The notes beneath the pieces were generated by a model, which was not told the DNA's origin, did no database searches, and worked only from the letters and a program-made list of their open reading frames with translations. Of a stretch of DNA of 64,000 nt, positions 1 through 64,000 are shown in pieces. A program made the translations under genes and the position numbers. Source of the DNA: Candidatus Eremiobacteraceae bacterium (GTDB lineage Bacteria; Vulcanimicrobiota; Vulcanimicrobiia; Eremiobacterales; Eremiobacteraceae); assembly GCA_035314825.1 (NCBI GenBank), contig DATFYX010000001.1, positions 62,001-126,000 of the forward strand, written 5' to 3'. How positions within the stretch are numbered: the stretch's first letter is position 1; every line of letters starts with the position of its first letter.

Positions 1-2
1 GT

Positions 3-2600
3 GACCATCGTCATGTGCCGGGCGCGAGCCTTGTGCCCGACGCGCTGTCGACGACGCTGTTCACCATCGCCGGCATGGAGCCGTTCGTGCCGCAGTTCTT
101 GGGCGAAGCTCCGCCGCCGGCACCGCGCGTCGTCACCGTCCAGCGCTGCCTGCGCGTGGCGGGCGGCAAGAACGACATCGACAACGTCGGGCGCAGCGGC
201 AGGCACGGCACGTTCCTGGAGATGCTCGGCAACTTCTCGTTCGGCGATTACTACAAGCGCGAAGCGATCGCATTTGCGTGGGAATACCTGACGAAAACGC
301 TTGCGCTGCCGGCCGACCGCCTCTACGCGACCGTGTACCTCGACGACGACGAAGCGGCCGATATCTGGCATCGCGACATCGGCCTGCCGCGCGAGCGCAT
401 CACGCGCATGCGCGAGGACAATTTCTGGGATATGGGTCCGACCGGCCCCTGCGGCCCGTGTTCGGAGATCTTCTACGACCTCGGACCTGAGGTAGGCTGC
501 GCTAAACCGACGTGCGGCGTCGGTTGTCCGGATTGCGATCGTTACATCGAGTTCTGGAACCTGGTGTTCCAGCAGTACGACCGGGATTCTGACGGGCGGC
601 TGCACCCGCTCCCCAAACAGTGCATCGACACCGGGATGGGCTTCGAGCGCCTGTGCATGATCCTGGCCGGCAAGACGTCGATCTTCGACACGGATCTGTA
701 CCAGACGATCATCGCGGCGCTGCCGCCGGTCGGAAAATCGCGGCTGTCCGAAGAGGACCGCGGCGTGCACAAGCGCATCATCGCCGACCACGCGCGCGCG
801 TGCATCTTCTTGGTAGCCGACGGCGTCGTGCCAAGCAACACCGATCGCGGCTACGTGCTGCGCTTTCTCGCGCGCCGCGCGATCCGCGGCGGAAAACTGC
901 TCGGCTTTCCGGACGGCTTCTTCTCTCAGCTGACGCCGGTCGTGATCTCGACGTTGATCGACGGCTACCCCGAGCTCGCCGGCGCGGACGAGCGAGTTCG
1001 CCGCGCGCTTGAAGCGGAAGAGAAACAGTTCGGCGCGACGCTCGCGCGCGGCTCGGCTCGTCTGACCGAACGGCTCGACGCGCTGCGCGCCACAGGAGCG
1101 CGCGAATTGCCGGGCGACGACGCGTTCGAGCTGTATGACACGTTCGGATTTCCGGTCGATCTCACGCGCGAGATCGCGGCCGAGGCGGGCATCGCGATCG
1201 ACATGGCGGGCTATCACGCGGCCATGGCCGCGCAGCGGGAACGCGCGCGCGCCGACGCGTTGGCTAAACGCGGCGAGGTGCGCGTCGCGTCCTCAGGACC
1301 GAGCGACGCGCCGCAATCGAAGTTCGTCGGCTACGACCGTCTGGAGAACGCGGCGACCATCATCGCGCTGTTCGACTCGAGCGGCGCGCCCGTGCAGCGG
1401 CTTGAAACCGGCGCCGAGGGAGTCATCGTGCTCGATGAGACGCCGTTCTACGCCGAGCGCGGCGGACAGGCCGGCGACCGCGGCGCGATCGCTGCCGGCG
1501 GCGCGTCGTTCGACGTGCGCGATACGCAGTGGGAGGACAAGACACACCGGCGCATCCTGCATAAGGGCGTGGTGAACGCCGGTGCTCTCGCGGCCGGCGA
1601 TCGCGTGGACGCGCTGGTCGATCCGCACTGGCGGCGCGAGATACGGCGCCACCATACGGTCACGCATCTGCTCCAACGCGCGCTCAAGGACGCGCTCGGC
1701 GACGCGGTCGCTCAACGCGGCAGCGCGGTCTTCCCGCAGCGCACGCGTTTCGACTTCGACTCGCCGGTCGGCGCCCTGACGCGCCAGCAGCGCTCCGAGA
1801 TCTCCGGCAGGGTCAACGAGCTGATACGCGCCGACTATCGCATCGGCGAGGAGATGATACCGTTCGAAGCGGCGCTCTCCCGCGGCGTGACCTACATGAA
1901 GGGCGAGGACTACGGCGACGTCGTGCGCGTCGTGACGTTCGGTCCGAGCATCGAGCTGTGCGGCGGCACCCACGTGTCGTCGACCGGCGAGATCGGCCAT
2001 TTCGTGCTGCTCAGCGAGTCGGCGATCGGGGCCGGCATCAGACGCGTCGAGGGCGTCGTGTCCGAATCGGCGGACCGCTATGTCGAATCCGTCCGCGAGA
2101 CCGTGGATGAGGTCGGCGCGGCGCTTTCGACGCCGAGCGATCGGGTGCCCGAAGCGGTCTCGCGGCTGTCGCAGCGCCAACGCGACCTCGAGCGCAAGGT
2201 CGCAGCCTTGCAAAGCCAGCTCGCCTCGCAGCGCGCCGCGCAATACGTCGCTGACGCGAAAGAGATCGCCGGCGTGCGCTACGTGACGGTATCGGCAGAC
2301 GAAGAGTCGGGCGTCGGCGCCAAGGACCTCGCGGAGTCGATCCGCGCCCAGCTCCCGGATGGTCTGGTCGTGGTCGCGGCGCGCGAGAACGGCAAAGTCT
2401 CGGTCGTCGTCGCGGCCGGCGATGCGTTGACCAAGAAAGGGCTATCCGCCAAAGACGTGCTCGCAGCGATCCTGCCGTTGGTCGACGGCAAGGGCGGCGG
2501 CAGTCCAGCGATGGCGCAAGGAGCGGGCAAGAATGCGCAAGGCATCGGCGCCGCGCTAGCCGCGGTCCCCGGCGCGATCGAGAAAGCTGTTCGTGGCTGA
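3..2600 (+). CDS. alaS: Alanyl-tRNA synthetase, 5' end outside the window
   Basis: Charges tRNA-Ala with alanine in the cytoplasm and hydrolyses mischarged Ser/Gly-tRNA-Ala. The reading frame is already open at base 3 and starts inside the class II catalytic domain (PGASLVP, then GRHGTFLEMLGNFSFGDY), so only a short N-terminal piece is missing. The editing domain shows the zinc-binding HTVTH near 1650-1670 and CGGTH at 1959-1973. A coiled stretch and a glycine-rich C-Ala domain (GGGSPAMAQGAGKN) follow. About 865 codons are visible, the usual size of the family. The stop overlaps the GTG start of the next gene, which suggests co-transcription. Confidence 0.97.
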   Translation, partial: DHRHVPGASLVPDALSTTLFTIAGMEPFVPQFLGEAPPPAPRVVTVQRCLRVAGGKNDIDNVGRSGRHGTFLEMLGNFSFGDYYKREAIAFAWEYLTKTLALPADRLYATVYLDDDEAADIWHRDIGLPRERITRMREDNFWDMGPTGPCGPCSEIFYDLGPEVGCAKPTCGVGCPDCDRYIEFWNLVFQQYDRDSDGRLHPLPKQCIDTGMGFERLCMILAGKTSIFDTDLYQTIIAALPPVGKSRLSEEDRGVHKRIIADHARACIFLVADGVVPSNTDRGYVLRFLARRAIRGGKLLGFPDGFFSQLTPVVISTLIDGYPELAGADERVRRALEAEEKQFGATLARGSARLTERLDALRATGARELPGDDAFELYDTFGFPVDLTREIAAEAGIAIDMAGYHAAMAAQRERARADALAKRGEVRVASSGPSDAPQSKFVGYDRLENAATIIALFDSSGAPVQRLETGAEGVIVLDETPFYAERGGQAGDRGAIAAGGASFDVRDTQWEDKTHRRILHKGVVNAGALAAGDRVDALVDPHWRREIRRHHTVTHLLQRALKDALGDAVAQRGSAVFPQRTRFDFDSPVGALTRQQRSEISGRVNELIRADYRIGEEMIPFEAALSRGVTYMKGEDYGDVVRVVTFGPSIELCGGTHVSSTGEIGHFVLLSESAIGAGIRRVEGVVSESADRYVESVRETVDEVGAALSTPSDRVPEAVSRLSQRQRDLERKVAALQSQLASQRAAQYVADAKEIAGVRYVTVSADEESGVGAKDLAESIRAQLPDGLVVVAARENGKVSVVVAAGDALTKKGLSAKDVLAAILPLVDGKGGGSPAMAQGAGKNAQGIGAALAAVPGAIEKAVRG

Positions 2601-3315
2601 CGCACGCACGCGCGTGCCGCTGCGTCTCGCGCTCGCGATCGTCATCGTGCATTGGGCGCTCGCGCCGGCCGCGGCAGCAGTCGCCGCGCCGTCGCCGTCG
2701 GGCGCGGCCGCCAAGGCGCTCGCGCAATATCACGCGCTCATGAGCGCGCTGCAAAAACCCGCCAATATGGTGTTCACGTACAGCGAGGTGCGGACCGGTC
2801 CCACGCGCATCGTCAGCGGCGTGCACCGCGTGTACCGCGACAAAGACGGCAACCAGCGCAACGACACGATCGCCATCAACGATACCCCGGTGCGGCCCCC
2901 GCAGACGCAGACCTTCGTGCGCGCCAGCTGGCCGTATTTCGCCGACCAGTTCGACGTGCCGGGAAGCGGCTACGACGTGGAGTTCGCGGGCAGCGCCCTG
3001 GTGAACGGCCACAAAGCCTACGTGTATCGGGCCAAACGGCTCGCGCCGGCCCAATTCGCGATCACCGAGCTGGCCATCGAACCCGGGACCGGCGTGCCGC
3101 TGCGCGAGCAGTTCACGGTGACGACGCGCGACTGCGACGGCTCCGGACAGATCGAATTCGCGCTGTTCGGGCCGTACGTGCTTCCGTCAAGCGTGTCCGC
3201 GCAGTGCACGATGGGCTCGGATCAGTTCAAACACATCATCAAGTTCAGCGACTATTCGTTCCCCGCTGCGATTCCGCAAGAGGTGCTGCACCCGGTGGGA
3301 GCGTCGGCCGGATGA
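2593..3315 (+). CDS. Secreted protein of unknown function, possibly LolA/DUF1571-like
   Basis: A 240-residue protein with a GTG start that overlaps the alaS stop. An N-terminal hydrophobic segment ending in an Ala-rich stretch (APAAAAVAAP) looks like a Sec signal peptide. The mature part alternates short beta-like strands (FTYSEVRTGP, YRDKDGNQRNDTIAIND), a pattern that resembles periplasmic LolA/LolB-like or DUF1571 beta-sheet proteins, but no diagnostic motif is visible. The downstream membrane-protein gene overlaps by 4 bases. No function can be assigned with confidence. Confidence 0.7.
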   Translation: MADARTRVPLRLALAIVIVHWALAPAAAAVAAPSPSGAAAKALAQYHALMSALQKPANMVFTYSEVRTGPTRIVSGVHRVYRDKDGNQRNDTIAINDTPVRPPQTQTFVRASWPYFADQFDVPGSGYDVEFAGSALVNGHKAYVYRAKRLAPAQFAITELAIEPGTGVPLREQFTVTTRDCDGSGQIEFALFGPYVLPSSVSAQCTMGSDQFKHIIKFSDYSFPAAIPQEVLHPVGASAG

Positions 3316-4490
3316 GGGCCTTCGTGTCGCGATGGTCGGCGGCGATCGTGTTCGTCGTCGCGCTCGCGCTGTTCTGGCTCTCCACGGGCGGCGGACACGC
3401 GTACTACGACAACTTCGTCCGCCTCGCGTACGCCTTCACGCACGGCAGGTTATGGATCGACTGGCCCGGCCCGGCGATCGAAGCGCTGGCATGGAACGGC
3501 CAGCACTACGTCATCGAAGGACCGATCCCGGCCATTCTGTGCATCCCGTCCGTGCTGATCTTCGGGCTTGATGCGAACCAGGCGGTCGTCTGCGCTATCG
3601 CAGCAGCCATCGGGGTTTGCGCGTGCTGGGTGATGCTGGAGCGCATGCGCGTCTCGCGCGAGGTGCAGATCTGGACGACCGTGTTCGTCGGCTTCGGCAC
3701 GGTCTATTGGTGGTGCGCAGCGTTCGGCTCGCTGTGGATGTACGCGCACATCGCCGGCGCGATGTTCGCGTTGATCGCACTAGCCGAGTGGTATGGCCGG
3801 CGCAGGCCGTGGCTGCTCGGCGTGCTGTTCTCGTGTCTCGCGCTGTCGCGCTTTCCGATGGCGCTCGCCGGCATCCCGTTCGTCGTCTGGCTCGCGCTCG
3901 AAACGCCGAAAGGCGAGCGCCTGCGCGCTCTCTCCCAGGCGGCGCTCGGCGCGCTGCCGTTCTTCATCCTCTTCGCGCTCTACAATTACGGCCGCTGGCA
4001 CACGTTCAACGACATCGGCTACACGACGTGGTTCCACGAGGATCCGGTCGGATCGAAGACCGGCAGCCCGTTCGGCTTGAACTTTCTGGCCGTCAATCTG
4101 TACAGCTTCTTCATGCTGCCGCCGGATTTCACGCCGTATCCGCCGTGGCTCAAACCGACCGGGTACGGCGTCGCGCTGACGTTCACGAGCCCGGCGCTCG
4201 CGCTCGCGTTCCTCGCGCCGGCACGCAGCCGCGAGACGTGGTTTTTGTGGTCGGCGGTCGTGCTCACCGCGATCCCGTCGCTGCTCTACTACGTGAATGG
4301 TTTCGAGCAGTTCGGCATGCGCCACTCGCTCGATTTCACGCCCTTCATGATCCCGCTGGTCGCGCGCGGCCTCGAGCGCGCCAAGTTCGCGTTCTCGTAC
4401 GCCCTGATCGCATGGTCGGTCATCGCAAACGCCTACGGCATATGGTATTCGTGGGCGTACCATGCGTACGCCGTCGTGCCTCGGTACTGA
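3312..4490 (+). CDS. Polytopic inner-membrane protein, glycosyltransferase-39-like appearance
   Basis: A 392-residue integral membrane protein with roughly ten hydrophobic segments, starting with AAIVFVVALALFWLSTGGG. The ATG overlaps the preceding stop (ATGA), so translation is probably coupled. The first extracytoplasmic loop, with YYDNFVRLAYAFTHGRLWIDWPG, and the alternating helix/loop pattern resemble the membrane part of Dol-P-mannose-type glycosyltransferases or hypothetical 'DUF2079/PMT-like' proteins. No catalytic acidic pair can be singled out, so the transferase assignment is only a suggestion. Confidence 0.7.
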   Translation: MRAFVSRWSAAIVFVVALALFWLSTGGGHAYYDNFVRLAYAFTHGRLWIDWPGPAIEALAWNGQHYVIEGPIPAILCIPSVLIFGLDANQAVVCAIAAAIGVCACWVMLERMRVSREVQIWTTVFVGFGTVYWWCAAFGSLWMYAHIAGAMFALIALAEWYGRRRPWLLGVLFSCLALSRFPMALAGIPFVVWLALETPKGERLRALSQAALGALPFFILFALYNYGRWHTFNDIGYTTWFHEDPVGSKTGSPFGLNFLAVNLYSFFMLPPDFTPYPPWLKPTGYGVALTFTSPALALAFLAPARSRETWFLWSAVVLTAIPSLLYYVNGFEQFGMRHSLDFTPFMIPLVARGLERAKFAFSYALIAWSVIANAYGIWYSWAYHAYAVVPRY

Positions 4491-4539
4491 CGCATAAAGG
4501 TCACGCACGGGGAGCCCGGCGAACGCGGCGCGCGACGAC

Positions 4540-5247
4540 ATGGCAGACGTGAAGGCGGCGCCGGCTGCAAAGATCCTCGTCGTCGACGACGAGGCGACCA
4601 TCCTGCAGACCTTGCGTTACAATCTCGAGAAGAACGGGTACTCGGTGTGCACGGCCGGCGACGGGCGCCGCGCGTTGTCGGTCGCGGAGCTCGAGAAGCC
4701 GGACCTCATCGTGCTCGACATCATGCTCCCCGAGCTTGACGGCATCGAAGTCTGCCGCGAGATCCGCAAGCGCTCGACCACGCCCGTGCTGATGCTCACC
4801 GCGAAAGACCAAGAGATCGACAAGGTGCTCGCGCTCGAGATCGGCGCCGATGACTACATCACCAAGCCGTTCTCCGTGTACGAGCTGCTCGCGCGCATCA
4901 AGGCACACCTGCGCCGCCTCCAAGTGGCGCCATTGCCGGCCGAGACGGGCGTCCTCAAAGGCGGCGAGATCGAACTCGACGCCGGCCGGCACAAAGTGAC
5001 GAAGGCGGGCGCGATCGTCGAGCTCGCCCCCAAAGAATTCCGCCTGCTGCAGGTGTTGCTCGAGAACAAAGGCCGCGTGGTCACGCGCCAAGCGATGCTC
5101 GATCGCGTGTGGGGCTACGATTTCTACGGCGACTTGCAGACGGTGAACGTCCACATCCGATGGCTGCGCGAGAAGATCGAGGACAGCCCAAGCGATCCCA
5201 AATACATCCTCACCGTCCGCAGCCGCGGGTATCTGTTCAAAGATTAG
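4540..5247 (+). CDS. phoB: OmpR/PhoB-family response regulator
   Basis: A DNA-binding regulator of 235 residues. The receiver domain (about 10-125) has the acidic pair D16/D17, phosphoacceptor D60 (LIVLDIMLPE), T87 and K109 (TKPF). The C-terminal winged helix (about 140-235) ends with the typical VNVHIRWLREKIE and VRSRGYLFK. A kinase gene follows after 18 bases, then phoU and the pst operon. By context it is the phosphate-starvation activator (PhoB/PhoP) that would bind the 11-bp repeats at 7216. The name rests on this context, because OmpR-family sequences alone do not reveal the stimulus. Confidence 0.92.
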   Translation: MADVKAAPAAKILVVDDEATILQTLRYNLEKNGYSVCTAGDGRRALSVAELEKPDLIVLDIMLPELDGIEVCREIRKRSTTPVLMLTAKDQEIDKVLALEIGADDYITKPFSVYELLARIKAHLRRLQVAPLPAETGVLKGGEIELDAGRHKVTKAGAIVELAPKEFRLLQVLLENKGRVVTRQAMLDRVWGYDFYGDLQTVNVHIRWLREKIEDSPSDPKYILTVRSRGYLFKD

Positions 5248-5265
5248 CCAAGCGTACGAGCGGAT

Positions 5266-6366
5266 ATGCCGCTCTTCGACCAATTCCGCAAGCCGCGCAA
5301 GACTGAGGGCGTTTCGTCGCACTCCGCGCTCACCGACCGCAATAGCGCCCTCGTCGAGCGTTTCGATGCGCTGGTCGATGCGCTGCCGGTCGGCGTCATC
5401 GTGGTCGGCGAAGATGGCCGCGTCACGGTGTTCAATCCGGCGGCCGCCGAGATCTTCGGCGTGCCGCGCGCGCGCGCGCTGGGCCGCTCGCTGATCGAAT
5501 CCGTGCGCAGCTTCGAGCTGGACCGAAGGCTTTGGAACGCGCTGCGCGGCGGCGTCGAGCAGACCGCTGAGCTCACCTACAACGCGGGTACAGAGCGCAA
5601 GCTCGAGCTGACCACGCGCCCGTTGCGCGGCACCGAACCGCCCCGCGAAGCGGTGGCCGTCGTCCACGACATCACGCGGGTGCGCGAGCTCGAGGCGATC
5701 CGGCGCGACTTCGTGTCCAACGTCTCGCACGAGCTGCGCACGCCGCTGACCTCGGTGAAGATCATCGTCGAGACGCTGCAGGGCGGCGTCGACGCGACGA
5801 CGCAAGCCGGATTCCTCAACGACATCGCGCGCGAGACCGACCGCATGATCGCGCTGGTCGAAGATCTGTTGGGCCTCGCCAAGCTCGAGAGCAGTACGCT
5901 TGCCGTCCCCTTCAGTCCCGTCGATCTGTGCGAGGTGTGCCGCGAAGTCGTCGCCACGCAAGCGCTGCGCGCCAAACAGCTGCACATCGATCTGCAGGTG
6001 CGCACCCCGGACGAGCCCATCGTGATGCTCGGCGATCGCGCCAAGCTCGTACAGGTCGTCGTCAATCTGCTCGACAACGCGCTGCGCCTCACGCCGCCGA
6101 ACGGCCACGTGAAGGTCGCGGTCAGAAGTGACGACGGACACGCCGTGCTCAGCGTCGCCGACGACGGTCCAGGTATCCCCTCATCGGCGTTGCCGCACAT
6201 CTTCGAGCGCTTCTACGTCGTCGATCGGTCGCGCGCGCGATCCTCGACCGGCACTGGCCTCGGGCTCGCGATCGTCAAGCATATCGTCGAGTCGCACGGC
6301 GGCACGGTGGTGGCGGAAAGCCAACTGGGAGTGGGCACGACATTGCGCTGCCGTTTCAAGATTTAA
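5266..6366 (+). CDS. phoR: PhoR-like sensor histidine kinase without membrane segments
   Basis: A 366-residue kinase paired with the upstream regulator. It has a PAS domain (about 30-140, VIVVGEDGRVTVFNPAAAEIFG), a HisKA dimerisation helix with phosphorylated H155 in FVSNVSHELRTPL, and an ATPase domain with N box (NLLDNALRLTPP), G1 (DDGPGIP) and G2 (GTGLGLAIVKH). PhoR proteins normally have one or two N-terminal membrane helices, but this one starts directly with a polar MPLFDQFRKPRK and has no hydrophobic segment, so it should be cytoplasmic. It could be tethered through PhoU and PstB, the known partners in other bacteria. Confidence 0.92.
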   Translation: MPLFDQFRKPRKTEGVSSHSALTDRNSALVERFDALVDALPVGVIVVGEDGRVTVFNPAAAEIFGVPRARALGRSLIESVRSFELDRRLWNALRGGVEQTAELTYNAGTERKLELTTRPLRGTEPPREAVAVVHDITRVRELEAIRRDFVSNVSHELRTPLTSVKIIVETLQGGVDATTQAGFLNDIARETDRMIALVEDLLGLAKLESSTLAVPFSPVDLCEVCREVVATQALRAKQLHIDLQVRTPDEPIVMLGDRAKLVQVVVNLLDNALRLTPPNGHVKVAVRSDDGHAVLSVADDGPGIPSSALPHIFERFYVVDRSRARSSTGTGLGLAIVKHIVESHGGTVVAESQLGVGTTLRCRFKI

Positions 6367-6377
6367 GCCCTTCATAG

Positions 6378-6406
6378 TTTACAAACGTCCCGCATCGCCC
6401 TATAAT
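6378..6406 (+). promoter_or_regulatory. Near-consensus housekeeping promoter upstream of phoU
   Basis: TTTACA at 6378-6383 (5 of 6 consensus bases), a 17-base spacer and a perfect TATAAT at 6401-6406. It lies in the 78-base gap between the kinase stop and the phoU start, about 40 bases before the TTG. This suggests that phoU has its own sigma-70-type transcription in addition to any read-through. Confidence 0.8.
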
Positions 6407-6444
6407 GCTAAGGGACCTTTTTCTACCCTAGAGGGAGCGGGCGT

Positions 6445-7179
6445 TTGGGCCGCGAGAATTTCCATCGGATACTCGACGAGACGCAGCAGGACACATTGCG
6501 GCTGGGCAGTCTCGTGGAGGACGCGACCGCCAAGGCGGTCGATGCGCTGACGCGTTCCGACGTCAAACTCGCCGACGAGATCCTCGAGGGCGATGACATC
6601 GTCGACGACCTGTGCGTGCGCATCGAGACCAATTGTCTCAACCTATTGGCGCTGCAGCAGCCGATGGCATCGGATCTGCGCACGATCGCGGCGATGCTCG
6701 ACATCATCATCGACCTCGAGCGCATCGGCGACCACGCCTGCGACATCGCGCAGATCACCAAGAACCTGTCCACCGAGCCGCAGCTCAAGCCGTTCATCGA
6801 CATCCCGCTGATGGCCACGACGGCGCGCGAGATGCTGCGCGAATCGTTGGATGCCTTCGCCCAGCACAGCGCGGACATCGCGCATAAGGTGCCGGAGAAA
6901 GACGACGAAGTCGACCGGCTCTACCGGGCCGTCTTCAAAGAGCTCATCGAATTCATGGCCAAGGATCCGCGCGCGATCAGCCGCGGCAGCAACCTCATCC
7001 TCGTCGCGCTCTACCTCGAACGCATCGCCGATCACGCCACCAATATCTGCGAACGTGTGGTCTATATGGTCGAGGGCGTCCCGAAACATCTCAAGCGCTC
7101 GGTCGTCGAGATCAACCAAGCGATCGCCCATTCCGAAGCGCTTGGCTCGCGCACGATCGGCGATACGGCCGCTTCCTAA
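6445..7179 (+). CDS. phoU: Phosphate signalling protein PhoU
   Basis: A cytoplasmic helical-bundle protein that links the Pst transporter to the PhoR kinase and represses the Pho response when phosphate is ample. It has 244 residues with the two PhoU three-helix repeats. The metal-binding signatures are DLERIGDHACDIAQ in repeat 1 and YLERIADHATNICE in repeat 2. The start is TTG, chosen because GAGGGAGCGG lies just upstream and the family begins around this residue. It lies between the kinase and pstS, whereas in E. coli it is at the end of pstSCAB. Confidence 0.95.
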   Translation: MGRENFHRILDETQQDTLRLGSLVEDATAKAVDALTRSDVKLADEILEGDDIVDDLCVRIETNCLNLLALQQPMASDLRTIAAMLDIIIDLERIGDHACDIAQITKNLSTEPQLKPFIDIPLMATTAREMLRESLDAFAQHSADIAHKVPEKDDEVDRLYRAVFKELIEFMAKDPRAISRGSNLILVALYLERIADHATNICERVVYMVEGVPKHLKRSVVEINQAIAHSEALGSRTIGDTAAS

Positions 7180-7215
7180 CCCCGGACACAGGCGATTTCG
7201 CTCTGGTTCTGGGCC

Positions 7216-7265
7216 CTTAACATGGGCTTAAGGCTGTCTTAACGTCGTCTTCAAGCCCCTACGAT
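7216..7265 (+). promoter_or_regulatory. Pho box: four 11-bp direct repeats plus -10 element upstream of pstS
   Basis: CTTAACA (7216), CTTAAGG (7227), CTTAACG (7238) and CTTCAAG (7249) recur with an exact 11-base period, one helical turn, which is how PhoB/PhoP dimers bind in tandem. The CTTAAC core resembles the cyanobacterial and Bacillus-type Pho boxes more than the E. coli CTGTCAT core. TACGAT (7260-7265) can serve as the -10 element, with the repeats occupying the -35 region. This makes pstS the head of a Pho-activated operon. Confidence 0.85.
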
Positions 7266-7336
7266 AGGGTCGGGATGGTGCATTTGTCACTTTAACGGCC
7301 GCGCGATTTTTCGCGTGTAGGAGCGCACGAAAAGCA

Positions 7337-8371
7337 GTGAAGACTCTCACCCTCAAATCCATCGTCGCAGCCGGCGTCATCGCCGGCCTTGTCGTCCCGG
7401 TGGCCGCCCTCGCGGACACCCAGTTCCTCGGCGCCGGCGCCACGTTCCCGTACCCGTTCTTCTCGCGCGCGTTCTACGCGTATAGCCAAGAGCACGCGGG
7501 TATCACCGTCAATTACGCGAGCATCGGCTCAGGCGGCGGCATCTCCCAGTTCACCGCCAAGACGGTCGACTTCGGCGCATCCGACGTCCCCATGACCAAG
7601 GCCGAGATCGACGCTGCCGTAGCCGCCAATGGCGCCGTCGTCCAGCTGCCCGATACGCTTGGCGGCATCGCGATCGCGTACAACGTGCCGGGCGCTCCGA
7701 AGCATATCAAACTGCAGTCCAAGACGCTCGCCGACATATTTCTGGGCAAGGTCACGAATTGGAACGACCCGGAGATAGCGTCCGTGAATCCCGGCGTGAA
7801 ACTCCCCGCGCTGGCGATCCTCGTGGCGCACCGCGCCGACGCCAGCGGCACGAGCTACCACTTCACCGACTACCTGTCGAAGGTCAGCCCTGACTGGAAA
7901 TCCAAGGTCGGTGCGGGCAAGTCCGTCAATTGGCCGACCGGCGTCGGCGCAAAGGGCAACGAAGGCGTCGCGGGCCAGCTGAGCAACACGCCCGGCGCTA
8001 TCGGCTACATCGAGCTCGCATACGCGCTGCAGAACGACATCTCGTATGTCGCACTGCAGAACAAGGACGGCAACTACGTGCTGCCGTCGATCGACTCGAT
8101 CAGAGCGGCCGCATCGCAGAAGCCCGAGGTCAGCGCGACCGATTTCTCCATCACCGACATGAGCGGTAAAGACAGCTATCCCATCGCCGGATATTCGTGG
8201 ATCCTCGTGTGGAAGAACCAAGCTGACCCGGCGCGCGGCAAGCAGCTCACCGATATGCTCAAGTGGCTGGTCACCGGCGGTCAGCAATATGCGGAGAAAG
8301 TGAACTACGTCCCGTTGCCGGATAACGTCCAGCAGGTGGCGCTCAAGGCCATCGGATCGATTCACAACTGA
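7337..8371 (+). CDS. pstS: Periplasmic phosphate-binding protein PstS
   Basis: Captures inorganic phosphate in the periplasm and hands it to PstCA. It has 344 residues, a GTG start with AGGAG upstream, and a Sec signal (VAAGVIAGLVVPVAALA) without a lipobox cysteine, so the mature protein should be soluble. Phosphate-binding motifs are intact: GAGATFPYP, DFGASDVPM, RADASGTSYHF and KGNEGV. It is the only pstS in the window, although two sets of Pst permeases are present. It sits directly behind the four-repeat Pho box. Confidence 0.96.
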   Translation: MKTLTLKSIVAAGVIAGLVVPVAALADTQFLGAGATFPYPFFSRAFYAYSQEHAGITVNYASIGSGGGISQFTAKTVDFGASDVPMTKAEIDAAVAANGAVVQLPDTLGGIAIAYNVPGAPKHIKLQSKTLADIFLGKVTNWNDPEIASVNPGVKLPALAILVAHRADASGTSYHFTDYLSKVSPDWKSKVGAGKSVNWPTGVGAKGNEGVAGQLSNTPGAIGYIELAYALQNDISYVALQNKDGNYVLPSIDSIRAAASQKPEVSATDFSITDMSGKDSYPIAGYSWILVWKNQADPARGKQLTDMLKWLVTGGQQYAEKVNYVPLPDNVQQVALKAIGSIHN

Positions 8372-8397
8372 CCGAGACCCGTTGCGCACAAGCGAAA

Positions 8398-8441
8398 AGG
8401 CGGTGCGGCGCCAGGCGACAAACCCTGAGCCCCCACCGCCT
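8398..8441 (+). other. Inverted repeat between pstS and pstC
   Basis: AGGCGGTG (8398-8405) and CACCGCCT (8434-8441) are a perfect 8-base inverted repeat with a 28-base loop in the pstS-pstC gap. No T-run follows, so it is not a complete intrinsic terminator. It may protect the pstS message 3' end or reduce read-through into the permease genes. Its presence favours the pstC start at 8454 over an upstream TTG at 8382. Confidence 0.4.
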
Positions 8442-8453
8442 CGCTCATTCGAG

Positions 8454-9449
8454 ATGTCAAAGACGGGAACGATGTCGCAAGACAGTGCCGAGCTGGTAAC
8501 CGCGAGTCCGACAGCCGCCGCTCGGGTCGCACGCGTGCACTCCTCTCCGGTGGGCGATCGCGTGTTCATGTTCTTGCTCTATCTGTCCGCATGGCTCGTG
8601 CTGGCCATCGTGGTGGCGCTGTTCCTCGTCTTGCTGCAGCGATCGTGGCCGGCGATCTCCCAGGTCGGCTTGAACGCCTTCACGATGCTGTGGGATCCCG
8701 GCGGCGGCCACTTCGGCGTCTTGACGTTCATCTACGGCACGATCGTGACGTCGGCTATCGCGCTGCTCGTCGCCGGGCCGATCGGCATCGGCGCGGCCTT
8801 GTTCCTCGCCGAGCTTGCGCCGCGAAGGCTTGCGACGCCGGTCGCGATGCTCATCGAACTGCTTGCGGCCGTGCCGAGCGTCGTGTACGGGTTGTGGGCA
8901 CTATTCGCGCTCACGCCCGCGATCAGACTTTTTATCGGACCTTCGTTGCAGAAAACACTCGGGTTTTTACCGGCGTTCCAGGGACCGATCTACGGCGTCG
9001 GCTTTCTCGCGGGCGGCCTCGTCCTAGCCATCATGGTGGTGCCGACTGTCGCGGCGATATCGCGCGACGTGTTCGAAGCCGTGCCCAACGACCAGCGCGA
9101 GGGCATGCTGGCGCTCGGGGCGACCAAGTGGGAGATGCTCACCAAGGCCGTGTTGCCGTTTGCGAGCTCCGGCGTCATCGGCGCGCTCGTCCTCGGCCTG
9201 GGCCGCGCGCTCGGTGAAGCGATGGCCGTGGCTATGGTCATCGGCAACAAGCCGCAGATCGTCGCATCGTTATTCGCGCCGGGCTACACGATGGCGAGCG
9301 TGCTCGCCAACGAGTTCTCCGAGGCGACCGGCAAGGTCTACATCTCCATGCTGATCGAGATCGGGCTGCTGCTGTTCGTCGTCAGCCTCATCGTGAACGT
9401 GTTCGCGCGCTTGCTCGTGTGGAACGCAAGCGGGCGGGGCAGCCGCTGA
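8454..9449 (+). CDS. pstC: Phosphate ABC transporter permease PstC
   Basis: One of two inner-membrane subunits forming the phosphate channel. It has about 331 residues, a polar N-terminus, then six hydrophobic segments. The coupling-loop region reads ALGATKWEMLTKAVLP, followed by the conserved GLGRALGEAMAV. The ATG at 8454 was preferred to a TTG at 8382, which would add a Pro/Arg-rich tail overlapping the hairpin; an ATG at 8472 is also possible. The stop overlaps the pstA start by one base (TGATG). Confidence 0.93.
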   Translation: MSKTGTMSQDSAELVTASPTAAARVARVHSSPVGDRVFMFLLYLSAWLVLAIVVALFLVLLQRSWPAISQVGLNAFTMLWDPGGGHFGVLTFIYGTIVTSAIALLVAGPIGIGAALFLAELAPRRLATPVAMLIELLAAVPSVVYGLWALFALTPAIRLFIGPSLQKTLGFLPAFQGPIYGVGFLAGGLVLAIMVVPTVAAISRDVFEAVPNDQREGMLALGATKWEMLTKAVLPFASSGVIGALVLGLGRALGEAMAVAMVIGNKPQIVASLFAPGYTMASVLANEFSEATGKVYISMLIEIGLLLFVVSLIVNVFARLLVWNASGRGSR

Positions 9450-10300
9450 TGATCGATCTCAAGTCGACGCCGATCCGCAAGGCCTGGAGCGGTTTCATGA
9501 TCGTCATCAGCGCGTTGTGCGCGGTGGCGTGCGGCGCGGTGCTCGTGACCGTTGTGCTCTACGTCGTCGGCAAAGGCTATAAGGCGCTCAACTGGGATTT
9601 CTTCACGAAGCTGCCGCTGCCGGTGGGGATGACCGGTGGCGGCGTCGCCAATGCGATCGTCGGTTCGTTCGAGATCATCGGCATGGCGTCGCTCTTCGCG
9701 GTGCCGATCGGCGTCATGGCCGGCATCTATCTGGCGCTGTTCGGACGCGGCCAGTTGGCAGCGTCTGTGCGCTTTTACAGCGACGTGCTCACCGGTATGC
9801 CGTCTATCGCGGTGGGCATGTTCGCCTACGCGCTGGTGGTCATCCCGAGCGGCCACTTCTCGGCGCAGTCCGCGGCCGTCGCGTTGTCCGTCATCATGCT
9901 GCCGATCGTCGTGCGCACGACCGAGGAAGCGGTGCGCCTGGTGCCGGGCGTGATCCGCGAGGGTGCGTTGGCGCTCGGCATCCCCGCCTGGAAGGCGACG
10001 CTCATGGTCACGGTCCCGGTCGCGCGCGCGGGCATCGTCACCGGGGTCTTGCTAGCCATAGCGCGTGTCGCCGGCGAATCCGCGCCGCTGCTGTTCACCG
10101 CTTTCGGCAGCCAGTTCTGGCCGCACGGTCTGGCGTCGCCGACCGCGGCCCTGCCGCTGATCATCTTCCAATATGCGATTTCGCCGTACGCGGACTGGGT
10201 GCAGATCGCGTGGGGTTGCGCGCTCGTCCTCGTGGCGCTGGTGTTCACGCTGAATCTGATCGCCCGATTCGCGTTCTCGGGCCGCGTGTCGGCGAACTGA
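9449..10300 (+). CDS. pstA: Phosphate ABC transporter permease PstA
   Basis: Second channel subunit of the Pst transporter, 283 residues with six hydrophobic segments. The coupling loop reads [22 protein letters not shown], and the PstA-specific [16 protein letters not shown] follows, with its conserved glutamate present. The ATG at 9449 shares a base with the pstC stop, so translation is coupled. It differs clearly from the second PstA-like protein at 17649, which lacks the GES motif. Confidence 0.94.
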
Positions 10301-10322
10301 CGTGGAAGATGGAGAGGGACAG

Positions 10323-11141
10323 ATGGTAACGTCCGTGACGATGCCCGCAACCGGGACGACGAACACCGCGACGAATCTCGAGGTCGTGGGCCTCAACGCG
10401 TATTATGGCAAGCACCTCGCCGTCAAGAACGTCAACATGCACTTCGAGCCCGGCGCGATCACGGCGCTCATCGGCCCGTCCGGCTGCGGCAAGTCCACGC
10501 TGCTGCGATGCCTGAATCGTATGCACGAGGTGATCCCGAATGCGTACGTCGAGGGCGAAGTGCTGCTTGACGGGCACAATCTGTATGAGTCCGGCGTGGA
10601 TCCCACGGACACGCGCCGGCGCATCGGCATGGTGTTCCAGCGCCCCAATCCGTTTCCGACGATGACCATCCAGGACAACGTGCTCGCCGGCGTCCGTCTG
10701 GCCGGCAAACCGCCCGGGGACGCCACGATGGAAGAGATCGCAGAGAAGAGTCTGCGCCGCGCGGCGCTGTGGGACGAGGTCAAGGACAAGCTCCAAAAGG
10801 CCGGCACGTCGTTATCGGGCGGCCAGCAGCAGCGCTTGTGCATCGCACGCGCGTTGGCGGTCGATCCCGAAGTGCTGCTCATGGACGAGCCCGCATCGGC
10901 GCTCGACCCGATCTCGACCGTGAAGATCGAGGAGCTGATGCGCGAGCTGCGCGGCGCCTATACGATCGTCATCGTGACCCACAACATGCAGCAAGCGGCG
11001 CGCTGTTCGGACTTCACCGGTTTCATGCTCTCGGGCGAGTCCGCGACGGGCGAATTGGTGGAGTTCGACACCACGTCGAAGATGTTCACCACGCCAAAAG
11101 AAAAGCGAACAGAAGATTACATCACCGGGCGATTCGGTTAA
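10323..11141 (+). CDS. pstB: Phosphate ABC transporter ATPase PstB (canonical copy)
   Basis: ATPase that powers PstSCA. It has 272 residues from ATG 10323, chosen because GGAGAGGGA lies just ahead of it; a GTG at 10302 would add seven residues. All catalytic elements are intact: Walker [10 protein letters not shown] (51-59), Q-loop Q106, signature LSGGQ (164-168), Walker B VLLMDEP with E189, and switch H220 (VTHNMQQAA). It is the reference against which the degenerate second copy at 18497 can be read. Confidence 0.97.
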
Positions 11142-11180
11142 TGCAGGGATAATCCGAGCTTAATCCGTTCCCCGTAGCAT
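11136..11180 (+). promoter_or_regulatory. Candidate second Pho box upstream of the TonB receptor
   Basis: TTAAT at 11138, ATAAT at 11149 and TTAAT at 11160 recur at exact 11-base steps; the last two are both followed by CCG. The layout and the TTAA core match the box before pstS, though the match is weaker. TAGCAT (11175-11180) is a possible -10. The array overlaps the pstB stop codon. If real, it would start a separate phosphate-controlled transcript for the receptor. Confidence 0.45.
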
Positions 11181-11184
11181 CGTA

Positions 11185-11278
11185 CCAGGACGGAAACCGC
11201 ACGCGTCCACCCTCGCGTTGCCGTGGACCATTTATGTAGGCCGGCAGCCACGCGTTCGCCATGTAATCGCCGTCCTGG
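11185..11278 (+). other. Long-range inverted repeat in the receptor leader
   Basis: CCAGGACGG (11185-11193) is perfectly complementary to CCGTCCTGG (11270-11278) across 76 bases. The right arm runs into the ribosome-binding site GGAAAGAG just before the ATG at 11288, so pairing could hide that site. I do not recognise any known riboswitch class in the enclosed sequence. Confidence 0.35.
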
Positions 11279-11287
11279 AAAGAGCCT

Positions 11288-14089
11288 ATGTTGTTGAAGC
11301 GGATTTCCGTTGCCGCCGGCTTGCTCGCCGCGGCCTTTTTGTTTCTTGCGCCGGCGATCGCGTCGGCTGACACGTACTCGATCAAGGGCAAAGTCGTGGA
11401 CGCCGCCACCGGCCTTCCGCTCGTCAATGTCAAGCTCACGACGGTTGGCCCGACAAGCGCGACGCAGACCACCAATGACCTCGGCCGCTTCCAGTTCGAC
11501 GGACTCGCCGCGGGAACGTATAGCTTGCAGATGGTGCTCGCGGGATGGGACAATACGGTTTCCGAGGAGTTCACCGTCGGCGGAAGCTTCTCGCTGCCGC
11601 TGGTCCTCGCCATGCAGCGCACGACCCAGAACAGCCAGATCCGCACGCTCGGCCGGACGACCGTCACCGCTGCGGCGTCTCTCCAAAAGGCCACCGTCAT
11701 CTATAAGCAAGTATCCGGCAACACGCTGCAGCGTCAAGGCATCACGCGCACGGGCGACGCGCTGCGCGCAATGGGCGGCGTCGACAATGTCAGCAGCGAC
11801 TCCCCGAGCTTCGGCGACGACGTGACGCTCGCGATCCGCGGCATCGGCGAGCTCGAAACGGTATCGCTGATCGACGGTCATCCGGTCGCGTTAGGACAGG
11901 GCGGCCTGAACTACGAGATAAGCCCATCATTCGCGCTGCGCGCCGTCAACGTCGTCTACGGCGCCGGCGGCGGCGACCTGTACGGCGTCGATGCGATCGG
12001 CGGCGTCGTCGACATGCAGACGCTGGACCCGACGCGGCAACAGCAGATCGTGTACACCCAAGGCTACGGCACCTTCAACAAGCTGACGAGCGCGTTGACC
12101 GCGACCGGTTCGCTCTACGGCGATCGCTGGGGGTACGCCGTGGCGCTCGGCACGCAAGGCATGAACGGTTCGATCAGAAACACGGTGTTCTTCCAGCCGG
12201 CAGCGGCGTTCGACCCCAGCGTCAACCCCGCCGTCGCGCCGGCGGTCGCAGCCTTTGACAACTATCCCGTCAACTCGAACATCGCGAACCGCTCGGAGCT
12301 GTACAAACTGCGCTATGGCCTCGGCAACAACGCGCACCTCACGGCGGTCGCACTGGCCAGCTATTACTGGGATAACAAGACCGGCAACGGTGACGGCGAC
12401 TTCCTGCCGATGGACACCGCCATGGCAGAAGGCAACAATCATCTCGCGAGCTACTCGCCGGCCGGTAACGCACCGCCGTTCAACGCGCTCAATCCACCCG
12501 ACTGCCCCGCGGGCCAGTTCGTCGGTACCGGCACCGGCGGAAACGCCTATGGGTATGGACTCGACGGCGTGACGCCAGACGGGGGCGTCACCTGCGTGAC
12601 GCCGACTCAGTGGGCGAACATCAACTACGGCTGGCAGGGTGCGGGCCCTGCGTGGCAAGCGTTCAACAACCAAGACTATCAGTTGCGCTTCGATGCCGAG
12701 ATGGGCCACAACACGCTGAACATCGACGGCTTCTCGGACGTCTACTACCACACGTACGACCGCACGAATGAGTTGCCGTATCTACTCGTGCCGCCGGCGA
12801 CACCGCTTGGCGCCGGCTGCAATCCGTCGTGCACGCTCGCGTCCAACCCGTATTGGTACAACAATGGTGTGACTAACAGCGGCGTCGTCGGCACCTACAA
12901 CATCGTCGGCGAGAACAACGAGTTCGGCTTGGGCGCGTACTACAACAACACGGCGAGCCGCAACGCGACGCTCGGCCCCCCCGTCACGGGCAACATCGCC
13001 GACGAGACGAGCGCCTTCTTCCGCGACTCGTGGCATCCGGAGAGCTCGCCGATCACCACATATGTCAGCGCGTATTTCAAGCACTCGACGCTGACCAACA
13101 CCTCGTTCATCGATCCGCGCATCGCGTTTGTCGGGACCAAGCCCAACGACGTGTTCCGGGCTGCGTTCGGATACACCAGCACGCAGCCGACGCTCGACGA
13201 CGTCGACTCGCCCTTCTCGGCGTCTGCCCCGGGTTCGCTCGCAGGCAACGTGCGCTGCGGCACGCTCAATTCGATCGGCAGCGGCGGCAACCCGAACGCC
13301 GGGCCCGAACGCGCCAGCGACACGGAGTTCAGTTGGGGGCACCGTTTTGGCGAAGGCGACTCGGCCTTCCAGCTCTCGCTGTACTCCGAGCCGATCTGGA
13401 ACGCGCTCTACACGCAGACGATACCGGTGCAGAGCTTTCCGTCGAGCTTCTTCGGACCCGGAGGCCTTGCCAGTCTCGCAGCGTACCAGACGATCTACAC
13501 CACGAGCTGCGGCGGAACGCCGACGCAAGCGTTGGCGTTCCTGGGCGTCGACGGCGTCGTGAACATCGGCACCGCCCAGGCCGAAGGCATCGACCTACAG
13601 GGCCGCCAGCGCATCACGCCCAGCTTCTTCATCGACTACGGCTACGCGACGAACTCGAGCGAGCCGCTCAGCGTTCCGCTGAGCGTCCTGCAAGGCAACT
13701 TGACGACGGTGCCCGGGTCACAGTTCCCTGGCATCCCGCTGCATAAGGCCAACTTCGCGCTCGACCTCACGCTCGCCAAGATCGTCGAGCTGCGCAGCGA
13801 GACCTATTTCGTCGATGCGAACAATCCGAAGAACGCGCCCGCATATAACTACACCAACTTCATCGCCTCGGTCAACACGGGCCAGCGCGGCGTGTTCAAC
13901 GTCGTCGTCGACAATCTGTTCCAGCAGATGACGTTCCCCATGGGCCTGATCGGCGATGGCGTGCCGCACGCGCTCAACCAGTTCGCCGGACCGTCCGACT
14001 ACACGCCCCTGATCGGCGCCGGTGCGACCGAATGGTTCGGGAACACGCCGCGCACTATCGAGTTCATCTACAGCTACAAGTTGAAGTAG
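11288..14089 (+). CDS. TonB-dependent outer-membrane receptor with N-terminal regulatory-like domain
   Basis: A 933-residue outer-membrane transporter. In order: Sec signal peptide (LLAAAFLFLAPAIASA), a carboxypeptidase-regulatory-like beta domain (about 28-105, KGKVVDAATGLPLVNVKL), a plug domain (about 130-250, with LAIRGIGELETVSLIDG and YGVDAIGGVVDM), and a large beta barrel ending in the terminal strand TIEFIYSYKLK. GGAAAGAG supports the ATG. The substrate cannot be read from sequence. Its position between pstSCAB and a secreted phosphoesterase, with a possible Pho box upstream, suggests uptake of a phosphorylated compound or of a phosphate-starvation nutrient. No tonB/exbBD genes are in the window. 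Confidence 0.9.
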   Translation: MLLKRISVAAGLLAAAFLFLAPAIASADTYSIKGKVVDAATGLPLVNVKLTTVGPTSATQTTNDLGRFQFDGLAAGTYSLQMVLAGWDNTVSEEFTVGGSFSLPLVLAMQRTTQNSQIRTLGRTTVTAAASLQKATVIYKQVSGNTLQRQGITRTGDALRAMGGVDNVSSDSPSFGDDVTLAIRGIGELETVSLIDGHPVALGQGGLNYEISPSFALRAVNVVYGAGGGDLYGVDAIGGVVDMQTLDPTRQQQIVYTQGYGTFNKLTSALTATGSLYGDRWGYAVALGTQGMNGSIRNTVFFQPAAAFDPSVNPAVAPAVAAFDNYPVNSNIANRSELYKLRYGLGNNAHLTAVALASYYWDNKTGNGDGDFLPMDTAMAEGNNHLASYSPAGNAPPFNALNPPDCPAGQFVGTGTGGNAYGYGLDGVTPDGGVTCVTPTQWANINYGWQGAGPAWQAFNNQDYQLRFDAEMGHNTLNIDGFSDVYYHTYDRTNELPYLLVPPATPLGAGCNPSCTLASNPYWYNNGVTNSGVVGTYNIVGENNEFGLGAYYNNTASRNATLGPPVTGNIADETSAFFRDSWHPESSPITTYVSAYFKHSTLTNTSFIDPRIAFVGTKPNDVFRAAFGYTSTQPTLDDVDSPFSASAPGSLAGNVRCGTLNSIGSGGNPNAGPERASDTEFSWGHRFGEGDSAFQLSLYSEPIWNALYTQTIPVQSFPSSFFGPGGLASLAAYQTIYTTSCGGTPTQALAFLGVDGVVNIGTAQAEGIDLQGRQRITPSFFIDYGYATNSSEPLSVPLSVLQGNLTTVPGSQFPGIPLHKANFALDLTLAKIVELRSETYFVDANNPKNAPAYNYTNFIASVNTGQRGVFNVVVDNLFQQMTFPMGLIGDGVPHALNQFAGPSDYTPLIGAGATEWFGNTPRTIEFIYSYKLK

Positions 14090-14219
14090 ACATCGTGCCA
14101 CAGGCGCCGGTGGTTGCGACCCGCCGGCGTCGCCCGCCGCCGCGACCGGCTATCCCCCCGGCGCGGCGGAGCTTTTATGCCGCACCTGCGCTCGAGCCCG
14201 AGCTCGTGAGGAGTCCAGC

Positions 14220-14411
14220 ATGTTCGAACGTGACGATCTCTTGGCACGGCTCATCCGCGGCACCGTCGCCGGCATCGCCGTGTTCGCGACCGTCGGCGTG
14301 CTGGCCGCAAGCGCGCGTCCGGTCGTCGTCGGCCACCACCGCGTGCGCGCCATGCTGACCCCGCAGATCCAGCTCATCGCACCGGCCGGCCGGGGCGCGC
14401 ATGGGTCGTAG
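14220..14411 (+). CDS. Small single-span membrane or secreted protein
   Basis: A 63-residue reading frame with a strong ribosome-binding site (GAGGAG, 6-7 bases before the ATG). Residues 12-38 form a hydrophobic segment (GTVAGIAVFATVGVLAAS), preceded by charged residues. Its end overlaps the start of the phosphoesterase gene by 11 bases, which suggests translational coupling. It may be a small membrane anchor or a leader-type peptide. No homologue is recognised. Confidence 0.5.
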   Translation: MFERDDLLARLIRGTVAGIAVFATVGVLAASARPVVVGHHRVRAMLTPQIQLIAPAGRGAHGS

Positions 14412-16794
14412 GTGCGGACGAACGGCCTTCACTCTTGCAGCCTGGGTGATCGCGATCGGTACGTCGGCAGCCGCCGCCGCGACCCTGCCCGACGGCCGCT
14501 CCGTGACGCCGGCGGGCTTCACCACGCCGGTCGAAGGTTTCGCCTCGTCAGAAACGCTCTCGCCGGACGGCGCGTTGCTCGCGGTGCTTTCGCAAGACGG
14601 CGGCGCGATCGACGTCATCGCCGTCGGCGAGCATACGCAGCTCGTCCAACGCCTCGCCGTGCCCTGGGCGACGGCGATGACCTGGACCAAGGACGGGCTC
14701 TACGTCTCGCGCGGCTACAGCGGCGCCATCGCGCAGTTCGGTTACGACGCCAGTTCCGCCACGGCCCCGCTGACGTCCAAGGGCGCCGACCTGCAGGTCG
14801 GCGGCCTGCTCAACGGCATCGCCGAGGATCCGGCGACGCATCGCATTCTCGTCGCGAGAACCGCGGATCGCGAAGTCGCCGTGCTCGACGCGCAAACGGG
14901 AGCCGTCCTGACCCGGCTCGCGGCGAGCGGCCAACCCTTCGAGGTCGGCTTCGTGCGCGGCACGATCGTCGCGACGCTGTACGACTCGGATCACGTGGAC
15001 GCGTGGCCCGCCGGCGCGGCGCGCGCGACGCATATCTCGACCGGACCGCACCCCACCGCGCTGCTCGTCGACGGCGATAAAGCGTTCGTCGCCGACGCCG
15101 ACGGCCATGACGTCTGCGTGATCGACGGGGGTGCGCTGAAGGTGACGCGCCGCCTCGAGCTCGGCTTGACGGCCGATCAGCCGCCCGGCCAGACGCCCTC
15201 TGGGATGGCGCTCTCCGCCGACCGCACGCACCTGTTCGTGGCTGAATCCGGCTTCAACGACGTCGCGGTCGTCGACCTCGACAGCGGCAAGGTCGCCGGG
15301 CGCATCCCGGCGGCTTGGTATCCGATGGCGGTCGTCTTCGTCGCGGGCCCGACGATCGACGACGACCCGCGCATCAAGCCGCAGCTCTTCATCGTCAGCG
15401 CCCAGGGTTTGGGATCGCAGCCGGATCCCGGATCGGAGTGGAACGGCGTCTACACGGGTCTGGTCCAGCACCTCGTCGTCGAGCCGGCGCGCTTCGCGCA
15501 GTGGTCTGCCATCGTCGCGCGCGACGATCGCATCGGCGCCTCGGCGCGGGTCGCGGCAGCGGCGCTCCCTTCGATCAAGCATTTCGTGTTCATCGTGCGC
15601 GAGAACAAGCACTTCGACGAGGTGTTCGGCGATGTACCGGCGGCGAATTCTGATCCGCTGCTGTGCCTGTATGGGCGCAAGTTCACGCCCAACGCGCACG
15701 CGCTCGCCGACCGGTACGTGCTGCTCGACAATTTCATGGGCAACGGCGAGAAAAGCGATTTCGGGCATTCGTGGACCACGCAGGGTCTGGCGAATGACTA
15801 CCTCGAGCGCAATGTCCACACGCCGGATGATGCGGCGACCAAGGGCGACGCGCGGGTGGCGGGATCGATCTGGCCCGTCTACCTGTACGGAGAGGACGCC
15901 ATCCCGGTCGCGACGATGGATTTCGATTGGTTCCAAGATCTATCCGCGCTGCCTCACGGACCGAGAGTCAACGTCAGCGCCGTCTTCGGTCCGCGCGGGG
16001 AGCTCATCGACGAGCTGCGCAGCCGCGGCGTGTCCTTCCGCGTCTACGGCGAGCAGATGACGATGCAGCCGAGCGGCCGCATCGCGCCCGGGCTGGCAGC
16101 CCATGCGTCGCGCGACTATCCAGGCGCGCACATCGACTTCGCGATTCTCGACACCGTGCGCGCGAAGATGTTCCTTGACGACGTGAACAAGAACGGGCTT
16201 GCGCAATACTCGTACCTGACGCTGCCCACCGACCACACGGCCGGCACCGACCCGGGGTTCTACACGCCCGCCTCGTACGTCGCGAGCAACGACGTGGCGT
16301 TGGGACAGATCATCGCCGGCCTCTCGAAGCGGCCGGACTGGCGCGATACCGTCGTGTTCGTGACGACCGACGATCCGCAGGGCACCGGCGATCACGTCGA
16401 CTCGCATCGCCAGCCGGCGCTGTTCATCGGACCATACGTGCGCCGCGGGTACGTCGACCACACCCGCTACAGCATCACGTCCGTCTTGCGGACGGTCGAA
16501 GTGCTCTTCGGCCTGGATCCGCTGAACATCTACGACGCGATGTCGACGCCGTTGCTGGACGGACTTGCGAGCTCGCCGGCCGTGGCGCGCTACGATTCGC
16601 TTCCTTCGAACATACCGATGACGCGCAATCCGGGCAAGCCGAAAAGCACATCGATCATGCTTGACGGACCCGGCTCGATCCGCATACCGAACCAAGAGTG
16701 GGCGTCGATCAACGGCACGTCGTCGCTGCACGCACATCTAGCGTATCTGCGCTCATTGGGAGTCGTGCTGGCCGCCGGTCCGGACGACCGATAG
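14401..16794 (+). CDS. Secreted beta-propeller/phosphoesterase fusion
   Basis: A 797-residue exported protein. A signal peptide (AAWVIAIGTSAAAAA) precedes a YncE/YVTN-type beta propeller (about 30-340: LSPDGALLAVLSQDGG, MALSADRTHLFVAESG), then an alkaline-phosphatase-superfamily phosphoesterase domain (about 385-770). The latter shows FIVRENKHFDEVFG, DNFMGNGEKSDFGHSW, LTLPTDHTAGTDPGFY and FVTTDDPQGTGDHVDSHRQP, the metal-site pattern of the phospholipase C/acid phosphatase-like family. The fusion is known as 'bifunctional YncE / alkaline phosphatase family'. Between two pst sets it most likely releases phosphate from organic esters in the periplasm or outside the cell; substrate unknown. Confidence 0.88.
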   Translation: MGRRCGRTAFTLAAWVIAIGTSAAAAATLPDGRSVTPAGFTTPVEGFASSETLSPDGALLAVLSQDGGAIDVIAVGEHTQLVQRLAVPWATAMTWTKDGLYVSRGYSGAIAQFGYDASSATAPLTSKGADLQVGGLLNGIAEDPATHRILVARTADREVAVLDAQTGAVLTRLAASGQPFEVGFVRGTIVATLYDSDHVDAWPAGAARATHISTGPHPTALLVDGDKAFVADADGHDVCVIDGGALKVTRRLELGLTADQPPGQTPSGMALSADRTHLFVAESGFNDVAVVDLDSGKVAGRIPAAWYPMAVVFVAGPTIDDDPRIKPQLFIVSAQGLGSQPDPGSEWNGVYTGLVQHLVVEPARFAQWSAIVARDDRIGASARVAAAALPSIKHFVFIVRENKHFDEVFGDVPAANSDPLLCLYGRKFTPNAHALADRYVLLDNFMGNGEKSDFGHSWTTQGLANDYLERNVHTPDDAATKGDARVAGSIWPVYLYGEDAIPVATMDFDWFQDLSALPHGPRVNVSAVFGPRGELIDELRSRGVSFRVYGEQMTMQPSGRIAPGLAAHASRDYPGAHIDFAILDTVRAKMFLDDVNKNGLAQYSYLTLPTDHTAGTDPGFYTPASYVASNDVALGQIIAGLSKRPDWRDTVVFVTTDDPQGTGDHVDSHRQPALFIGPYVRRGYVDHTRYSITSVLRTVEVLFGLDPLNIYDAMSTPLLDGLASSPAVARYDSLPSNIPMTRNPGKPKSTSIMLDGPGSIRIPNQEWASINGTSSLHAHLAYLRSLGVVLAAGPDDR

Positions 16795-16839
16795 CGGCCG
16801 GAAAAGGGGGCACTGGGGAGGCCCGCTAAGGCCACGAGC

Positions 16840-17658
16840 GTGTCACCCGGCGTCGAGCGCTTGCTCATCGCAGCGGCGCGCGTCTGCGCGGCCGCCGTGG
16901 TGTCCATCGCGCCGCTCGTCCTCATCGCCCTGGTCGCCGCGACGCTAGCGGCCTTGTTCAAACGCGTGTCGATGCCCGCAGATGCGGCGTTCTGGCTGCT
17001 GCTGAGCTCGGTCGGGTTCGGATTGGTCGGCGCGACTATGGGCACTGCGCTCGGGGTCGGCGCGGCGCTGTACGCGGTCGAGATCGCGTCACCTGGCTTG
17101 CGTCAGACGATCAAAGCGCTGGTCGGAGCGCTGCATGCGGTGCCCGCTGTCGGCTTCGGTGTGGTGGCTGCCGGCGCGCTGCTCGTCACGCCGCTGCTGC
17201 CGAACGTAGGGGTGACGATCGCCATCGCATCGATGGTCATCATCGTGATGGTCGCTTCGGTCGTCTTCGTCCAGACGCGTCGCGCGCTCTCCGGCTTGCC
17301 GGATGACCTGCGCGTCGTCGCCGCGGCCGCCGGCGCCGATCCCGTCAGCGCGGCGACGCAAGCGGTGCTCCCCGCGTTGCAGCGCAACATCGCCGGAATC
17401 TGGTGGTCGTCGTTCGCGCTGGCGCTCGGTGAGGCGACGGCCCTGCAGATCGTCTTCAGCGCCGCCGCGGTCAAAGCTGAAGCGTTCGGCATGGCGTTTC
17501 TGCCCGGAACGCTTGCCAGCGCGCTGCTGCAGGTAGGAGCCTCCACCCGCTCCGATGCTCTGCTCGGAATGGCGCCGGCCGCACTGCTGTTGCTCGCCAT
17601 GACGATTTCCGCGGTCGTCCTCGGCCGCCGCGCCGTCGGGCACGTGCCATGGCCGTGA
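16840..17658 (+). CDS. Divergent PstC-like permease (second Pst set)
   Basis: A 272-residue integral membrane protein of the binding-protein-dependent permease family with about six hydrophobic segments. The coupling loop VAAAAGADPVSAATQAVLPALQ and ALALGEATALQIVF match PstC (ALGATKWEMLTKAVLP, GRALGEAMAV), so it is a PstC relative, though strongly diverged. The GTG start has no close ribosome-binding site and is the least certain part. It overlaps the next gene by 10 bases. No substrate-binding-protein gene accompanies this set. Confidence 0.8.
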   Translation: MSPGVERLLIAAARVCAAAVVSIAPLVLIALVAATLAALFKRVSMPADAAFWLLLSSVGFGLVGATMGTALGVGAALYAVEIASPGLRQTIKALVGALHAVPAVGFGVVAAGALLVTPLLPNVGVTIAIASMVIIVMVASVVFVQTRRALSGLPDDLRVVAAAAGADPVSAATQAVLPALQRNIAGIWWSSFALALGEATALQIVFSAAAVKAEAFGMAFLPGTLASALLQVGASTRSDALLGMAPAALLLLAMTISAVVLGRRAVGHVPWP

Positions 17659-18497
17659 GCGCTCTGCAGCCGGCGGATCAGCCCGCGCGCGCCGCACCGC
17701 TGCCGGCCGTCGTCTTCGCGGCGTGCGCCGTGGTCTTATGCCTATCGGTCGTCGCGATCGTCGGCTGGCTGGCGGTAGCGGCCCTCACCGGCGGTGCGCG
17801 GGCTCTGAATCCGTTCGATCCAGCGGGCGTGCTGCATCCGCTGCTCGCAACGGCCTACGTCACCGCACTGGCGCTGCCACTGGCCGCGGTCGTCGGCGTG
17901 TTCGCAGCCATCGCCGTAGCAGATGTGCGCATATTCGGTTCTGCCGCCTTCGGCATGCGCGGCGCGTTGGGGCTGGTGGGGAGCGTGCCGACGGTGATCG
18001 TCGCATTCTCGGTCGCGGTCGCCGCGACCGCCGCCGGCTGGCGGCCGACGCTCACCGGGGCAGCCGTCCTGCTCGCCGTGATCAACATGCCGCTGATGAC
18101 GAGCCTCGCGCTGAGCGTGCTCACCCAGCGCACGGCGAAGATCCGCGAAGCCGCCACGGCGCTGGGCGCGACGCCGATGTTCACCGTGCGCCACGTGCTT
18201 TTGCCGCGCGCCATGAGCGGCCTTTGGGGGGCGGTGACGATCGTGGCGACGCAGATCATCGGGGCGGCGGGCGCGATCGCGATTATCGCCGGCGCGAACG
18301 TCCCGAACAGCACGGGGGCGGCGCCGATATACGCGTGGCCCCTAGCGGTGCACGTGTGGATACGCGCGGGCGCGGTCAGCGGATACGGCGCGACCGCCGC
18401 GGGAGCGCTGCTGCTCGCCATCTTGATCTGGCTGCTCCAGGGCGCTGCCCGGCTGCGTTCCGGTGCCGACGCGGGCATGCCACAGGAGGGCCGCTAA
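17649..18497 (+). CDS. Divergent PstA-like permease (second Pst set)
   Basis: A 282-residue permease with six hydrophobic segments, starting inside the preceding gene. The coupling loop AATALGATPMFTVRHVLLPRAMSG fits PstA. The following segment reads TQIIGAAGAIAIIAG where canonical PstA has [13 protein letters not shown], so the conserved glutamate is missing. The TAA stop overlaps the next ATG by one base, and AGGAGGG precedes that start. With its neighbours it makes a PstCAB-like module lacking its own PstS. Confidence 0.8.
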   Translation: MAVSALQPADQPARAAPLPAVVFAACAVVLCLSVVAIVGWLAVAALTGGARALNPFDPAGVLHPLLATAYVTALALPLAAVVGVFAAIAVADVRIFGSAAFGMRGALGLVGSVPTVIVAFSVAVAATAAGWRPTLTGAAVLLAVINMPLMTSLALSVLTQRTAKIREAATALGATPMFTVRHVLLPRAMSGLWGAVTIVATQIIGAAGAIAIIAGANVPNSTGAAPIYAWPLAVHVWIRAGAVSGYGATAAGALLLAILIWLLQGAARLRSGADAGMPQEGR

Positions 18498-19270
18498 TGG
18501 CCGAACGCGCGCCGCTCGAGACCAAGATCGAAGTCAACAAAGTCAGCGTCTGGTATGGCGAAACACAGGCACTGCGCGGCGTGACATTCGACGTCGCATC
18601 GAAGACGACGACCGCGCTGATCGGCGCCGGTGGTTGCGGCAAAACCACGTTGCTGCGCGCGCTCAACCGGATGCACGATCTCAACCCCGATGCGCGGGTG
18701 CAGGGCAGTATCAAGATCGACGGTGCGGAGATCCTTGGACAGGGCGTGGATACCGCGCGCCTGCGGCGCAGCGTCGGCATGGTGTTCGCTCATCCCACTA
18801 TGCTGCCGAGCAGCGTCGAAGACAACGCCACCTTCGGCTTGGTCGCGCAAGGGGTGCGCGACGAACGCATCCTCCGCGACGCGGCCGAGCGCGCGCTGCG
18901 CCGAGCCTCCCTCTGGGACCGGCTAGGCGGCGACCTGGGCGTGCCGGCGTCGTCGCTGCCGGACGATTTGCAGCAGCGCCTATGTATCGCCCGTGCGCTG
19001 GCAGTCGATCCCGACGTGCTGCTCTTCGACGACCCCACGGCGCTGCTCGACCCGATCGCCGCACTGGCGGTTGAGGATGTGATCGCTCGATTGCGGCGCG
19101 ATCACACGATCATCATCGCCACCAACGACTTGCAGCAGGCTGCCCGGCTCGCGGACATCACGATCTACATGGCCGACGCCGAGATCGTCGAGTCGGGCGA
19201 TACGCCGCTCATCTTCAACAAGCCGGCCGACCGCCGCACCGAAGCGTTCTTGGCGGGCCGCAGTTCGTGA
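18497..19270 (+). CDS. PstB-like protein with degraded catalytic motifs, probable pseudo-ATPase
   Basis: A 257-residue ABC ATPase homologue that aligns with PstB along its length ([35 protein letters not shown]). Walker A is kept (GAGGCGKT, 43-50), but the Q-loop glutamine is Ala98 (MVFAHP), the signature is LPDDL (154-158) instead of LSGGQ, the catalytic glutamate is Asp179 (LLFDDP), and the switch histidine is Asn210 (ATNDLQQAA). It may bind ATP but should hydrolyse it poorly or not at all. The frame is intact and similar to its neighbours in composition, so this is not an obvious pseudogene. A regulatory or sensing role is possible. Confidence 0.85.
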   Translation: MAERAPLETKIEVNKVSVWYGETQALRGVTFDVASKTTTALIGAGGCGKTTLLRALNRMHDLNPDARVQGSIKIDGAEILGQGVDTARLRRSVGMVFAHPTMLPSSVEDNATFGLVAQGVRDERILRDAAERALRRASLWDRLGGDLGVPASSLPDDLQQRLCIARALAVDPDVLLFDDPTALLDPIAALAVEDVIARLRRDHTIIIATNDLQQAARLADITIYMADAEIVESGDTPLIFNKPADRRTEAFLAGRSS

Positions 19271-19282
19271 GGGCAGCCATCC

Positions 19283-20686
19283 GTGCAGACTGACGTCAAC
19301 GCCGAATCGCGGTTCGGGCCGCTGCGCGACAACGGCATGCGGTACTACGAGAACCTGCTGGACACGGTCGGCGCGACGCCGCTGGTGCGGCTGCACCGCG
19401 TCATCGACGCCAAATGTCTGGCGCTGGCCAAGGTCGAGTTCTTCAATCCCGGCGGCTCGGTCAAGGACCGGCCCGCGCTGGCCATGATCGCCGACGCCGA
19501 GGCCCGCGGTCTGCTGCGCCCCGGCGGCACGATCGTCGAGGCGACGTCGGGCAACACGGGGACCGGCCTGGCGATGGTCGCCGCCATCAAGGGCTACCGC
19601 TGCATCCTGGTCATGCCGGACAAGGTGAGCGATGAGAAGGTCCGGCTGCTGCGAGCCTACGGCGCAGAGGTCGTCATCACGCCCACCAAGGTGCCGGCCA
19701 GCAGCCCGGAGTCGTACTACGCCGTCGCGGCCAAGCTGGCGGGCGAGATCCCGGGCGCGTTCCAGCCCAACCAGTTCGCCAACATGCTCAACCCCAAGTC
19801 CCACGAGCTGACCACCGGCCCGGAGATATGGGAAGCGACGGCCGGCAAGATCACGCACTTCGTGAGCGGCATCGGAACCGGCGGGACGATCTCGGGCGTG
19901 GCACACTATCTAAAGAAGAAAAACGCTTCGATCGTGGTGGTCGGCGCCGATCCGGAGGGGTCGATCTACTCGGGCGATACCGCCAAGTCGTATAAGGTCG
20001 AGGGGATCGGCGAAGACTTTCTGCCCGCCACGGTCGACCTCAAGGCGATCGACCGCATCGAGCGGGTCTCGGACAAGGATTCGTTCTTGATGGCGCGGCG
20101 CGCATGCCGCGAAGAAGGGTTGCTGGTGGGCGGCTCGTCAGGCACTGCGCTGGTGGCCGCCGCTCGCGTCACGCGCGAGCTGCCCGAAAGCGCGATCGTC
20201 GTCGTCCTGCTGCCCGACAACGGGCGCGGTTATCTCACCAAGATCTTCAACGACGAATGGATGCGCGCCAACGGGTTCCTCGGCGAGCAGGGGCACGGGG
20301 CGACGGTGGGCGACGTGCTGCGCGCCAAAGGGCAGCTTCCGCCGCTGATCACGCTGGCGCCCGGCGATCCGGTCAAGCGCGGCATCGAGTTGATGCGTGA
20401 GTTCCAGATCTCGCAGATCCCGGTGGTGAACGGAGGCGAGATGGTGGGCAGCATCAATGAGGTCGCGGTCATGCAGCTCATCTACGACCGCGCCGACGTC
20501 GCGCACCAGCCTGTCAAAGATGTCATGGCGCGCCCCTTCCCGGTGCTCGACGAGTTCGACCAGGTCGAGCGCGCGTACAAAGAGCTATCGCTTGGGCATG
20601 GCGCCGTGGTGGTTTCGCGCAAAGGGCTGCCGACCGGCGTCCTGACCAAGATGGACATCATCTCGTACCTCTCATCCAACCAGTAA
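19283..20686 (+). CDS. cbs: Cystathionine beta-synthase with C-terminal CBS pair
   Basis: PLP enzyme that condenses serine (or O-acetylserine) with homocysteine to cystathionine. It has 467 residues; the fold type II domain (about 15-320) shows the PLP lysine in FFNPGGSVKDRPA, the pocket EATSGNTGTGLA and the phosphate cradle GIGTGGTISG, with GGSSGTA near 285. Two CBS motifs (about 345-465) resemble the regulatory part of eukaryotic-type CBS. The GTG start at 19283 is tentative; an ATG at 19337 also fits. The next gene follows after 8 bases, so the pair forms a transsulfuration operon. Confidence 0.9.
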   Translation: MQTDVNAESRFGPLRDNGMRYYENLLDTVGATPLVRLHRVIDAKCLALAKVEFFNPGGSVKDRPALAMIADAEARGLLRPGGTIVEATSGNTGTGLAMVAAIKGYRCILVMPDKVSDEKVRLLRAYGAEVVITPTKVPASSPESYYAVAAKLAGEIPGAFQPNQFANMLNPKSHELTTGPEIWEATAGKITHFVSGIGTGGTISGVAHYLKKKNASIVVVGADPEGSIYSGDTAKSYKVEGIGEDFLPATVDLKAIDRIERVSDKDSFLMARRACREEGLLVGGSSGTALVAAARVTRELPESAIVVVLLPDNGRGYLTKIFNDEWMRANGFLGEQGHGATVGDVLRAKGQLPPLITLAPGDPVKRGIELMREFQISQIPVVNGGEMVGSINEVAVMQLIYDRADVAHQPVKDVMARPFPVLDEFDQVERAYKELSLGHGAVVVSRKGLPTGVLTKMDIISYLSSNQ

Positions 20687-20694
20687 GGGGCCTC

Positions 20695-21843
20695 ATGGAG
20701 TTTGCGACCAAGGCGATCCACGTCGGCCAGGACGCCGATCCGACCACGGGCGCGACGATCGTGCCCATCTATCAGACCACCACCTACACCCAGGCCGCGC
20801 CAGGCCGCCACAAGGGGTTTGACTACTCGCGCACCGTCAATCCGACGCGCGTGGCGCTGGAGCGCTGCCTCGCGGCGCTCGAGAACGCGAGCTTCGGGCT
20901 GAGCTTCGCCAGCGGCATGGCGGCGACGTCGGCGGTGATGAACCTCCTCTCGGCCGGCGATCACGTGGTCGTCAACGATGATCTCTACGGCGGCACGTTC
21001 CGCCTCTTCGACAAGGTGCTCACCCGCTACGGCCTGACGTTCACCTACGTGGATGCGACCGACCCGGCTCGCGTCGCTGCGGCGATGAGTCCCAAGACCA
21101 GACTGGTCTGGCTGGAGACTCCCACCAACCCGCTGCTGCATCTGGTCGACATCGCCGCAGTGGCGCAGCTCTGCGCCGCGCGCGACGCGCTCTTGGCGGT
21201 GGACAACACCTTCGCCACCCCGTACCTGCAAAATCCCCTCGATCTCGGCGCGCATCTCGCCGTGCATTCGACGACCAAATACATCGGCGGGCACTCGGAC
21301 GCGCTCGGCGGATTCGTGGCGACGAACAGGCCCGATCTGCACGACGTGATCAAGTTCCACCAGAACGCGGTCGGCGGCGTCCCCGGGCCCTTCGATTGCT
21401 TCTTGACGCTGCGCGGAGCCAAGACGCTGGCGATCCGCATGCGCGAGCACGAGCGCAACGCGCGCGCCATCGCCGACTTTCTCGCCGGCCATCGCGATGT
21501 CGAGCGGGTCTACTATCCGGGGCTTCGCTCGCACGCCCAGCATCAGCTCGCGACCGAACAGATGCGCGGCTTCGGCGGCATGGTGTCGTTCACGCTCAAA
21601 GGATCGCCCGATCGCGCGCGCATCCTCGCGTCGAGCACGAAGCTGTTCTCGCTGGCCGAGAGCCTGGGCGGCGTCGAGTCGCTGATCTGCCACCCGGCGA
21701 CCATGACGCACGGCTCGATCCCCAAGGACGTCCGTGAGGCGCGCGGAGTCACCGATGGATTGCTGCGGCTCTCGGTCGGAATCGAGGGCGAGCGCGATCT
21801 CATCGCCGATCTCGAAGACGCGATCGTGGCAAGCGCGCTCTAA
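20695..21843 (+). CDS. Cystathionine gamma-synthase/gamma-lyase family enzyme
   Basis: PLP enzyme of the Cys/Met metabolism family, 382 residues, the usual size. Motifs: SRTVNPTRVALE, FASGMAA, ETPTNPLL, DNTFATPYLQ and the PLP lysine in HSTTKYIGGHSD. Paired with cystathionine beta-synthase it most likely acts as gamma-lyase, making cysteine from methionine-derived homocysteine, but gamma-synthase activity cannot be excluded from sequence. It ends 12 bases before a convergent gene. Confidence 0.92.
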   Translation: MEFATKAIHVGQDADPTTGATIVPIYQTTTYTQAAPGRHKGFDYSRTVNPTRVALERCLAALENASFGLSFASGMAATSAVMNLLSAGDHVVVNDDLYGGTFRLFDKVLTRYGLTFTYVDATDPARVAAAMSPKTRLVWLETPTNPLLHLVDIAAVAQLCAARDALLAVDNTFATPYLQNPLDLGAHLAVHSTTKYIGGHSDALGGFVATNRPDLHDVIKFHQNAVGGVPGPFDCFLTLRGAKTLAIRMREHERNARAIADFLAGHRDVERVYYPGLRSHAQHQLATEQMRGFGGMVSFTLKGSPDRARILASSTKLFSLAESLGGVESLICHPATMTHGSIPKDVREARGVTDGLLRLSVGIEGERDLIADLEDAIVASAL

Positions 21844-21854
21844 GCGCCTCGCGT

Positions 21855-22799
21855 CTACGGGGGCGTCAGCTTCATCACGTAGTCGTCGCGCTGCGTGCCG
21901 TAGGATATCCACACCGCGCCGGTCGCGGGGTCGAGCGCGAGGGTGTGCGCGCCCAGCGGCACGCCGATGTCGCCCAACCGCGTGAGATCGCCCGCGTGGA
22001 CGGAGACGACCGACACGTAGCCGTCGCCGCTGGCCGCGTAGATCCGTTGCCGTGTGGCGTCGAACGCTATCTGATCCACGTCGCGCGCGATTGCGGCCGT
22101 CGAGGCGACGCGCCCCGTTCTCGTGTCGAGCGCCACAAGCTCGCCGTTGGTACCGGCGATGTAGGCCCGTTGCGCTGCCGCGTCGAGCGCGATCCCATGC
22201 GGCTTCGTCGCGGGCAGCGTGCTCCAACGCGCCACCACGCGCGCCGTCGCGGCGTCGATGACGTACGTCGAGTTGATCGTGGTGAAGTTCTGATACAGAC
22301 GATCGGCGGCCGGATCGTAGTCGGACTTATCCGAGTCTTGCGGCGTCGCGAGCGTCTGCACGATGCGCCCGCGGCGGTCCAGCAGCCAGATCGACTGGCC
22401 GTTGTCCTCGTCCGCGTACAGGACATCGCGCCTGGTGTCGAGCGCGATAGCGTCGACTGGACCGGGCATGCGGATCGTGCCGCTGATCTGCAAGGACTCG
22501 CGGCTGATGACGACGACCTGCGGCACGATACTCGTGCCGACCAGATACGCGTCGCGCTTCCCGTCGACGACGACGCCATGCGGCGCACCGCTCAAGAAGA
22601 GCTGGGCTTTCACGGCGCCGTCGTCCAGATCGAGGATCGCCAACGCGCGGCTGCCGGTGTGTGCGACCAGCAGCCGGTGCCGGGGCGCGTCGACGATCAT
22701 GTAGTCGAACGAACCGGGGATCTTTGGGATGCGGATCGGGGGCTGCGGCGTCAGCAGCGCGGACGCAAGCGCGGCGAGCAGGCACAGCAGCAGAGCCAC
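21855..22799 (-). CDS. Secreted YncE-type beta-propeller protein
   Basis: A 314-residue exported protein with a GTG start and a hydrophobic signal (LLLCLLAALASALL). The rest is a series of about six or seven propeller blades (HRLLVAHTGSRALAILDL, KRDAYLVGTS, RRDVLYADEDNGQSIWLLD, QRAYIAGTNGELVALD). Propellers of this kind bind ligands or proteins, and no catalytic residue is evident. It is convergent with the transsulfuration operon and lies 4 bases behind the IclR gene, from which it is probably co-transcribed. Confidence 0.75.
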   Translation of the reverse strand: MALLLCLLAALASALLTPQPPIRIPKIPGSFDYMIVDAPRHRLLVAHTGSRALAILDLDDGAVKAQLFLSGAPHGVVVDGKRDAYLVGTSIVPQVVVISRESLQISGTIRMPGPVDAIALDTRRDVLYADEDNGQSIWLLDRRGRIVQTLATPQDSDKSDYDPAADRLYQNFTTINSTYVIDAATARVVARWSTLPATKPHGIALDAAAQRAYIAGTNGELVALDTRTGRVASTAAIARDVDQIAFDATRQRIYAASGDGYVSVVSVHAGDLTRLGDIGVPLGAHTLALDPATGAVWISYGTQRDDYVMKLTPP

Positions 22800-22803
22800 G
22801 CAG

Positions 22804-23628
22804 CTACGCGCCTAGGAGTCGGCTGATATCGGCGGCCTCCTTGGCCACCTCGTTGGCCATCTCGGCCAGTCGCTCGCGGTCGACGTGTCGTGAGAAACCT
22901 GCTACCCAGATCACCGCGATCAGCTCGTGGTCCGGGCCGAAGATCGGTGCCGCTGCGGCGCGCATGCCGTCGACGTACTCGTCGATATCGGTCGCGGCGC
23001 CGTCGTCCGCCGCGGCTTTGACAGCTTCCATGTAGTGCGGAACATCGCGGATCGTGTTGAGCGTGAACGCCGGCAACCGGCCTTGGCCGAAGAATTCGGC
23101 CCGCCGCTGCTCATCCCAGGCGGAGACGACCGCTTTGCCGACGGCGCCCGCCAGGAGGGGGATCGCCGAGCCGATGGGCGCGGAGATGGACATCGTGGGC
23201 CGGCCATGGATGAGGTCCAGAATGGTCACGTGGTCCTCGGCCGGCACGCCCAGGAAGCTAGTCTGCTCGGTGACCGCTGCGAGGCGCTCCAGCGCCGGCC
23301 TGGCGATATCGCGCAGGTCGCGCTGGGCCGCCGAGCGCGAGGCCAAAGCGAAAAGGCCGGGCCCCAGCCGGTAGCGTTTGGCGCCGAGGGGCGACTCGAT
23401 GATACCCAGTCGCTCGAGGGTCGTCACTAAGCCATGGACCGTGCTCTTGCCCAGCCCGAGGGTGCGCGAGAGCTGAGAGACCCCGAGCGGCTCGGCGGAT
23501 TCGCTCAAGGCGGTGAGGAGGCGGAAGGCTTTGTCGACCGCTGGGACCAGTGCCGCTCGCTCTTGGAGCTCGCTGAGGTTCGGCGCTCCGTTCCCTGGGT
23601 CGATCTCCTCGTTCTCTAGCCTGAACAT
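22804..23628 (-). CDS. IclR-family transcriptional regulator
   Basis: A 274-residue regulator. An N-terminal winged helix (about 30-90: AFRLLTALSESAEPLGVSQLSRTLGLGKSTVHGLVTTLERLG, given here as the helix-turn-helix run) is followed by the IclR effector domain (about 105-270) with GSAIPLLAGAVGKAV and DDGAATDIDEYVDGMRAAAAPIFG. The effector is unknown. It is divergent from tldD across 110 bases, so it could control either side; that gap contains no clear palindromic operator. Confidence 0.9.
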   Translation of the reverse strand: MFRLENEEIDPGNGAPNLSELQERAALVPAVDKAFRLLTALSESAEPLGVSQLSRTLGLGKSTVHGLVTTLERLGIIESPLGAKRYRLGPGLFALASRSAAQRDLRDIARPALERLAAVTEQTSFLGVPAEDHVTILDLIHGRPTMSISAPIGSAIPLLAGAVGKAVVSAWDEQRRAEFFGQGRLPAFTLNTIRDVPHYMEAVKAAADDGAATDIDEYVDGMRAAAAPIFGPDHELIAVIWVAGFSRHVDRERLAEMANEVAKEAADISRLLGA

Positions 23629-23738
23629 CTACGTATTCCTTAGTTGTCGGGGGACCGGCGGCCTGCGCGCCCGAACGCCCGCCGTGTTTCCTGAAGGGAC
23701 GAGCGCAAGCTCGCCTTCTTGCGTTCGGGGTAGCCACC

Positions 23739-25193
23739 GTGCAATTCGAGGCCGAGGCGCAGCGCGCGCTTGACACCGCCACCGCCAAGGGGGCGCAGTA
23801 CGCCGACGTCCGCTTCGGCGTGGTGCGCGACGAGCACGCAGAAGTGCGCAACGGCGTCGTCGCAGGACTCAACGATTCGGAGAGCAGCGGCTTTTCCGTG
23901 CGCGCGCTGGTGGACGGCGCGTGGGGTTTCGCGTCGAGCGCGCTCATCGAACCTTCCGAGATCGACCGCGTCGCGGCTCTGGCGGCCGACATCGCCCGCG
24001 CGAGCGGCGCCGTCCAGACGCACCGCATCGACATGCAGCCCGCAGGCAAGTTCGTCGACAGCTACAAGACGCCGGTGGCGATCGACCCGGCGACGGTCTC
24101 GACATCCGACCGCGTCGCCTACCTGCTCGCGGTCGACAAGGAGATCCGCGCGACTCCCGGCGTGACGGTCGGACGCTCTTGGATCGACGTGTGGCGCACC
24201 AAGAAATGCTTCGCCAGCACCGAGGGCAGCCGCATCGAACAGGATCTCGTGCAATGCGGCACCGCGCTCTCCGCGCTCGCGGTCGGCGAAGGCGACGTGC
24301 AAGACCGGCTCTATCCGGGAACGGCCGGACTGTATCAGACCGGCGGCTACGAGATCATCAACAACGCCAAGCTGCTCGAAAACGCGCGCCGCGCGGGCGA
24401 AGAGGCGGTCGCGCTGCTGAGCGCCGATCAAAGTCCGAGCGGCACGATGGATATCGTGCTTTCGAGCGACCAGATGTCGCTGCAGATCCACGAGTCGATC
24501 GGCCACGCGCTCGAATTAGACCGCGTGCTCGGCTGGGAAGCCAACTTCTCAGGTCTGTCGTTTGCCACGCTGGACAAACTCAACGCCTTCCGCTACGGCA
24601 GCGATATCGTGACCGTGGTCTGCGACATGACGTGCCCGCTCGCGCTGGCGACTGAAGGCTACGACGACGAGGGCACGCCGGCGGCCAGCGTGGACCTCAT
24701 CCGCAACGGCATCCTCGTCGGCTACATGGCCGGGCGCGATACCGCGGACGCCGCAAAGGTCGATCTGGCGGGCGTGGTGCGCGCCGAGTACTGGGGCCGC
24801 CTGCCGATGATCCGCATCGGCAATGTCAATCTGATGCCTGGCGAGGCTGCCTCCCTGGAAGAGCTGTTCGACGGCGTCAAACACGGCATCTATATGGAAA
24901 GCAACCGCTCGTGGTCGATCGACGACAAGCGGCTGAACTTCCAATTCGGCTGCCAGATCGGCTACGAGATCGTGGACGGCAAGAAAGGCCGGCTGCTCAA
25001 GAACCCGACCTACGCGGGCATGACCCCGGCGTTCTGGGCTTCCTGCGATGCGATCGGCGACCGCTCGACCTGGGTGGCCTGGGGCACGCCGAACTGCGGC
25101 AAGGGCGAGCCGTTGCAGACCGCGCGATCGTGCCAAGGGTCGGCGCCGGCGCGCTTCCGCAACGTCGCTGTGGGAGTGGGCTATGGCGGTTGA
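23739..25193 (+). CDS. tldD: TldD-type metalloprotease subunit
   Basis: Zinc-dependent peptidase subunit that pairs with TldE/PmbA and degrades unfolded peptides or trims modified peptides such as RiPPs. It has 484 residues with the metal-site helix HESIGHALELD (H251, E252, H256) and the C-terminal cysteine in NCGKGEP, which fits the family. The start is GTG. It overlaps the next gene by 11 bases. No RiPP precursor or maturase is nearby, so a general peptide-quality role is more likely here. Confidence 0.92.
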   Translation: MQFEAEAQRALDTATAKGAQYADVRFGVVRDEHAEVRNGVVAGLNDSESSGFSVRALVDGAWGFASSALIEPSEIDRVAALAADIARASGAVQTHRIDMQPAGKFVDSYKTPVAIDPATVSTSDRVAYLLAVDKEIRATPGVTVGRSWIDVWRTKKCFASTEGSRIEQDLVQCGTALSALAVGEGDVQDRLYPGTAGLYQTGGYEIINNAKLLENARRAGEEAVALLSADQSPSGTMDIVLSSDQMSLQIHESIGHALELDRVLGWEANFSGLSFATLDKLNAFRYGSDIVTVVCDMTCPLALATEGYDDEGTPAASVDLIRNGILVGYMAGRDTADAAKVDLAGVVRAEYWGRLPMIRIGNVNLMPGEAASLEELFDGVKHGIYMESNRSWSIDDKRLNFQFGCQIGYEIVDGKKGRLLKNPTYAGMTPAFWASCDAIGDRSTWVAWGTPNCGKGEPLQTARSCQGSAPARFRNVAVGVGYGG

Positions 25194-26526
25194 TTTCGTC
25201 GTCGACCAAGACGCGGTGCAAGAGGCGCTCGATCGGGCGCTGCACGCTTCGAAGGCGGACGAGACCGAAGCGCTGTTCATGGGCAGCGAGAGCGCGCTCA
25301 CCCGCTACACGCACAACTACATCCACGAGAGCATGGTGGAGCGTAACTGGCAGCTCTCGGTGCGCGCGGTCGTCGGCAAGCGCATCGGCGTCGCGTCCAC
25401 CAACCGGCTCGATGCCGCCAGCGTCGCCGAGGTCGTCGCGCGCGCCGGCGAGATGGCGCGCCTGGCGCCCGAGGATCACGATTTCCCCGGATTGCCCGAT
25501 GACACAAGTCCGTGCGACGACATCCCTTCCACCTACGACGCCGCGACCGGATCGCTGGCGCCGGACGCGCGCGCCGACGCGGTCGCGCAGATCGTGCGCG
25601 TCATGCGGCGCCACGATCTCTACGCGGCGGGTTACGTCTCAAGCCGCTCGGACACCATCGCGGTGGCGAATTCCAAGGGCGTGCGCCGCTTCTTCCGCGG
25701 TTCCGACAGCGCCATCAATATCAAAGCGATCGGCGAGACCTCGAGCGGATACGCCGAGGGATATGCGCGCCGCTTCGCCGATCTTTCGCCGGCGACGCTT
25801 GCGGAGACCGCCGCGCGAAAAGCGGTCGACGGCGCGCAGCCGCACGTGCTCGAGCCCGGCAAGTACACCGTGATCCTCGAGCCGCCGGCCTTCCGCGAGT
25901 TCCTGGTGTATCTGTCGTGGATCGCGTTCGGCGCGCAGCCCTTCGAGCAAGGCTCGTCGTTCATGAGCGGCAAGCTCGGCGCGCAGGTGATGGGGACCAA
26001 CGTCACCATCCGCGACGATTTCACACAGCCGCTCGGCCTGGGCATCCCCTTCGACTTCGAAGGGGCGCCGCGCTGGCCGGTGACCCTGGTCGAGAACGGC
26101 GTCGCCCAAGACGTCGTCTACGATTCGTATTATGCGGCCAAGCTCGATCACGTGAACACCGGCCACGCACTGCCTGCGCCGAATGCTGACGGACCGCTGC
26201 CGCTGAACGTCGTCATCGATCCGGGGGCGCGCACGCGCAGCGATATCATCGCCGGCGTTGAGAAGGGCGTCCTCGTCTCGCGGACCTGGTATATCAGGCT
26301 GGTCGATCAGAAGCAGACGGTCATCACCGGGATGACGCGCGACGGGCTCTTCCTCATCCAGAACGGCAAGATCGAGTGCGGCTTGAAGAACATGCGCTTC
26401 AACGAATCGATCGTCGGCGCGCTCGGGCGCTGCGAGCTGGCGAGCGAGCTCGTGCGCAGCGAAGGCCACGTGCTGCCGGCGGCGCGCATCGACGACTTCC
26501 ACTTCACCAGCGGAACGGAATTCTAG
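25183..26526 (+). CDS. tldE: TldE/PmbA-type protease subunit
   Basis: Partner of TldD, 447 residues. It has the PmbA fold (YTHNYIHESMVERNWQLSVRAVVGKRIG) and the C-terminal MTRDGLFLIQNGKIECGLKNMRFNES region, without the HExxxH site, as expected for the non-catalytic half of the heterodimer. The ATG at 25183 lies behind GGGAGTGGG and inside the tldD end. It is convergent with the following gene, 6 bases apart. Confidence 0.92.
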   Translation: MAVDFVVDQDAVQEALDRALHASKADETEALFMGSESALTRYTHNYIHESMVERNWQLSVRAVVGKRIGVASTNRLDAASVAEVVARAGEMARLAPEDHDFPGLPDDTSPCDDIPSTYDAATGSLAPDARADAVAQIVRVMRRHDLYAAGYVSSRSDTIAVANSKGVRRFFRGSDSAINIKAIGETSSGYAEGYARRFADLSPATLAETAARKAVDGAQPHVLEPGKYTVILEPPAFREFLVYLSWIAFGAQPFEQGSSFMSGKLGAQVMGTNVTIRDDFTQPLGLGIPFDFEGAPRWPVTLVENGVAQDVVYDSYYAAKLDHVNTGHALPAPNADGPLPLNVVIDPGARTRSDIIAGVEKGVLVSRTWYIRLVDQKQTVITGMTRDGLFLIQNGKIECGLKNMRFNESIVGALGRCELASELVRSEGHVLPAARIDDFHFTSGTEF

Positions 26527-26532
26527 TACGCG

Positions 26533-27060
26533 TCAGGGCGTCGACGGCGTCGGGCTCGATTCGGGCATCGGACGGCGCGGCTCATTGGGCATCAGCGGGA
26601 TCCGGCGTTGCCCCATTCCGAGCTCGAGGGCGATCGCGCTGATGCTCGAGTACAGCGCGGTGCCTCGCGGATCGGCCGCGCACTGCAGATCAGGCGAACG
26701 CTGGCCGCGCCACCAGCCGAAGGTCGAGCTCCCGAATGACGCGCTCTTCATGCAGCGCCCCGCTCGCAGCGCCGAGAGCGGCATCGCCGACTGCAGGTCC
26801 GCGAAGAACGCGCCGGCCGTGTTCTCGCGCAGCGCGGCGGTGCGACGCACCGCGCCTTCGACGTACTCGACCTCGCCGCTGCGCTGCACGACGATCCGAT
26901 ACCCGGGCGAGTTCGTCGAACCCGTCTCCAAGATGACCGCCGCGTCGTGCGGCACGGGTAAGTAGGGCACCGGTTGCGCCGCGAACGCGGGCATGGCGGG
27001 CAACGCCAGCACGAAGGCGGCGGCGAGCGAGCGAGCAGTCATGCGAGAAAAGACCTTCAT
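26533..27060 (-). CDS. Secreted hypothetical protein
   Basis: A 175-residue protein with a clear signal peptide (ARSLAAAFVLALPAMPAFA) and a Pro/Ser/Thr tail (MPESSPTPSTP). The mature part has two cysteines (GRCMKS, DLQCAADP), which could form a disulfide, and a short SGEVEYVEG strand pair. No family is recognised. It is convergent with tldE and divergent from the tRNA. Confidence 0.65.
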   Translation of the reverse strand: MKVFSRMTARSLAAAFVLALPAMPAFAAQPVPYLPVPHDAAVILETGSTNSPGYRIVVQRSGEVEYVEGAVRRTAALRENTAGAFFADLQSAMPLSALRAGRCMKSASFGSSTFGWWRGQRSPDLQCAADPRGTALYSSISAIALELGMGQRRIPLMPNEPRRPMPESSPTPSTP

Positions 27061-27139
27061 AAAGATAGAACGTGACGCTGCATGGCGGCGTCTCCGGCAG
27101 GCGTTAAAGGGCCGTGAGGAAAACCATTTCTGTCCTCAA

Positions 27140-27223
27140 GCCGAAGTGGCGAAACTGGCAGACGCGCAAGTTTCAGGTACTTGTGTCCGAAAGGACGTGC
27201 AGGTTCAAGTCCTGTCTTCGGCA
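27140..27223 (+). tRNA. tRNA-Leu (anticodon CAG)
   Basis: Acceptor GCCGAAG (27140-27146) pairs with CTTCGGC (27216-27222), followed by discriminator A; CCA is not encoded. The anticodon stem CAAGT/ACTTG encloses TTCAGGT with CAG at 27174-27176, which reads CUG. A long variable arm (TGTCCGAAAGGACG) and the T loop GGTTCAAGTCC confirm a class II tRNA-Leu. Confidence 0.95.
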
Positions 27224-27261
27224 CGCACTCATGCGATCGTCCTACGCGCAAAGGGGAGTTC

Positions 27262-28539
27262 ATGTCGTCCACGCTCGATCGGTCCGCCGTCCAATCCCAG
27301 CAAAACGTCTGGCAGATGGCGCAGCGCCAACTCGATGAAGTCGCGGCGCTCATCGGCCTCGACGAGAATATCCACGCCTACTTGCGCGAGCCCAAGCGCG
27401 TCTTGGCGGTGTCGGTCCCGGTCGGCATGGACAACGGGAAGCTCAAAGTGTTCGAGGGTTACCGCGTCCAGCACAATCTCTCGCGCGGTCCCGGCAAAGG
27501 CGGCATTCGCTTCCATCCGGACGTGACCCTCGACGAGGTCAAGGCGCTGGCGATGTGGATGACCTGGAAGTGCGCGCTGGCCAACATCCCGTTCGGCGGC
27601 GCCAAGGGCGGCGTGATCTGCGATACCAAAGCGATGTCGCTCAAAGAGCTCGAGGGCCTGACGCGCCGCTTCACCAGCGAGATCTCGATCATCATCGGAC
27701 CCGAGAAAGACATCCCCGCGCCGGACGTCTATACGACGCCGCAGATCATGGCATGGATCATGGATACGTATTCGATGCAGAAGGGATACTCGATCCCCGG
27801 CGTCGTCACCGGCAAGCCGATCGCGATCGGCGGCTCGCTCGGGCGCGATAAGGCGACGGCGCGCGGCTGCCTGTACGTCACCAATGAAGCGATCAAGGAG
27901 CTCGGCATCAAACACGACGGCGCGCGCGTCGCCATTCAAGGGTTCGGCAATGCCGGCATGTATGCGGCAGAGCTGATGGCGGCGGACGGTTTCAGCGTCG
28001 TCGCCGTCTCAGACAGCCGCGGCGGCGTGGCCAACCCGAAGGGGCTGGACATCGCGGGCCTCACCGCGTTCAAGCAAGAGACAGGCACGGTCACCGGTTT
28101 CTCCGGCGGCGACCGCATCTCGAACAAAGACGTCTTGGAATACGACTGCGACGTGCTCGTCCCGGCAGCGCTCGAGAAAGTCATCACGCGCGAGAACGCG
28201 TCGCGCATCAGAGCCAAGATCGTCGCCGAAGCTGCCAACGGACCGACGCTGCCCGAAGCGGATCAGATCCTCCACGAGCGCGGCATCATGGTGCTGCCCG
28301 ACATCTTGGCGAATGCGGGCGGCGTCAGCGTGTCGTACTTCGAGTGGGTGCAAGACCTGCAAGAGAACTTCTGGGAAGAGGACGAAGTCAACGAGCGCCT
28401 GCGCCGCAAGATGGTGCGCGCGTTCCGCGAGACGTTCGAACAGGCCAAGAAATATAAGACCGACATGCGCCACGGCGCCTACGTGGTGGCTGTCGGCCGG
28501 GTGGCCGAAGCGACCAAACTGCGCGGCATCTACCCCTAG
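27262..28539 (+). CDS. gdhA: Glutamate dehydrogenase (Glu/Leu/Phe/Val family)
   Basis: Interconverts glutamate and 2-oxoglutarate plus ammonia in the cytoplasm. It has 425 residues, the hexameric short type. The catalytic region reads RGPGKGGIRFHPDVTLDEV and FGGAKGGVICD; the dinucleotide fold has IQGFGNAGMYAAEL. The ATG at 27262 was chosen because AAGGGGAG precedes it; the frame stays open upstream but that part overlaps the tRNA. Cofactor preference cannot be decided from sequence alone. Confidence 0.95.
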   Translation: MSSTLDRSAVQSQQNVWQMAQRQLDEVAALIGLDENIHAYLREPKRVLAVSVPVGMDNGKLKVFEGYRVQHNLSRGPGKGGIRFHPDVTLDEVKALAMWMTWKCALANIPFGGAKGGVICDTKAMSLKELEGLTRRFTSEISIIIGPEKDIPAPDVYTTPQIMAWIMDTYSMQKGYSIPGVVTGKPIAIGGSLGRDKATARGCLYVTNEAIKELGIKHDGARVAIQGFGNAGMYAAELMAADGFSVVAVSDSRGGVANPKGLDIAGLTAFKQETGTVTGFSGGDRISNKDVLEYDCDVLVPAALEKVITRENASRIRAKIVAEAANGPTLPEADQILHERGIMVLPDILANAGGVSVSYFEWVQDLQENFWEEDEVNERLRRKMVRAFRETFEQAKKYKTDMRHGAYVVAVGRVAEATKLRGIYP

Positions 28540-28548
28540 GTGGCCCCG

Positions 28549-30429
28549 ATGCGATGCCGGATCCTGGCGCGCGTCGCGGTGGTCGCGGTTCTTGTCTTGT
28601 TCTGCTGCGGCACGGCGCGCGCGGCACGGCAGCCGATGACGCTGCTCGTCGATGCGCGCGAAGCGCCGCGCAACATCATCCACGCGCAGATGACCATCCC
28701 GGTGACCGCCGGCGATCTCACCCTGTACTATCCGAAATGGATACCCGGCGAGCACGGGCCGACCGGACCCTTGAACGATCTCGCCGCGCTTCACGTCGAA
28801 GGCGGCGGGGCGACACTGTCCTGGCAGCGCGATCTCGTCGACCAGTACGCGTTCCATATCCGCGTGCCTGCGGGCGTCACATCGCTGGCCGTCTCGTTCG
28901 ATTTTCTCATGACGCAAGACGACGTCATAGGGACGCCCGACATCCTCGTGTTGAACTGGAACCGCGCGCTGCTCTATCCGGCTGGGGCGCCGGTCAGCGA
29001 CATCCCGGTGACGCCAAGCATCATCCTCCCGCAAGGATGGCAGTACGACACCGCGTTGCCGTCGCCGGCGCGCAACGGCCCGCGCGTTGACTTCGGAACC
29101 ATCAGCCTGGAGAGGTTGGTCGATTCGCCGCTGGACGCTGGGCGCTACGTCCGCCAAGCGACTCTTTTGGATCAGCCGGATGCGACGAATGAGATCCACA
29201 TCTTCGCCGCCACTCCTGCCGATCTCGATTTCGACGCCGACATGGTCGCCAAGCTCAAGAACCTAGTGACACAGGCCGACGATCTGTACGGCGCGCGTCA
29301 CTGGACGCACTACCATTTCTTGCTCACGCTCAGCGACGCGATCGCGCCCGAAGGGATCGAGCACCACGAGTCGAGCGACAACCGGGAGATCGACACGTAT
29401 CTGACCGATCCGAAGGCGTTTGACTCTAGCGCCGACCTCTTACCGCATGAGTTCTCGCATTCGTGGAACGGCAAGTACCGTAGGCCCGCCGACCTGACGA
29501 CGACGGATTATCAAGAGCCGGAGAAGACCGATCTGCTGTGGATCTACGAAGGCCTGAACCAATACATCGGTGATGTGCTCTCGTACCGCAGCGGTTTGCG
29601 CGACCCCAAGGAATATCCGGACTACCTGGCCGGCCTGTACGCCGGACTGGACTACGAGCCAGGCAGGCTGACGACACCGTTGAGCGAGGTCGCCGTTGCC
29701 GCGCCGTATCTGTATGAAGCACCCAGGCAGTGGACCCAGGAACGGCGCACCACCGACGACTTCTACGACGAAGGCGAATTGGTGTGGCTCGACGCCGACA
29801 CGCTGATCCGCCAAGCGAGCAACGGTTCGAAGTCGCTCGACACGTTCATGAAAGGGTTCTTCGGTCCGCCGAGCACGCCGCCGATGGTCCGGACCTACAC
29901 ATACGGCGACGTCGTGGCGGCGCTCAACGCGGTGCAGCCGTATGACTGGGACGCGTTCTTCAAGACGCGCGTCTACACGGTGATGAAACATCCGCCGTCC
30001 GAGTGGCTCGCTCGAGCTGGGTATCGATTGACGTTCAACGACGTGCCCAACGCCACTGACGAGATCGTCGAGGAGGCGCGCAACACGATCGATCTGCGCT
30101 ATTCGATCGGCGTCGTCGTGCGATCGGAAAATGACGATTCATCGCCCGGCGAAGTGGGCAACGTGCTGACGGGATCGCCGGCAGCGATAGCGGGTCTTGG
30201 TGCCGGGATGAAGATCGTGGCGGTGAATTGGCGCGCGTTCAGCGCCGATAGCTTGCATGCGGCGGTCAAGGCGTCGCGCGGCACGACCGCACCGATTACG
30301 CTCATCGTGCAAAGCGGTAAGACGTTCGCGCTGATCTCAATCGACTACCATGGCGGAGAGCGCTTCCCGCACCTCGAGCGCACGCAAGGGACGCCCGACA
30401 TGCTGGCGGCGATCACCGCACCTCGCTGA
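28549..30429 (+). CDS. Secreted M61-family aminopeptidase with PDZ domain
   Basis: A 626-residue exported metallopeptidase of the glycyl-aminopeptidase type. After a signal peptide (VAVVAVLVLFCCGTARA) comes the N-terminal beta domain, then the zinc site HEFSHSWNGKYRRP with the downstream glutamate in WIYEGLNQYIGDVLSYRSG, and a C-terminal PDZ-like domain (about 530-610, VLTGSPAAIAGLGAGMKIVAVN). The ATG at 28549 has AGGTGG five bases upstream; a GTG at 28540 adds three residues. It probably cleaves Gly/Ala-rich peptides in the periplasm. Confidence 0.9.
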   Translation: MRCRILARVAVVAVLVLFCCGTARAARQPMTLLVDAREAPRNIIHAQMTIPVTAGDLTLYYPKWIPGEHGPTGPLNDLAALHVEGGGATLSWQRDLVDQYAFHIRVPAGVTSLAVSFDFLMTQDDVIGTPDILVLNWNRALLYPAGAPVSDIPVTPSIILPQGWQYDTALPSPARNGPRVDFGTISLERLVDSPLDAGRYVRQATLLDQPDATNEIHIFAATPADLDFDADMVAKLKNLVTQADDLYGARHWTHYHFLLTLSDAIAPEGIEHHESSDNREIDTYLTDPKAFDSSADLLPHEFSHSWNGKYRRPADLTTTDYQEPEKTDLLWIYEGLNQYIGDVLSYRSGLRDPKEYPDYLAGLYAGLDYEPGRLTTPLSEVAVAAPYLYEAPRQWTQERRTTDDFYDEGELVWLDADTLIRQASNGSKSLDTFMKGFFGPPSTPPMVRTYTYGDVVAALNAVQPYDWDAFFKTRVYTVMKHPPSEWLARAGYRLTFNDVPNATDEIVEEARNTIDLRYSIGVVVRSENDDSSPGEVGNVLTGSPAAIAGLGAGMKIVAVNWRAFSADSLHAAVKASRGTTAPITLIVQSGKTFALISIDYHGGERFPHLERTQGTPDMLAAITAPR

Positions 30430-30509
30430 CGGCCTCCGCCGTCCCGCACGTGGGAGCCGCCTTGCGAGGCGCCGCGAACGGCGGGGATACCGCGAGAGGA
30501 GGTCCAGTG

Positions 30510-31730
30510 ATGCCATACCTTCCAGGCATGGGTCGGCGCGAGTTCCTCATCGGGGGCGCGGCATTGGGCGGCACGCTGCTCGGTGCTCCCGCGCTCGCGC
30601 AAACGGTCACGCTTCCGTTTGCCAACGGCGCTCGGCCGGTGGCGACGTATCCGCAAAAGCGGCCGCTCATCGTCCTGACCACACGGCCGGTGCAGCTGGA
30701 GACGCCGTTCTCGATCTTCAACGAGAGCGAGTTCACGCCTAATGATGCGTTTTTCGTGCGCTGGCATCTCGCCGGCGTGCCGACCGACATAGACGTCAAC
30801 GCATTCCGCATCAACGTTCACGGTTTGGTGACGACGCCTCTGCAGCTCAGCGTCGCTGACCTGAAGGCCGGTTTTGATGCCGTCGAGATCGCCGCTGTGT
30901 GCGAATGTTCCGGCAACAGCCGCGGCTTCTTCAGCCCGCGCGTGGCCGGCGGCCAGTGGGCCAACGGCGCAATGGGCAACGCGCTATGGAAGGGCGTACG
31001 CCTCAAAGACATCCTCGCCAAGGCGGGCGTGCGCGACGGCGCAGTGCAAGTCCGCCTGAACGGCGCGGAGACGCCGGTGCTTCCCGCCACTCCGGACTTC
31101 GTCAAGGCGCTCGACATAGACGTGGCGATGGGCGATGACGTCATCGTCGCCTATTCCATGAACGGCGCAGACCTGCCGGTGCTCAACGGCTATCCGGTGC
31201 GTCTGGTCGTTCCAGGATATTTCGCGACGTACTGGACGAAAATGCTCAACGACATCGAAGTGCTCTCCGAGACGGATCAGAACTTTTGGATGAAGACGGC
31301 GTATCGCATTCCGGCGGATCCCTGCGGCTGCCAGCAACCGGGCGCGACGGTCAAGACGGTGCCGATCACTCGTCTCACGGTGCGCTCATTCATCACCAGC
31401 GTGGCTGACGGCGCGCGCGTCGCGCCCAGCGTCGCATTGACGGTCAAAGGTATCGCCTTCGACAGCGGATACGGCATTCAGAGCGTCTTGTTCTCGGCGG
31501 ATGGCGGCGGGCACTGGACGCCGGCAACCCTGGGCAAAGACTATGGCAAGTACGCTTTTCGGCCATGGCAGGCACGTTTCACCCCGCAAGCCGGCACGCA
31601 GTATGCGCTTGCATCCTTGGCGATGAACACCATCGGCGAGGCGCAACGTTTGGATAACCCGGTATGGAATCCCGGCGGCTATCTGCGCAACACGGTGGAG
31701 ACCGTCCGCGTGGAGGCGTCGGCATCATGA
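30510..31730 (+). CDS. Tat-exported sulfite oxidase-family molybdoenzyme (SorA-like)
   Basis: A 406-residue molybdopterin enzyme, probably oxidising sulfite to sulfate in the periplasm. A twin-arginine signal (MGRREFLIGGAALGG) is followed by the molybdopterin domain with the Mo-ligand cysteine C133 in CSGNSRGFF, and a C-terminal Mo-co dimerisation domain (TRLTVRSFITS to the end). AGAGGAGG precedes the ATG by about 7 bases. It overlaps a cytochrome c gene by 4 bases, the arrangement of sorAB sulfite dehydrogenases. Substrate is inferred from family and partner. Confidence 0.88.
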   Translation: MPYLPGMGRREFLIGGAALGGTLLGAPALAQTVTLPFANGARPVATYPQKRPLIVLTTRPVQLETPFSIFNESEFTPNDAFFVRWHLAGVPTDIDVNAFRINVHGLVTTPLQLSVADLKAGFDAVEIAAVCECSGNSRGFFSPRVAGGQWANGAMGNALWKGVRLKDILAKAGVRDGAVQVRLNGAETPVLPATPDFVKALDIDVAMGDDVIVAYSMNGADLPVLNGYPVRLVVPGYFATYWTKMLNDIEVLSETDQNFWMKTAYRIPADPCGCQQPGATVKTVPITRLTVRSFITSVADGARVAPSVALTVKGIAFDSGYGIQSVLFSADGGGHWTPATLGKDYGKYAFRPWQARFTPQAGTQYALASLAMNTIGEAQRLDNPVWNPGGYLRNTVETVRVEASAS

Positions 31731-32053
31731 AAAAGCTTACGGTTCTCTCGCTGGTGTTCGCAACCGGTTTGGCAGTCGTGGGCGTCGGCGTGACTCGTGC
31801 CGATTCGAACGGCTCCATCACATTGCCGCCGCCCGACATCACGTTCAACGACGGTCCGAATGTCGCGCTCGCGCAATCGAAGTGCTTGATCTGCCATTCC
31901 GCAGATTACGTCTACACGCAGCCACCGCTGACCAAAGCTCAGTGGACGGCCGAGGTGACGAAGATGCAAAAGGCATTCGGCGCCCCCATCGCTGATGCGG
32001 ACATCCCGTTGCTCGTCGACTATCTGATGTCGCAGAACGGCAAGCAGAGCTGA
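31727..32053 (+). CDS. Periplasmic monohaem cytochrome c (SorB-like)
   Basis: A 108-residue protein with a signal peptide (LSLVFATGLAVVGVGVTRA) and one haem site, CLICH (C53, C56, H57), plus a late methionine (DYLMSQNG) as a possible sixth ligand. The ATG overlaps the sulfite oxidase stop (ATGA). It most likely accepts electrons from that enzyme and passes them to the respiratory chain. Confidence 0.88.
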   Translation: MKKLTVLSLVFATGLAVVGVGVTRADSNGSITLPPPDITFNDGPNVALAQSKCLICHSADYVYTQPPLTKAQWTAEVTKMQKAFGAPIADADIPLLVDYLMSQNGKQS

Positions 32054-32091
32054 GCCACGAAGGTTCCGTCGGGATCCGGCCGGCGGAATCG

Positions 32092-32526
32092 TTGGACGAC
32101 ATCCGGCTCGTCGCGCCGCTGTTCGATGCGTACCGCGTGTTCTACAAGGCGCCCTCCGATCCGCACGGCGCGTTCGCGTTTCTCCACGAGCGCTGGAGCC
32201 GGCGCGAATCCGCCTTGTTCATCGCGTTCGATGATGGTGTGCCGGTCGGCTTCGTGCACTTGTATCCACTGTTCTTGTCCGTGGCGATGCGCAGCCTCTG
32301 GCTGCTCAACGACCTCTACGTCCATCCCGGTTCGCGCAAAGCCGGCGTCGGCCGCCTGCTCATGCGGCGCGCCGAGCGGCACGCGCACGAAACCGGCGCG
32401 GCGGGCCTGACGCTGAGCACGGCCTTCGACAACAAAGCCGCCCAAGCGCTCTACACATCCGAGGGCTACGTGCGAGACGAGCACTTCTGGGTCTTCCTAA
32501 AGACCCTCGACGGCACGACGCCGTAA
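32092..32526 (+). CDS. GNAT-family acetyltransferase
   Basis: A GCN5-related N-acetyltransferase with the acetyl-CoA site around HPGSRKAGVGRLLM and the C-terminal ALYTSEGYVRDEHFWVFLK. The first standard start codon in the open frame is the TTG at 32092, but the preceding codons already encode a GNAT-like beginning (GIRPAES), so the true start may be a non-standard codon such as CTG 32050, overlapping the cytochrome stop. Substrate unknown. Confidence 0.8.
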   Translation: MDDIRLVAPLFDAYRVFYKAPSDPHGAFAFLHERWSRRESALFIAFDDGVPVGFVHLYPLFLSVAMRSLWLLNDLYVHPGSRKAGVGRLLMRRAERHAHETGAAGLTLSTAFDNKAAQALYTSEGYVRDEHFWVFLKTLDGTTP

Positions 32527-32585
32527 GGCCACAGCCGGCACCCCGCTTCCCAATCAGCCACGCACTCAAACCTGCGGCGCGCGGG

Positions 32586-32591
32586 TACAAT
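32586..32591 (+). promoter_or_regulatory. -10 element placed for a leaderless transcript
   Basis: TACAAT lies exactly six bases before the ATG at 32598, with no ribosome-binding site and no clear -35. Transcription would then begin at or next to the start codon. The same spacing is seen before coaE. Confidence 0.55.
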
Positions 32592-32597
32592 GCTGAT

Positions 32598-33083
32598 ATG
32601 AAGAAAATCGCATCCGCCATCCTCGCCTGTCTGGCAGCGTCGCTCGTGCTGCCTGCCGTAGCGCGCGCAAGCGACGATCCGCCAAAGGCGTGGCAGGACG
32701 TGCGCGCGCTCGTCGTGCGCTTCAACGACGCACAGAATTCGCATGACCTCGACGTGATCGGCGCGCTGCTGCTCGACTCGCCGGACTTCACGTGGGCCGA
32801 TGGACCGCTCACGCTGCGCGGTCACGACGCGGCCATGAGCCAGCTGGCAGCCATGTACCAATCAGCGACGTGGAGCGTCTTGCCGGATTATGGTTCCCTT
32901 AATATCAGGCTGTTGAGCCCCGACGCCGCCGACGTGTCCCTACCCGCCCAATTCAAGGAAGACGTTGCCAATCAAGACACGCTGGTCACGCGATCTGTCG
33001 TGTATGAACGCGCCATCAGAACCCCGCAAGGATGGCGACTGGCCAGCGTGACCGTGCAACCGCCGCTGACGAGCTCCCTCTAG
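32598..33083 (+). CDS. Secreted SnoaL/NTF2-like protein
   Basis: A 161-residue protein with a Sec signal (MKKIASAILACLAASLVLPAVARA) and an NTF2-like cone fold: VRALVVRFNDAQNSHDLDVIGALLLDSPDFTW, then strands ending in TPQGWRLASVTVQP. Such proteins range from small-molecule binders to isomerases, and the sequence does not decide which. It is probably expressed from its own leaderless promoter. Confidence 0.75.
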   Translation: MKKIASAILACLAASLVLPAVARASDDPPKAWQDVRALVVRFNDAQNSHDLDVIGALLLDSPDFTWADGPLTLRGHDAAMSQLAAMYQSATWSVLPDYGSLNIRLLSPDAADVSLPAQFKEDVANQDTLVTRSVVYERAIRTPQGWRLASVTVQPPLTSSL

Positions 33084-33132
33084 CGTCCCGCAACCGGGGC
33101 GAGTTCGATAGGCCTGGCGAGAACCAGCGGCG

Positions 33133-34065
33133 ATGAGTTTGGGGGATGAGGTCCGCGCAGGGCTAAGCGCGCACCCGAAGACGCTGCCGACCAAATACCT
33201 GTACGACGACCTCGGATCGGCGCTCTTCGAAGTCATCTGCCTCCTGCCCGAGTATTACCTCACCCGCGCCGAGGGCGCGATCTTGCGCGCGCACGCGCGC
33301 GACATCGTCGCGTCGGTCGGCGACTCGCTGGAGATCGTCGAGCTGGGTAGCGGCACCGCGACCAAGACCCGCCTGCTGCTGGACGCGGCGCTCGCGCGCC
33401 AGGGGGCGCTGCGCTACAGCCCTATCGACATCTCGCGGTCAGCGCTCGATCAGACCGTGCACGCGCTCAACGCCGAATATCCGGCGATCACGGTCGATCC
33501 GCACGTCGCGGACTACCATGAAGGTCTGCGCCGCTTCTCGCGCAACGGCGTCGAACGCACGCTCGTCCTGTTCCTCGGTTCGAACATCGGAAACTTCGAG
33601 CCCTACGAGGCCCAGCGGACGCTGCGCGCGGTCCGCGAGACGTTGCGGTCGGGTGATTCGCTGCTCATGGGCGCGGACATGAAGAAAGACATCGCGATCA
33701 TCGAAAGCGCATACAACGATAAGCTTGGCGTCACCGCTGCGTTCAACAAGAACCTGCTGCTGCGCATCAACCGCGAACTCGGCGGACATTTCGACCTCGA
33801 CGCGTTCCGGCACCGCGCTTCGTACAACGCCGCCGAGGGGCGCGTCGAAATGCACCTCGTCAGCGACGCTGCGCAAGACCTCGCGATAGACAACCTCGGG
33901 ATGAACGTCCATTTCGATCCGGGCGAGAGCATCCACACCGAGTCGTCGTACAAGTACGACGCCGATCAGATCAAGGCGCTCGCCCATGCGACCGGCTTCG
34001 AGGTCGCCAAGACGTGGAAGGACGCCGAGAGCACGTTCACATCGAATCTCCTCGTCGCACGTTAG
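33133..34065 (+). CDS. egtD: EgtD-type L-histidine N-alpha-methyltransferase
   Basis: A SAM-dependent enzyme that trimethylates histidine to hercynine, the first step of ergothioneine synthesis. It has 310 residues, family-typical length. Characteristic parts are LLPEYYLTRAE, the SAM site IVELGSGTATKTRLLL, FLGSNIGNFEP, and GESIHTESSYKY near the C-terminus. EgtB, which would add sulfur, is not in the window, so it may be elsewhere or the enzyme may only make hercynine. It ends in a 4-base convergent overlap with the transporter operon. Confidence 0.9.
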   Translation: MSLGDEVRAGLSAHPKTLPTKYLYDDLGSALFEVICLLPEYYLTRAEGAILRAHARDIVASVGDSLEIVELGSGTATKTRLLLDAALARQGALRYSPIDISRSALDQTVHALNAEYPAITVDPHVADYHEGLRRFSRNGVERTLVLFLGSNIGNFEPYEAQRTLRAVRETLRSGDSLLMGADMKKDIAIIESAYNDKLGVTAAFNKNLLLRINRELGGHFDLDAFRHRASYNAAEGRVEMHLVSDAAQDLAIDNLGMNVHFDPGESIHTESSYKYDADQIKALAHATGFEVAKTWKDAESTFTSNLLVAR

Positions 34066-34691
34066 CTTGGCGCCACCAGGTGGCGGCGATATCTCGCCTC
34101 TGCTCGCCGCAACAGGAAATCAACCGTGAGCGCGAGCGCCGCTGACACAAGCGCGCCTGCGACCGCCTTATCCGGATAGTCCGCCTGGATGCCTCCGAGC
34201 ACGAGCGTGCCCAAGCCGCCCGCGTCGATCCACGCAGCGACGTTGGCGATGCCGATGATCGACACGGCCGCGATGCGCACACCGCCTAGCGCTACCGGCA
34301 TGGCCAAGGGGCGCTCGACGCGCCAGAAAACCTGCCACCCGTCCATACCCATGCCGCGCGCGGCTTCACGCGCGGCCGGATCGACGCCGTCGATGCCCGC
34401 AGCGATGTTGCGCACAAGGATCATCTGCGCGTAGGCCGCTAGCGCCACCAGCGCGGTCGTGAAACCCAAGCCCAGCACCGGGATGAGCAGCGCGAACAGC
34501 GCCAGGCTCGGAATCGTGTAGATCGCGCCCAGCAGCGCGAAGATCGGCGTGCGGGCGAACTTGGAGCGCGCGGCCAGTACGCCGACGGGGATCGCGAACG
34601 CCAATGCGACCGCAAGCGCTGCGAAGCTCAGCCAGATATGCTGGCCGAGCGCCTTTGCCACGATGTCGGGATGCGCGAAGATATAGTGCAC
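34062..34691 (-). CDS. Osmoprotectant ABC transporter permease, distal copy
   Basis: A 209-residue permease of the glycine betaine/choline type with five or six hydrophobic segments. The coupling loop reads EAARGMGMDGWQVFWRVERPLAMP and is followed by GVRIAAVSIIGIANVAAWIDAGGLGTL. The GTG at 34691 begins one base after the stop of the ATPase gene, so the two are coupled. It is the last gene of the operon running from PilZ. Confidence 0.9.
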   Translation of the reverse strand: MHYIFAHPDIVAKALGQHIWLSFAALAVALAFAIPVGVLAARSKFARTPIFALLGAIYTIPSLALFALLIPVLGLGFTTALVALAAYAQMILVRNIAAGIDGVDPAAREAARGMGMDGWQVFWRVERPLAMPVALGGVRIAAVSIIGIANVAAWIDAGGLGTLVLGGIQADYPDKAVAGALVSAALALTVDFLLRRAEARYRRHLVAPS

Positions 34692-34692
34692 G

Positions 34693-35670
34693 TCAGGCCT
34701 TCGCCGTCGCCGGCCGCGCGGCTCTTCGGATATCGGCAAGCGTCAGCGAACCTAGCGGCGAGCCGCGCGCATCGACCACGAGCAGCGACTCGACGCCTGC
34801 CTGCATCATCAATGACAGCGCCGTCCGCAAATCGCGGTCCACGCCGATGCGATGCCCGCTCGCAGGCGTCGACGACCCCGCTGCGGACATCGCGGCCGAG
34901 ACCTTCATCACGGAAAAACGGCGCATCACGTCGTCGGCGTTGAGCAGCGCGGCGACGAACACGTTAGCGGGCCCGGTGATGATCTCGAGCGGCGTGCCCG
35001 CCTGCTCGATGCGCCCGCCCCGCATCACCACGAGCACATCGGCGAGGCGCAGGGCTTCATCCACGTCGTGCGTCACGAACAGCACGGTCTTGTGCAGCCG
35101 CGCATGGAGCGCCGCGAGCTCAGCCTGAAGCCGCTCGCGCTCGATGGCGTCGAGCGCGCCGAAGGGCTCGTCCATCAACAGGATCTTCGGGTCCGCCGCC
35201 AACGCGCGCGCCAGCCCGACCCGCTGTTGCTGGCCGCCCGAGAGTTGCGCGGGATAGCGCGAGCGGTACTGTTGCGGTTCGAGGTGCACGAGCGCGAGCA
35301 GCTCGTCGACCCGCGCGGCGATGCGCGCGCGGTCCCAATGCAGCAGCGAGGGCACGACGGCGATATTGTCCGCGACGGTCATGTGCGCGAACAGCCCGAC
35401 CTGCTGGATCACGTAACCGATGCCGCGCCGCAAAGGGACCGGATCCACGCTCGTGACGTCGACACCATCCACCAGCACTCGGCCGGCCGTGAGGTCGTAG
35501 AGGCGGTTGACCGTCTTGAGCAGCGTCGTCTTGCCGCTGCCCGAAGGCCCGACAAGGACGGCGAACGTGCCGGACGCGATCTCCAGGCTGACGTCGTTGA
35601 CCGCGTGGTCGCCGCCGGGATAGGTCTTGACGGCGTGGTCGAAAGCGATCGCCGGCGTGGCGTCTGGCAT
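34693..35670 (-). CDS. Osmoprotectant ABC transporter ATPase with CBS-type tail
   Basis: A 325-residue ATPase of the OpuCA/ProV/YehX type. Walker A GPSGSGKTT, Q-loop YVIQQ, signature LSGGQQQR, Walker B ILLMDEP and switch VTHDVDEA are all intact. The C-terminal 60-70 residues (DLRTALSLMMQAGVESLLVVDARGSPLGSLTLADI) form a CBS motif, which in OpuA senses ionic strength or nucleotides. It fits an osmotically gated importer. Confidence 0.93.
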   Translation of the reverse strand: MPDATPAIAFDHAVKTYPGGDHAVNDVSLEIASGTFAVLVGPSGSGKTTLLKTVNRLYDLTAGRVLVDGVDVTSVDPVPLRRGIGYVIQQVGLFAHMTVADNIAVVPSLLHWDRARIAARVDELLALVHLEPQQYRSRYPAQLSGGQQQRVGLARALAADPKILLMDEPFGALDAIERERLQAELAALHARLHKTVLFVTHDVDEALRLADVLVVMRGGRIEQAGTPLEIITGPANVFVAALLNADDVMRRFSVMKVSAAMSAAGSSTPASGHRIGVDRDLRTALSLMMQAGVESLLVVDARGSPLGSLTLADIRRAARPATAKA

Positions 35671-35673
35671 GGC

Positions 35674-36567
35674 CTAGATGAGCGCGGCTTGCGTGAGGAA
35701 TGCCCGCGCCACGTCGTCCGGCTCCTGACGTTGTCCGTCGACCTGCTGGTTGAGACGGCGCATGACCGTGTCGGTCAGCAGCGGCGCGAGGCGGTTGAGC
35801 GTCGGAGCGATCTGCGGATGTGCCTGCAGCGTCACGGCGCGGACCACCGGGGCGACCGCGTAGGGCGGGAAGAAATGCCGATCGTCGTCGAGCACGACCA
35901 AGTGGTCGGTGTCGATCTGGCCGTCGGTGCCGAAAGCGACGACCACGTCGACCGCTCCGGTCTCAAGCGCTTTGTACTTGAGCCCGATGTCGACCGGCAC
36001 GACGCGTGCGAAGGCGAACCCGCCGTACGCCTTGACCAGTCCGGGCAGACCGTCGGGCCGCTCGAGGAACTCGTGCGGCGCGCCCAGGCGCAGCTTCGGC
36101 GCCTCGCGCGCGCAATCGCTCAAGTCGCGCAACCCGTATTTCGCCGCGAGCGCCTGCGTGGTGGCCAGCGCCTGCGTGTCGTTCATCGGCGCCGGGTCGA
36201 GCAGCACGAGGTCGTAGCGCTGCGCGTATTGCGTTTTTACCAGATCATAGACGGCGCGCCGGTCCGACAGCGGGGCCGCTTTGAGCACGACGAGCAAGGC
36301 CGTGCCCGTATACTCTGGATACAGATCGATGTCGCCGCGCGCAAGCGCCGGCATGATCACCTGGGTGCTGCCCAGATCGAGGCGGCGCTCGACCGGAAGG
36401 CCGGCGTGCTCGAGCAGCGCCGCGTACATCTGCCCGAGTATCAGCTCCTCGGTGAAGTTCTTCGAGCCGACCTTGACCGCGTTGCGGCGAGCGCACGCCG
36501 CCGGCGCGAGCGCCAGCGCCGTGAGTCCGGCAAGCGCCGCGCGCCGCGAGATCCGGTTGGGCATCAT
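35674..36567 (-). CDS. Osmoprotectant-binding protein (OpuCC/OsmF type)
   Basis: A 297-residue substrate-binding protein. The N-terminus has two adjacent arginines and a hydrophobic stretch ending in a possible lipobox (LAPAAC), so it may be a lipoprotein. VGSKNFTEELILGQMYAALLEHAG and DLYPEYTGTALL are hallmarks of the quaternary-amine-binding OpuC/OsmF family. The ATG pair at 36567 overlaps the upstream permease stop. The ligand is likely glycine betaine, choline or a relative. Confidence 0.92.
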   Translation of the reverse strand: MMPNRISRRAALAGLTALALAPAACARRNAVKVGSKNFTEELILGQMYAALLEHAGLPVERRLDLGSTQVIMPALARGDIDLYPEYTGTALLVVLKAAPLSDRRAVYDLVKTQYAQRYDLVLLDPAPMNDTQALATTQALAAKYGLRDLSDCAREAPKLRLGAPHEFLERPDGLPGLVKAYGGFAFARVVPVDIGLKYKALETGAVDVVVAFGTDGQIDTDHLVVLDDDRHFFPPYAVAPVVRAVTLQAHPQIAPTLNRLAPLLTDTVMRRLNQQVDGQRQEPDDVARAFLTQAALI

Positions 36568-37211
36568 GCGTTTGCCAGCGCCGGTGCGGTGAGACGGCGT
36601 TGCGTGAAGCCGAGCAGCGCTTCCGCCGCGAGAGCGAGCAGCGCGACGCAGACCGCGCCGGCGAGCAGTTCGCCGATGTCGTCGTTCTGCAAGCCGGCGA
36701 CGATGAGGTCGCCCAGGCCGCCTCCGCCGATGAACGCGGCGAGCGTCGCAGACGCGATGACCTCGACGGCGGCCGTGCGCACGCCGGCGAGCACGACGGG
36801 CGCGGCGAGCGGGGTCTCGACGCGGCGCAGGATCTGCTCTCGCAGCATGCCCATCCCAAGGGCCGCCTCGACCGCAGCTCGGTCGACGGAGCGGTAGCCG
36901 ACATCGGTGTTGATGAGAATGGGCGGGATGGCCAGCAGCGTCAGCGCCACCAGCGCGGGTTTGGTGCCAAGACCCAGCACCGGCAGCACCAAGGCCAACA
37001 CCGCCAGGCTCGGGATTGCACGCAACGCGGTCATCACGGTGACGACGCTCGAACCGGCCGGATGGCGCGATGTCCAGATGCCGAGCGGAATGCTCAGGCC
37101 GCACCCGATCGCCAGCGCGGAAAGGCTCAGACCGGCATGCACGAGCACGGCGTGCACTAACGCTGCGTGGTTCGCGCCGGCGTATGTCCACAGCGCTTGC
37201 GACGGTGTCAC
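36564..37211 (-). CDS. Osmoprotectant ABC transporter permease, proximal copy
   Basis: A 215-residue permease related to the distal copy, with six hydrophobic segments and the coupling loop AALGMGMLREQILRRVETPLAAP. GTG start. The permease / binding protein / ATPase / permease order resembles the E. coli yehZYXW (osmU) set. It overlaps the phosphoribosyltransferase gene by 4 bases, so all six minus-strand genes from 38252 to 34062 appear to be one transcript. Confidence 0.9.
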   Translation of the reverse strand: MTPSQALWTYAGANHAALVHAVLVHAGLSLSALAIGCGLSIPLGIWTSRHPAGSSVVTVMTALRAIPSLAVLALVLPVLGLGTKPALVALTLLAIPPILINTDVGYRSVDRAAVEAALGMGMLREQILRRVETPLAAPVVLAGVRTAAVEVIASATLAAFIGGGGLGDLIVAGLQNDDIGELLAGAVCVALLALAAEALLGFTQRRLTAPALANA

Positions 37212-37891
37212 GAGGGCTCAGGTTCGGCCGCGAGCGCCGCACGCACCTCTTGATCCGAGACCTCGCGAAAGTCGGCGTAGTATCGCCCGACCGCGAAATG
37301 CCATTCGCGTGCGGGCACAAGCACGACGAGGCGGTCGCATTTCGCCCGCAGCCTCTCCAAGAAATCGCCGGGTGCGACCGGAACCGCGCACACCACGCGC
37401 ACGGCACCGCGATTGCGCGCGGTTTCGAGCGCGCATAACATGGTCGCGCTGGTCGCGATGCCGTCGTCGACGAGGATCGCCGTCCGCCCCGCCAGATGGA
37501 TCGGCGCCCGCCCGCCGCGCAATTCGAACTCCAGCGCGTCGGCACGCGCGCGGGCGCCCGCGATGAGCTCGTCAAGCTTGTCAGATGCCACGTCGCGAGC
37601 GTGCTCGGTGAGGACCACGTCGCCGGCGGCCGACACGGCGCCCATCGCCAGCTCCGGTTGCGATGGATGGCCGACCTTGCGTACGACGCACACGTCGAGC
37701 GGCGCGCGAAGCGCATGTGCCACCGGCGCCGCGACCAAGACGCCGCCGCGCGCGATGCCGAGCACGACGGGCGATGCCTCGTCGCGCAAGCGGTCCGCGA
37801 GCAACGTGCCCGCTGCTCTACGGTCGGGGAAGATTTTCGGGAGTCGGGTTGGCTGAGAACGCGCGCACGCCGAACTGGCTCGCGCTGACAC
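37208..37891 (-). CDS. Phosphoribosyltransferase-family protein
   Basis: A type I phosphoribosyltransferase fold protein of about 227 residues, with the PRPP loop AILVDDGIATSATML and the family start FPDRRAAGTLLADRL. This subgroup, often annotated as 'predicted phosphoribosyltransferase', has no fixed substrate. The GTG start at 37891 would overlap the PilZ gene by 74 bases in another frame; no standard start lies closer to the conserved region, so the exact N-terminus is uncertain. Confidence 0.82.
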   Translation of the reverse strand: MSARASSACARSQPTRLPKIFPDRRAAGTLLADRLRDEASPVVLGIARGGVLVAAPVAHALRAPLDVCVVRKVGHPSQPELAMGAVSAAGDVVLTEHARDVASDKLDELIAGARARADALEFELRGGRAPIHLAGRTAILVDDGIATSATMLCALETARNRGAVRVVCAVPVAPGDFLERLRAKCDRLVVLVPAREWHFAVGRYYADFREVSDQEVRAALAAEPEPS

Positions 37892-38252
37892 GCTCGGTCA
37901 CATATTCGTTCAAGCGATGGCGCTCTTCATCGCTGATCCAGACGAAACGCACGCCATAGCGCGCATGGAAGCCGCCATTACCGCCTTGGGCGTACACGAC
38001 GCGCGCTTGCATATCGTAACGTTGTTGGAAGCCGAAATACATGGAAATGCCGATCTGTTCGCCGACGCGCAGGCGCTGGTGGGTGCGCAGACAGGCGCCG
38101 CCGGCCGACACGTCTTGTAAGATGGCGGGTTGTTCTTGGCCCCACGGCATGATCAAACGGACAGGTTCGCTCACCGCGAGACGCGAGGAGAGCCGTGGCT
38201 TTAGACCAGAGCCACCGGGCTTTTTCTTGAAGAGAAAACCAAAAATGGACAT
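37818..38252 (-). CDS. PilZ-domain cyclic-di-GMP receptor
   Basis: A 144-residue single-domain protein. The two c-di-GMP-binding motifs are present: RLSSR (RxxxR) and DVSAGG (D/NxSxxG), about 25 residues apart, followed by the PilZ barrel (ARVVYAQGGNGGFHARYGVRFVWI). Whether it controls motility, envelope or the downstream transporter is not visible. It is first in the minus-strand operon, behind a strong promoter. Confidence 0.88.
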   Translation of the reverse strand: MSIFGFLFKKKPGGSGLKPRLSSRLAVSEPVRLIMPWGQEQPAILQDVSAGGACLRTHQRLRVGEQIGISMYFGFQQRYDMQARVVYAQGGNGGFHARYGVRFVWISDEERHRLNEYVTERVSASQFGVRAFSANPTPENLPRP

Positions 38253-38304
38253 TTCGGAGCGTGCAGCCCCCGCCGTCCTTCTGGAAATGGCCCCCCAAGA
38301 GATA

Positions 38305-38334
38305 ATGATACGTTTATGGTCGAGGAGCTGTCAA
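38305..38334 (-). promoter_or_regulatory. Sigma-70-type promoter of the PilZ/osmoprotectant operon
   Basis: On the minus strand, a perfect TTGACA (38334-38329), an 18-base spacer and TATCAT (38310-38305, 5 of 6 consensus). The predicted start lies about 45 bases before the PilZ ATG. It is located in the 102-base gap after the EAL-domain gene. Confidence 0.78.
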
Positions 38335-38354
38335 GCCGCAAGCTCGGAGAGCGG

Positions 38355-40412
38355 TCAACCGACTTCTTGCGGGAAGCTCACAACGCGGCCGGCGATAAGC
38401 TGCCCGTCGAGCACGAACGCGTTGCCGCCCGCGGCCCGGGCGACCCGTTTGTAGCGTGCCGTTCTGCCCTGCAGGCTCGCCAGGTTCGGCAGGGGTGGCG
38501 AGGTCGCGGTGATGCCGACGAGTGCCAAGCCGATGCTCGGCGGGACAGCGTTCCCATGTTCGACTGACGCAAGGTCGCGCGCCACATGGAGCGGGGCGGC
38601 TCTGCGCCCGAAGGCCTCGATGATGGCGCGTCCGAGGCGCTCGACGTTCGCCGGATCGCACACGGCGAGGAAATTGACGCCGCCCAGATGGCCGACTGTC
38701 GCCTGCCGGTCGTTCGACTCGGCGACCACGGTGGACAGCGTCTCGGCGAGCAGCGCGATCACCTCATCGCCGCGCTCGATGCCGAAACGCTCGTTGTACG
38801 CTCGGAAGTTGAGCAGATCGATGTGCAGCACCGCGAACGGCGTGTTGGATTCGCAGCGCCGGTCGATCTCTTGCTGCAGCGGGATGCGGCCGGGCAAACC
38901 GGTCAGCGGGTTGGTGTTGCGCGCCATCGTCGCTTGGAACTCGGTCATCGTGTGCAGCAGGTCGCGTACGGAGACAACGCCCGCGTACACGCCGTCTTCG
39001 AGCACGACGATCTCGTCGTACATCTCGGTGCTGCGCCGGTGCGTGACTTTGCGCGCCACCTCTTCGATCGAGTCCTTCGCGTCGACGGCCAGATACGAGT
39101 CGTCCATGACCAAGCGCACCGCGCGTTTCGAGTAGAGCGAGTATCCGAATTGCTGCGAGAGGCGCTCGTAGAGCTTGGTCCGGCTGACCAATCCCACCGG
39201 CGCGCCGAATTCGGTGAGCACGACGCTGTCGAGGTCGGCATTGCGATCGAAGATCTCGAGCAGTTCGCTCGTGTAGGCCGTCGGCATGAGCGCCGGCGCA
39301 CGGCGGGTGATGGTGCTGACCGCCATGCGCTTGGGCATCGGCACGGCGCGCAGCGTGGATGAACGTTCGCGGATGAACGCGGCGATCTCGGGCTTGGGCT
39401 CGATGAACCCGCTCGACGGCCGCCCTAACAGGAAACCCTGGCCGAGGTCGACGCCGATCTCGATGAGCGTCGCCAACTCGTCCACCGTCTCGATGCCTTC
39501 GGCGAGCACTTTGGCGTCGATGCGCTTGGCGAAGATGATGATCGCGGAGACGAGCGCGTTCTTGGCGCGGTCGCGGTCGATGTCGCGCACCAGCGCCATG
39601 TCGAGCTTGATGAAGTGCGGCCGCACTTCGGTGACCGCGCGCAGGCTGTTGTGCCCGGCGCCGGCGTCATCGATCGCGACCTTGAAGCCCTGTCTATAAT
39701 AGTAGAGCAGCGCGCGCTTGAGCAGGTCGAAGTCGGCGATCGCCTGCTTCTCGGTTATCTCCAGCACCACGCGCTCTTGCGCGAGACGGCTTTGCTCGAT
39801 GACCTCGCGCGACAACCCCGCGTTTTGCTCCTCGAGCACGCGCGGGCTCAAGTTCAAGAACAGGTAGCAGCCGCTCGGGATGCCGGCAGCCGCCGCGATC
39901 GAGCGGAAACGGCAGACGCGTTCGAGGCGGTGGGTCGCGCCCACCGCAGCCGCCGCACCGAACAGCGCATCGGCGCCTTCGAGGCGCGTGCCGATCGGAC
40001 CGCGCGAGAGCGCTTCGTACCCGAAGACGCTGCCGTCGGCGAGATTGATGATCGGCTGGAAGACGGAGCGGATGCGGTTCTCGTTGAGGACCTGTTCGAG
40101 GTCGTCGTCGCGCTCGGCGGTCGGCGCCGGCGCGGCGAAGATCATCGGGCTGTGCGGGGGCGCCGGCGCAGGCGGCGGTGATTGTGAGGGCCGTTCTTGT
40201 TGGCCGATCGCGGAGGGAACCGGTTCGAGCGGCGCCTCGATGCCCGACGCGATGGCGGCCGCCGTCTCGCCGGCTGACGGCGTCGGCCCGCCCGGCGTTT
40301 CGGTGGGCGCAGGCAGCGGCGACCGCTCGCCCGTGACGAAGCCGAGCAGCTTGCGGAATCTGCGTTTGATTCCTGAAGAGTCGTCCAAGGAGCTACCTCT
40401 ATTACAGACCAT
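38355..40412 (-). CDS. EAL phosphodiesterase with CBS pair and degenerate GGDEF domain
   Basis: A cytoplasmic signalling protein of about 685 residues. A Pro-rich N-terminal linker precedes an EAL domain (about 105-350) with E133 (YEALSRG), N187 (LNLSP), E218, the metal pair D248/D249 (AIDDAGAGHNSL), K269 and AEGIET, so c-di-GMP hydrolysis is plausible. A CBS pair follows (about 375-500), then a GGDEF domain whose signature is GGVNF (577-581), which cannot be a catalytic cyclase. ATG 40412 was used, but the TTG at 40388 has the better ribosome-binding site (AGAGG). The PilZ gene lies next, suggesting one c-di-GMP pathway. Confidence 0.9.
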   Translation of the reverse strand: MVCNRGSSLDDSSGIKRRFRKLLGFVTGERSPLPAPTETPGGPTPSAGETAAAIASGIEAPLEPVPSAIGQQERPSQSPPPAPAPPHSPMIFAAPAPTAERDDDLEQVLNENRIRSVFQPIINLADGSVFGYEALSRGPIGTRLEGADALFGAAAAVGATHRLERVCRFRSIAAAAGIPSGCYLFLNLSPRVLEEQNAGLSREVIEQSRLAQERVVLEITEKQAIADFDLLKRALLYYYRQGFKVAIDDAGAGHNSLRAVTEVRPHFIKLDMALVRDIDRDRAKNALVSAIIIFAKRIDAKVLAEGIETVDELATLIEIGVDLGQGFLLGRPSSGFIEPKPEIAAFIRERSSTLRAVPMPKRMAVSTITRRAPALMPTAYTSELLEIFDRNADLDSVVLTEFGAPVGLVSRTKLYERLSQQFGYSLYSKRAVRLVMDDSYLAVDAKDSIEEVARKVTHRRSTEMYDEIVVLEDGVYAGVVSVRDLLHTMTEFQATMARNTNPLTGLPGRIPLQQEIDRRCESNTPFAVLHIDLLNFRAYNERFGIERGDEVIALLAETLSTVVAESNDRQATVGHLGGVNFLAVCDPANVERLGRAIIEAFGRRAAPLHVARDLASVEHGNAVPPSIGLALVGITATSPPLPNLASLQGRTARYKRVARAAGGNAFVLDGQLIAGRVVSFPQEVG

Positions 40413-40504
40413 CGGAGTGCCGCGACGGGACAATTAGCGCCGCGCGACACGCTGTCCCGCCGTCAGCCGCGGCCGGACACGCGTTCGCCCCCGCAGGGGG
40501 TCGC

Positions 40505-43500
40505 GTGCCACGGCCGAACCCGCGGCCTATGCTATCGCCCGAGCGCCCGTTCTCACGGGAGAGCGTGGAGAAAGCGCCTCGCATCCGCGGCGCGCAGGTC
40601 AAGCACTCGGTGTGCCCCTATTGCGCGGTCGGCTGCGCCCAGCTCGCCTACGTGAAGGACGGCGTCCTGCTCGACGTCGAGGGCGATCCGGACAGTCCGA
40701 TCAACCGCGGCACGCTCTGCCCCAAGGGCGCGGCGACGTACCAATACGCCGTCAACCCGTTGCGCACGACGACCGTGAAGTATCGTGCGCCCTATTCGGA
40801 CCATTGGGAGACCAAGCCGCTCGAGTGGGCGATGGAGCAGATCGCGCAGCGCATCAAGCAGACGCGCGACGAGACCTTCGTCGAGACGCTGCCCGACGGC
40901 ACGACGGTGAACGCGTGCTACGCGATCGAGTCGCTCGGCGGCGCGACGCTCGACAACGAAGAGAACTATCTCATCAAGAAGCTGTTGTGCGGCGGCCTGG
41001 GCATCATCCCGATCGAAAACCAGGCGAGGATATGACATAGCAGCACGGTGCCCGGTCTGGGCACCTCGTTCGGCCGGGGCGGCGCGACGACGTTCCCGCA
41101 AGACCTCGTCAACTCCGATGCCGTTCTCATCATGGGTTCGAACATGGCCGAAGCCCACCCGGTGGCGTTCGCGCGCGTGCTCGAGGCCAAAGAACGCGGC
41201 GCGAAGCTCATCCACGTCGATCCGCATTTCTCGCGCACCTCGGCCATGGCCGATCTCTATCTGCAGATCCGCGCGGGCTCGGATATAGCGTTCTTAGGAG
41301 GCATCATCCGCTGGCTGCTCGTCAACGAGCGCTACTTCCACGACTACGTCTACTATTACACCAACGCGCTGACCGTCATCGACGACAAGTTCGAGGACAG
41401 CGAGGCGCTCGACGGACTGTTCTCGGGCTACGACCCACAGACACGCAGTTACGACACCTCGTCGTGGCAATACAAGCGCGACAAGAAGGGCAATACCGTC
41501 ACCGATCCCGAGGCGAAGAAGCCGCGCACCGTGCTCAACCTGCTCAAGTACCACTTCGAGCGCTATACGCCCGAAGAGGTCGAGCGCATCTGCGGCGTCC
41601 CCAAGGACGGCTTCTTGCGCGTCTGCGAGATCCTCGCGGACAACTCCGGTCGCGAGCGCACCGCCGCGTTCTGCTATGCGCTCGGCTGGACGCAGCACAG
41701 CCACGGCGTGCAGAACATCCGCGCGGCGGCGATCGTGCAGCTGCTGCTGGGCAACATGGGCCGCCCGGGCGGCGGCATCATGGCGCTGCGCGGCCATGCG
41801 TCCATCCAGGGATCGACCGACGTGCCGACGCTGTACGATCTGCTCTCGGGCTACATGCCGCAGCCCAGCGCGCTGCTCGATCACGGCACGCTCGAGAAAT
41901 ACATCAAGGCGGCGTGGCGGCCGACCGGCTGGTGGGCGAATTTCCCGAAGTACATCGTGTCGTTCTTGAAGGCGTGGTACGGCGCCGCGGCGACCGTGGA
42001 GAACGACTATCGCTTCGACTGGGTCGCCAAGACCAACGGCGACCATTCGCATCTCGCCTCCACCTTCGCGATGGTCGAAGGCAAGATCAAGGGCATGCTG
42101 ATCATGGGGCAAAATCCGGCGTCCGGCTCGGCGCACGCGCGCCTGCAGCGCAGGGCTCTGTCGAATCTGGATTGGCTGGTCGTACGCGATCTCTACGAGA
42201 TCGAGTCGGCGGCGTTCTGGTATGCGGCGCCGGACGGCGAGGACCCGGCCGCGATCAAGACCGAGATATTCTTCGTCCCCGCTGCTTCGCACTTGGAAAA
42301 GGAAGGCTCGTTCACCAACACACAGCGGCTGGTGCAGTGGCGCGATAAAGCGATCGACCCGCCGGGCGAGGCGCGCAGCGACGCATGGTTCATCCATCAG
42401 CTCGCCAAGCGCCTCAAGAAGCTCTATGCGGGCAGCAAGCTCAAACGCGACGCGCCGATCCAAGCGCTGACCTGGGAGTACGATCGCGCGGAGCCCGAGC
42501 CGGGGTCGAAGGTGCTCGACGAGCCCGATCTGGACCGCGTCGTGCAAGAGATCAACGGCTGCGAGATCGCGACGGGCAAGCTGCTGGGCGGCTTCGCCGA
42601 GCTCAAAGACGACGGCACGACCGCGTGCGGCTCGTGGATCTACAGCGGCATCCATCCGGAGCCCGGGCGCAATAAAGCGGCGTCGCGCGACAATCGCGGC
42701 CGCGTGTTCCCGAACTGGGGCTGGTCCTGGCCGGCGAATCGACGCATCCTTTATAATAGGGCGTCTGCCGACCCGTCGGGACGCCCGTGGTCCGAGCGCA
42801 AGAAGTACATCTGGTGGGACGAGGAGCAAAAGAAGTGGACGGGCGAGGACGTGCCCGACTTCCCGGCCACCAAGGATCCGGAGACCCCCGCCAAGCCGGG
42901 CGCGGGCGGCATGGATGCATTGTCAGGCAGCGACCCGTTCATCATGATGCCGGACGGCCGTGGCTGGCTGTTCGTGCCCAAGGGGCTCAAAGATGGTCCA
43001 ATGCCGACGCACTACGAGCCCTATGAATCGCCGGTGCACAACGCGCTGTACGGACAGCAGTCAAATCCGACCGCCAAGACGTTCGCCAAGACGGGCGACA
43101 ACCCGATCGCGGCGCCCGAGGACCCCGACTATCCGGTCGTCATGACGACGTACCGCGTGACCGAGCATCATGTCACCGGGGCGATGACGCGCTGGCTGCC
43201 GTGGCTCGCGGAGCTGCAGCCCGAAGCGTTCGTCGAGCTGAGCCCACAGCTCGCGGCCGCGAAAGGGATCGTGAACGGCGGCTGGGTGACCGTCAGCACG
43301 CTGCGCGGGCAGTTCGAGGGCCGGGCGCTGGTCACACCGCGCATGCACCCGCTGCAGATCCAAGGCAAGCTGATCGACCAGATCGGAGTGCCGGTGCATT
43401 GGAGCTACATGGGGGTGACCAAGGGCGACACACCCAATGACCTCACCCATCTCGTGCTGGAGCCTAACGTGTCGATCTACGAGGTGAAGGCCATCACCTG

Positions 43501-43570
43501 TAACGTCCGCGCCGGCAGGCGCACCGGAGCGACGACCGCACCGGTCGCGCCAAAGACCGAATCCGCATGA
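40505..43570 (+). CDS. fdhA: Formate dehydrogenase catalytic subunit, selenoprotein
   Basis: Molybdopterin (bis-MGD) enzyme oxidising formate to CO2. It has 1021 residues when the in-frame UGA at 41033-41035 is read as selenocysteine (Sec177). An N-terminal [4Fe-4S] site (C37, C40, C44, C72) precedes the Mo site, where Sec177-His178 stand in the family-typical NQARI-U-HSSTV context. The length matches FdnG/FdoG. The GTG start has AGGGGG upstream. No twin-arginine signal is present, so the enzyme is predicted to face the cytoplasm. It overlaps the beta subunit by 4 bases. Reading the UGA as a stop would wrongly split the gene in two. Confidence 0.95.
41033..41065 (+). promoter_or_regulatory. 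Selenocysteine UGA and bacterial SECIS hairpin
   Basis: UGA (41033-41035) is followed after 11 bases by GGTGCCC (41047-41053), loop GGTCT (41054-41058) and the perfectly complementary GGGCACC (41059-41065). E. coli fdhF has the same 11-base distance from UGA and a GGUC apical loop, the SelB contact site. Here the stem is continuous, without the bulged U of fdhF. Confidence 0.92.
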
Positions 43571-44382
43571 GCTTTTTCCAAGCGTTCGAACGGGTCGAGC
43601 CGCCGCCTCAAGCGCGGCCGATGGGTTTTTTCACCGATTCGTCGGTGTGCATCGGCTGCAAGGCGTGCGAAGTCGCCTGCAAACAGTGGAACGAGCTGCC
43701 CGCGGACGGCCAGAAATTCACCGGCATGTCGTACGACAACACCGTCGCGCTCGGTGCGACGACGTGGCGCCATGTCCAATTCATCGAGCAGCAAGACGAG
43801 CGCGGCGCGATGCGCTGGCTGTTCAACAGCGACGTGTGCAAGCATTGCGTGGATGCGCCGTGCGAGAACGCGTGTCCGACCGGTTCGCTCATCCGCACCG
43901 AATTCGACACCGTGTACGTGCAGCAGGACATCTGCAACGGCTGCGGTTATTGCGTCGTCGCGTGCCCGTTCGGCGTCATCGAGACGGCGCACGCCGCGCC
44001 GAACACGGATGGCGCCGCGCATAAGTGCACGCTGTGCTACGACCGGCTCAAGGACGGTATGGAACCGGCGTGCGCCAAAGCCTGTCCGACGGACTCGATC
44101 CTCTTCGGCGAGGTCGATCAGCTGCGCGAGTACGCGGCGCGCCGCGTCGAGGTCCTGCAAGCGCGCGGCGAGAGCAAGGCCCAGCTGTACGGCATGCCCG
44201 CGCAAGACCACGCGCTCGGCGGCCTCAACTCGTTCTTCTTGCTGCTCGACGAACCGGAGAAGTACAATCTCCCGCGCTATCCGCGCTCGCCTAAGCGCGC
44301 CATGGCCAAGGGCTATCTGTGGGGCCTGGGCGCCGCGATCGTCGTAGCGGCGACCATGGCGCTCATGTTCGACTCGGACTGA
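43567..44382 (+). CDS. fdhB: Formate dehydrogenase iron-sulfur beta subunit
   Basis: Electron-transfer subunit of 271 residues with four [4Fe-4S] clusters from the cysteine groups CIGCKACEVACKQ, CKHCVDAPCENACP, CNGCGYCVVACPFG and CTLCYDRLKDGMEPACAKACP. A C-terminal hydrophobic helix (GYLWGLGAAIVVAATMALMF) would anchor it in the membrane, as in FdnH. The ATG overlaps the fdhA stop. It connects the catalytic subunit with the NrfD-like membrane protein. Confidence 0.95.
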   Translation: MSFFQAFERVEPPPQARPMGFFTDSSVCIGCKACEVACKQWNELPADGQKFTGMSYDNTVALGATTWRHVQFIEQQDERGAMRWLFNSDVCKHCVDAPCENACPTGSLIRTEFDTVYVQQDICNGCGYCVVACPFGVIETAHAAPNTDGAAHKCTLCYDRLKDGMEPACAKACPTDSILFGEVDQLREYAARRVEVLQARGESKAQLYGMPAQDHALGGLNSFFLLLDEPEKYNLPRYPRSPKRAMAKGYLWGLGAAIVVAATMALMFDSD

Positions 44383-44387
44383 CGCGC

Positions 44388-45284
44388 ATGGAGATGTCCA
44401 ACTATTACGACCAGCCCGTCCTCAAGCCGCCGGATTGGGGCTGGTCGGTCATCGGTTATCTGTGGGTCGGCGGCATCGGTGCGGGCGCTTTTGTGGCGTC
44501 GTCGCTCGCCGCGCTGCGCGGCCACAAGGACGACCGTGAGATCGCGAAGCTCGGCTACGCGGTCTCGACCATCGCGATGGGCATCAGCGCGCCCCTTCTG
44601 ATCAGCCATCTCGGCCGCCCCGAACGCTTCCATCATATGTTGCGGGTGTTCAAACCGACGTCGCCGATGAACGCCGGCGTGTGGGGCATGACGTCGCTCT
44701 CGGCTGCGGCGGCCGGTGCCGCCGCGGTCAATCTCGCTGGGGCTGGTGGTTTCGTGCGCACCGCCGCGGCGTTGCTGGGGCTTCCGTCTGCGCTGTTCGT
44801 CGGGTCCTACACGGGCGTGCTGCTGAGCCATTCGAGCATCCCCATGTGGGCCAAGTCGCCGTTTCTGCCGGCGCTGTTCGCGTCGTCATCGCTGGCCACC
44901 GGCGCTGCCGGCATCGCGCTGCTCGCCGAGCTGTTCGGCGTCGGCTCGGTGCGCGCGCGCAAGCGGCTTGCGAACGCCGAGCGCATGGCATCGTTGGCGG
45001 AAGCGATCGCGCTGGCGGTCTGGCTGTCCGATGTCGGCGAGTTCGCGAAACCGCTGCGCGAGCCGCCGCTCAAAGACATCTTCGAAAAAGGCGTGCAGGG
45101 AGCAGGCATCGCGGCGCCGCTGGCGTTGCCGAGCACGCGCACGTCGAGCCTGTGGGACGTGGTCAAGCCGATACTGGTGCTCGCCGGCGGACTGGCGCTG
45201 CGCTATGCGATGGTCGAAGGCGGGCGCAGATCCTCAAAGGACGCCGACGCCTACTTGAAGTTCACATCCGAGCCGCAGGATTAA
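44388..45284 (+). CDS. NrfD/PsrC-family membrane subunit of formate dehydrogenase
   Basis: A 298-residue membrane protein with about eight hydrophobic segments; it begins DWGWSVIGYLWVGGIGAGAFVAS, typical of NrfD-like quinone-reactive subunits. There are no haem-ligand histidine pairs like those of the FdnI cytochrome b type. It lies 5 bases after fdhB, and together they would pass electrons from formate to the quinone pool without haem b. The C-terminal 40 residues are polar. Confidence 0.9.
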   Translation: MEMSNYYDQPVLKPPDWGWSVIGYLWVGGIGAGAFVASSLAALRGHKDDREIAKLGYAVSTIAMGISAPLLISHLGRPERFHHMLRVFKPTSPMNAGVWGMTSLSAAAAGAAAVNLAGAGGFVRTAAALLGLPSALFVGSYTGVLLSHSSIPMWAKSPFLPALFASSSLATGAAGIALLAELFGVGSVRARKRLANAERMASLAEAIALAVWLSDVGEFAKPLREPPLKDIFEKGVQGAGIAAPLALPSTRTSSLWDVVKPILVLAGGLALRYAMVEGGRRSSKDADAYLKFTSEPQD

Positions 45285-45296
45285 GAAGACCCGGGC

Positions 45297-45539
45297 TTAC
45301 TTGTTGAAATAGTCCGCGTTGATCTTGGTGTATTCTTTCCACTGCTCGGGGACTTCGGTCTCGTTGTAGATCGCGGTCACCGGGCACGCCGCCACGCACG
45401 CGCCGCAGTCGATGCACGTGCTCGGATCGATGAACAGCATCTGATCCTCGTCCGTGCCCTTGATGCAGTCGACGGGACAGACGTCGATGCACGACTTGTC
45501 TTTGACTCCGATGCACGGTTGGCAGATCACGTAGGTCAC
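45297..45539 (-). CDS. fdxA: Seven-iron ferredoxin (FdxA type)
   Basis: An 80-residue ferredoxin. The first motif, CIGVKDKSCIDVCP, has Val where a second CxxC cysteine would be, giving a [3Fe-4S] site; the second, CIDCGACVAACP, binds [4Fe-4S]. The tail VPEQWKEYTKINADYF is characteristic of actinobacterial and related FdxA proteins. The GTG start is preceded by GGAGGA. It is convergent with the formate dehydrogenase operon and may act in general redox metabolism rather than in that complex. Confidence 0.93.
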   Translation of the reverse strand: MTYVICQPCIGVKDKSCIDVCPVDCIKGTDEDQMLFIDPSTCIDCGACVAACPVTAIYNETEVPEQWKEYTKINADYFNK

Positions 45540-45620
45540 TGGCGGCGGTTCCTCCGGACGGGTGTGGGGCCACGCGGTATTCTCAAGGATGGCATACGGG
45601 ACCTACTGAAGGCCGATGTC

Positions 45621-46385
45621 ATGCCGCGTGCGATGGCGATCGGGCGCTACACGCAAATCATTCGGCGCCTCGAGGAGCTCGGGCGCCGCTCCGACGTACG
45701 TCTTTCGGTCGTCGACGTGCTGCGCCGTTCGGGCTACGCGCTGCCGGTCTTCGCGCTCGAATGCGGTCCGGCGCACGGGCCCCGCGTCGTCATCAGCGCC
45801 GGCATCCACGGCGACGAACCGGCGGGCGTCGAGGCGTTGGTCGCGTTTCTCGAACGGCCCGCGCTGCCGCAGGACATCGGCATCACCGCGCTGCCCTGCG
45901 TCAACCCCATCGGTTTCGTCGCGGGCACGCGCGTGAACGACCTCGGCATCGATCTCAACCGCACCTTCGGGCTCGAGCGGGCGCCGTACGAGGCGGAGCT
46001 CGTCCGCTGGACGCTTGACGGGCGGCGCTTCGACTGCGGCATCGATCTCCACGAAGATAGCGAGGCGCCCGGCTTCTACCTGTACGAGCACGTGCGTGGC
46101 GGCCGCGCGCCGGTGTGCTCGGCCATCGTCGCCGCGGTGCGCGCCATCGGCCTGCCGATCAGCGATGCGCCGACCGTGGAGGGCCGGGCGCTCATCGACG
46201 GCTGCGTCGAGCCCGCGGAAGAGACGCTGTCGCCGCTCGTCGGCTTCTTCTCGATCTATCTGTTCGAACGCCACAGCGAACATTCGCTCGTGCCGGAGTC
46301 GCCTGCGCAGTTGCCGCTGCCGGCGCGCGTGGCGATGCACCACGCCGCGATCGACACCGCCATCGCCGGAATGCGCAGCGCGTGA
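45621..46385 (+). CDS. AstE/AspA-family zinc carboxypeptidase-like hydrolase
   Basis: A 254-residue enzyme of the succinylglutamate desuccinylase/aspartoacylase (M14-like) family. The zinc ligands appear in SAGIHGDEPAG (HxxE) and GIDLHEDSEAPGFYLYEH, with NRTFG between them. The ATG at 45621 was preferred because the upstream open frame overlaps the ferredoxin start on the other strand; GAAGG precedes it. The substrate (an N-acyl amino acid or peptide) is unknown. It overlaps the next gene by 4 bases. Confidence 0.85.
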   Translation: MPRAMAIGRYTQIIRRLEELGRRSDVRLSVVDVLRRSGYALPVFALECGPAHGPRVVISAGIHGDEPAGVEALVAFLERPALPQDIGITALPCVNPIGFVAGTRVNDLGIDLNRTFGLERAPYEAELVRWTLDGRRFDCGIDLHEDSEAPGFYLYEHVRGGRAPVCSAIVAAVRAIGLPISDAPTVEGRALIDGCVEPAEETLSPLVGFFSIYLFERHSEHSLVPESPAQLPLPARVAMHHAAIDTAIAGMRSA

Positions 46386-47239
46386 CGATCCTCGTCGGGA
46401 CCTGCGGATTCTCGTATCGCGATTGGGTCGGGCCGTTCTATCCCGCGGGCACCAAGAGCGTGCAGATGCTCGAGTTCTACGCGCGCAGCTTCACCGCGGT
46501 CGAGATCGACAGCACGTATTACGCTATTCCCGCGCCGCAGCTCTTCGAACGCATGGCGGCCCGCACACCGGCATCGTTCACCTTCACCGTGAAGGCGCCG
46601 GGCAGCGTGACGCACGTGCCCGCGGATGCGCAGCCGCTGGCGAGCGAGCTTGCCGGTTTTGCCGAGTGCGTCGCACCTCTCACTGCGGCCCATAAGCTCG
46701 GAGCCGTGCTAGCGCAATTCCCGCACGGATTCCGCCCGACCGCGGACGGCCGGCGTCGGCTCGAGGAGCTGCGCGAGTGGTGGCCGCGCCTCCCGCTGGT
46801 CTGCGAGTTCCGCCACCGCGATTGGCAGCGGCCCGACATCCTCGCGCGCCTGCGCGAGCTGGATCTCGGTTGGTGCAACGTCGATGAACCGCAATTCGGT
46901 TCGCTGCTTCGGCCGGGCGCCGAAGTGACGTCGTCCATCGGGTACGTGCGCTTCCACGGGCGCAATTACGAGAAATGGTGGCGGCAAGAGCGTGCGTCGC
47001 ACGAACGCTACTCCTACGAGTATTCGGAGCGCGAGCTCGAGTCGTGGCTGCCGCGCATCGGCGAGGTCGCCGCTGGTGCGCAGACCACCTTCGTGTTCTT
47101 CAACAACCATCATCTGGGCCGCGCCGCGCTTAACGCGATGGAGATGCGTCGCATGCTGGCGCCGCTCACCGGCGACATCGTTCCAGACGATATATCGCAT
47201 GAGGGCGACGGCCCCGCGGCGCAGCCACGGCTTCTCTAG
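46382..47239 (+). CDS. DUF72-family protein
   Basis: A 285-residue TIM-barrel-like protein of the DUF72/YecE family, with the hallmark start ILVGTCGFSYRDWVGPFYP, VEIDSTYYAIP, KAPGSVTH, LAQFPHGFRP, EFRHRDW and YVRFHGRNYEKWW. The biochemical function of the family is unsettled; a nuclease-like fold has been proposed. The GTG start overlaps the upstream stop and the gene is convergent with the CAAX protease. Confidence 0.9.
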   Translation: MTILVGTCGFSYRDWVGPFYPAGTKSVQMLEFYARSFTAVEIDSTYYAIPAPQLFERMAARTPASFTFTVKAPGSVTHVPADAQPLASELAGFAECVAPLTAAHKLGAVLAQFPHGFRPTADGRRRLEELREWWPRLPLVCEFRHRDWQRPDILARLRELDLGWCNVDEPQFGSLLRPGAEVTSSIGYVRFHGRNYEKWWRQERASHERYSYEYSERELESWLPRIGEVAAGAQTTFVFFNNHHLGRAALNAMEMRRMLAPLTGDIVPDDISHEGDGPAAQPRLL

Positions 47240-47961
47240 GAGGCGGCGGGCTCGGCCGGGAGCTGCTCGTCGGGGTTCGCCTCGGGCATCGAGGCCAGGC
47301 GGCGCGACACGAGGGCGCCACCGATGAGGTCCTGCAGTGCGTGCGCGATCATGCACGGCCAGAGCGAGCCCCACACGACCACGACGAATGCGAAGACGAG
47401 TCCGAATACGGTCGTGCCGATCACGCCGCGGCGCCCCTGATACATGTGCGCGATGCCGAACGCCGCCGTCGACACGACGACGCCGGCCACCAGGCTGTGG
47501 GTGAGCGCTGCGACGACGTGCAGCGCGTAGCCGCGATATAAGAATTCTTCGCAGATGCCGGCGGACAGGGCGACCGGCACGTACCACAACCAATCCCGCG
47601 CGGTCACGGGCGCGATGAGCCGGATGCGTTGCGCGTACCCTGGATCGACCGAGCGGATCGCGCGTGCGCCCAGAACGGCCAAGACGCCGATGAATGTGAG
47701 GACCAGCAGGTAGGGGTAGATCGGATTGTCCGGCGGCACCCACCCGACGTCGGCGGGCCGCTGGCCCCAGAGCGAGAGCGCGTAGATCGAGAGCCACGTC
47801 ATCGACCACAGGATGAGCAGGGACCGCGCGTAGCGGGCGTGCCTGGCGCGTTCGCCGCTGCGCGCGCGCCGTGCGAGCAGCGCACTTGCCAGCGGCGCCA
47901 CCACCAAGATGAGCGCCAGCGCGAGGAAGATCATGAGGGTGGGCAAGCCGCCGATGTGCAT
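47236..47961 (-). CDS. CPBP-family intramembrane metalloprotease (CAAX protease-like)
   Basis: A membrane protein of about 241 residues with six to eight hydrophobic segments. It carries the CPBP motifs EEFLYRG, FGIAHMYQG and MIAHALQDLIGG, which supply the Glu/His/Asp metal-site residues. Candidate starts are ATG 47961, GTG 47967 (GAGGGA at good spacing) and ATG 47997. Substrate unknown. It is divergent from the flavoprotein, with two palindromes between the genes. Confidence 0.88.
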   Translation of the reverse strand: MHIGGLPTLMIFLALALILVVAPLASALLARRARSGERARHARYARSLLILWSMTWLSIYALSLWGQRPADVGWVPPDNPIYPYLLVLTFIGVLAVLGARAIRSVDPGYAQRIRLIAPVTARDWLWYVPVALSAGICEEFLYRGYALHVVAALTHSLVAGVVVSTAAFGIAHMYQGRRGVIGTTVFGLVFAFVVVVWGSLWPCMIAHALQDLIGGALVSRRLASMPEANPDEQLPAEPAAS

Positions 47962-48013
47962 CAGCACTGGGCTTCCCTCAGGCGCGCGCGCATCCATCCA
48001 GCCAGGCAGGTTA

Positions 48014-48058
48014 CTTTGCCTTGCAAAGCAAATGATGCCTGAGCTTTGCGTTGCAAAG
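48014..48058. promoter_or_regulatory. Twin palindromic operator between divergent genes
   Basis: CTTTGC-CTT-GCAAAG (48014-48028) and CTTTGC-GTT-GCAAAG (48044-48058) are two 15-base palindromes, 30 bases apart centre to centre, about three helical turns. The 17-base units differ at one position. They lie between the CAAX protease and the flavoprotein, suggesting binding of two regulator dimers on one DNA face. The regulator is not identified. Confidence 0.6.
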
Positions 48059-49234
48059 CATAGCCAGAAGAGAGGGCGGTTTCGCCTGGAACGATACGAC
48101 GTCGCCGTCGTGGGCGCAGGACTTGCCGGACTGTGGTGCGCACGCGGGCTGGCGCGCCGCGGTGTCGGCGTGCTCCTCATCGACGCCCATCGCGCGGTCG
48201 ACGAGTTCGTGCGCACCACGGGCATCTTCGTGCGCACCACACGCGAAGATTTCGATCTGCCGAGCGCCTGTCTCGGACCTGCGATCCGCACCGCCGTCCT
48301 GTATTCTCCGCGGCGCAGGTCGATCGAATTCGCAAGCCCGCGCGACGAGTTCTGGATCGCCGACATGCGCGGGATCTACCGCCGGCTGCTCGACGATTGT
48401 CTGCGCGCCGGCGTGCGCTTCAGGCCGAGCACGCGCTACCTTGGGGCATCTCCCACGTCGCCGCAGATGCTGCGCTTGTCCACCGGATCCGAAATCGCGG
48501 TGCGCTTCATCGTCGGCGCCGACGGCGCTCGCTCGCGGGTGGCGACCGGACTTGGGTTGTCGAGCAACCGCGAGTTTCTGTCGGGCATCGAGGACGTGTA
48601 TGAAGATGCGCCGCCGGCCGCGCCGCCGGCCTTGCACTGCGTGCTCGATCCGCGCCTTGCTCCGGGATACATCGCGTGGATGGCGCACGCCGGCACGAGC
48701 GCGCACGTCGGGCTGGCCGGCGACGCGGATAGGGTCATGCCGAGCGATTCCTTGAGGTCGTTCGCCGGCGAGAGCGGCATCCTCGATCTTTCGCGCGCGC
48801 GTCGAAGCGAGCGGCGCGGCGGGCTGATCCCCGCCAACGGACTGCTCGCAGACATCGCGTGCGCTCGCGGGTTGCTCGTCGGCGACGCGGCAGGCGCAGT
48901 GTCGCCGTTGACCGCCGGCGGCCTCGACGGATGCGTGCGCCTCTCCGAAATCGCCGTGCGTGTCATTCCCGAGCATCTGGCCAGGCCCGAAAGCGGCGCG
49001 CTCGCACGCTATGACGGTCGCGCGTTCGCGTCCCGCTTCGTCGCGCGCCGAGCGCTGCGCGCGCTGCTGAGGATTTCCGGTGAACGCATGCTCGAACTCG
49101 CGTGCGCTGCGTTCGCCTCGCCGTTAGCGCGCCGCCTTGCGCAACACGTGTTCTTCGGGCGCGGGTCGTTCTCTCGGATCGGTCCTGCGCGCCGCGCGCA
49201 TCGGGCGCACCTCGCGCACAGGCCCGCTGGATGA
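48032..49234 (+). CDS. FAD-dependent oxidoreductase, geranylgeranyl-reductase-like
   Basis: A flavoprotein of about 400 residues with the Rossmann start YDVAVVGAGLAGLWCARGLARRG, an internal VRFIVGADGARSRVATGLGL and the second FAD motif GLLVGDAAGAVSPLTAGGLDGC, as in geranylgeranyl reductases and halogenase-like monooxygenases. The start is unsettled: ATG 48032 or 48035 would put the second palindrome inside the coding region, while CTG 48086 sits at ideal distance from GAGAGGGCGG and directly before the conserved domain. Substrate unknown; lipid or isoprenoid reduction is a family-based guess. Confidence 0.8.
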   Translation: MMPELCVAKHSQKRGRFRLERYDVAVVGAGLAGLWCARGLARRGVGVLLIDAHRAVDEFVRTTGIFVRTTREDFDLPSACLGPAIRTAVLYSPRRRSIEFASPRDEFWIADMRGIYRRLLDDCLRAGVRFRPSTRYLGASPTSPQMLRLSTGSEIAVRFIVGADGARSRVATGLGLSSNREFLSGIEDVYEDAPPAAPPALHCVLDPRLAPGYIAWMAHAGTSAHVGLAGDADRVMPSDSLRSFAGESGILDLSRARRSERRGGLIPANGLLADIACARGLLVGDAAGAVSPLTAGGLDGCVRLSEIAVRVIPEHLARPESGALARYDGRAFASRFVARRALRALLRISGERMLELACAAFASPLARRLAQHVFFGRGSFSRIGPARRAHRAHLAHRPAG

Positions 49235-49256
49235 CACCGCCGAAAAGCCCGCTTCT

Positions 49257-49685
49257 ATGAAACATTCACACATCCGCGCTGCACGCGCGCTCCTCCTCGC
49301 CGTCGTGGTCGCGCTGGTGCTCGTTGGCTGCAAGACCACGCCCAATCCCACGTTGGCCGGCATCACGGTCGACACCAGCTCATTCGTCCTCCACAACGAG
49401 AACATCTACGCATCCCAGAACGCCAACGACTACAACAACGCGATCTTGGTCATGGATGTGACCTATACCAATCACGACCCTATCCCGCAAGCGATGTCGC
49501 CCGAGCATTTCGTCTTGATCGATCAGAATACGCTGGCGCAGTACCGCGCCCTCGACGGCGGCGATATCCACATCCCGAATTTCGCCATCGGCGGTCTGCT
49601 CGACCCGGGCAAACCGGTCGACCTGTCGCTTGGTTTCCGCGTTCCAATGGGGATCACGGTCGCGCGCTTGTCGTACTCGCCGTAG
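49257..49685 (+). CDS. Lipoprotein of unknown function
   Basis: A 142-residue protein with a signal peptide and lipobox (ALVLVGC), so it should be lipidated at that cysteine. The mature part (FVLHNENIYASQNANDYNNAILVMDVTYTNHDP) is an immunoglobulin-like beta domain resembling DUF4352-type lipoproteins, which bind other proteins or cell-wall components. It follows the flavoprotein by 22 bases and precedes polA by 18. Confidence 0.75.
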   Translation: MKHSHIRAARALLLAVVVALVLVGCKTTPNPTLAGITVDTSSFVLHNENIYASQNANDYNNAILVMDVTYTNHDPIPQAMSPEHFVLIDQNTLAQYRALDGGDIHIPNFAIGGLLDPGKPVDLSLGFRVPMGITVARLSYSP

Positions 49686-49703
49686 CCCAGACCTAGGCAA
49701 GCG

Positions 49704-52451
49704 ATGTCATCCGGCGGGCGCACGCTGCTGCTCATCGACGTCTACGCGCTCGTCTATCGGGCGTATTTCGCGTTGCCGCCTTTGACCGCGCCGGACGGCC
49801 GTCCGGTCAACGCGGTCTATGGCTTCGAGCGCATGCTCAACCGCGTGCTCAACGACGAGAAACCGACGCATGTGGTGGCGTGTTGGGACGCCGGCATACC
49901 GCCCGAGCGCCTCGAGGCCTATCCGGACTACAAAGCGCACCGCCCGGCGACGCCCGACGATCTGGATTCCCAATTCCCGATCGTCCGCCGCGTGCTCGCC
50001 GCATACGGCATCCCGATCGTCGAAGTCGAGGGCGAAGAGGCCGACGACTGCATCGCCACATTGGCCACGCGCGCTTCGGGCGAGGGACTGCGCACGATCA
50101 TCGTGTCGGGCGATCTTGACCTGCTGCAGCTGGTCGACGACAACGTGACCGTGGTCGTGACGCGCCGCGGCATCTCCGACATGACGCGCTACGACGAGGC
50201 CGCGGTGCGCGAACGCTACGGGCTCTCGCCCCAGCAGCTCCCCGACTATCGCGGACTCAAAGGCGATCCATCGGATAATCTGGCCGGCGTGCCCGGGATC
50301 GGAGAGAAGACCGCCGCGCGCCTTATCGCGCAGTACGGATCGCTTGACGAAGCGCTCGCGCATGCGGCCGACGTCTCGCCCAAACGCATCGGCGAGCTGT
50401 TGACCCGCTACGCCGATCAAGCCCGCGCCTGTCGCGAGGTGTCGACCGCCAAACGGGATCTGGCGATCCCCCTTCGTTGGGAGGACTGCGAGCTGCGCGC
50501 CGGCGATCCGAGCGCCCGCAACGAGCTCTTCGGCGAGCTCGGGTTCAGATCGCTGATGACCTCGATGCCGGGCCGGTCGTCGCCACCCGCGTCGCAAACC
50601 AACGCTGCCGACGGCGGTTCGCCTGCAGCGGCGCAGGTATCGGCGCCGGCTATCGCCATCATTCCCACTGCCTACCGCGTGATCGCCGACCGATTTGCGG
50701 CGCTCGATGCGCTGGCGGCGGCACGGCGAGCCCCGGAGGTGGCGCTCACCACGCTGCCCGAGCTCGGCGACTGGCGCAGCCCCGAACCGCTCGCTTTCGC
50801 CGTCTCATCGGAAGCCGGCAAGGCCGATGCCATTCCTTCAGCGCTCGCGCTGCACGACGCCGCCGTGCGCGAACAGCTCGCGCAGCTGTTGGCCGACGAA
50901 CGCGCGACGAAGATCGTCCACAACAGCAAAGCGCTCGCCGGTTGGTCGGCCGCCAACCATCTGGAGCTTGCCGGCGTGGCGTTCGATGCGCAGCTAGCTC
51001 ACGGTCTGCTCGACGGCGGCCGCGTCGATCCTCCGCTCGCCGACACGCTCGCGTTCGTGGGCGCTGCCGCGATCCACACGCCAGCGGCGCCGCAGACCGC
51101 GCGCAACGATCTCTTCGAGCAGTCCGCGGCGCTCGAGGCGGTCCACGCATCGGCCGCCGACGCGCTGCTGCGCGCCGCACCGCTCCTGCGCGAACGCATC
51201 ACCGCGGCAGAGATGGACGTGGTGCTGCGCGATATAGAACAGCCGCTCGCGCCGGTGCTCGCGGCGATGGAGCGCGCCGGCTTCCGTCTCGATCTCGGCG
51301 AGCTCGCGCGCATCCGCGCGCATCTCGAGCACGTCATGGCGCAGACGTCGGCGGCGATCTATGCCATCGCCGGTCACGAGTTCAACATCAACTCGCCTAA
51401 GGCGCTGGGCGACGTGCTGTTCGAGAAGCTCGCGCTGCCGCACGGCGGCAAGACCAAGACCGGCTATGCCACCGGCATCGACGTGCTCGCGCCGCTCGCG
51501 GCGGAGCACGACATCGCCGCCAAGGTGCTTGAGTTCCGCGAGGTCGCCAAGCTCAAAGGCACGTACGTCGACGCACTGCCGGCGCTCATCGATGGGCGCA
51601 CGGGCCTGCTGCATACGACCTTCCATCAGCTCGGCGCCGCCACCGGCCGGTTGTCGAGCAGCGACCCGAACCTGCAGAACATCCCGATCCGCAGCGCGAT
51701 CGGACGAGAGATCCGGCGCGCATTCCTCGCGCCGACACCCGGCGACCTGTTGCTGGCGGCCGACTATTCGCAGATCGAGCTGCGCCTGTTCGCGCACGTG
51801 TCGCAAGACCCGAATCTCATCGACGCGTTCGCGCGCGGTGAGGACATCCACGAGTTCGCGGCGCGCGCCGTGTTCGATATCGGCGTTGACGAGAAGGTCG
51901 ACGCGGAGATGCGCCGGCGCGCCAAGGCGGTCAACTTCGGCATCCTCTACGGCCAAGGCGAGTTCGGCCTCGCGCAAAGCGTGGGCTTCTCGCGCGAGGA
52001 AGCGCGCGAGTTCATCGGCGCGTACTTCACCCGCTTCCCCCGCGTGCGCGAATACATCGACGGCGCGCTCGAGCGCGCGCGCGAAGAGGGATACGTCACC
52101 ACGCTCATGGGCCGGCGCCGCTACCTGCCTGACCTGCGCTCGCGCAACTACGGTCTGCGCGCGGCCGCCGAACGAATGGCGATCAACGCTCCGCTCCAAG
52201 GCAGCGCCGCCGACCTCATCAAGATCGCGATGATCCGCGTGGCCGGCGAGCTTGCGCGGCGCGATCTCGGCGCGCGCCTCGCGCTGCAGGTCCACGACGA
52301 GTTGATCCTCGACGTGCCGAGCGCGAACGTGCCGGCCGTGCGCGCGCTCGTGAAAGAGGCGATGGAGCACGCGATTGAGCTGAGCGTGCCGCTGACGGTG
52401 GACTTCAAGGTCGGCCCGACCTGGGGCGAAGCCGAAGCGGCCGACGACTAG
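49704..52451 (+). CDS. polA: DNA polymerase I
   Basis: Repair and Okazaki-fragment polymerase, 915 residues. It has a 5' nuclease domain (about 1-290: FALPPLTAPDGRPVNAVYGF, GLKGDPSDNLAGVPGIGEKTA), a middle domain (about 310-490) and a family A polymerase (about 510-915) with motif A ADYSQIELR (D near 687), motif B RRRAKAVNFGILYGQGEFG and motif C QVHDELILD. The middle domain lacks the DxE and other acidic residues of a working 3'-5' exonuclease, so proofreading is probably absent, as in Taq-type enzymes. Confidence 0.97.
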   Translation: MSSGGRTLLLIDVYALVYRAYFALPPLTAPDGRPVNAVYGFERMLNRVLNDEKPTHVVACWDAGIPPERLEAYPDYKAHRPATPDDLDSQFPIVRRVLAAYGIPIVEVEGEEADDCIATLATRASGEGLRTIIVSGDLDLLQLVDDNVTVVVTRRGISDMTRYDEAAVRERYGLSPQQLPDYRGLKGDPSDNLAGVPGIGEKTAARLIAQYGSLDEALAHAADVSPKRIGELLTRYADQARACREVSTAKRDLAIPLRWEDCELRAGDPSARNELFGELGFRSLMTSMPGRSSPPASQTNAADGGSPAAAQVSAPAIAIIPTAYRVIADRFAALDALAAARRAPEVALTTLPELGDWRSPEPLAFAVSSEAGKADAIPSALALHDAAVREQLAQLLADERATKIVHNSKALAGWSAANHLELAGVAFDAQLAHGLLDGGRVDPPLADTLAFVGAAAIHTPAAPQTARNDLFEQSAALEAVHASAADALLRAAPLLRERITAAEMDVVLRDIEQPLAPVLAAMERAGFRLDLGELARIRAHLEHVMAQTSAAIYAIAGHEFNINSPKALGDVLFEKLALPHGGKTKTGYATGIDVLAPLAAEHDIAAKVLEFREVAKLKGTYVDALPALIDGRTGLLHTTFHQLGAATGRLSSSDPNLQNIPIRSAIGREIRRAFLAPTPGDLLLAADYSQIELRLFAHVSQDPNLIDAFARGEDIHEFAARAVFDIGVDEKVDAEMRRRAKAVNFGILYGQGEFGLAQSVGFSREEAREFIGAYFTRFPRVREYIDGALERAREEGYVTTLMGRRRYLPDLRSRNYGLRAAAERMAINAPLQGSAADLIKIAMIRVAGELARRDLGARLALQVHDELILDVPSANVPAVRALVKEAMEHAIELSVPLTVDFKVGPTWGEAEAADD

Positions 52452-52454
52452 ACC

Positions 52455-53255
52455 ATGCCCGAGCTTCCCGAAGTCGAGACCATCGCGCGCGGTCTCGCGC
52501 GCAGCGTGAGCGGACGCACGATCAAGAGCGTCGACGTCCGGTGGCCGCGCACGGTCGACCCGCGCGGCCTTGCGGCGCGCGCGCTCAAAGGCGAGACCAT
52601 CGCAGCCGTGCGCAGGCTGGGCAAGTACGTGCTGTTCGATCTGAGCAGCGGCCGCCACGCCGCCGTGCATCTGCGCATGACCGGCAGGCTCATCGCGGAT
52701 CCGCCGGCCGAGCTGCCGCACACGCGCCTCACGCTGCGCTTCGAAGACGGCGGCGCGCTCGTCTTCTCCGACGCGCGCAAGTTCGGCCGCTGGCGGCTGT
52801 TCGAGGGCGACCCGCAGGACACGCTCGGCGTCGGCATCGACCCGTTCGACCCGGCGCTCACGCCCGTGCGCTTGCGCGAGCTGCTGCGCGGCCGGCGCAC
52901 CGCGATCAAGACGTGGCTGCTCGATCAGCGCCGCCTCTCCGGTGTCGGCAACATCTACGCGTGCGAAGCGCTGTATCGCGCCCGCATCCGCCCGAGCAAG
53001 CCTGCGGGTCGCCTCACCCTCGCGCACGCCGCAGCGTTGTTGTCGAGCCTGCGCAAAGTGTTGCGCAATGCCATATTCCATCGGGGTTCCAGCGTCGACG
53101 ACTACGTCGACGGTGCAGGAATGCCGGGGGGGTTTCAGAAGAAACTCGCTGTCTACGGGCGTGGTGGTTTGCCGTGTCGCCGCTGCAAGACGGCGATCAG
53201 GCGGGTTGTCCTCGCGCAACGAGGGACGTTTTTCTGCCCCGTGTGCCAGCACTGA
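52455..53255 (+). CDS. mutM: Formamidopyrimidine-DNA glycosylase
   Basis: Removes 8-oxoguanine and formamidopyrimidines and cleaves the resulting abasic site. It has 266 residues. The catalytic N-terminal PELPEVETIARGL is intact (Pro2, Glu3), as are the beta-hairpin lysine in RRLGKYVLFDL, the helix-two-turn-helix (QRRLSGVGNIYACEALYRARI) and the C-terminal zinc finger CRRCKTAIRRVVLAQRGTFFCPVC. It lies 3 bases after polA, so repair genes are co-transcribed. Confidence 0.97.
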   Translation: MPELPEVETIARGLARSVSGRTIKSVDVRWPRTVDPRGLAARALKGETIAAVRRLGKYVLFDLSSGRHAAVHLRMTGRLIADPPAELPHTRLTLRFEDGGALVFSDARKFGRWRLFEGDPQDTLGVGIDPFDPALTPVRLRELLRGRRTAIKTWLLDQRRLSGVGNIYACEALYRARIRPSKPAGRLTLAHAAALLSSLRKVLRNAIFHRGSSVDDYVDGAGMPGGFQKKLAVYGRGGLPCRRCKTAIRRVVLAQRGTFFCPVCQH

Positions 53256-53321
53256 TCCAGTTCGTTCCACGCGACATCCAAGACGAAATAACTCGGAAGA
53301 GGGATAGGTTAACTTTTGTTA

Positions 53322-54485
53322 ATGACTGATATACCGGCGGACCCGCAAACGACGGAGCAAGACGAATTCGCGCTCGAGCAGCAGCTGTATGAAGCAAGTC
53401 TGCGGACGCTCGATGAGGGCCAAGTGCTCACCGGCGTGATCGTCGCCAAGACGCACGACGAACTGCTCGTCGACATCGGCGGGAAATCCGAAGGCATCGT
53501 GACGGCGCGCGAGCTCTCGCCCGGCATGCGCATCGCCGATCTGAAGGTCGGCGGCACGCTCGAGGTGCTCGTGCACCGCATCGACGGCGATGGCGACGGC
53601 GCGATGTACCTGTCGGAGCGCCGTGCGCGCGCGCTCAAGACGTGGGAGCGCGTGCTCGAAGCGCACGAGAACAACGAGGCGATCACGGCGACCGTGACCC
53701 AAGTCGTCAAGGGCGGCGTGCTCGTCGACCTCGGCATGCGCGGATTCGTGCCTGCGTCGCAGATCCGCCGGCATCCGGTCGGCAATCTCGAAGAGATGGT
53801 CGGCAAAGTGCTGCGCCTCAAGGTGATCGATCTCGATCACAAGCGCCGGCGCGTGGTCTTGAGCCAGCGCGTCGTGCTCGAAGAAGAGCTCAATCAGAAG
53901 AAGCAAGAGCTGCTGTCGACCCTGCAGCCTGGGCAGATCCGCGAAGGCACGGTCGTCCGCTTGGCGGACTTCGGCGCGTTCGTCGACTTGGGCGGCGTCG
54001 ACGGCCTGATCCACAACAGCGAGCTGTCATGGTCGCGCATCAAGCACCCCAGCGAGGCGGTGCAGATCGGCGACAAGGTCCAGGTCGAGATCATGAAGTT
54101 CGACTCGGAAGCGCGCAAGGTGAGCCTGTCGCTCAAGCACTCGCTCGAGGATCCGTGGAAGACGGTTCCCGATCAGCTCAGCGAAGGCCAGATCGTGCCA
54201 GCGACGCTCATCAAGGCCACGTCGAACTACTTGCTGGTCGAAGTGCTGCCCGGCGTCACCGGGATGGTGCCGAAGTCCGAATTCGATCCGGCCAAACCGG
54301 TGGCGGTCGGCGAGCAGCTCAACGTCAAGCTGCTGTCGATCAACGCCGCGTCGCGGCGCATCAACGCGAGCGTGAACAAAGCCGAGTCGGACGACGCCGA
54401 CGCGAGCGACGTGCAAGCAAGCGACGAGAACGAAGCGGCGGAGCCGCCGGCCGCGGCCGAAGAGACGGCTGACGCGGCTACATAG
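53322..54485 (+). CDS. S1-domain RNA-binding protein (ribosomal protein S1-like)
   Basis: A 387-residue protein with four S1 domains (about 32-105, 120-190, 205-275, 290-360); the third is the most canonical (GTVVRLADFGAFVDLGGVDGLIHNSELSW). An acidic Glu/Ala-rich tail follows. This is the short form of S1 found in many non-proteobacterial lineages, which helps load mRNA on the 30S subunit. ATG 53322 was chosen; a TTG lies two codons earlier. An intrinsic terminator follows. Confidence 0.92.
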   Translation: MTDIPADPQTTEQDEFALEQQLYEASLRTLDEGQVLTGVIVAKTHDELLVDIGGKSEGIVTARELSPGMRIADLKVGGTLEVLVHRIDGDGDGAMYLSERRARALKTWERVLEAHENNEAITATVTQVVKGGVLVDLGMRGFVPASQIRRHPVGNLEEMVGKVLRLKVIDLDHKRRRVVLSQRVVLEEELNQKKQELLSTLQPGQIREGTVVRLADFGAFVDLGGVDGLIHNSELSWSRIKHPSEAVQIGDKVQVEIMKFDSEARKVSLSLKHSLEDPWKTVPDQLSEGQIVPATLIKATSNYLLVEVLPGVTGMVPKSEFDPAKPVAVGEQLNVKLLSINAASRRINASVNKAESDDADASDVQASDENEAAEPPAAAEETADAAT

Positions 54486-54523
54486 ACGACGACGCACGAA
54501 AGATCCCCACGATCGACATGATG

Positions 54524-54548
54524 AGCGCGCCCGATGGGCGCGCTTTTC
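54524..54548 (+). terminator. Intrinsic terminator after the S1 gene
   Basis: AGCGCGCCC (54524-54532), loop GAT, GGGCGCGCT (54536-54544), then TTTTC: a 9-base-pair, GC-rich stem followed by a short T-run. Confidence 0.85.
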
Positions 54549-54581
54549 GGTTGCAAAAGGGGGGCCGCGCGGGTCGTCCTG

Positions 54582-54587
54582 TAATAT
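54582..54587 (+). promoter_or_regulatory. -10 element for a probably leaderless coaE transcript
   Basis: TAATAT ends six bases before the ATG at 54594. No ribosome-binding site and no good -35 are visible. It stands between the S1 terminator and coaE, so coaE needs its own promoter here. Confidence 0.6.
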
Positions 54588-54593
54588 CCGCCC

Positions 54594-55181
54594 ATGGTCG
54601 TCGGACTGACAGGGGGGATCGGGTCCGGTAAGTCCACTGTTGCCGGTATGTTCGCGGCCCACGGTGCGAACATCATCGATACGGACGCGATCGCGCGCGA
54701 GGTTGTGGAGCCGCCGAGCGCCGTGCTCGACGCGATCCATTATGAATTCGGCCCCGGCGTCTTGACGCCAGACGGCCGGCTCGACCGCGAAGCGATGGCC
54801 CGGATCGTGTTCGCCGATCCTCGCAAACGCGAACTCCTCAACCGCCTGACGCATCCGGCGATCCGCGAGCGCGCGGTCGCACGCCTTCAAGAACAGCCCA
54901 CCGGCGCGATCGTGATCGTCGTCGTGCCGTTGCTATTCGAGTCAGGTTTCGATGAGGTATGCGATACGACCGTCGCGGTCATCGCCGACCCCGACATGCG
55001 CCGCTCGCGCGTCGCCCAGCGCGATCAGATGAATGAAGAGGCGGTCGCCGCCCGCATGAGCGCGCAACTCGCCGACGACGAATACGCGCGCCGCGCTCGC
55101 TATGTGATCAACAACGACGGCGATATCGACCGCCTCACGCGTCAGGTCGACGCGGTCTGGCACCGGTTCGCGGGCGCGTAG
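54594..55181 (+). CDS. coaE: Dephospho-CoA kinase
   Basis: Last step of coenzyme A synthesis: ATP-dependent phosphorylation of dephospho-CoA. It has 195 residues, normal size. The P-loop GLTGGIGSGKSTV is at the N-terminus, followed by DTDAIAREV, THPAIRE, VVPLLFESG and the lid QRDQMNEEAVAARM. It is preceded by its own -10 at leaderless distance and convergent with the deacetylase. Confidence 0.96.
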   Translation: MVVGLTGGIGSGKSTVAGMFAAHGANIIDTDAIAREVVEPPSAVLDAIHYEFGPGVLTPDGRLDREAMARIVFADPRKRELLNRLTHPAIRERAVARLQEQPTGAIVIVVVPLLFESGFDEVCDTTVAVIADPDMRRSRVAQRDQMNEEAVAARMSAQLADDEYARRARYVINNDGDIDRLTRQVDAVWHRFAGA

Positions 55182-55189
55182 GTCCGGTC

Positions 55190-55957
55190 TTACTGATCCT
55201 GATCCGCGAGCAGCTGCGTCACGGTGACGAACGTGTAGCCTGACGCGCGCAGATCCGCGATGATCTCGGGCAGCGCGACGATGGTGTTGTACTGGCCGCT
55301 GTGCAGGAGCACGATGCCGCCCGGTTTGGCATGCGCGATCACCCGTTCCACGATGACCGGCACCGGCTCTTCGGTGGCGTCCGCTTTCGCATCGTCAGGA
55401 GCGTCGCTCCACAGGATCACGCGATAGCCGAGCTTGCGCGCGATCTCGACGACGCGGGTGTCGTAGTGGCCGTGCGGAGGCCGGAACAGCGTCGGCGTGC
55501 CGCCGGTATAGGTCTCGATGAGCGAGCCGCAGGTCGTGATCTGATCCGCGATCTCGTCGTCGGACAAACCCGGCAGCGTGAAATGGTTGAACGTGTGGTT
55601 GCCGATCTCGTCGCCAGAGGAGACGATGCGCTCGACCAGCTGCGGGTACTCTTGCATGGTGCGCCCGACCAGGAAGAAAGTGGCGTGAGTGCCGTCAGAC
55701 TCGAGCTGGTGCAGCAGCAGCGGCGTATAGAAGGGATAGGGCCCGTCGTCGAACGTCAGCGCGATCTCTTTGCGCTGCATCGGCACGAACCAGACGCGGC
55801 CGTCCGGCGCCATCCCGGCGGGGTGCGGCTGCTCGTTCGCTGGCAGCCTATCGGCGCCCGCGATCGGGCTGTCGACGGCCGCTGCCGGCGCCGAAGCGAG
55901 CATCGTCATCGCCGCGCCGGCCGCCATAGCGAACGCGACGATCGCAGTGCGGCGCAT
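55190..55957 (-). CDS. Secreted polysaccharide deacetylase (NodB domain)
   Basis: A 255-residue exported enzyme of carbohydrate esterase family 4. After the signal peptide come the NodB motifs: IALTFDDGP (catalytic Asp and metal Asp), HTFNH (metal His pair), RPPHGHYD and ILWSDAPDD, and LLHSG near the end. It likely removes N-acetyl groups from peptidoglycan or another polymer. ATG 55957 overlaps the upstream stop (TGATG), so it is co-translated with the preceding secreted protein. Confidence 0.92.
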   Translation of the reverse strand: MRRTAIVAFAMAAGAAMTMLASAPAAAVDSPIAGADRLPANEQPHPAGMAPDGRVWFVPMQRKEIALTFDDGPYPFYTPLLLHQLESDGTHATFFLVGRTMQEYPQLVERIVSSGDEIGNHTFNHFTLPGLSDDEIADQITTCGSLIETYTGGTPTLFRPPHGHYDTRVVEIARKLGYRVILWSDAPDDAKADATEEPVPVIVERVIAHAKPGGIVLLHSGQYNTIVALPEIIADLRASGYTFVTVTQLLADQDQ

Positions 55958-56634
55958 CAGCGCGGCACCTGCGGCGCCAGCCATACGCGTCCGAACGCTG
56001 ACAAGAACGCTTCATCGGACAGTCCGCGGGTGCGGATCGCGGAATACGTGGCGCGATCGGCTGAAATGGAGAACACGGTGTTCTCGACGCTGGTCAGCTC
56101 GCTCTTGTCGACGGGAATCGTGGCCCAGATGTCGAGCGCCTGCAGGCCGGGGAAGCGGTCGAACGCCGTGCGGACCAACAACGCCGCCTCGTGCTCCATC
56201 TCGGACGCCTCGATATCGCGCATCGTATGGGGGACGCGCGCGGAGAAGCGAATGCCCGCGGCATCGTAGTCCCCGGCGTCTGAGACGTAGATCTTGAGGA
56301 TGTTATGCGTGGGCAGCAGCGCATAGGTGGCGCGGAACAGCTCGTCCTCGCGCGCCGGGTCGTAGCCTTCGATCCAGGGCCGCTCTCCGTAGGGCGTGGT
56401 TCCGGGCGCGACGCCTCGCTCGATGACCGATTCACGCGTCGCGAGTCCTGCCGACTGCGAGGCGGCAAGCGCGCGTCCGACCGAACTGAGAGGCACGGCG
56501 TTGGCGCCGGCGTGTACGACGCGGATGGACGCGCTCGGCGGGTCCCCGGCGCCGGAGTGACCGGCGGCCGAGGCAGGGGTCAATGCGCCGCAAAGAACGC
56601 CGGCTGCTAACGCACCGGCGCAGAAGATCCTCAC
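55957..56634 (-). CDS. Secreted hypothetical protein, operon partner of the deacetylase
   Basis: A 225-residue protein with GTG start and signal peptide (FCAGALAAGVLCGALTPASA). The mature part contains helix-rich segments (DELFRATYALLPTHNILKIYVSD, HEAALLVRTAFDRFPGLQALDIWATIP). No family is recognised. Tight coupling to the deacetylase suggests a role in the same envelope process. Confidence 0.65.
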   Translation of the reverse strand: MRIFCAGALAAGVLCGALTPASAAGHSGAGDPPSASIRVVHAGANAVPLSSVGRALAASQSAGLATRESVIERGVAPGTTPYGERPWIEGYDPAREDELFRATYALLPTHNILKIYVSDAGDYDAAGIRFSARVPHTMRDIEASEMEHEAALLVRTAFDRFPGLQALDIWATIPVDKSELTSVENTVFSISADRATYSAIRTRGLSDEAFLSAFGRVWLAPQVPR

Positions 56635-56863
56635 GTCAGGATTAACGGTTCAGTCAAGCGATTCGTCTCCCGCATCCTTGTCACGCGCAATCAGCGCCGG
56701 GTCAAGAGACCCGACCTGACGCGGATTAATTCCCGGTGAGGACCGCGAGGCCCTCGGGACGCCATGGCACGTTTCGCATGCCCCGTACGTTTCCACGACG
56801 AGTAGGCAGCCGCTTATCGAGGTGCGCAAGCGACGTCTGCCGCCAAACCGAGGCGAAGGTGAG

Positions 56864-57163
56864 ATGGAAGAAACAACAGACCAAGAAGGCCGCAGCCCCG
56901 CGATGACGGTGCGTGAGGCCGGCAAAAAGGGCGGCGACGCGGTGCGCAAAAAGTACGGACCCTCATTCTACGAGGAGATCGGGCGCAAGGGCGGCGAGCG
57001 CACCAAGGAGCGGCACGGTGCCGGTTTCTACGGCAGCATCGGCCAAAAAGGCGGCAACGCAGTCAAGGACAAGTATGGAACCGGCTTCTATGAGGCGATC
57101 GGGCACAAGGGCGGCCAAAAGGTCAAGCGCCTGATCGAAGAGGCGAAGAAGGCGGCCTCCTAA
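56864..57163 (+). CDS. KGG-repeat stress protein (Em/YciG-like)
   Basis: A 99-residue hydrophilic protein with four copies of a roughly 20-residue unit containing K(K/R)GG or its variants and FYxxIGxKGG (GKKGGDAVRKKYGPSFYEEI, GRKGGERTKERHGAGFYGSI, GQKGGNAVKDKYGTGFYEAI, GHKGGQKVKRL). The unit is the motif of plant Em (group 1 LEA) and bacterial YciG/GsiB stress proteins, which accumulate on drying or general stress. GAAGGTGAG precedes the ATG, and a terminator follows. Confidence 0.88.
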   Translation: MEETTDQEGRSPAMTVREAGKKGGDAVRKKYGPSFYEEIGRKGGERTKERHGAGFYGSIGQKGGNAVKDKYGTGFYEAIGHKGGQKVKRLIEEAKKAAS

Positions 57164-57178
57164 GAGAGGGTCGAAGCG

Positions 57179-57217
57179 CGGCGCGGGGACGGATGCGTCT
57201 CCGCGCCGTTTCCCTTT
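57179..57217 (+). terminator. Intrinsic terminator after the KGG-repeat gene
   Basis: The 13-base arms 57179-57191 and 57196-57208 pair completely with one G-U, around loop GATG, followed by TTTCCCTTT. It separates the stress gene from the isomerase gene 20 bases further on. Confidence 0.85.
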
Positions 57218-57236
57218 CCAAGGACGGGGGCACGCG

Positions 57237-58331
57237 ATGCTCGACGCCATCGATCTCACGAAGGCCGATCCAGAGAACATGATGGGCGCGATCCTCTCGC
57301 TGCCCGATCAATGCGTGCGTGCCAGGGAGATCGCCTCGAGTGCGGCCCTTGAGCCGCTGCAAGGACGCGTGTTCGCCAACGCCGTCGTGGCAGGCATGGG
57401 CGGCTCGGCGATCGGCGGCGATCTGCTGCGCTCGATCTTCGAAGACGTGCTGCGCATGCCCGTCGAGGTGTCGCGCGACTACCACCTGCCGGAGTTCGTC
57501 GGCGCCGACTCGCTCGTCATCGCCGCCAGCTACTCGGGCAACACCGAAGAGACGCTTTCGGCCTACGCCGCCGCTCGCAAAGCACGCGCCGCGTTGCTGG
57601 CTGTCACCACCGGCGGCGAGCTGGCGGCGCGCTGCGCGAAAGACGGCGTGCCGGCGATCCTCATCCCGGGGGGCTTGCAGCCGCGCGCGGCGCTCGGCTA
57701 TTCATTCGTGCCGCTCGTCGTCGCGGCAGCGCGCCTCGGACTCATGCCGGCGGATCTGCTCGCCGACCTTGACGAGATGGTCGCGATCCTCGAGCGTGTG
57801 CGCGATGAGTGCGCTCCCGACGTCGTCCAAGCGGACAACCGCGCAAAGCAGTTGGCGATGCAATGGCGCGGCTGCATCCCTGTCATCTACGGCTCGCAAG
57901 GCGAGCGCGGGGTCGTCGCCTACCGCTGGAAGACGCAGATCAACGAAAACGCAAAAGCGTTCGCCGCATCAGGCGTTCTGCCGGAGATCGACCACAACGA
58001 GATCGTGGGATGGAGCGGCCATGACGGCCCTCGCCGGCCAGCACAGGAACGACCGGAACGCGAGCTGGCGGTCGTGTTCTTGCGCGACGACCGCGAGCCC
58101 GACCGCATCCGCCGGCGCGCCGCGTTGACCAAGACGATCGTCGAGAAACGCGCGGCGTGCGTGGCCGAGATGTGGTGCTCGGGCGAAAGCCGGCTCGCGC
58201 GAGCGATGTCGCTCGTCTACCTCGGCGATTTCGCGTCTTGCTACCTGGCGTACGCCTACGGAGAGGATCCCACGCCGGTCGTAGTCATCGACTGGCTGAA
58301 GTCGGAGCTGGCGAAGGCGGCCCGACCTTAG
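57237..58331 (+). CDS. Bifunctional phosphoglucose/phosphomannose isomerase-family protein
   Basis: A 364-residue SIS-domain enzyme that interconverts glucose-6-P or mannose-6-P with fructose-6-P. The first SIS domain has GMGGSAIGGDLLRS and SYSGNTEETLSAY; the second part has RWKTQINENAKAFA and LPEIDHNEIVGW, typical of the archaeal/actinobacterial bifunctional PGI/PMI type. AAGGACGGGGG precedes the ATG. The 3' end overlaps lptC on the other strand by 47 bases. Confidence 0.92.
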   Translation: MLDAIDLTKADPENMMGAILSLPDQCVRAREIASSAALEPLQGRVFANAVVAGMGGSAIGGDLLRSIFEDVLRMPVEVSRDYHLPEFVGADSLVIAASYSGNTEETLSAYAAARKARAALLAVTTGGELAARCAKDGVPAILIPGGLQPRAALGYSFVPLVVAAARLGLMPADLLADLDEMVAILERVRDECAPDVVQADNRAKQLAMQWRGCIPVIYGSQGERGVVAYRWKTQINENAKAFAASGVLPEIDHNEIVGWSGHDGPRRPAQERPERELAVVFLRDDREPDRIRRRAALTKTIVEKRAACVAEMWCSGESRLARAMSLVYLGDFASCYLAYAYGEDPTPVVVIDWLKSELAKAARP

Positions 58332-58893
58332 CGATCGACTGGCCGGTCGAGATCATCCCCGTCACGAGATTCGCCGAGAGCCGGTTGGTGCGCGTCTCCA
58401 CTCCCTGATAGAGCACGTCGGTGTCACCGGGGCAGTTGAGGATCTGCGTCGAGTTGTTCCAGACCAGCGCCTGCGTGATGAAATGCTGGTTCTCCGGCAG
58501 TCCGATCGACCACACGTGCACGCCCTGGTCGGCGGAATAGTTGAGGCTGCGAGTATCGACGGTGACCTCGCCGGCGGTGATCTTGTACATCGGGTGGCCG
58601 CGCAGGTAGTAGGTCGCAGTCGCGTTGTGGTAGGTCTGCACGGTGCCGTCGACGCTGAACTCGGCGCGCTCGGCGGCGAAGTGCCAGCTCGTCTTGCCCT
58701 CGCGCAGCCCTTGTCCGGCGATGCGGTTGATGACGATCTTCGAAGTGCCGGTCGCAGGCACGAGATCGGGCGTCATCAGCCCCGCGACCAAGAAACCTAC
58801 GATCGTCAGCGCGAAGGCGGCGCCGGCGATGCCCGCCCACAGCGGCCAGCGGCGGTACGCGGCCTCGATGAGGGCGTAGAAGAAATGGATCAT
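58285..58893 (-). CDS. lptC: LptC-like LPS-transport protein
   Basis: A 202-residue protein with one N-terminal membrane helix (WAGIAGAAFALTIVGFLVAGLM) and a periplasmic beta-jellyroll of the LptC/OstA type (WHFAAERAEFSVDGTVQTYHNATATYY, YKITAGEVTVDTRSLNYSADQGVHVW). In LPS export it would link LptB2FG to LptA/LptD. Its ATG overlaps the lnt stop. The assignment rests on fold pattern and on neighbours lptD and lptF/G. Confidence 0.78.
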   Translation of the reverse strand: MIHFFYALIEAAYRRWPLWAGIAGAAFALTIVGFLVAGLMTPDLVPATGTSKIVINRIAGQGLREGKTSWHFAAERAEFSVDGTVQTYHNATATYYLRGHPMYKITAGEVTVDTRSLNYSADQGVHVWSIGLPENQHFITQALVWNNSTQILNCPGDTDVLYQGVETRTNRLSANLVTGMISTGQSIAKVGPPSPAPTSASR

Positions 58894-60407
58894 ATGCGGC
58901 GCGCTTTCGTCACGGCCGGAGGCGAGACCGCTGCTATCAGCAAGGCGACCAGCGCAAGCCCGGCAAGCCAGCCCGCGCCGTAGCGCACGTACGGGGTGTC
59001 GACCGGTGCCCCGATGTTCGCGCTGAGCACGCCCGCGGTATCGAGTGCCAGCTGCGCGACGACGCGGCCTTTCGGGTCGATGAATTGCGAGATGCCGGTG
59101 TCGGCCCCGCGCACCACCCAGCGGCCCGTCTCGACCGCGTCGATGGCCGCCAGGTCCGCGTGGATAAGCGGGCCTGAGGTCGGACCGAACCACGCGTCGT
59201 CGGTGATGATGAGCAGCGAGGTCGCGCCCAAGAGCGCGGTCTGGCGCGCGTACGATGAGTACGCCGACTCGAAGCAGATAAGCGCGCCGAAACGATTGCC
59301 TTCGACGGTCAACAGCCCGGCACCGGGGCCGTGGGCGAAGTTCGATGCTTGGTCGAAGCCTGGCAAGCTGCGGAAGATCGAGTCGAAGGGCAGGTACTCG
59401 GCGAACGGCACCAAGATGTGCTTGCGATAGACGTCGTGCAGCTGGCCCTGCGGATCGAGCGTGATGATGACGTTGTAGGTCTCGCCGCGCTGCGGCGCGT
59501 CGACGGTTCCGGCAAGCAGCCACACGTGCTGCTCGCGCACGAGGTATTGCAGCTGGCCCAGGATCTCGGGCTTCTCGAGCGGGTAGTCGGTGACCGCGGT
59601 CTCCGGCCACACCACGATGCGCGACCCGCCGGCGGCGGCGCGGCGCGTGAGCGTGGAATACGTGGAGATCGTCTGCGCAAAGCGCGCAGGCGACCACTTG
59701 ACGCGCTGCGAGACGTTGCCTTGCACGATCGCGATCTTCGTGCCGGCCGGCGGCACTGCGACGCCTTCGCGCAGCGCGTCACCGATGGCCACGAGCACGA
59801 CCAGGCAGCCGAGCGCGGCGACGGCGACCACGCGCGTGGTCCGATCGCCGAAGAGCAGGCCCGCGACCGCGCCGTTGGCCAGCGCGATGATCGCGGTCAA
59901 TCCGTAGATCCCCGCGTACGCTGCGAGCGGCAACAGCCACGCGACGTGCGGCGCGATGGCGCCGAGCTGCGCGAACGGCATGCTGGCCTCACCATTCGTG
60001 CGCACCGACTCCATGATCAGCCAGGCGGCTGGCGCCGCGAAGATCATCGGCGCGCCGAAGCGCCCGCGCGCGACGAGCGCGATCGCGACCGCGCCGACGG
60101 CCATGAACAAGCTCTCGATGACCGACAGCAGCCCGAGCGCGACGAAGCGAGCCGCGCCGATCTCGTCGCCGAGCGAGAAGATCATCCACTGGTCCACGAT
60201 CGCGTAGAAAATCGTGCACGAAAGCACGCACCAGCCGAGCGCCGCTTTCCAGGACGACTCGGACCAGAGCCAGAACAGGGGGGCGAAGGCGACGAACGCC
60301 AGCGGCCACAGGTCCGTTTTCGGAAACGCCAGCGCCGCGAGCAGCGGGCATGCGATCGCCACCAGCAGACGAAGAAAGAATGAATTCCGACCTGCCACGA
60401 CGCTCAT
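58890..60407 (-). CDS. lnt: Apolipoprotein N-acyltransferase
   Basis: Inner-membrane enzyme that adds the third acyl chain to lipoproteins. It has 505 residues: about six to seven N-terminal membrane segments, then a periplasmic nitrilase-like domain with the triad E (VVWPETAV), K (YRKHILVPFAEY) and C (GALICFESAY), and a final membrane helix. ATG 60407 fits the family start. It implies triacylated lipoproteins, as in diderm bacteria. Confidence 0.94.
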   Translation of the reverse strand: MSVVAGRNSFFLRLLVAIACPLLAALAFPKTDLWPLAFVAFAPLFWLWSESSWKAALGWCVLSCTIFYAIVDQWMIFSLGDEIGAARFVALGLLSVIESLFMAVGAVAIALVARGRFGAPMIFAAPAAWLIMESVRTNGEASMPFAQLGAIAPHVAWLLPLAAYAGIYGLTAIIALANGAVAGLLFGDRTTRVVAVAALGCLVVLVAIGDALREGVAVPPAGTKIAIVQGNVSQRVKWSPARFAQTISTYSTLTRRAAAGGSRIVVWPETAVTDYPLEKPEILGQLQYLVREQHVWLLAGTVDAPQRGETYNVIITLDPQGQLHDVYRKHILVPFAEYLPFDSIFRSLPGFDQASNFAHGPGAGLLTVEGNRFGALICFESAYSSYARQTALLGATSLLIITDDAWFGPTSGPLIHADLAAIDAVETGRWVVRGADTGISQFIDPKGRVVAQLALDTAGVLSANIGAPVDTPYVRYGAGWLAGLALVALLIAAVSPPAVTKARRI

Positions 60408-61159
60408 CGTTCGCGCTCGCGCGCGCCGCGTCCGCCCTGCTCGTCGCCGCATTGCTGGGAGCGTGCGGGCGAGGCCCCCTCACGCCGCCGCCGATCAGCG
60501 TCGTCGGCGGCACGATCCAATTCCAGTTGATCGTCGCCGGCGCGATCACCCCGGCGCAAGGTGATTACATCATCGCGGTCAACGCGGTGACCGCGGACGG
60601 CACGAGCGTCAATCCCGGCGAGCCGGCCGGCATGCCGACGGTGGCCGAGGCGCAGGCCGGTTCGTTCACCCATTGGGATCAGGAGTTCGTCTACGGCTTC
60701 GACACGACGGCGGCGCCCAACGGCTTCAACTACGCGTACAAGGCGCTTGGCACCGGCGGCATCGTCACTTTCGTGCCCATCATCTTGACGACCAACCAGT
60801 TCATCTTCAACCCGAGCCTGTCGACCGGCACGGGCGTGAACAACACGCTCTCCATCACGCTGCCCATCGCGGCGCTCTCGATCCGCTCCAACCCCAACGG
60901 CACGCAGCCGCCGACCGTCAGCTCGCCCGCGGCAGTGCTGCTGCACGTCAACTACATCACGACCGACAATAGCCCCACGCACGTGCCGCAAGACCAGCTC
61001 GGCTGCTGTAGCCTGTTGACCAGCGGTTACGATCTGCCGGTCGATCTGACCAAATCCGCGACGTATTTCAACCAGCTCACGTCGCCGCCGACCAAGTCCG
61101 GCCCGGCTAATCCGAATCTGTTCATCGCCGGCGGCCAGATCATCGTCACCCCCGGCTAG
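60380..61159 (+). CDS. Lipoprotein of unknown function on the opposite strand
   Basis: A 259-residue protein with a lipobox (LVAALLGAC). The mature part is rich in Thr, Asn and Gly and looks all-beta (IQFQLIVAGAITPAQGDYIIAVNAV, FIFNPSLSTGTGVNNTLSITLPIAAL), with a CC pair near residue 215. It has GAAGAAAGA before the ATG, overlaps the lnt start by 28 bases and the lptD end by 4, and so is wedged into the minus-strand envelope operon. No family is recognised. Confidence 0.7.
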   Translation: MNSDLPRRSSFALARAASALLVAALLGACGRGPLTPPPISVVGGTIQFQLIVAGAITPAQGDYIIAVNAVTADGTSVNPGEPAGMPTVAEAQAGSFTHWDQEFVYGFDTTAAPNGFNYAYKALGTGGIVTFVPIILTTNQFIFNPSLSTGTGVNNTLSITLPIAALSIRSNPNGTQPPTVSSPAAVLLHVNYITTDNSPTHVPQDQLGCCSLLTSGYDLPVDLTKSATYFNQLTSPPTKSGPANPNLFIAGGQIIVTPG

Positions 61160-63555
61160 GGCGACCCGAAGCTCTGCGGCAAGATCGAGCTGCCGGTCAG
61201 CCCGAAGTTCACGGTTTGGGTCGGGAACGCCAGCAGCACGAACGAGATGTCGAGCTCGTGCAGCGCCTGCCGGTACGCGAGCCGGATCTGATAGCAATCG
61301 TTGACCGTGTGGGTCAGAAAGTAGTTCTGGCCTTGCAGCCCGTGCAGCTTGAAGTCGTAGTTGCCGAGGAACTGCAGGTAGTCGTTGCGCCCGAGCGGCG
61401 TCGACAGCGTGATGGCGAGCGGGCCGTAGCCGGTGCCGTGGGGATCGTACGACTCGCCGAGCAGCACGTTCGCATAGGGTGACGGGTTGACCGTCATCTG
61501 ATAGTTGATCGAGCCGATGAACTTGTTCTTGAAGTCGTAGTTCGTCGTCGCCGTGAAATGGTACGCGCTCGCGTTGTAGATGTTGAGCGTCTCGTTGATC
61601 TGGTCGTATCCGACGAGCAGGTCGTAGGCCGGCATCGGCGTGTAGCCGCGCACGCTCTGCTCCTGATAGGCAAGCGTGTCGTCTGCGTGGCGCCCGAAGA
61701 ATTTCTGCAGCGAGAACTGCTCGGTGATCGCGCCGCGCTCGTCGCCGGTACCGTAGATGTCCTGGCGGATGCCGACCAGTCCGGACGCGGTGGCGCTGTC
61801 GCCGATCCGGTAGAGCGCCGTGCCGGCTTGTCCGTTGAGATCGTAGCGCGCAGTCGTGATCTTGTCATAGCCGTCGTCGTACACGCCGTCGATCAGCGTG
61901 AGCTGCAGCGGCAGGCGCAGGTTGCTGATCGAGAAGGGGCGGCTGCGGATGGTGAGCTCCGGCACCTTTTGCAGCCCGATGACGGGCTGCGTGGTCTCAC
62001 CGGCCGAGGTCGTATTGCTCGTCTGGCCGTGGTTGGTCGAGACGAGCAGGTCGGCGTCGAACGCGCGCGCGGCGTAGCGCGTGTCCTGCTGGAAGAGCAC
62101 CGAGCGCGAATACGAGTTGGATTCGAACGGCGTGCCGGCCGCGAAGACCGAGTTGTTGTACTGGAGCTGCAGCGAGACGTTCTCCGAAAACGCCGGCGAG
62201 AACGCGATGCTGTGGTTGATGAGCCCGCCCACCGAGCTGCTCGGCCCGGTGGTGGTCGCCGTGCCGCCGTAGCTGGTCGTGCTGCGCGCGCCGTTGTGCA
62301 CGACGTTGACGTTGGCGGACAGCGTCGGCGGAATCGTGTTGAGCAGCGACTGGCTCACGTAGCTCGCGTTCGCCGACAGCGTGACGTGGTGCGAGAAGAT
62401 GCGCTGGTAGGTCAGCCCTGAATTCAGCGAGTTGCGCACGCCCGTGTTCTGGAATTGATAGTTATTGCTGTGCAGGTCGTAGATCGTGAACTCGCCCGAT
62501 CCCGAGCCGTCGCGGCGCGCGAAATACAGATCGACACCCAGCCCGATGCCCGCTTTCTGGTAGAAATCGATATGGTACGTGCCGTAGAAATATTGGCTCG
62601 AGTAGAAATTGATATAGTTCTTCAGGAAAAAGCCGTAGATGGAGTTGTAGCCGATGCGCGGTGCGATCGCGCTCGGGCGCCGTTGGCCTTCTTGCGTCAG
62701 CGGCACGACGAGGATGCCAAGCCCGGCGACGAGATACTTGCCCAGGTAGAGCGCCGGGCTATGCGCGATGAGCCGGTCGTTGGGCCGCAGCTCGATCTCT
62801 TTGCCGGTGATGTGGTACGCGACGTGGTGCAGGTCGCAGGTCGTCACCCACCCGCGCTCGAGCACCGCGTGGCCGTTGTGGTCGATCGTGATGCGCTGGC
62901 CTTTGTAATAGACGAACCCGTGGATCCGCTCGGATTGAAAGGCGACCGCCGAGCTTTGCCCCTCGACCCCGTCCATGATGACGCGATCGCGGCCCACGTC
63001 ATAGTCGAGCGCCTGCGCGGTCGCGTTGTCGCCGTTGGCGGCGACGTAGTGGACGTTGCCGATGGCGCGCACGGTGCGCGTCGCGGCGTCGTAGTGCGCG
63101 CGGTCAGCGGTGATGCTTGAATCGCCAGAGACGATCAGCACGTGGCCGTCGGCGTCCATGTCTCCGTTCGCCTTGCCGTAGAGACGGTCGGCGGTGAGCC
63201 GGCCGAACCCGGGCGGCGGCGACGGCGGCGCAGCGGTCTCGCTCACCGCCGGCGCGCCCGAAACATGCGGAGCCGGCTGCACCGGACGGATGAGCACGGG
63301 GTACGAGTCCGGATCGGGCGGACCTGTGGGATTGCTCGCCGGCGTCTGCGGTGGTGCGGTGGGCGGCGTGATCATCGGCATCGGCATGGCACTGCCGGCA
63401 GCCGCAGATGGCACGGGCGACGGTGACGGGGTCGAGCTTATGGAATTCTGGTCGCCTGAGTCCGCGTTCGCATGGCCGCCGGCCGCGGCCACGAACAGCG
63501 CCGCAGCGAGGGCTGCGGCGGCGACTCCCCACGTGCGGCTGCGTCGTTCGCGCAA
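61156..63555 (-). CDS. lptD: LptD/OstA-like outer-membrane LPS-assembly protein
   Basis: A protein of about 799 residues. Signal segment (WGVAAAALAAALFVAAAGGHANA), a Pro/Ser-rich linker (about 45-115), an OstA/LptA-like beta-jellyroll (about 125-260: LTADRLYGKANGDMDADGHVLIVSGDSSITADRAHYD, ending in VLERGWVTTCD) and a large beta barrel ending in ILPQSFGSP. Fusion of jellyroll and barrel is the LptD layout. The start is TTG 63555, 7 bases after the lptF/G stop; no ATG fits. It would insert LPS into the outer leaflet. Confidence 0.85.
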   Translation of the reverse strand: MRERRSRTWGVAAAALAAALFVAAAGGHANADSGDQNSISSTPSPSPVPSAAAGSAMPMPMITPPTAPPQTPASNPTGPPDPDSYPVLIRPVQPAPHVSGAPAVSETAAPPSPPPGFGRLTADRLYGKANGDMDADGHVLIVSGDSSITADRAHYDAATRTVRAIGNVHYVAANGDNATAQALDYDVGRDRVIMDGVEGQSSAVAFQSERIHGFVYYKGQRITIDHNGHAVLERGWVTTCDLHHVAYHITGKEIELRPNDRLIAHSPALYLGKYLVAGLGILVVPLTQEGQRRPSAIAPRIGYNSIYGFFLKNYINFYSSQYFYGTYHIDFYQKAGIGLGVDLYFARRDGSGSGEFTIYDLHSNNYQFQNTGVRNSLNSGLTYQRIFSHHVTLSANASYVSQSLLNTIPPTLSANVNVVHNGARSTTSYGGTATTTGPSSSVGGLINHSIAFSPAFSENVSLQLQYNNSVFAAGTPFESNSYSRSVLFQQDTRYAARAFDADLLVSTNHGQTSNTTSAGETTQPVIGLQKVPELTIRSRPFSISNLRLPLQLTLIDGVYDDGYDKITTARYDLNGQAGTALYRIGDSATASGLVGIRQDIYGTGDERGAITEQFSLQKFFGRHADDTLAYQEQSVRGYTPMPAYDLLVGYDQINETLNIYNASAYHFTATTNYDFKNKFIGSINYQMTVNPSPYANVLLGESYDPHGTGYGPLAITLSTPLGRNDYLQFLGNYDFKLHGLQGQNYFLTHTVNDCYQIRLAYRQALHELDISFVLLAFPTQTVNFGLTGSSILPQSFGSP

Positions 63556-63562
63556 AGGCGGA

Positions 63563-64000
63563 TTATCGTTCCTCGAGCAGGAGCAGCACGAGGCCCGCGG
63601 AGCCCATGATGATGTTGGGCGCCCACGCGGCGAGCACCGGCGGCATGGCGCCGCTCTTGCCGAGCGCATTCGTGGCGGCCATGATCAGATAGTACCCGAG
63701 CAGGATGACGATGGCGAAGATCGCCGCCACGCCCCGGCCCCGTTTGCCGAAGCGGATGCCCATGGGCAGTGCGATGAGCACGCCGATCAAGCAGGCGGCG
63801 GGCATCGCGTATTTCTGCTGCAGCGACATCTCCAGCTGCGTGACGTCCTGGCCGCCGGTGCGCAGGTTCTGGATCTGCAGCCGCAGCTCGCGCGAGTTGG
63901 TCTCGAACGCGCTTTGCGGCGAGTACAGCAGACTGGTGTCGCCCAACGGGAACTCGAGCCGGTCGAAGTGCTTCACCTGCGACACCGTGCCCTGAAAACC
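63563..64000 (-). CDS. LptF/LptG-family permease, 5' part outside the window
   Basis: C-terminal 145 residues of a YjgP/YjgQ-type permease of the LPS exporter. A periplasmic beta part (YSPQSAFETNSRELRLQIQNLRTGG) is followed by LEMSLQQKYAMPAACLIGVLIALPMGIRFGKRGRGVA, then two more membrane helices ending in LVLLLLEER. The P-x-G-x-R pattern after the helix is diagnostic of LptF/G. The gene runs beyond base 64000, so the N-terminus is not seen, and F versus G cannot be decided. Confidence 0.9.
   Translation of the reverse strand, partial: GFQGTVSQVKHFDRLEFPLGDTSLLYSPQSAFETNSRELRLQIQNLRTGGQDVTQLEMSLQQKYAMPAACLIGVLIALPMGIRFGKRGRGVAAIFAIVILLGYYLIMAATNALGKSGAMPPVLAAWAPNIIMGSAGLVLLLLEER

Follow-up and report, generated by a model that had tools for sequence, protein, structure and literature searches.

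The window analysed here, a stretch of 64,000 nucleotides (G000:C1:62001-126000), belongs to a soil bacterium of the little studied phylum Eremiobacterota, the genome of which (G000) is a 2.55-Mb MAG of 97% completeness. A gene for the alpha subunit of a formate dehydrogenase (FDH) with an in-frame UGA lies in the window, together with a hairpin shortly downstream of this UGA and the genes for two further subunits (Table 1).

Table 1. Features of the FDH locus (positions in the window)
Feature	Position	Strand	Basis
fdhA-like gene, FDH alpha subunit, predicted to contain one Sec	40532..43570	+	NF041513, TIGR01553; PDB 1h0h, 6sdr, 1kqf
UGA predicted to be decoded as Sec, residue 168 from ATG 40532	41033..41035	+	in frame; conserved UGA; in register with Sec/Cys of solved FDHs
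Bacterial SECIS hairpin, 7-bp stem, loop GGUCU (41054-41058)	41047..41065	+	fold; covariation; loss in Cys orthologues
Ordinary UGA stop of the fdhA-like gene, overlapping the next start (ATGA)	43568..43570	+	sequence
HybA/FDH-beta-like Fe-S subunit, probable C-terminal membrane anchor	43567..44382	+	TIGR01582, Fer4_11, Fer4_7
NrfD/PsrC-like integral membrane quinone-side subunit	44388..45284	+	PF03916 100 bits, PF14589 55 bits

Direct reading of the frame gives 176 codons from a GTG at 40505 to the UGA at 41033 and a further 844 open codons from there to the terminal UGA, in agreement with the 176 and more than 840 codons of the first-pass annotation. The readthrough product would comprise 1,021 residues from GTG 40505 or 1,012 residues from ATG 40532; the ATG appears the likelier start because the similarity to the same-genus orthologues starts there, with the longer GTG start being possible. 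The alpha subunit passes the cut-offs of both NF041513 (1475 bits, cut-off 1400) and TIGR01553 (1049 bits, cut-off 814) and can be aligned end to end with the three PDB entries of Table 1 (E<=1e-229). The residues at the site read NQARI-U-HSSTVPGLGTSFGRGG. The UGA occupies the position of the Mo/W ligand and is followed by His (NQARI-U-H; aligned with 1h0h and 9qm0), and the active-site context first assigned to it is borne out by the alignment of the site with the Sec or Cys of the solved FDHs. No obvious Tat signal was seen in the alpha subunit.

With 87% identity across the FDH, 'Candidatus Eremiobacterota bacterium CP_BE_RX_3' (genome_contigs) is the nearest relative that bears a name. The same codon is UGA in the related genomes G001 and G002 (87% identity) and in more than 100 orthologues, and a UGA is present in all the Eremiobacterota FDH loci at which the site was read, down to 45% identity. 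The fdhA-like gene itself ends in a UGA that overlaps the next ATG, and UGA therefore also functions as an ordinary stop here; the conserved GU-loop hairpin at +11 is absent after this terminal UGA.

The product of the second gene of the operon matches TIGR01582 at 178 bits, under the cut-off of 335, and also Fer4_11 and Fer4_7; a hydrophobic segment was observed by eye at its C-terminus. Convergent with the FDH operon, a frame for an 80-residue two-cluster (YfhL-like) ferredoxin is found on the minus strand at 45297-45539 and represents a possible electron partner. A second molybdoenzyme system lies near the FDH at 30450-32053, where a SUOX-like molybdopterin sulfite oxidase is encoded ahead of a small protein that carries a CxxCH motif for haem binding, as judged by eye.

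The UGA is separated by 11 nt (41036-41046) from GGUGCCC-GGUCU-GGGCACC, which folds into a stem of seven Watson-Crick pairs, and the exact spacing, the 7-bp stem and the GGTCT loop reported at first are thus found at 41036-41065. Among the 1,420 TGAs of the window (both strands counted), the one at 41033 is alone in being followed at +11 by a stem of 7 Watson-Crick bp that closes a 5-nt loop. As a single hairpin, this is nevertheless modest evidence, because four of the seven pairs are dictated by the amino acids alone and 9% of the random encodings (same amino acids, codon usage of the gene) form a 7-pair stem, 0.4% with the loop GGUCU. It is the comparative data and not the lone hairpin that decide its identity as a SECIS. 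In the published model of bacterial SECIS elements, the apical loop has 3-9 nt, the upper stem 4-16 bp, G occurs at loop positions 1-2 (in most cases as GG or GU), the UGA is 16-37 nt from the apical loop, the MFE is at most -7.5 kcal/mol and no bulge is needed (PMC13188914). The corresponding values for the present hairpin are 5 nt, 7 bp, GGUCU (the GU being fixed in all 67 distinct sequences described below), 18 nt and ~-14.8 kcal/mol, all within the model.

For the comparative analysis, 135 UGA-containing FDH loci (a few of which are one genome represented twice) were collapsed into 67 different sequences of 33 nt each, which represent Eremiobacterota, Chloroflexota, Actinomycetota, Acidobacteriota, Myxococcota, Gemmatimonadota and Thermomicrobiota, among other taxa. 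None of them varies in the UGA, the 11-nt spacing or the loop GU, and all contain the stem when scored at the fixed 11-nt spacing. Two pairs that in most sequences join third codon positions are formed in 67/67 with none unpaired: pair 4-16 (Val and Gly codons; GC 32, CG 26, UA 8, UG 1) and pair 7-13 (Pro and Leu codons; CG 57, GC 7, UA 3). Shuffling gave means of 30 and 52 of 67, respectively, and none of the 20,000 shuffles reached 67. On a FastTree tree of 128 proteins, inferred with the SECIS-encoded residues masked, these pairs underwent at least 16 and at least 13 state changes, respectively, and the pairing was never broken. Across 44 rows the structure pairs 95.5% of the cells, as against 28-56% in slid registers, and RNAalifold recovers the identical stem unprompted. 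The first-pass annotation had named, as an outcome that would refute it, sister species with the UGA replaced by a sense codon and the hairpin lost; the sister species retain both. The 7-bp stem it described holds across the orthologues for the inner six pairs and less so for the outermost one, which is formed in only 46 of the 67 sequences. Loop bases 1 and 4 are G..C in 47 sequences, A..U in 15 and A..C in 5, and never G..U.

Natural controls are provided by the orthologues with Cys in place of Sec, which make up 8 of the 80 named ones, a ratio that is not to be taken as a frequency because the search of the named loci used a Cys-codon pattern. In these eight (from Arthrobacter, Sinomonas, Paenarthrobacter, Goodfellowiella, a Solirubrobacterales MAG, Lautropia and Chelatococcus) the stems are mostly broken and the loop U is replaced by C or G in seven; the Gly/Ser codon that is always GGU or AGU in the Sec genes is mostly GGC in the Cys genes, for the same amino acid. 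selA was detected in 16/16 tested genomes with a Sec-FDH versus 3/8 genomes with a Cys-FDH. One further genome (G025) has no selA, no selD, no selB over the cut-off and no FDH of the window's type. Another (G003), in which neither selA nor selB exceeds the cut-off, was left out as a negative in view of its Sec-type selD and fragmented assembly (370 contigs).

The first-pass annotation had also predicted SelA, SelB, SelC and SelD elsewhere in the genome, and a genome search recovered all four sel genes, which together define the Sec-decoding trait. SelA (G000:C66:21956-23287, 522 bits) and SelB (from G000:C66:23305 onward, 305 bits full length, cut-off 242) are encoded by adjacent genes (G000:C66:21956-24354 and beyond), with tRNA-Sec(UCA) on the same contig (28734-28823; 76 bits, cut-off 47; also called by ARAGORN) and SelD at G000:C1:187040-187966 (380 bits, cut-off 125). 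Two different Cys-type MsrA-like frames with a GCFWG motif lie between selB and the tRNA-Sec gene (L045 12239-14695 on G000:C66). Among PDB chains, the C-terminal half of this SelB, with its winged helices, is best matched by Moorella thermoacetica SelB (1lva, 2uwm and 1wsu; E 3e-14 to 4e-11), the match to E. coli SelB being weaker (E about 4e-5), and its last winged helix, RDAFGTSRRYALPLMEYFDGVGLTIRDGD, aligns with the Moorella counterpart.

With this reading frame, this gene set and a conserved, covarying hairpin that is lost where Cys replaces Sec, the gene almost certainly encodes a respiratory-type Mo/W-bis-MGD formate dehydrogenase in which the metal ligand is Sec, acquired by SECIS-guided readthrough of UGA. 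Sec insertion, SelB binding and enzyme activity are predictions for a MAG-derived gene and can be pictured as follows. SelD would provide selenophosphate and SelA would convert Ser-tRNA-Sec to Sec-tRNA-Sec, which would be carried by SelB-GTP. The C-terminal winged helices of SelB would bind the apical GU of the hairpin as the UGA enters the ribosomal A site, and the UGA at 41033 would be read as Sec and that at 43568 as stop. The electrons of formate would then pass through the Fe-S subunit and the NrfD-type membrane subunit to quinone.

FdhD is a sulfur-transfer (sulfuration) factor that metal-dependent formate dehydrogenases are believed to require. FdhD (PF02634) was not found in G000-G002 by profile search or by protein search within their own family, and is absent in 13 of the 14 genomes of that family, G000 included. 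A weak match at G000:C84 (E 0.04) was rejected, the frame being unlike FdhD; HemN/radical-SAM-like and PIN-TRAM-like frames lie on the opposite strand. None of the three FDHs of E. coli can do without FdhD, and FdhF is inactive in its absence (PMC6239281). The missing FdhD questions the catalytic activity and leaves Sec insertion untouched: Sec may be inserted into an enzyme that is inactive or is no formate dehydrogenase, which we consider rather improbable. FdhD is present in most genomes of the other large family (in G018 it directly follows nrfD; L208), and in most of those genomes of other families that carry the window's type of FDH. Arguments against an inactive enzyme are the intact gene, its place in an operon and a MobA-like protein in G000, which scores under the curated cut-off there as it does in all the relatives. 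A Sec-FDH is likewise found without detectable FdhD in the family members G006, G007 and G010 and in the single-contig complete chromosome G014, and since these share it, the combination appears to be stable. As a tentative possibility, the family may run active Sec-FDHs without FdhD, with another protein sulfurating the cofactor or with an enzyme that needs none.

A pseudogene or a sequencing error at the UGA, with translation stopping at 41033 and the remainder a remnant, is highly improbable. Either could produce one in-frame stop in a MAG, and a 7-pair stem alone is not improbable for this protein, but the reading was rejected since the UGA is conserved in both relatives and in the orthologues; in addition, the downstream hairpin covaries at synonymous positions, and the coding sequence past the UGA is free of decay and overlaps with the next gene. 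There is also very little likelihood that the hairpin simply follows from the conserved VPGLGT peptide and a GC-rich choice of codons, with SelB recruited by another signal. The amino-acid-fixed pairs and the share of synonymous encodings that form the stem would allow it, but the third positions of the Val-Gly and Pro-Leu codons covary across phyla, the GGU/AGU codon distinguishes the Sec from the Cys genes, and the same hairpin geometry recurs in FDH families with other peptides (VVSLAA, VAGLAA). A genome-wide reading of UGA as sense (Trp or Gly), as an in-frame UGA inside a conserved gene might suggest, was rejected as next to impossible, because the fdhA-like gene itself stops at UGA, neighbouring reading frames also end in UGA, tRNA-Sec(UCA) and SelA/B/D exist in the genome and the codon falls on the Sec/Cys ligand in the alignment with the solved FDHs.

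Other predicted targets of the Sec machinery were observed in the related genomes. Two more FDH families (RVUHGPTV... and CNRTUHAPSV...) carry the hairpin described above, again 11 nt after the UGA; the latter, a third FDH family with the pattern CNRTUHAPSV(A/V)GL (L189-L202) and likewise with UGA, 11-nt spacing and a GGUCU hairpin, is hosted by relatives that lack the window's FDH or have another FDH. In Sec-type SelD, the GU-loop hairpin is further from the UGA, its stem starting ~24 nt downstream. Both spacings are found within single genomes (L165-L182 versus L033, L034 and L049; e.g. G006, G018-G020, G028), and one SelB would therefore serve two spacings. The window's genus has a SelD of the Cys type (CAGCASK), and selD of G000 (L081, G000:C1:184000-190000) has a decayed hairpin where the relatives have Sec and an intact SECIS, which suggests that Sec gave way to Cys recently. 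With the R1 model, which is blind to the SelD-type spacing, G000 yielded no further UGA-linked SECIS of the FDH class; of two other R1 matches, both rejected, the better one lacks a UGA and the other is incomplete and close to the noise level. The FDH may thus be the only selenoprotein in G000, the scan having covered the FDH-class spacing.

Among known elements, the E. coli fdhF hairpin carries a bulged U, and that of Moorella thermoacetica fdhA has an unbulged stem and a pentaloop GGUCU in which the first and fourth bases pair. The counts at loop bases 1 and 4 fit the Moorella pairing; the Moorella SECIS differs in phylum, stem sequence and host. The E. coli element consists of the UGA, 11 nt and GGUUGCAGGUCUGCACC (5,383 E. 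coli genomes; the 17-mer also in PMC3834832), and the likeness first drawn to it, in spacing and GGUC loop core, is upheld by these genomes and extends to the place within the coding sequence. The E. coli stem is bulged with 3+3 pairs, whereas the Eremiobacterota hairpin has seven continuous pairs and a 5-nt loop. The absence of the bulged U, mentioned in the first-pass annotation, is real but not special, since no sequence among the 67 needs a bulge and the unbulged stem is the rule across the set. The SelB tolerant of such a stem that it predicted would be no special feature, and the idea that the stem points to an unusual SelB was dropped, this being the common form in the set and the published model requiring no bulge (PMC13188914).

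Among the enzymes, the alpha subunit aligns over its whole length, Sec position included, with the Sec-containing FdhA of Desulfovibrio (1h0h and 6sdr families) and with FdnG of E. coli (1kqf); the Eremiobacterota FDH differs in having no visible Tat signal and an NrfD-type membrane partner. Orthologues at 51-66% identity are found under NF041513 (formate_DH_Act, NCBIfam) in Actinomycetota, Chloroflexota, Acidobacteriota and Myxococcota, and most share the UGA and the hairpin. The enzyme is thus a classic Sec-FDH, its gene bearing a bacterial SECIS of the standard type, the mechanism being well known and the host new. The FDH of the window's genus clusters with Thermogemmatispora, a member of the Ktedonobacteria, and a Chloroflexi MAG (99% local support, FastTree), the other Eremiobacterota FDHs fall elsewhere in the tree, and this form is not in other genomes of the family. 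Lateral transfer of the FDH (40532-45284) into the genus is likely on the basis of this FastTree analysis.

No paper describing Sec use in Eremiobacterota was found in a full-text search of a partial literature collection. The locus adds a well-supported selenoprotein and the Sec-decoding trait to a mostly uncultured phylum, in which annotation of UGA only as a stop would split the fdhA-like gene in two. The natural variants define the target of SelB in this class of SECIS, with the GU fixed, the six inner pairs kept, the outermost pair dispensable and loop bases 1 and 4 changing together, and the missing FdhD offers a testable exception to the maturation rule.
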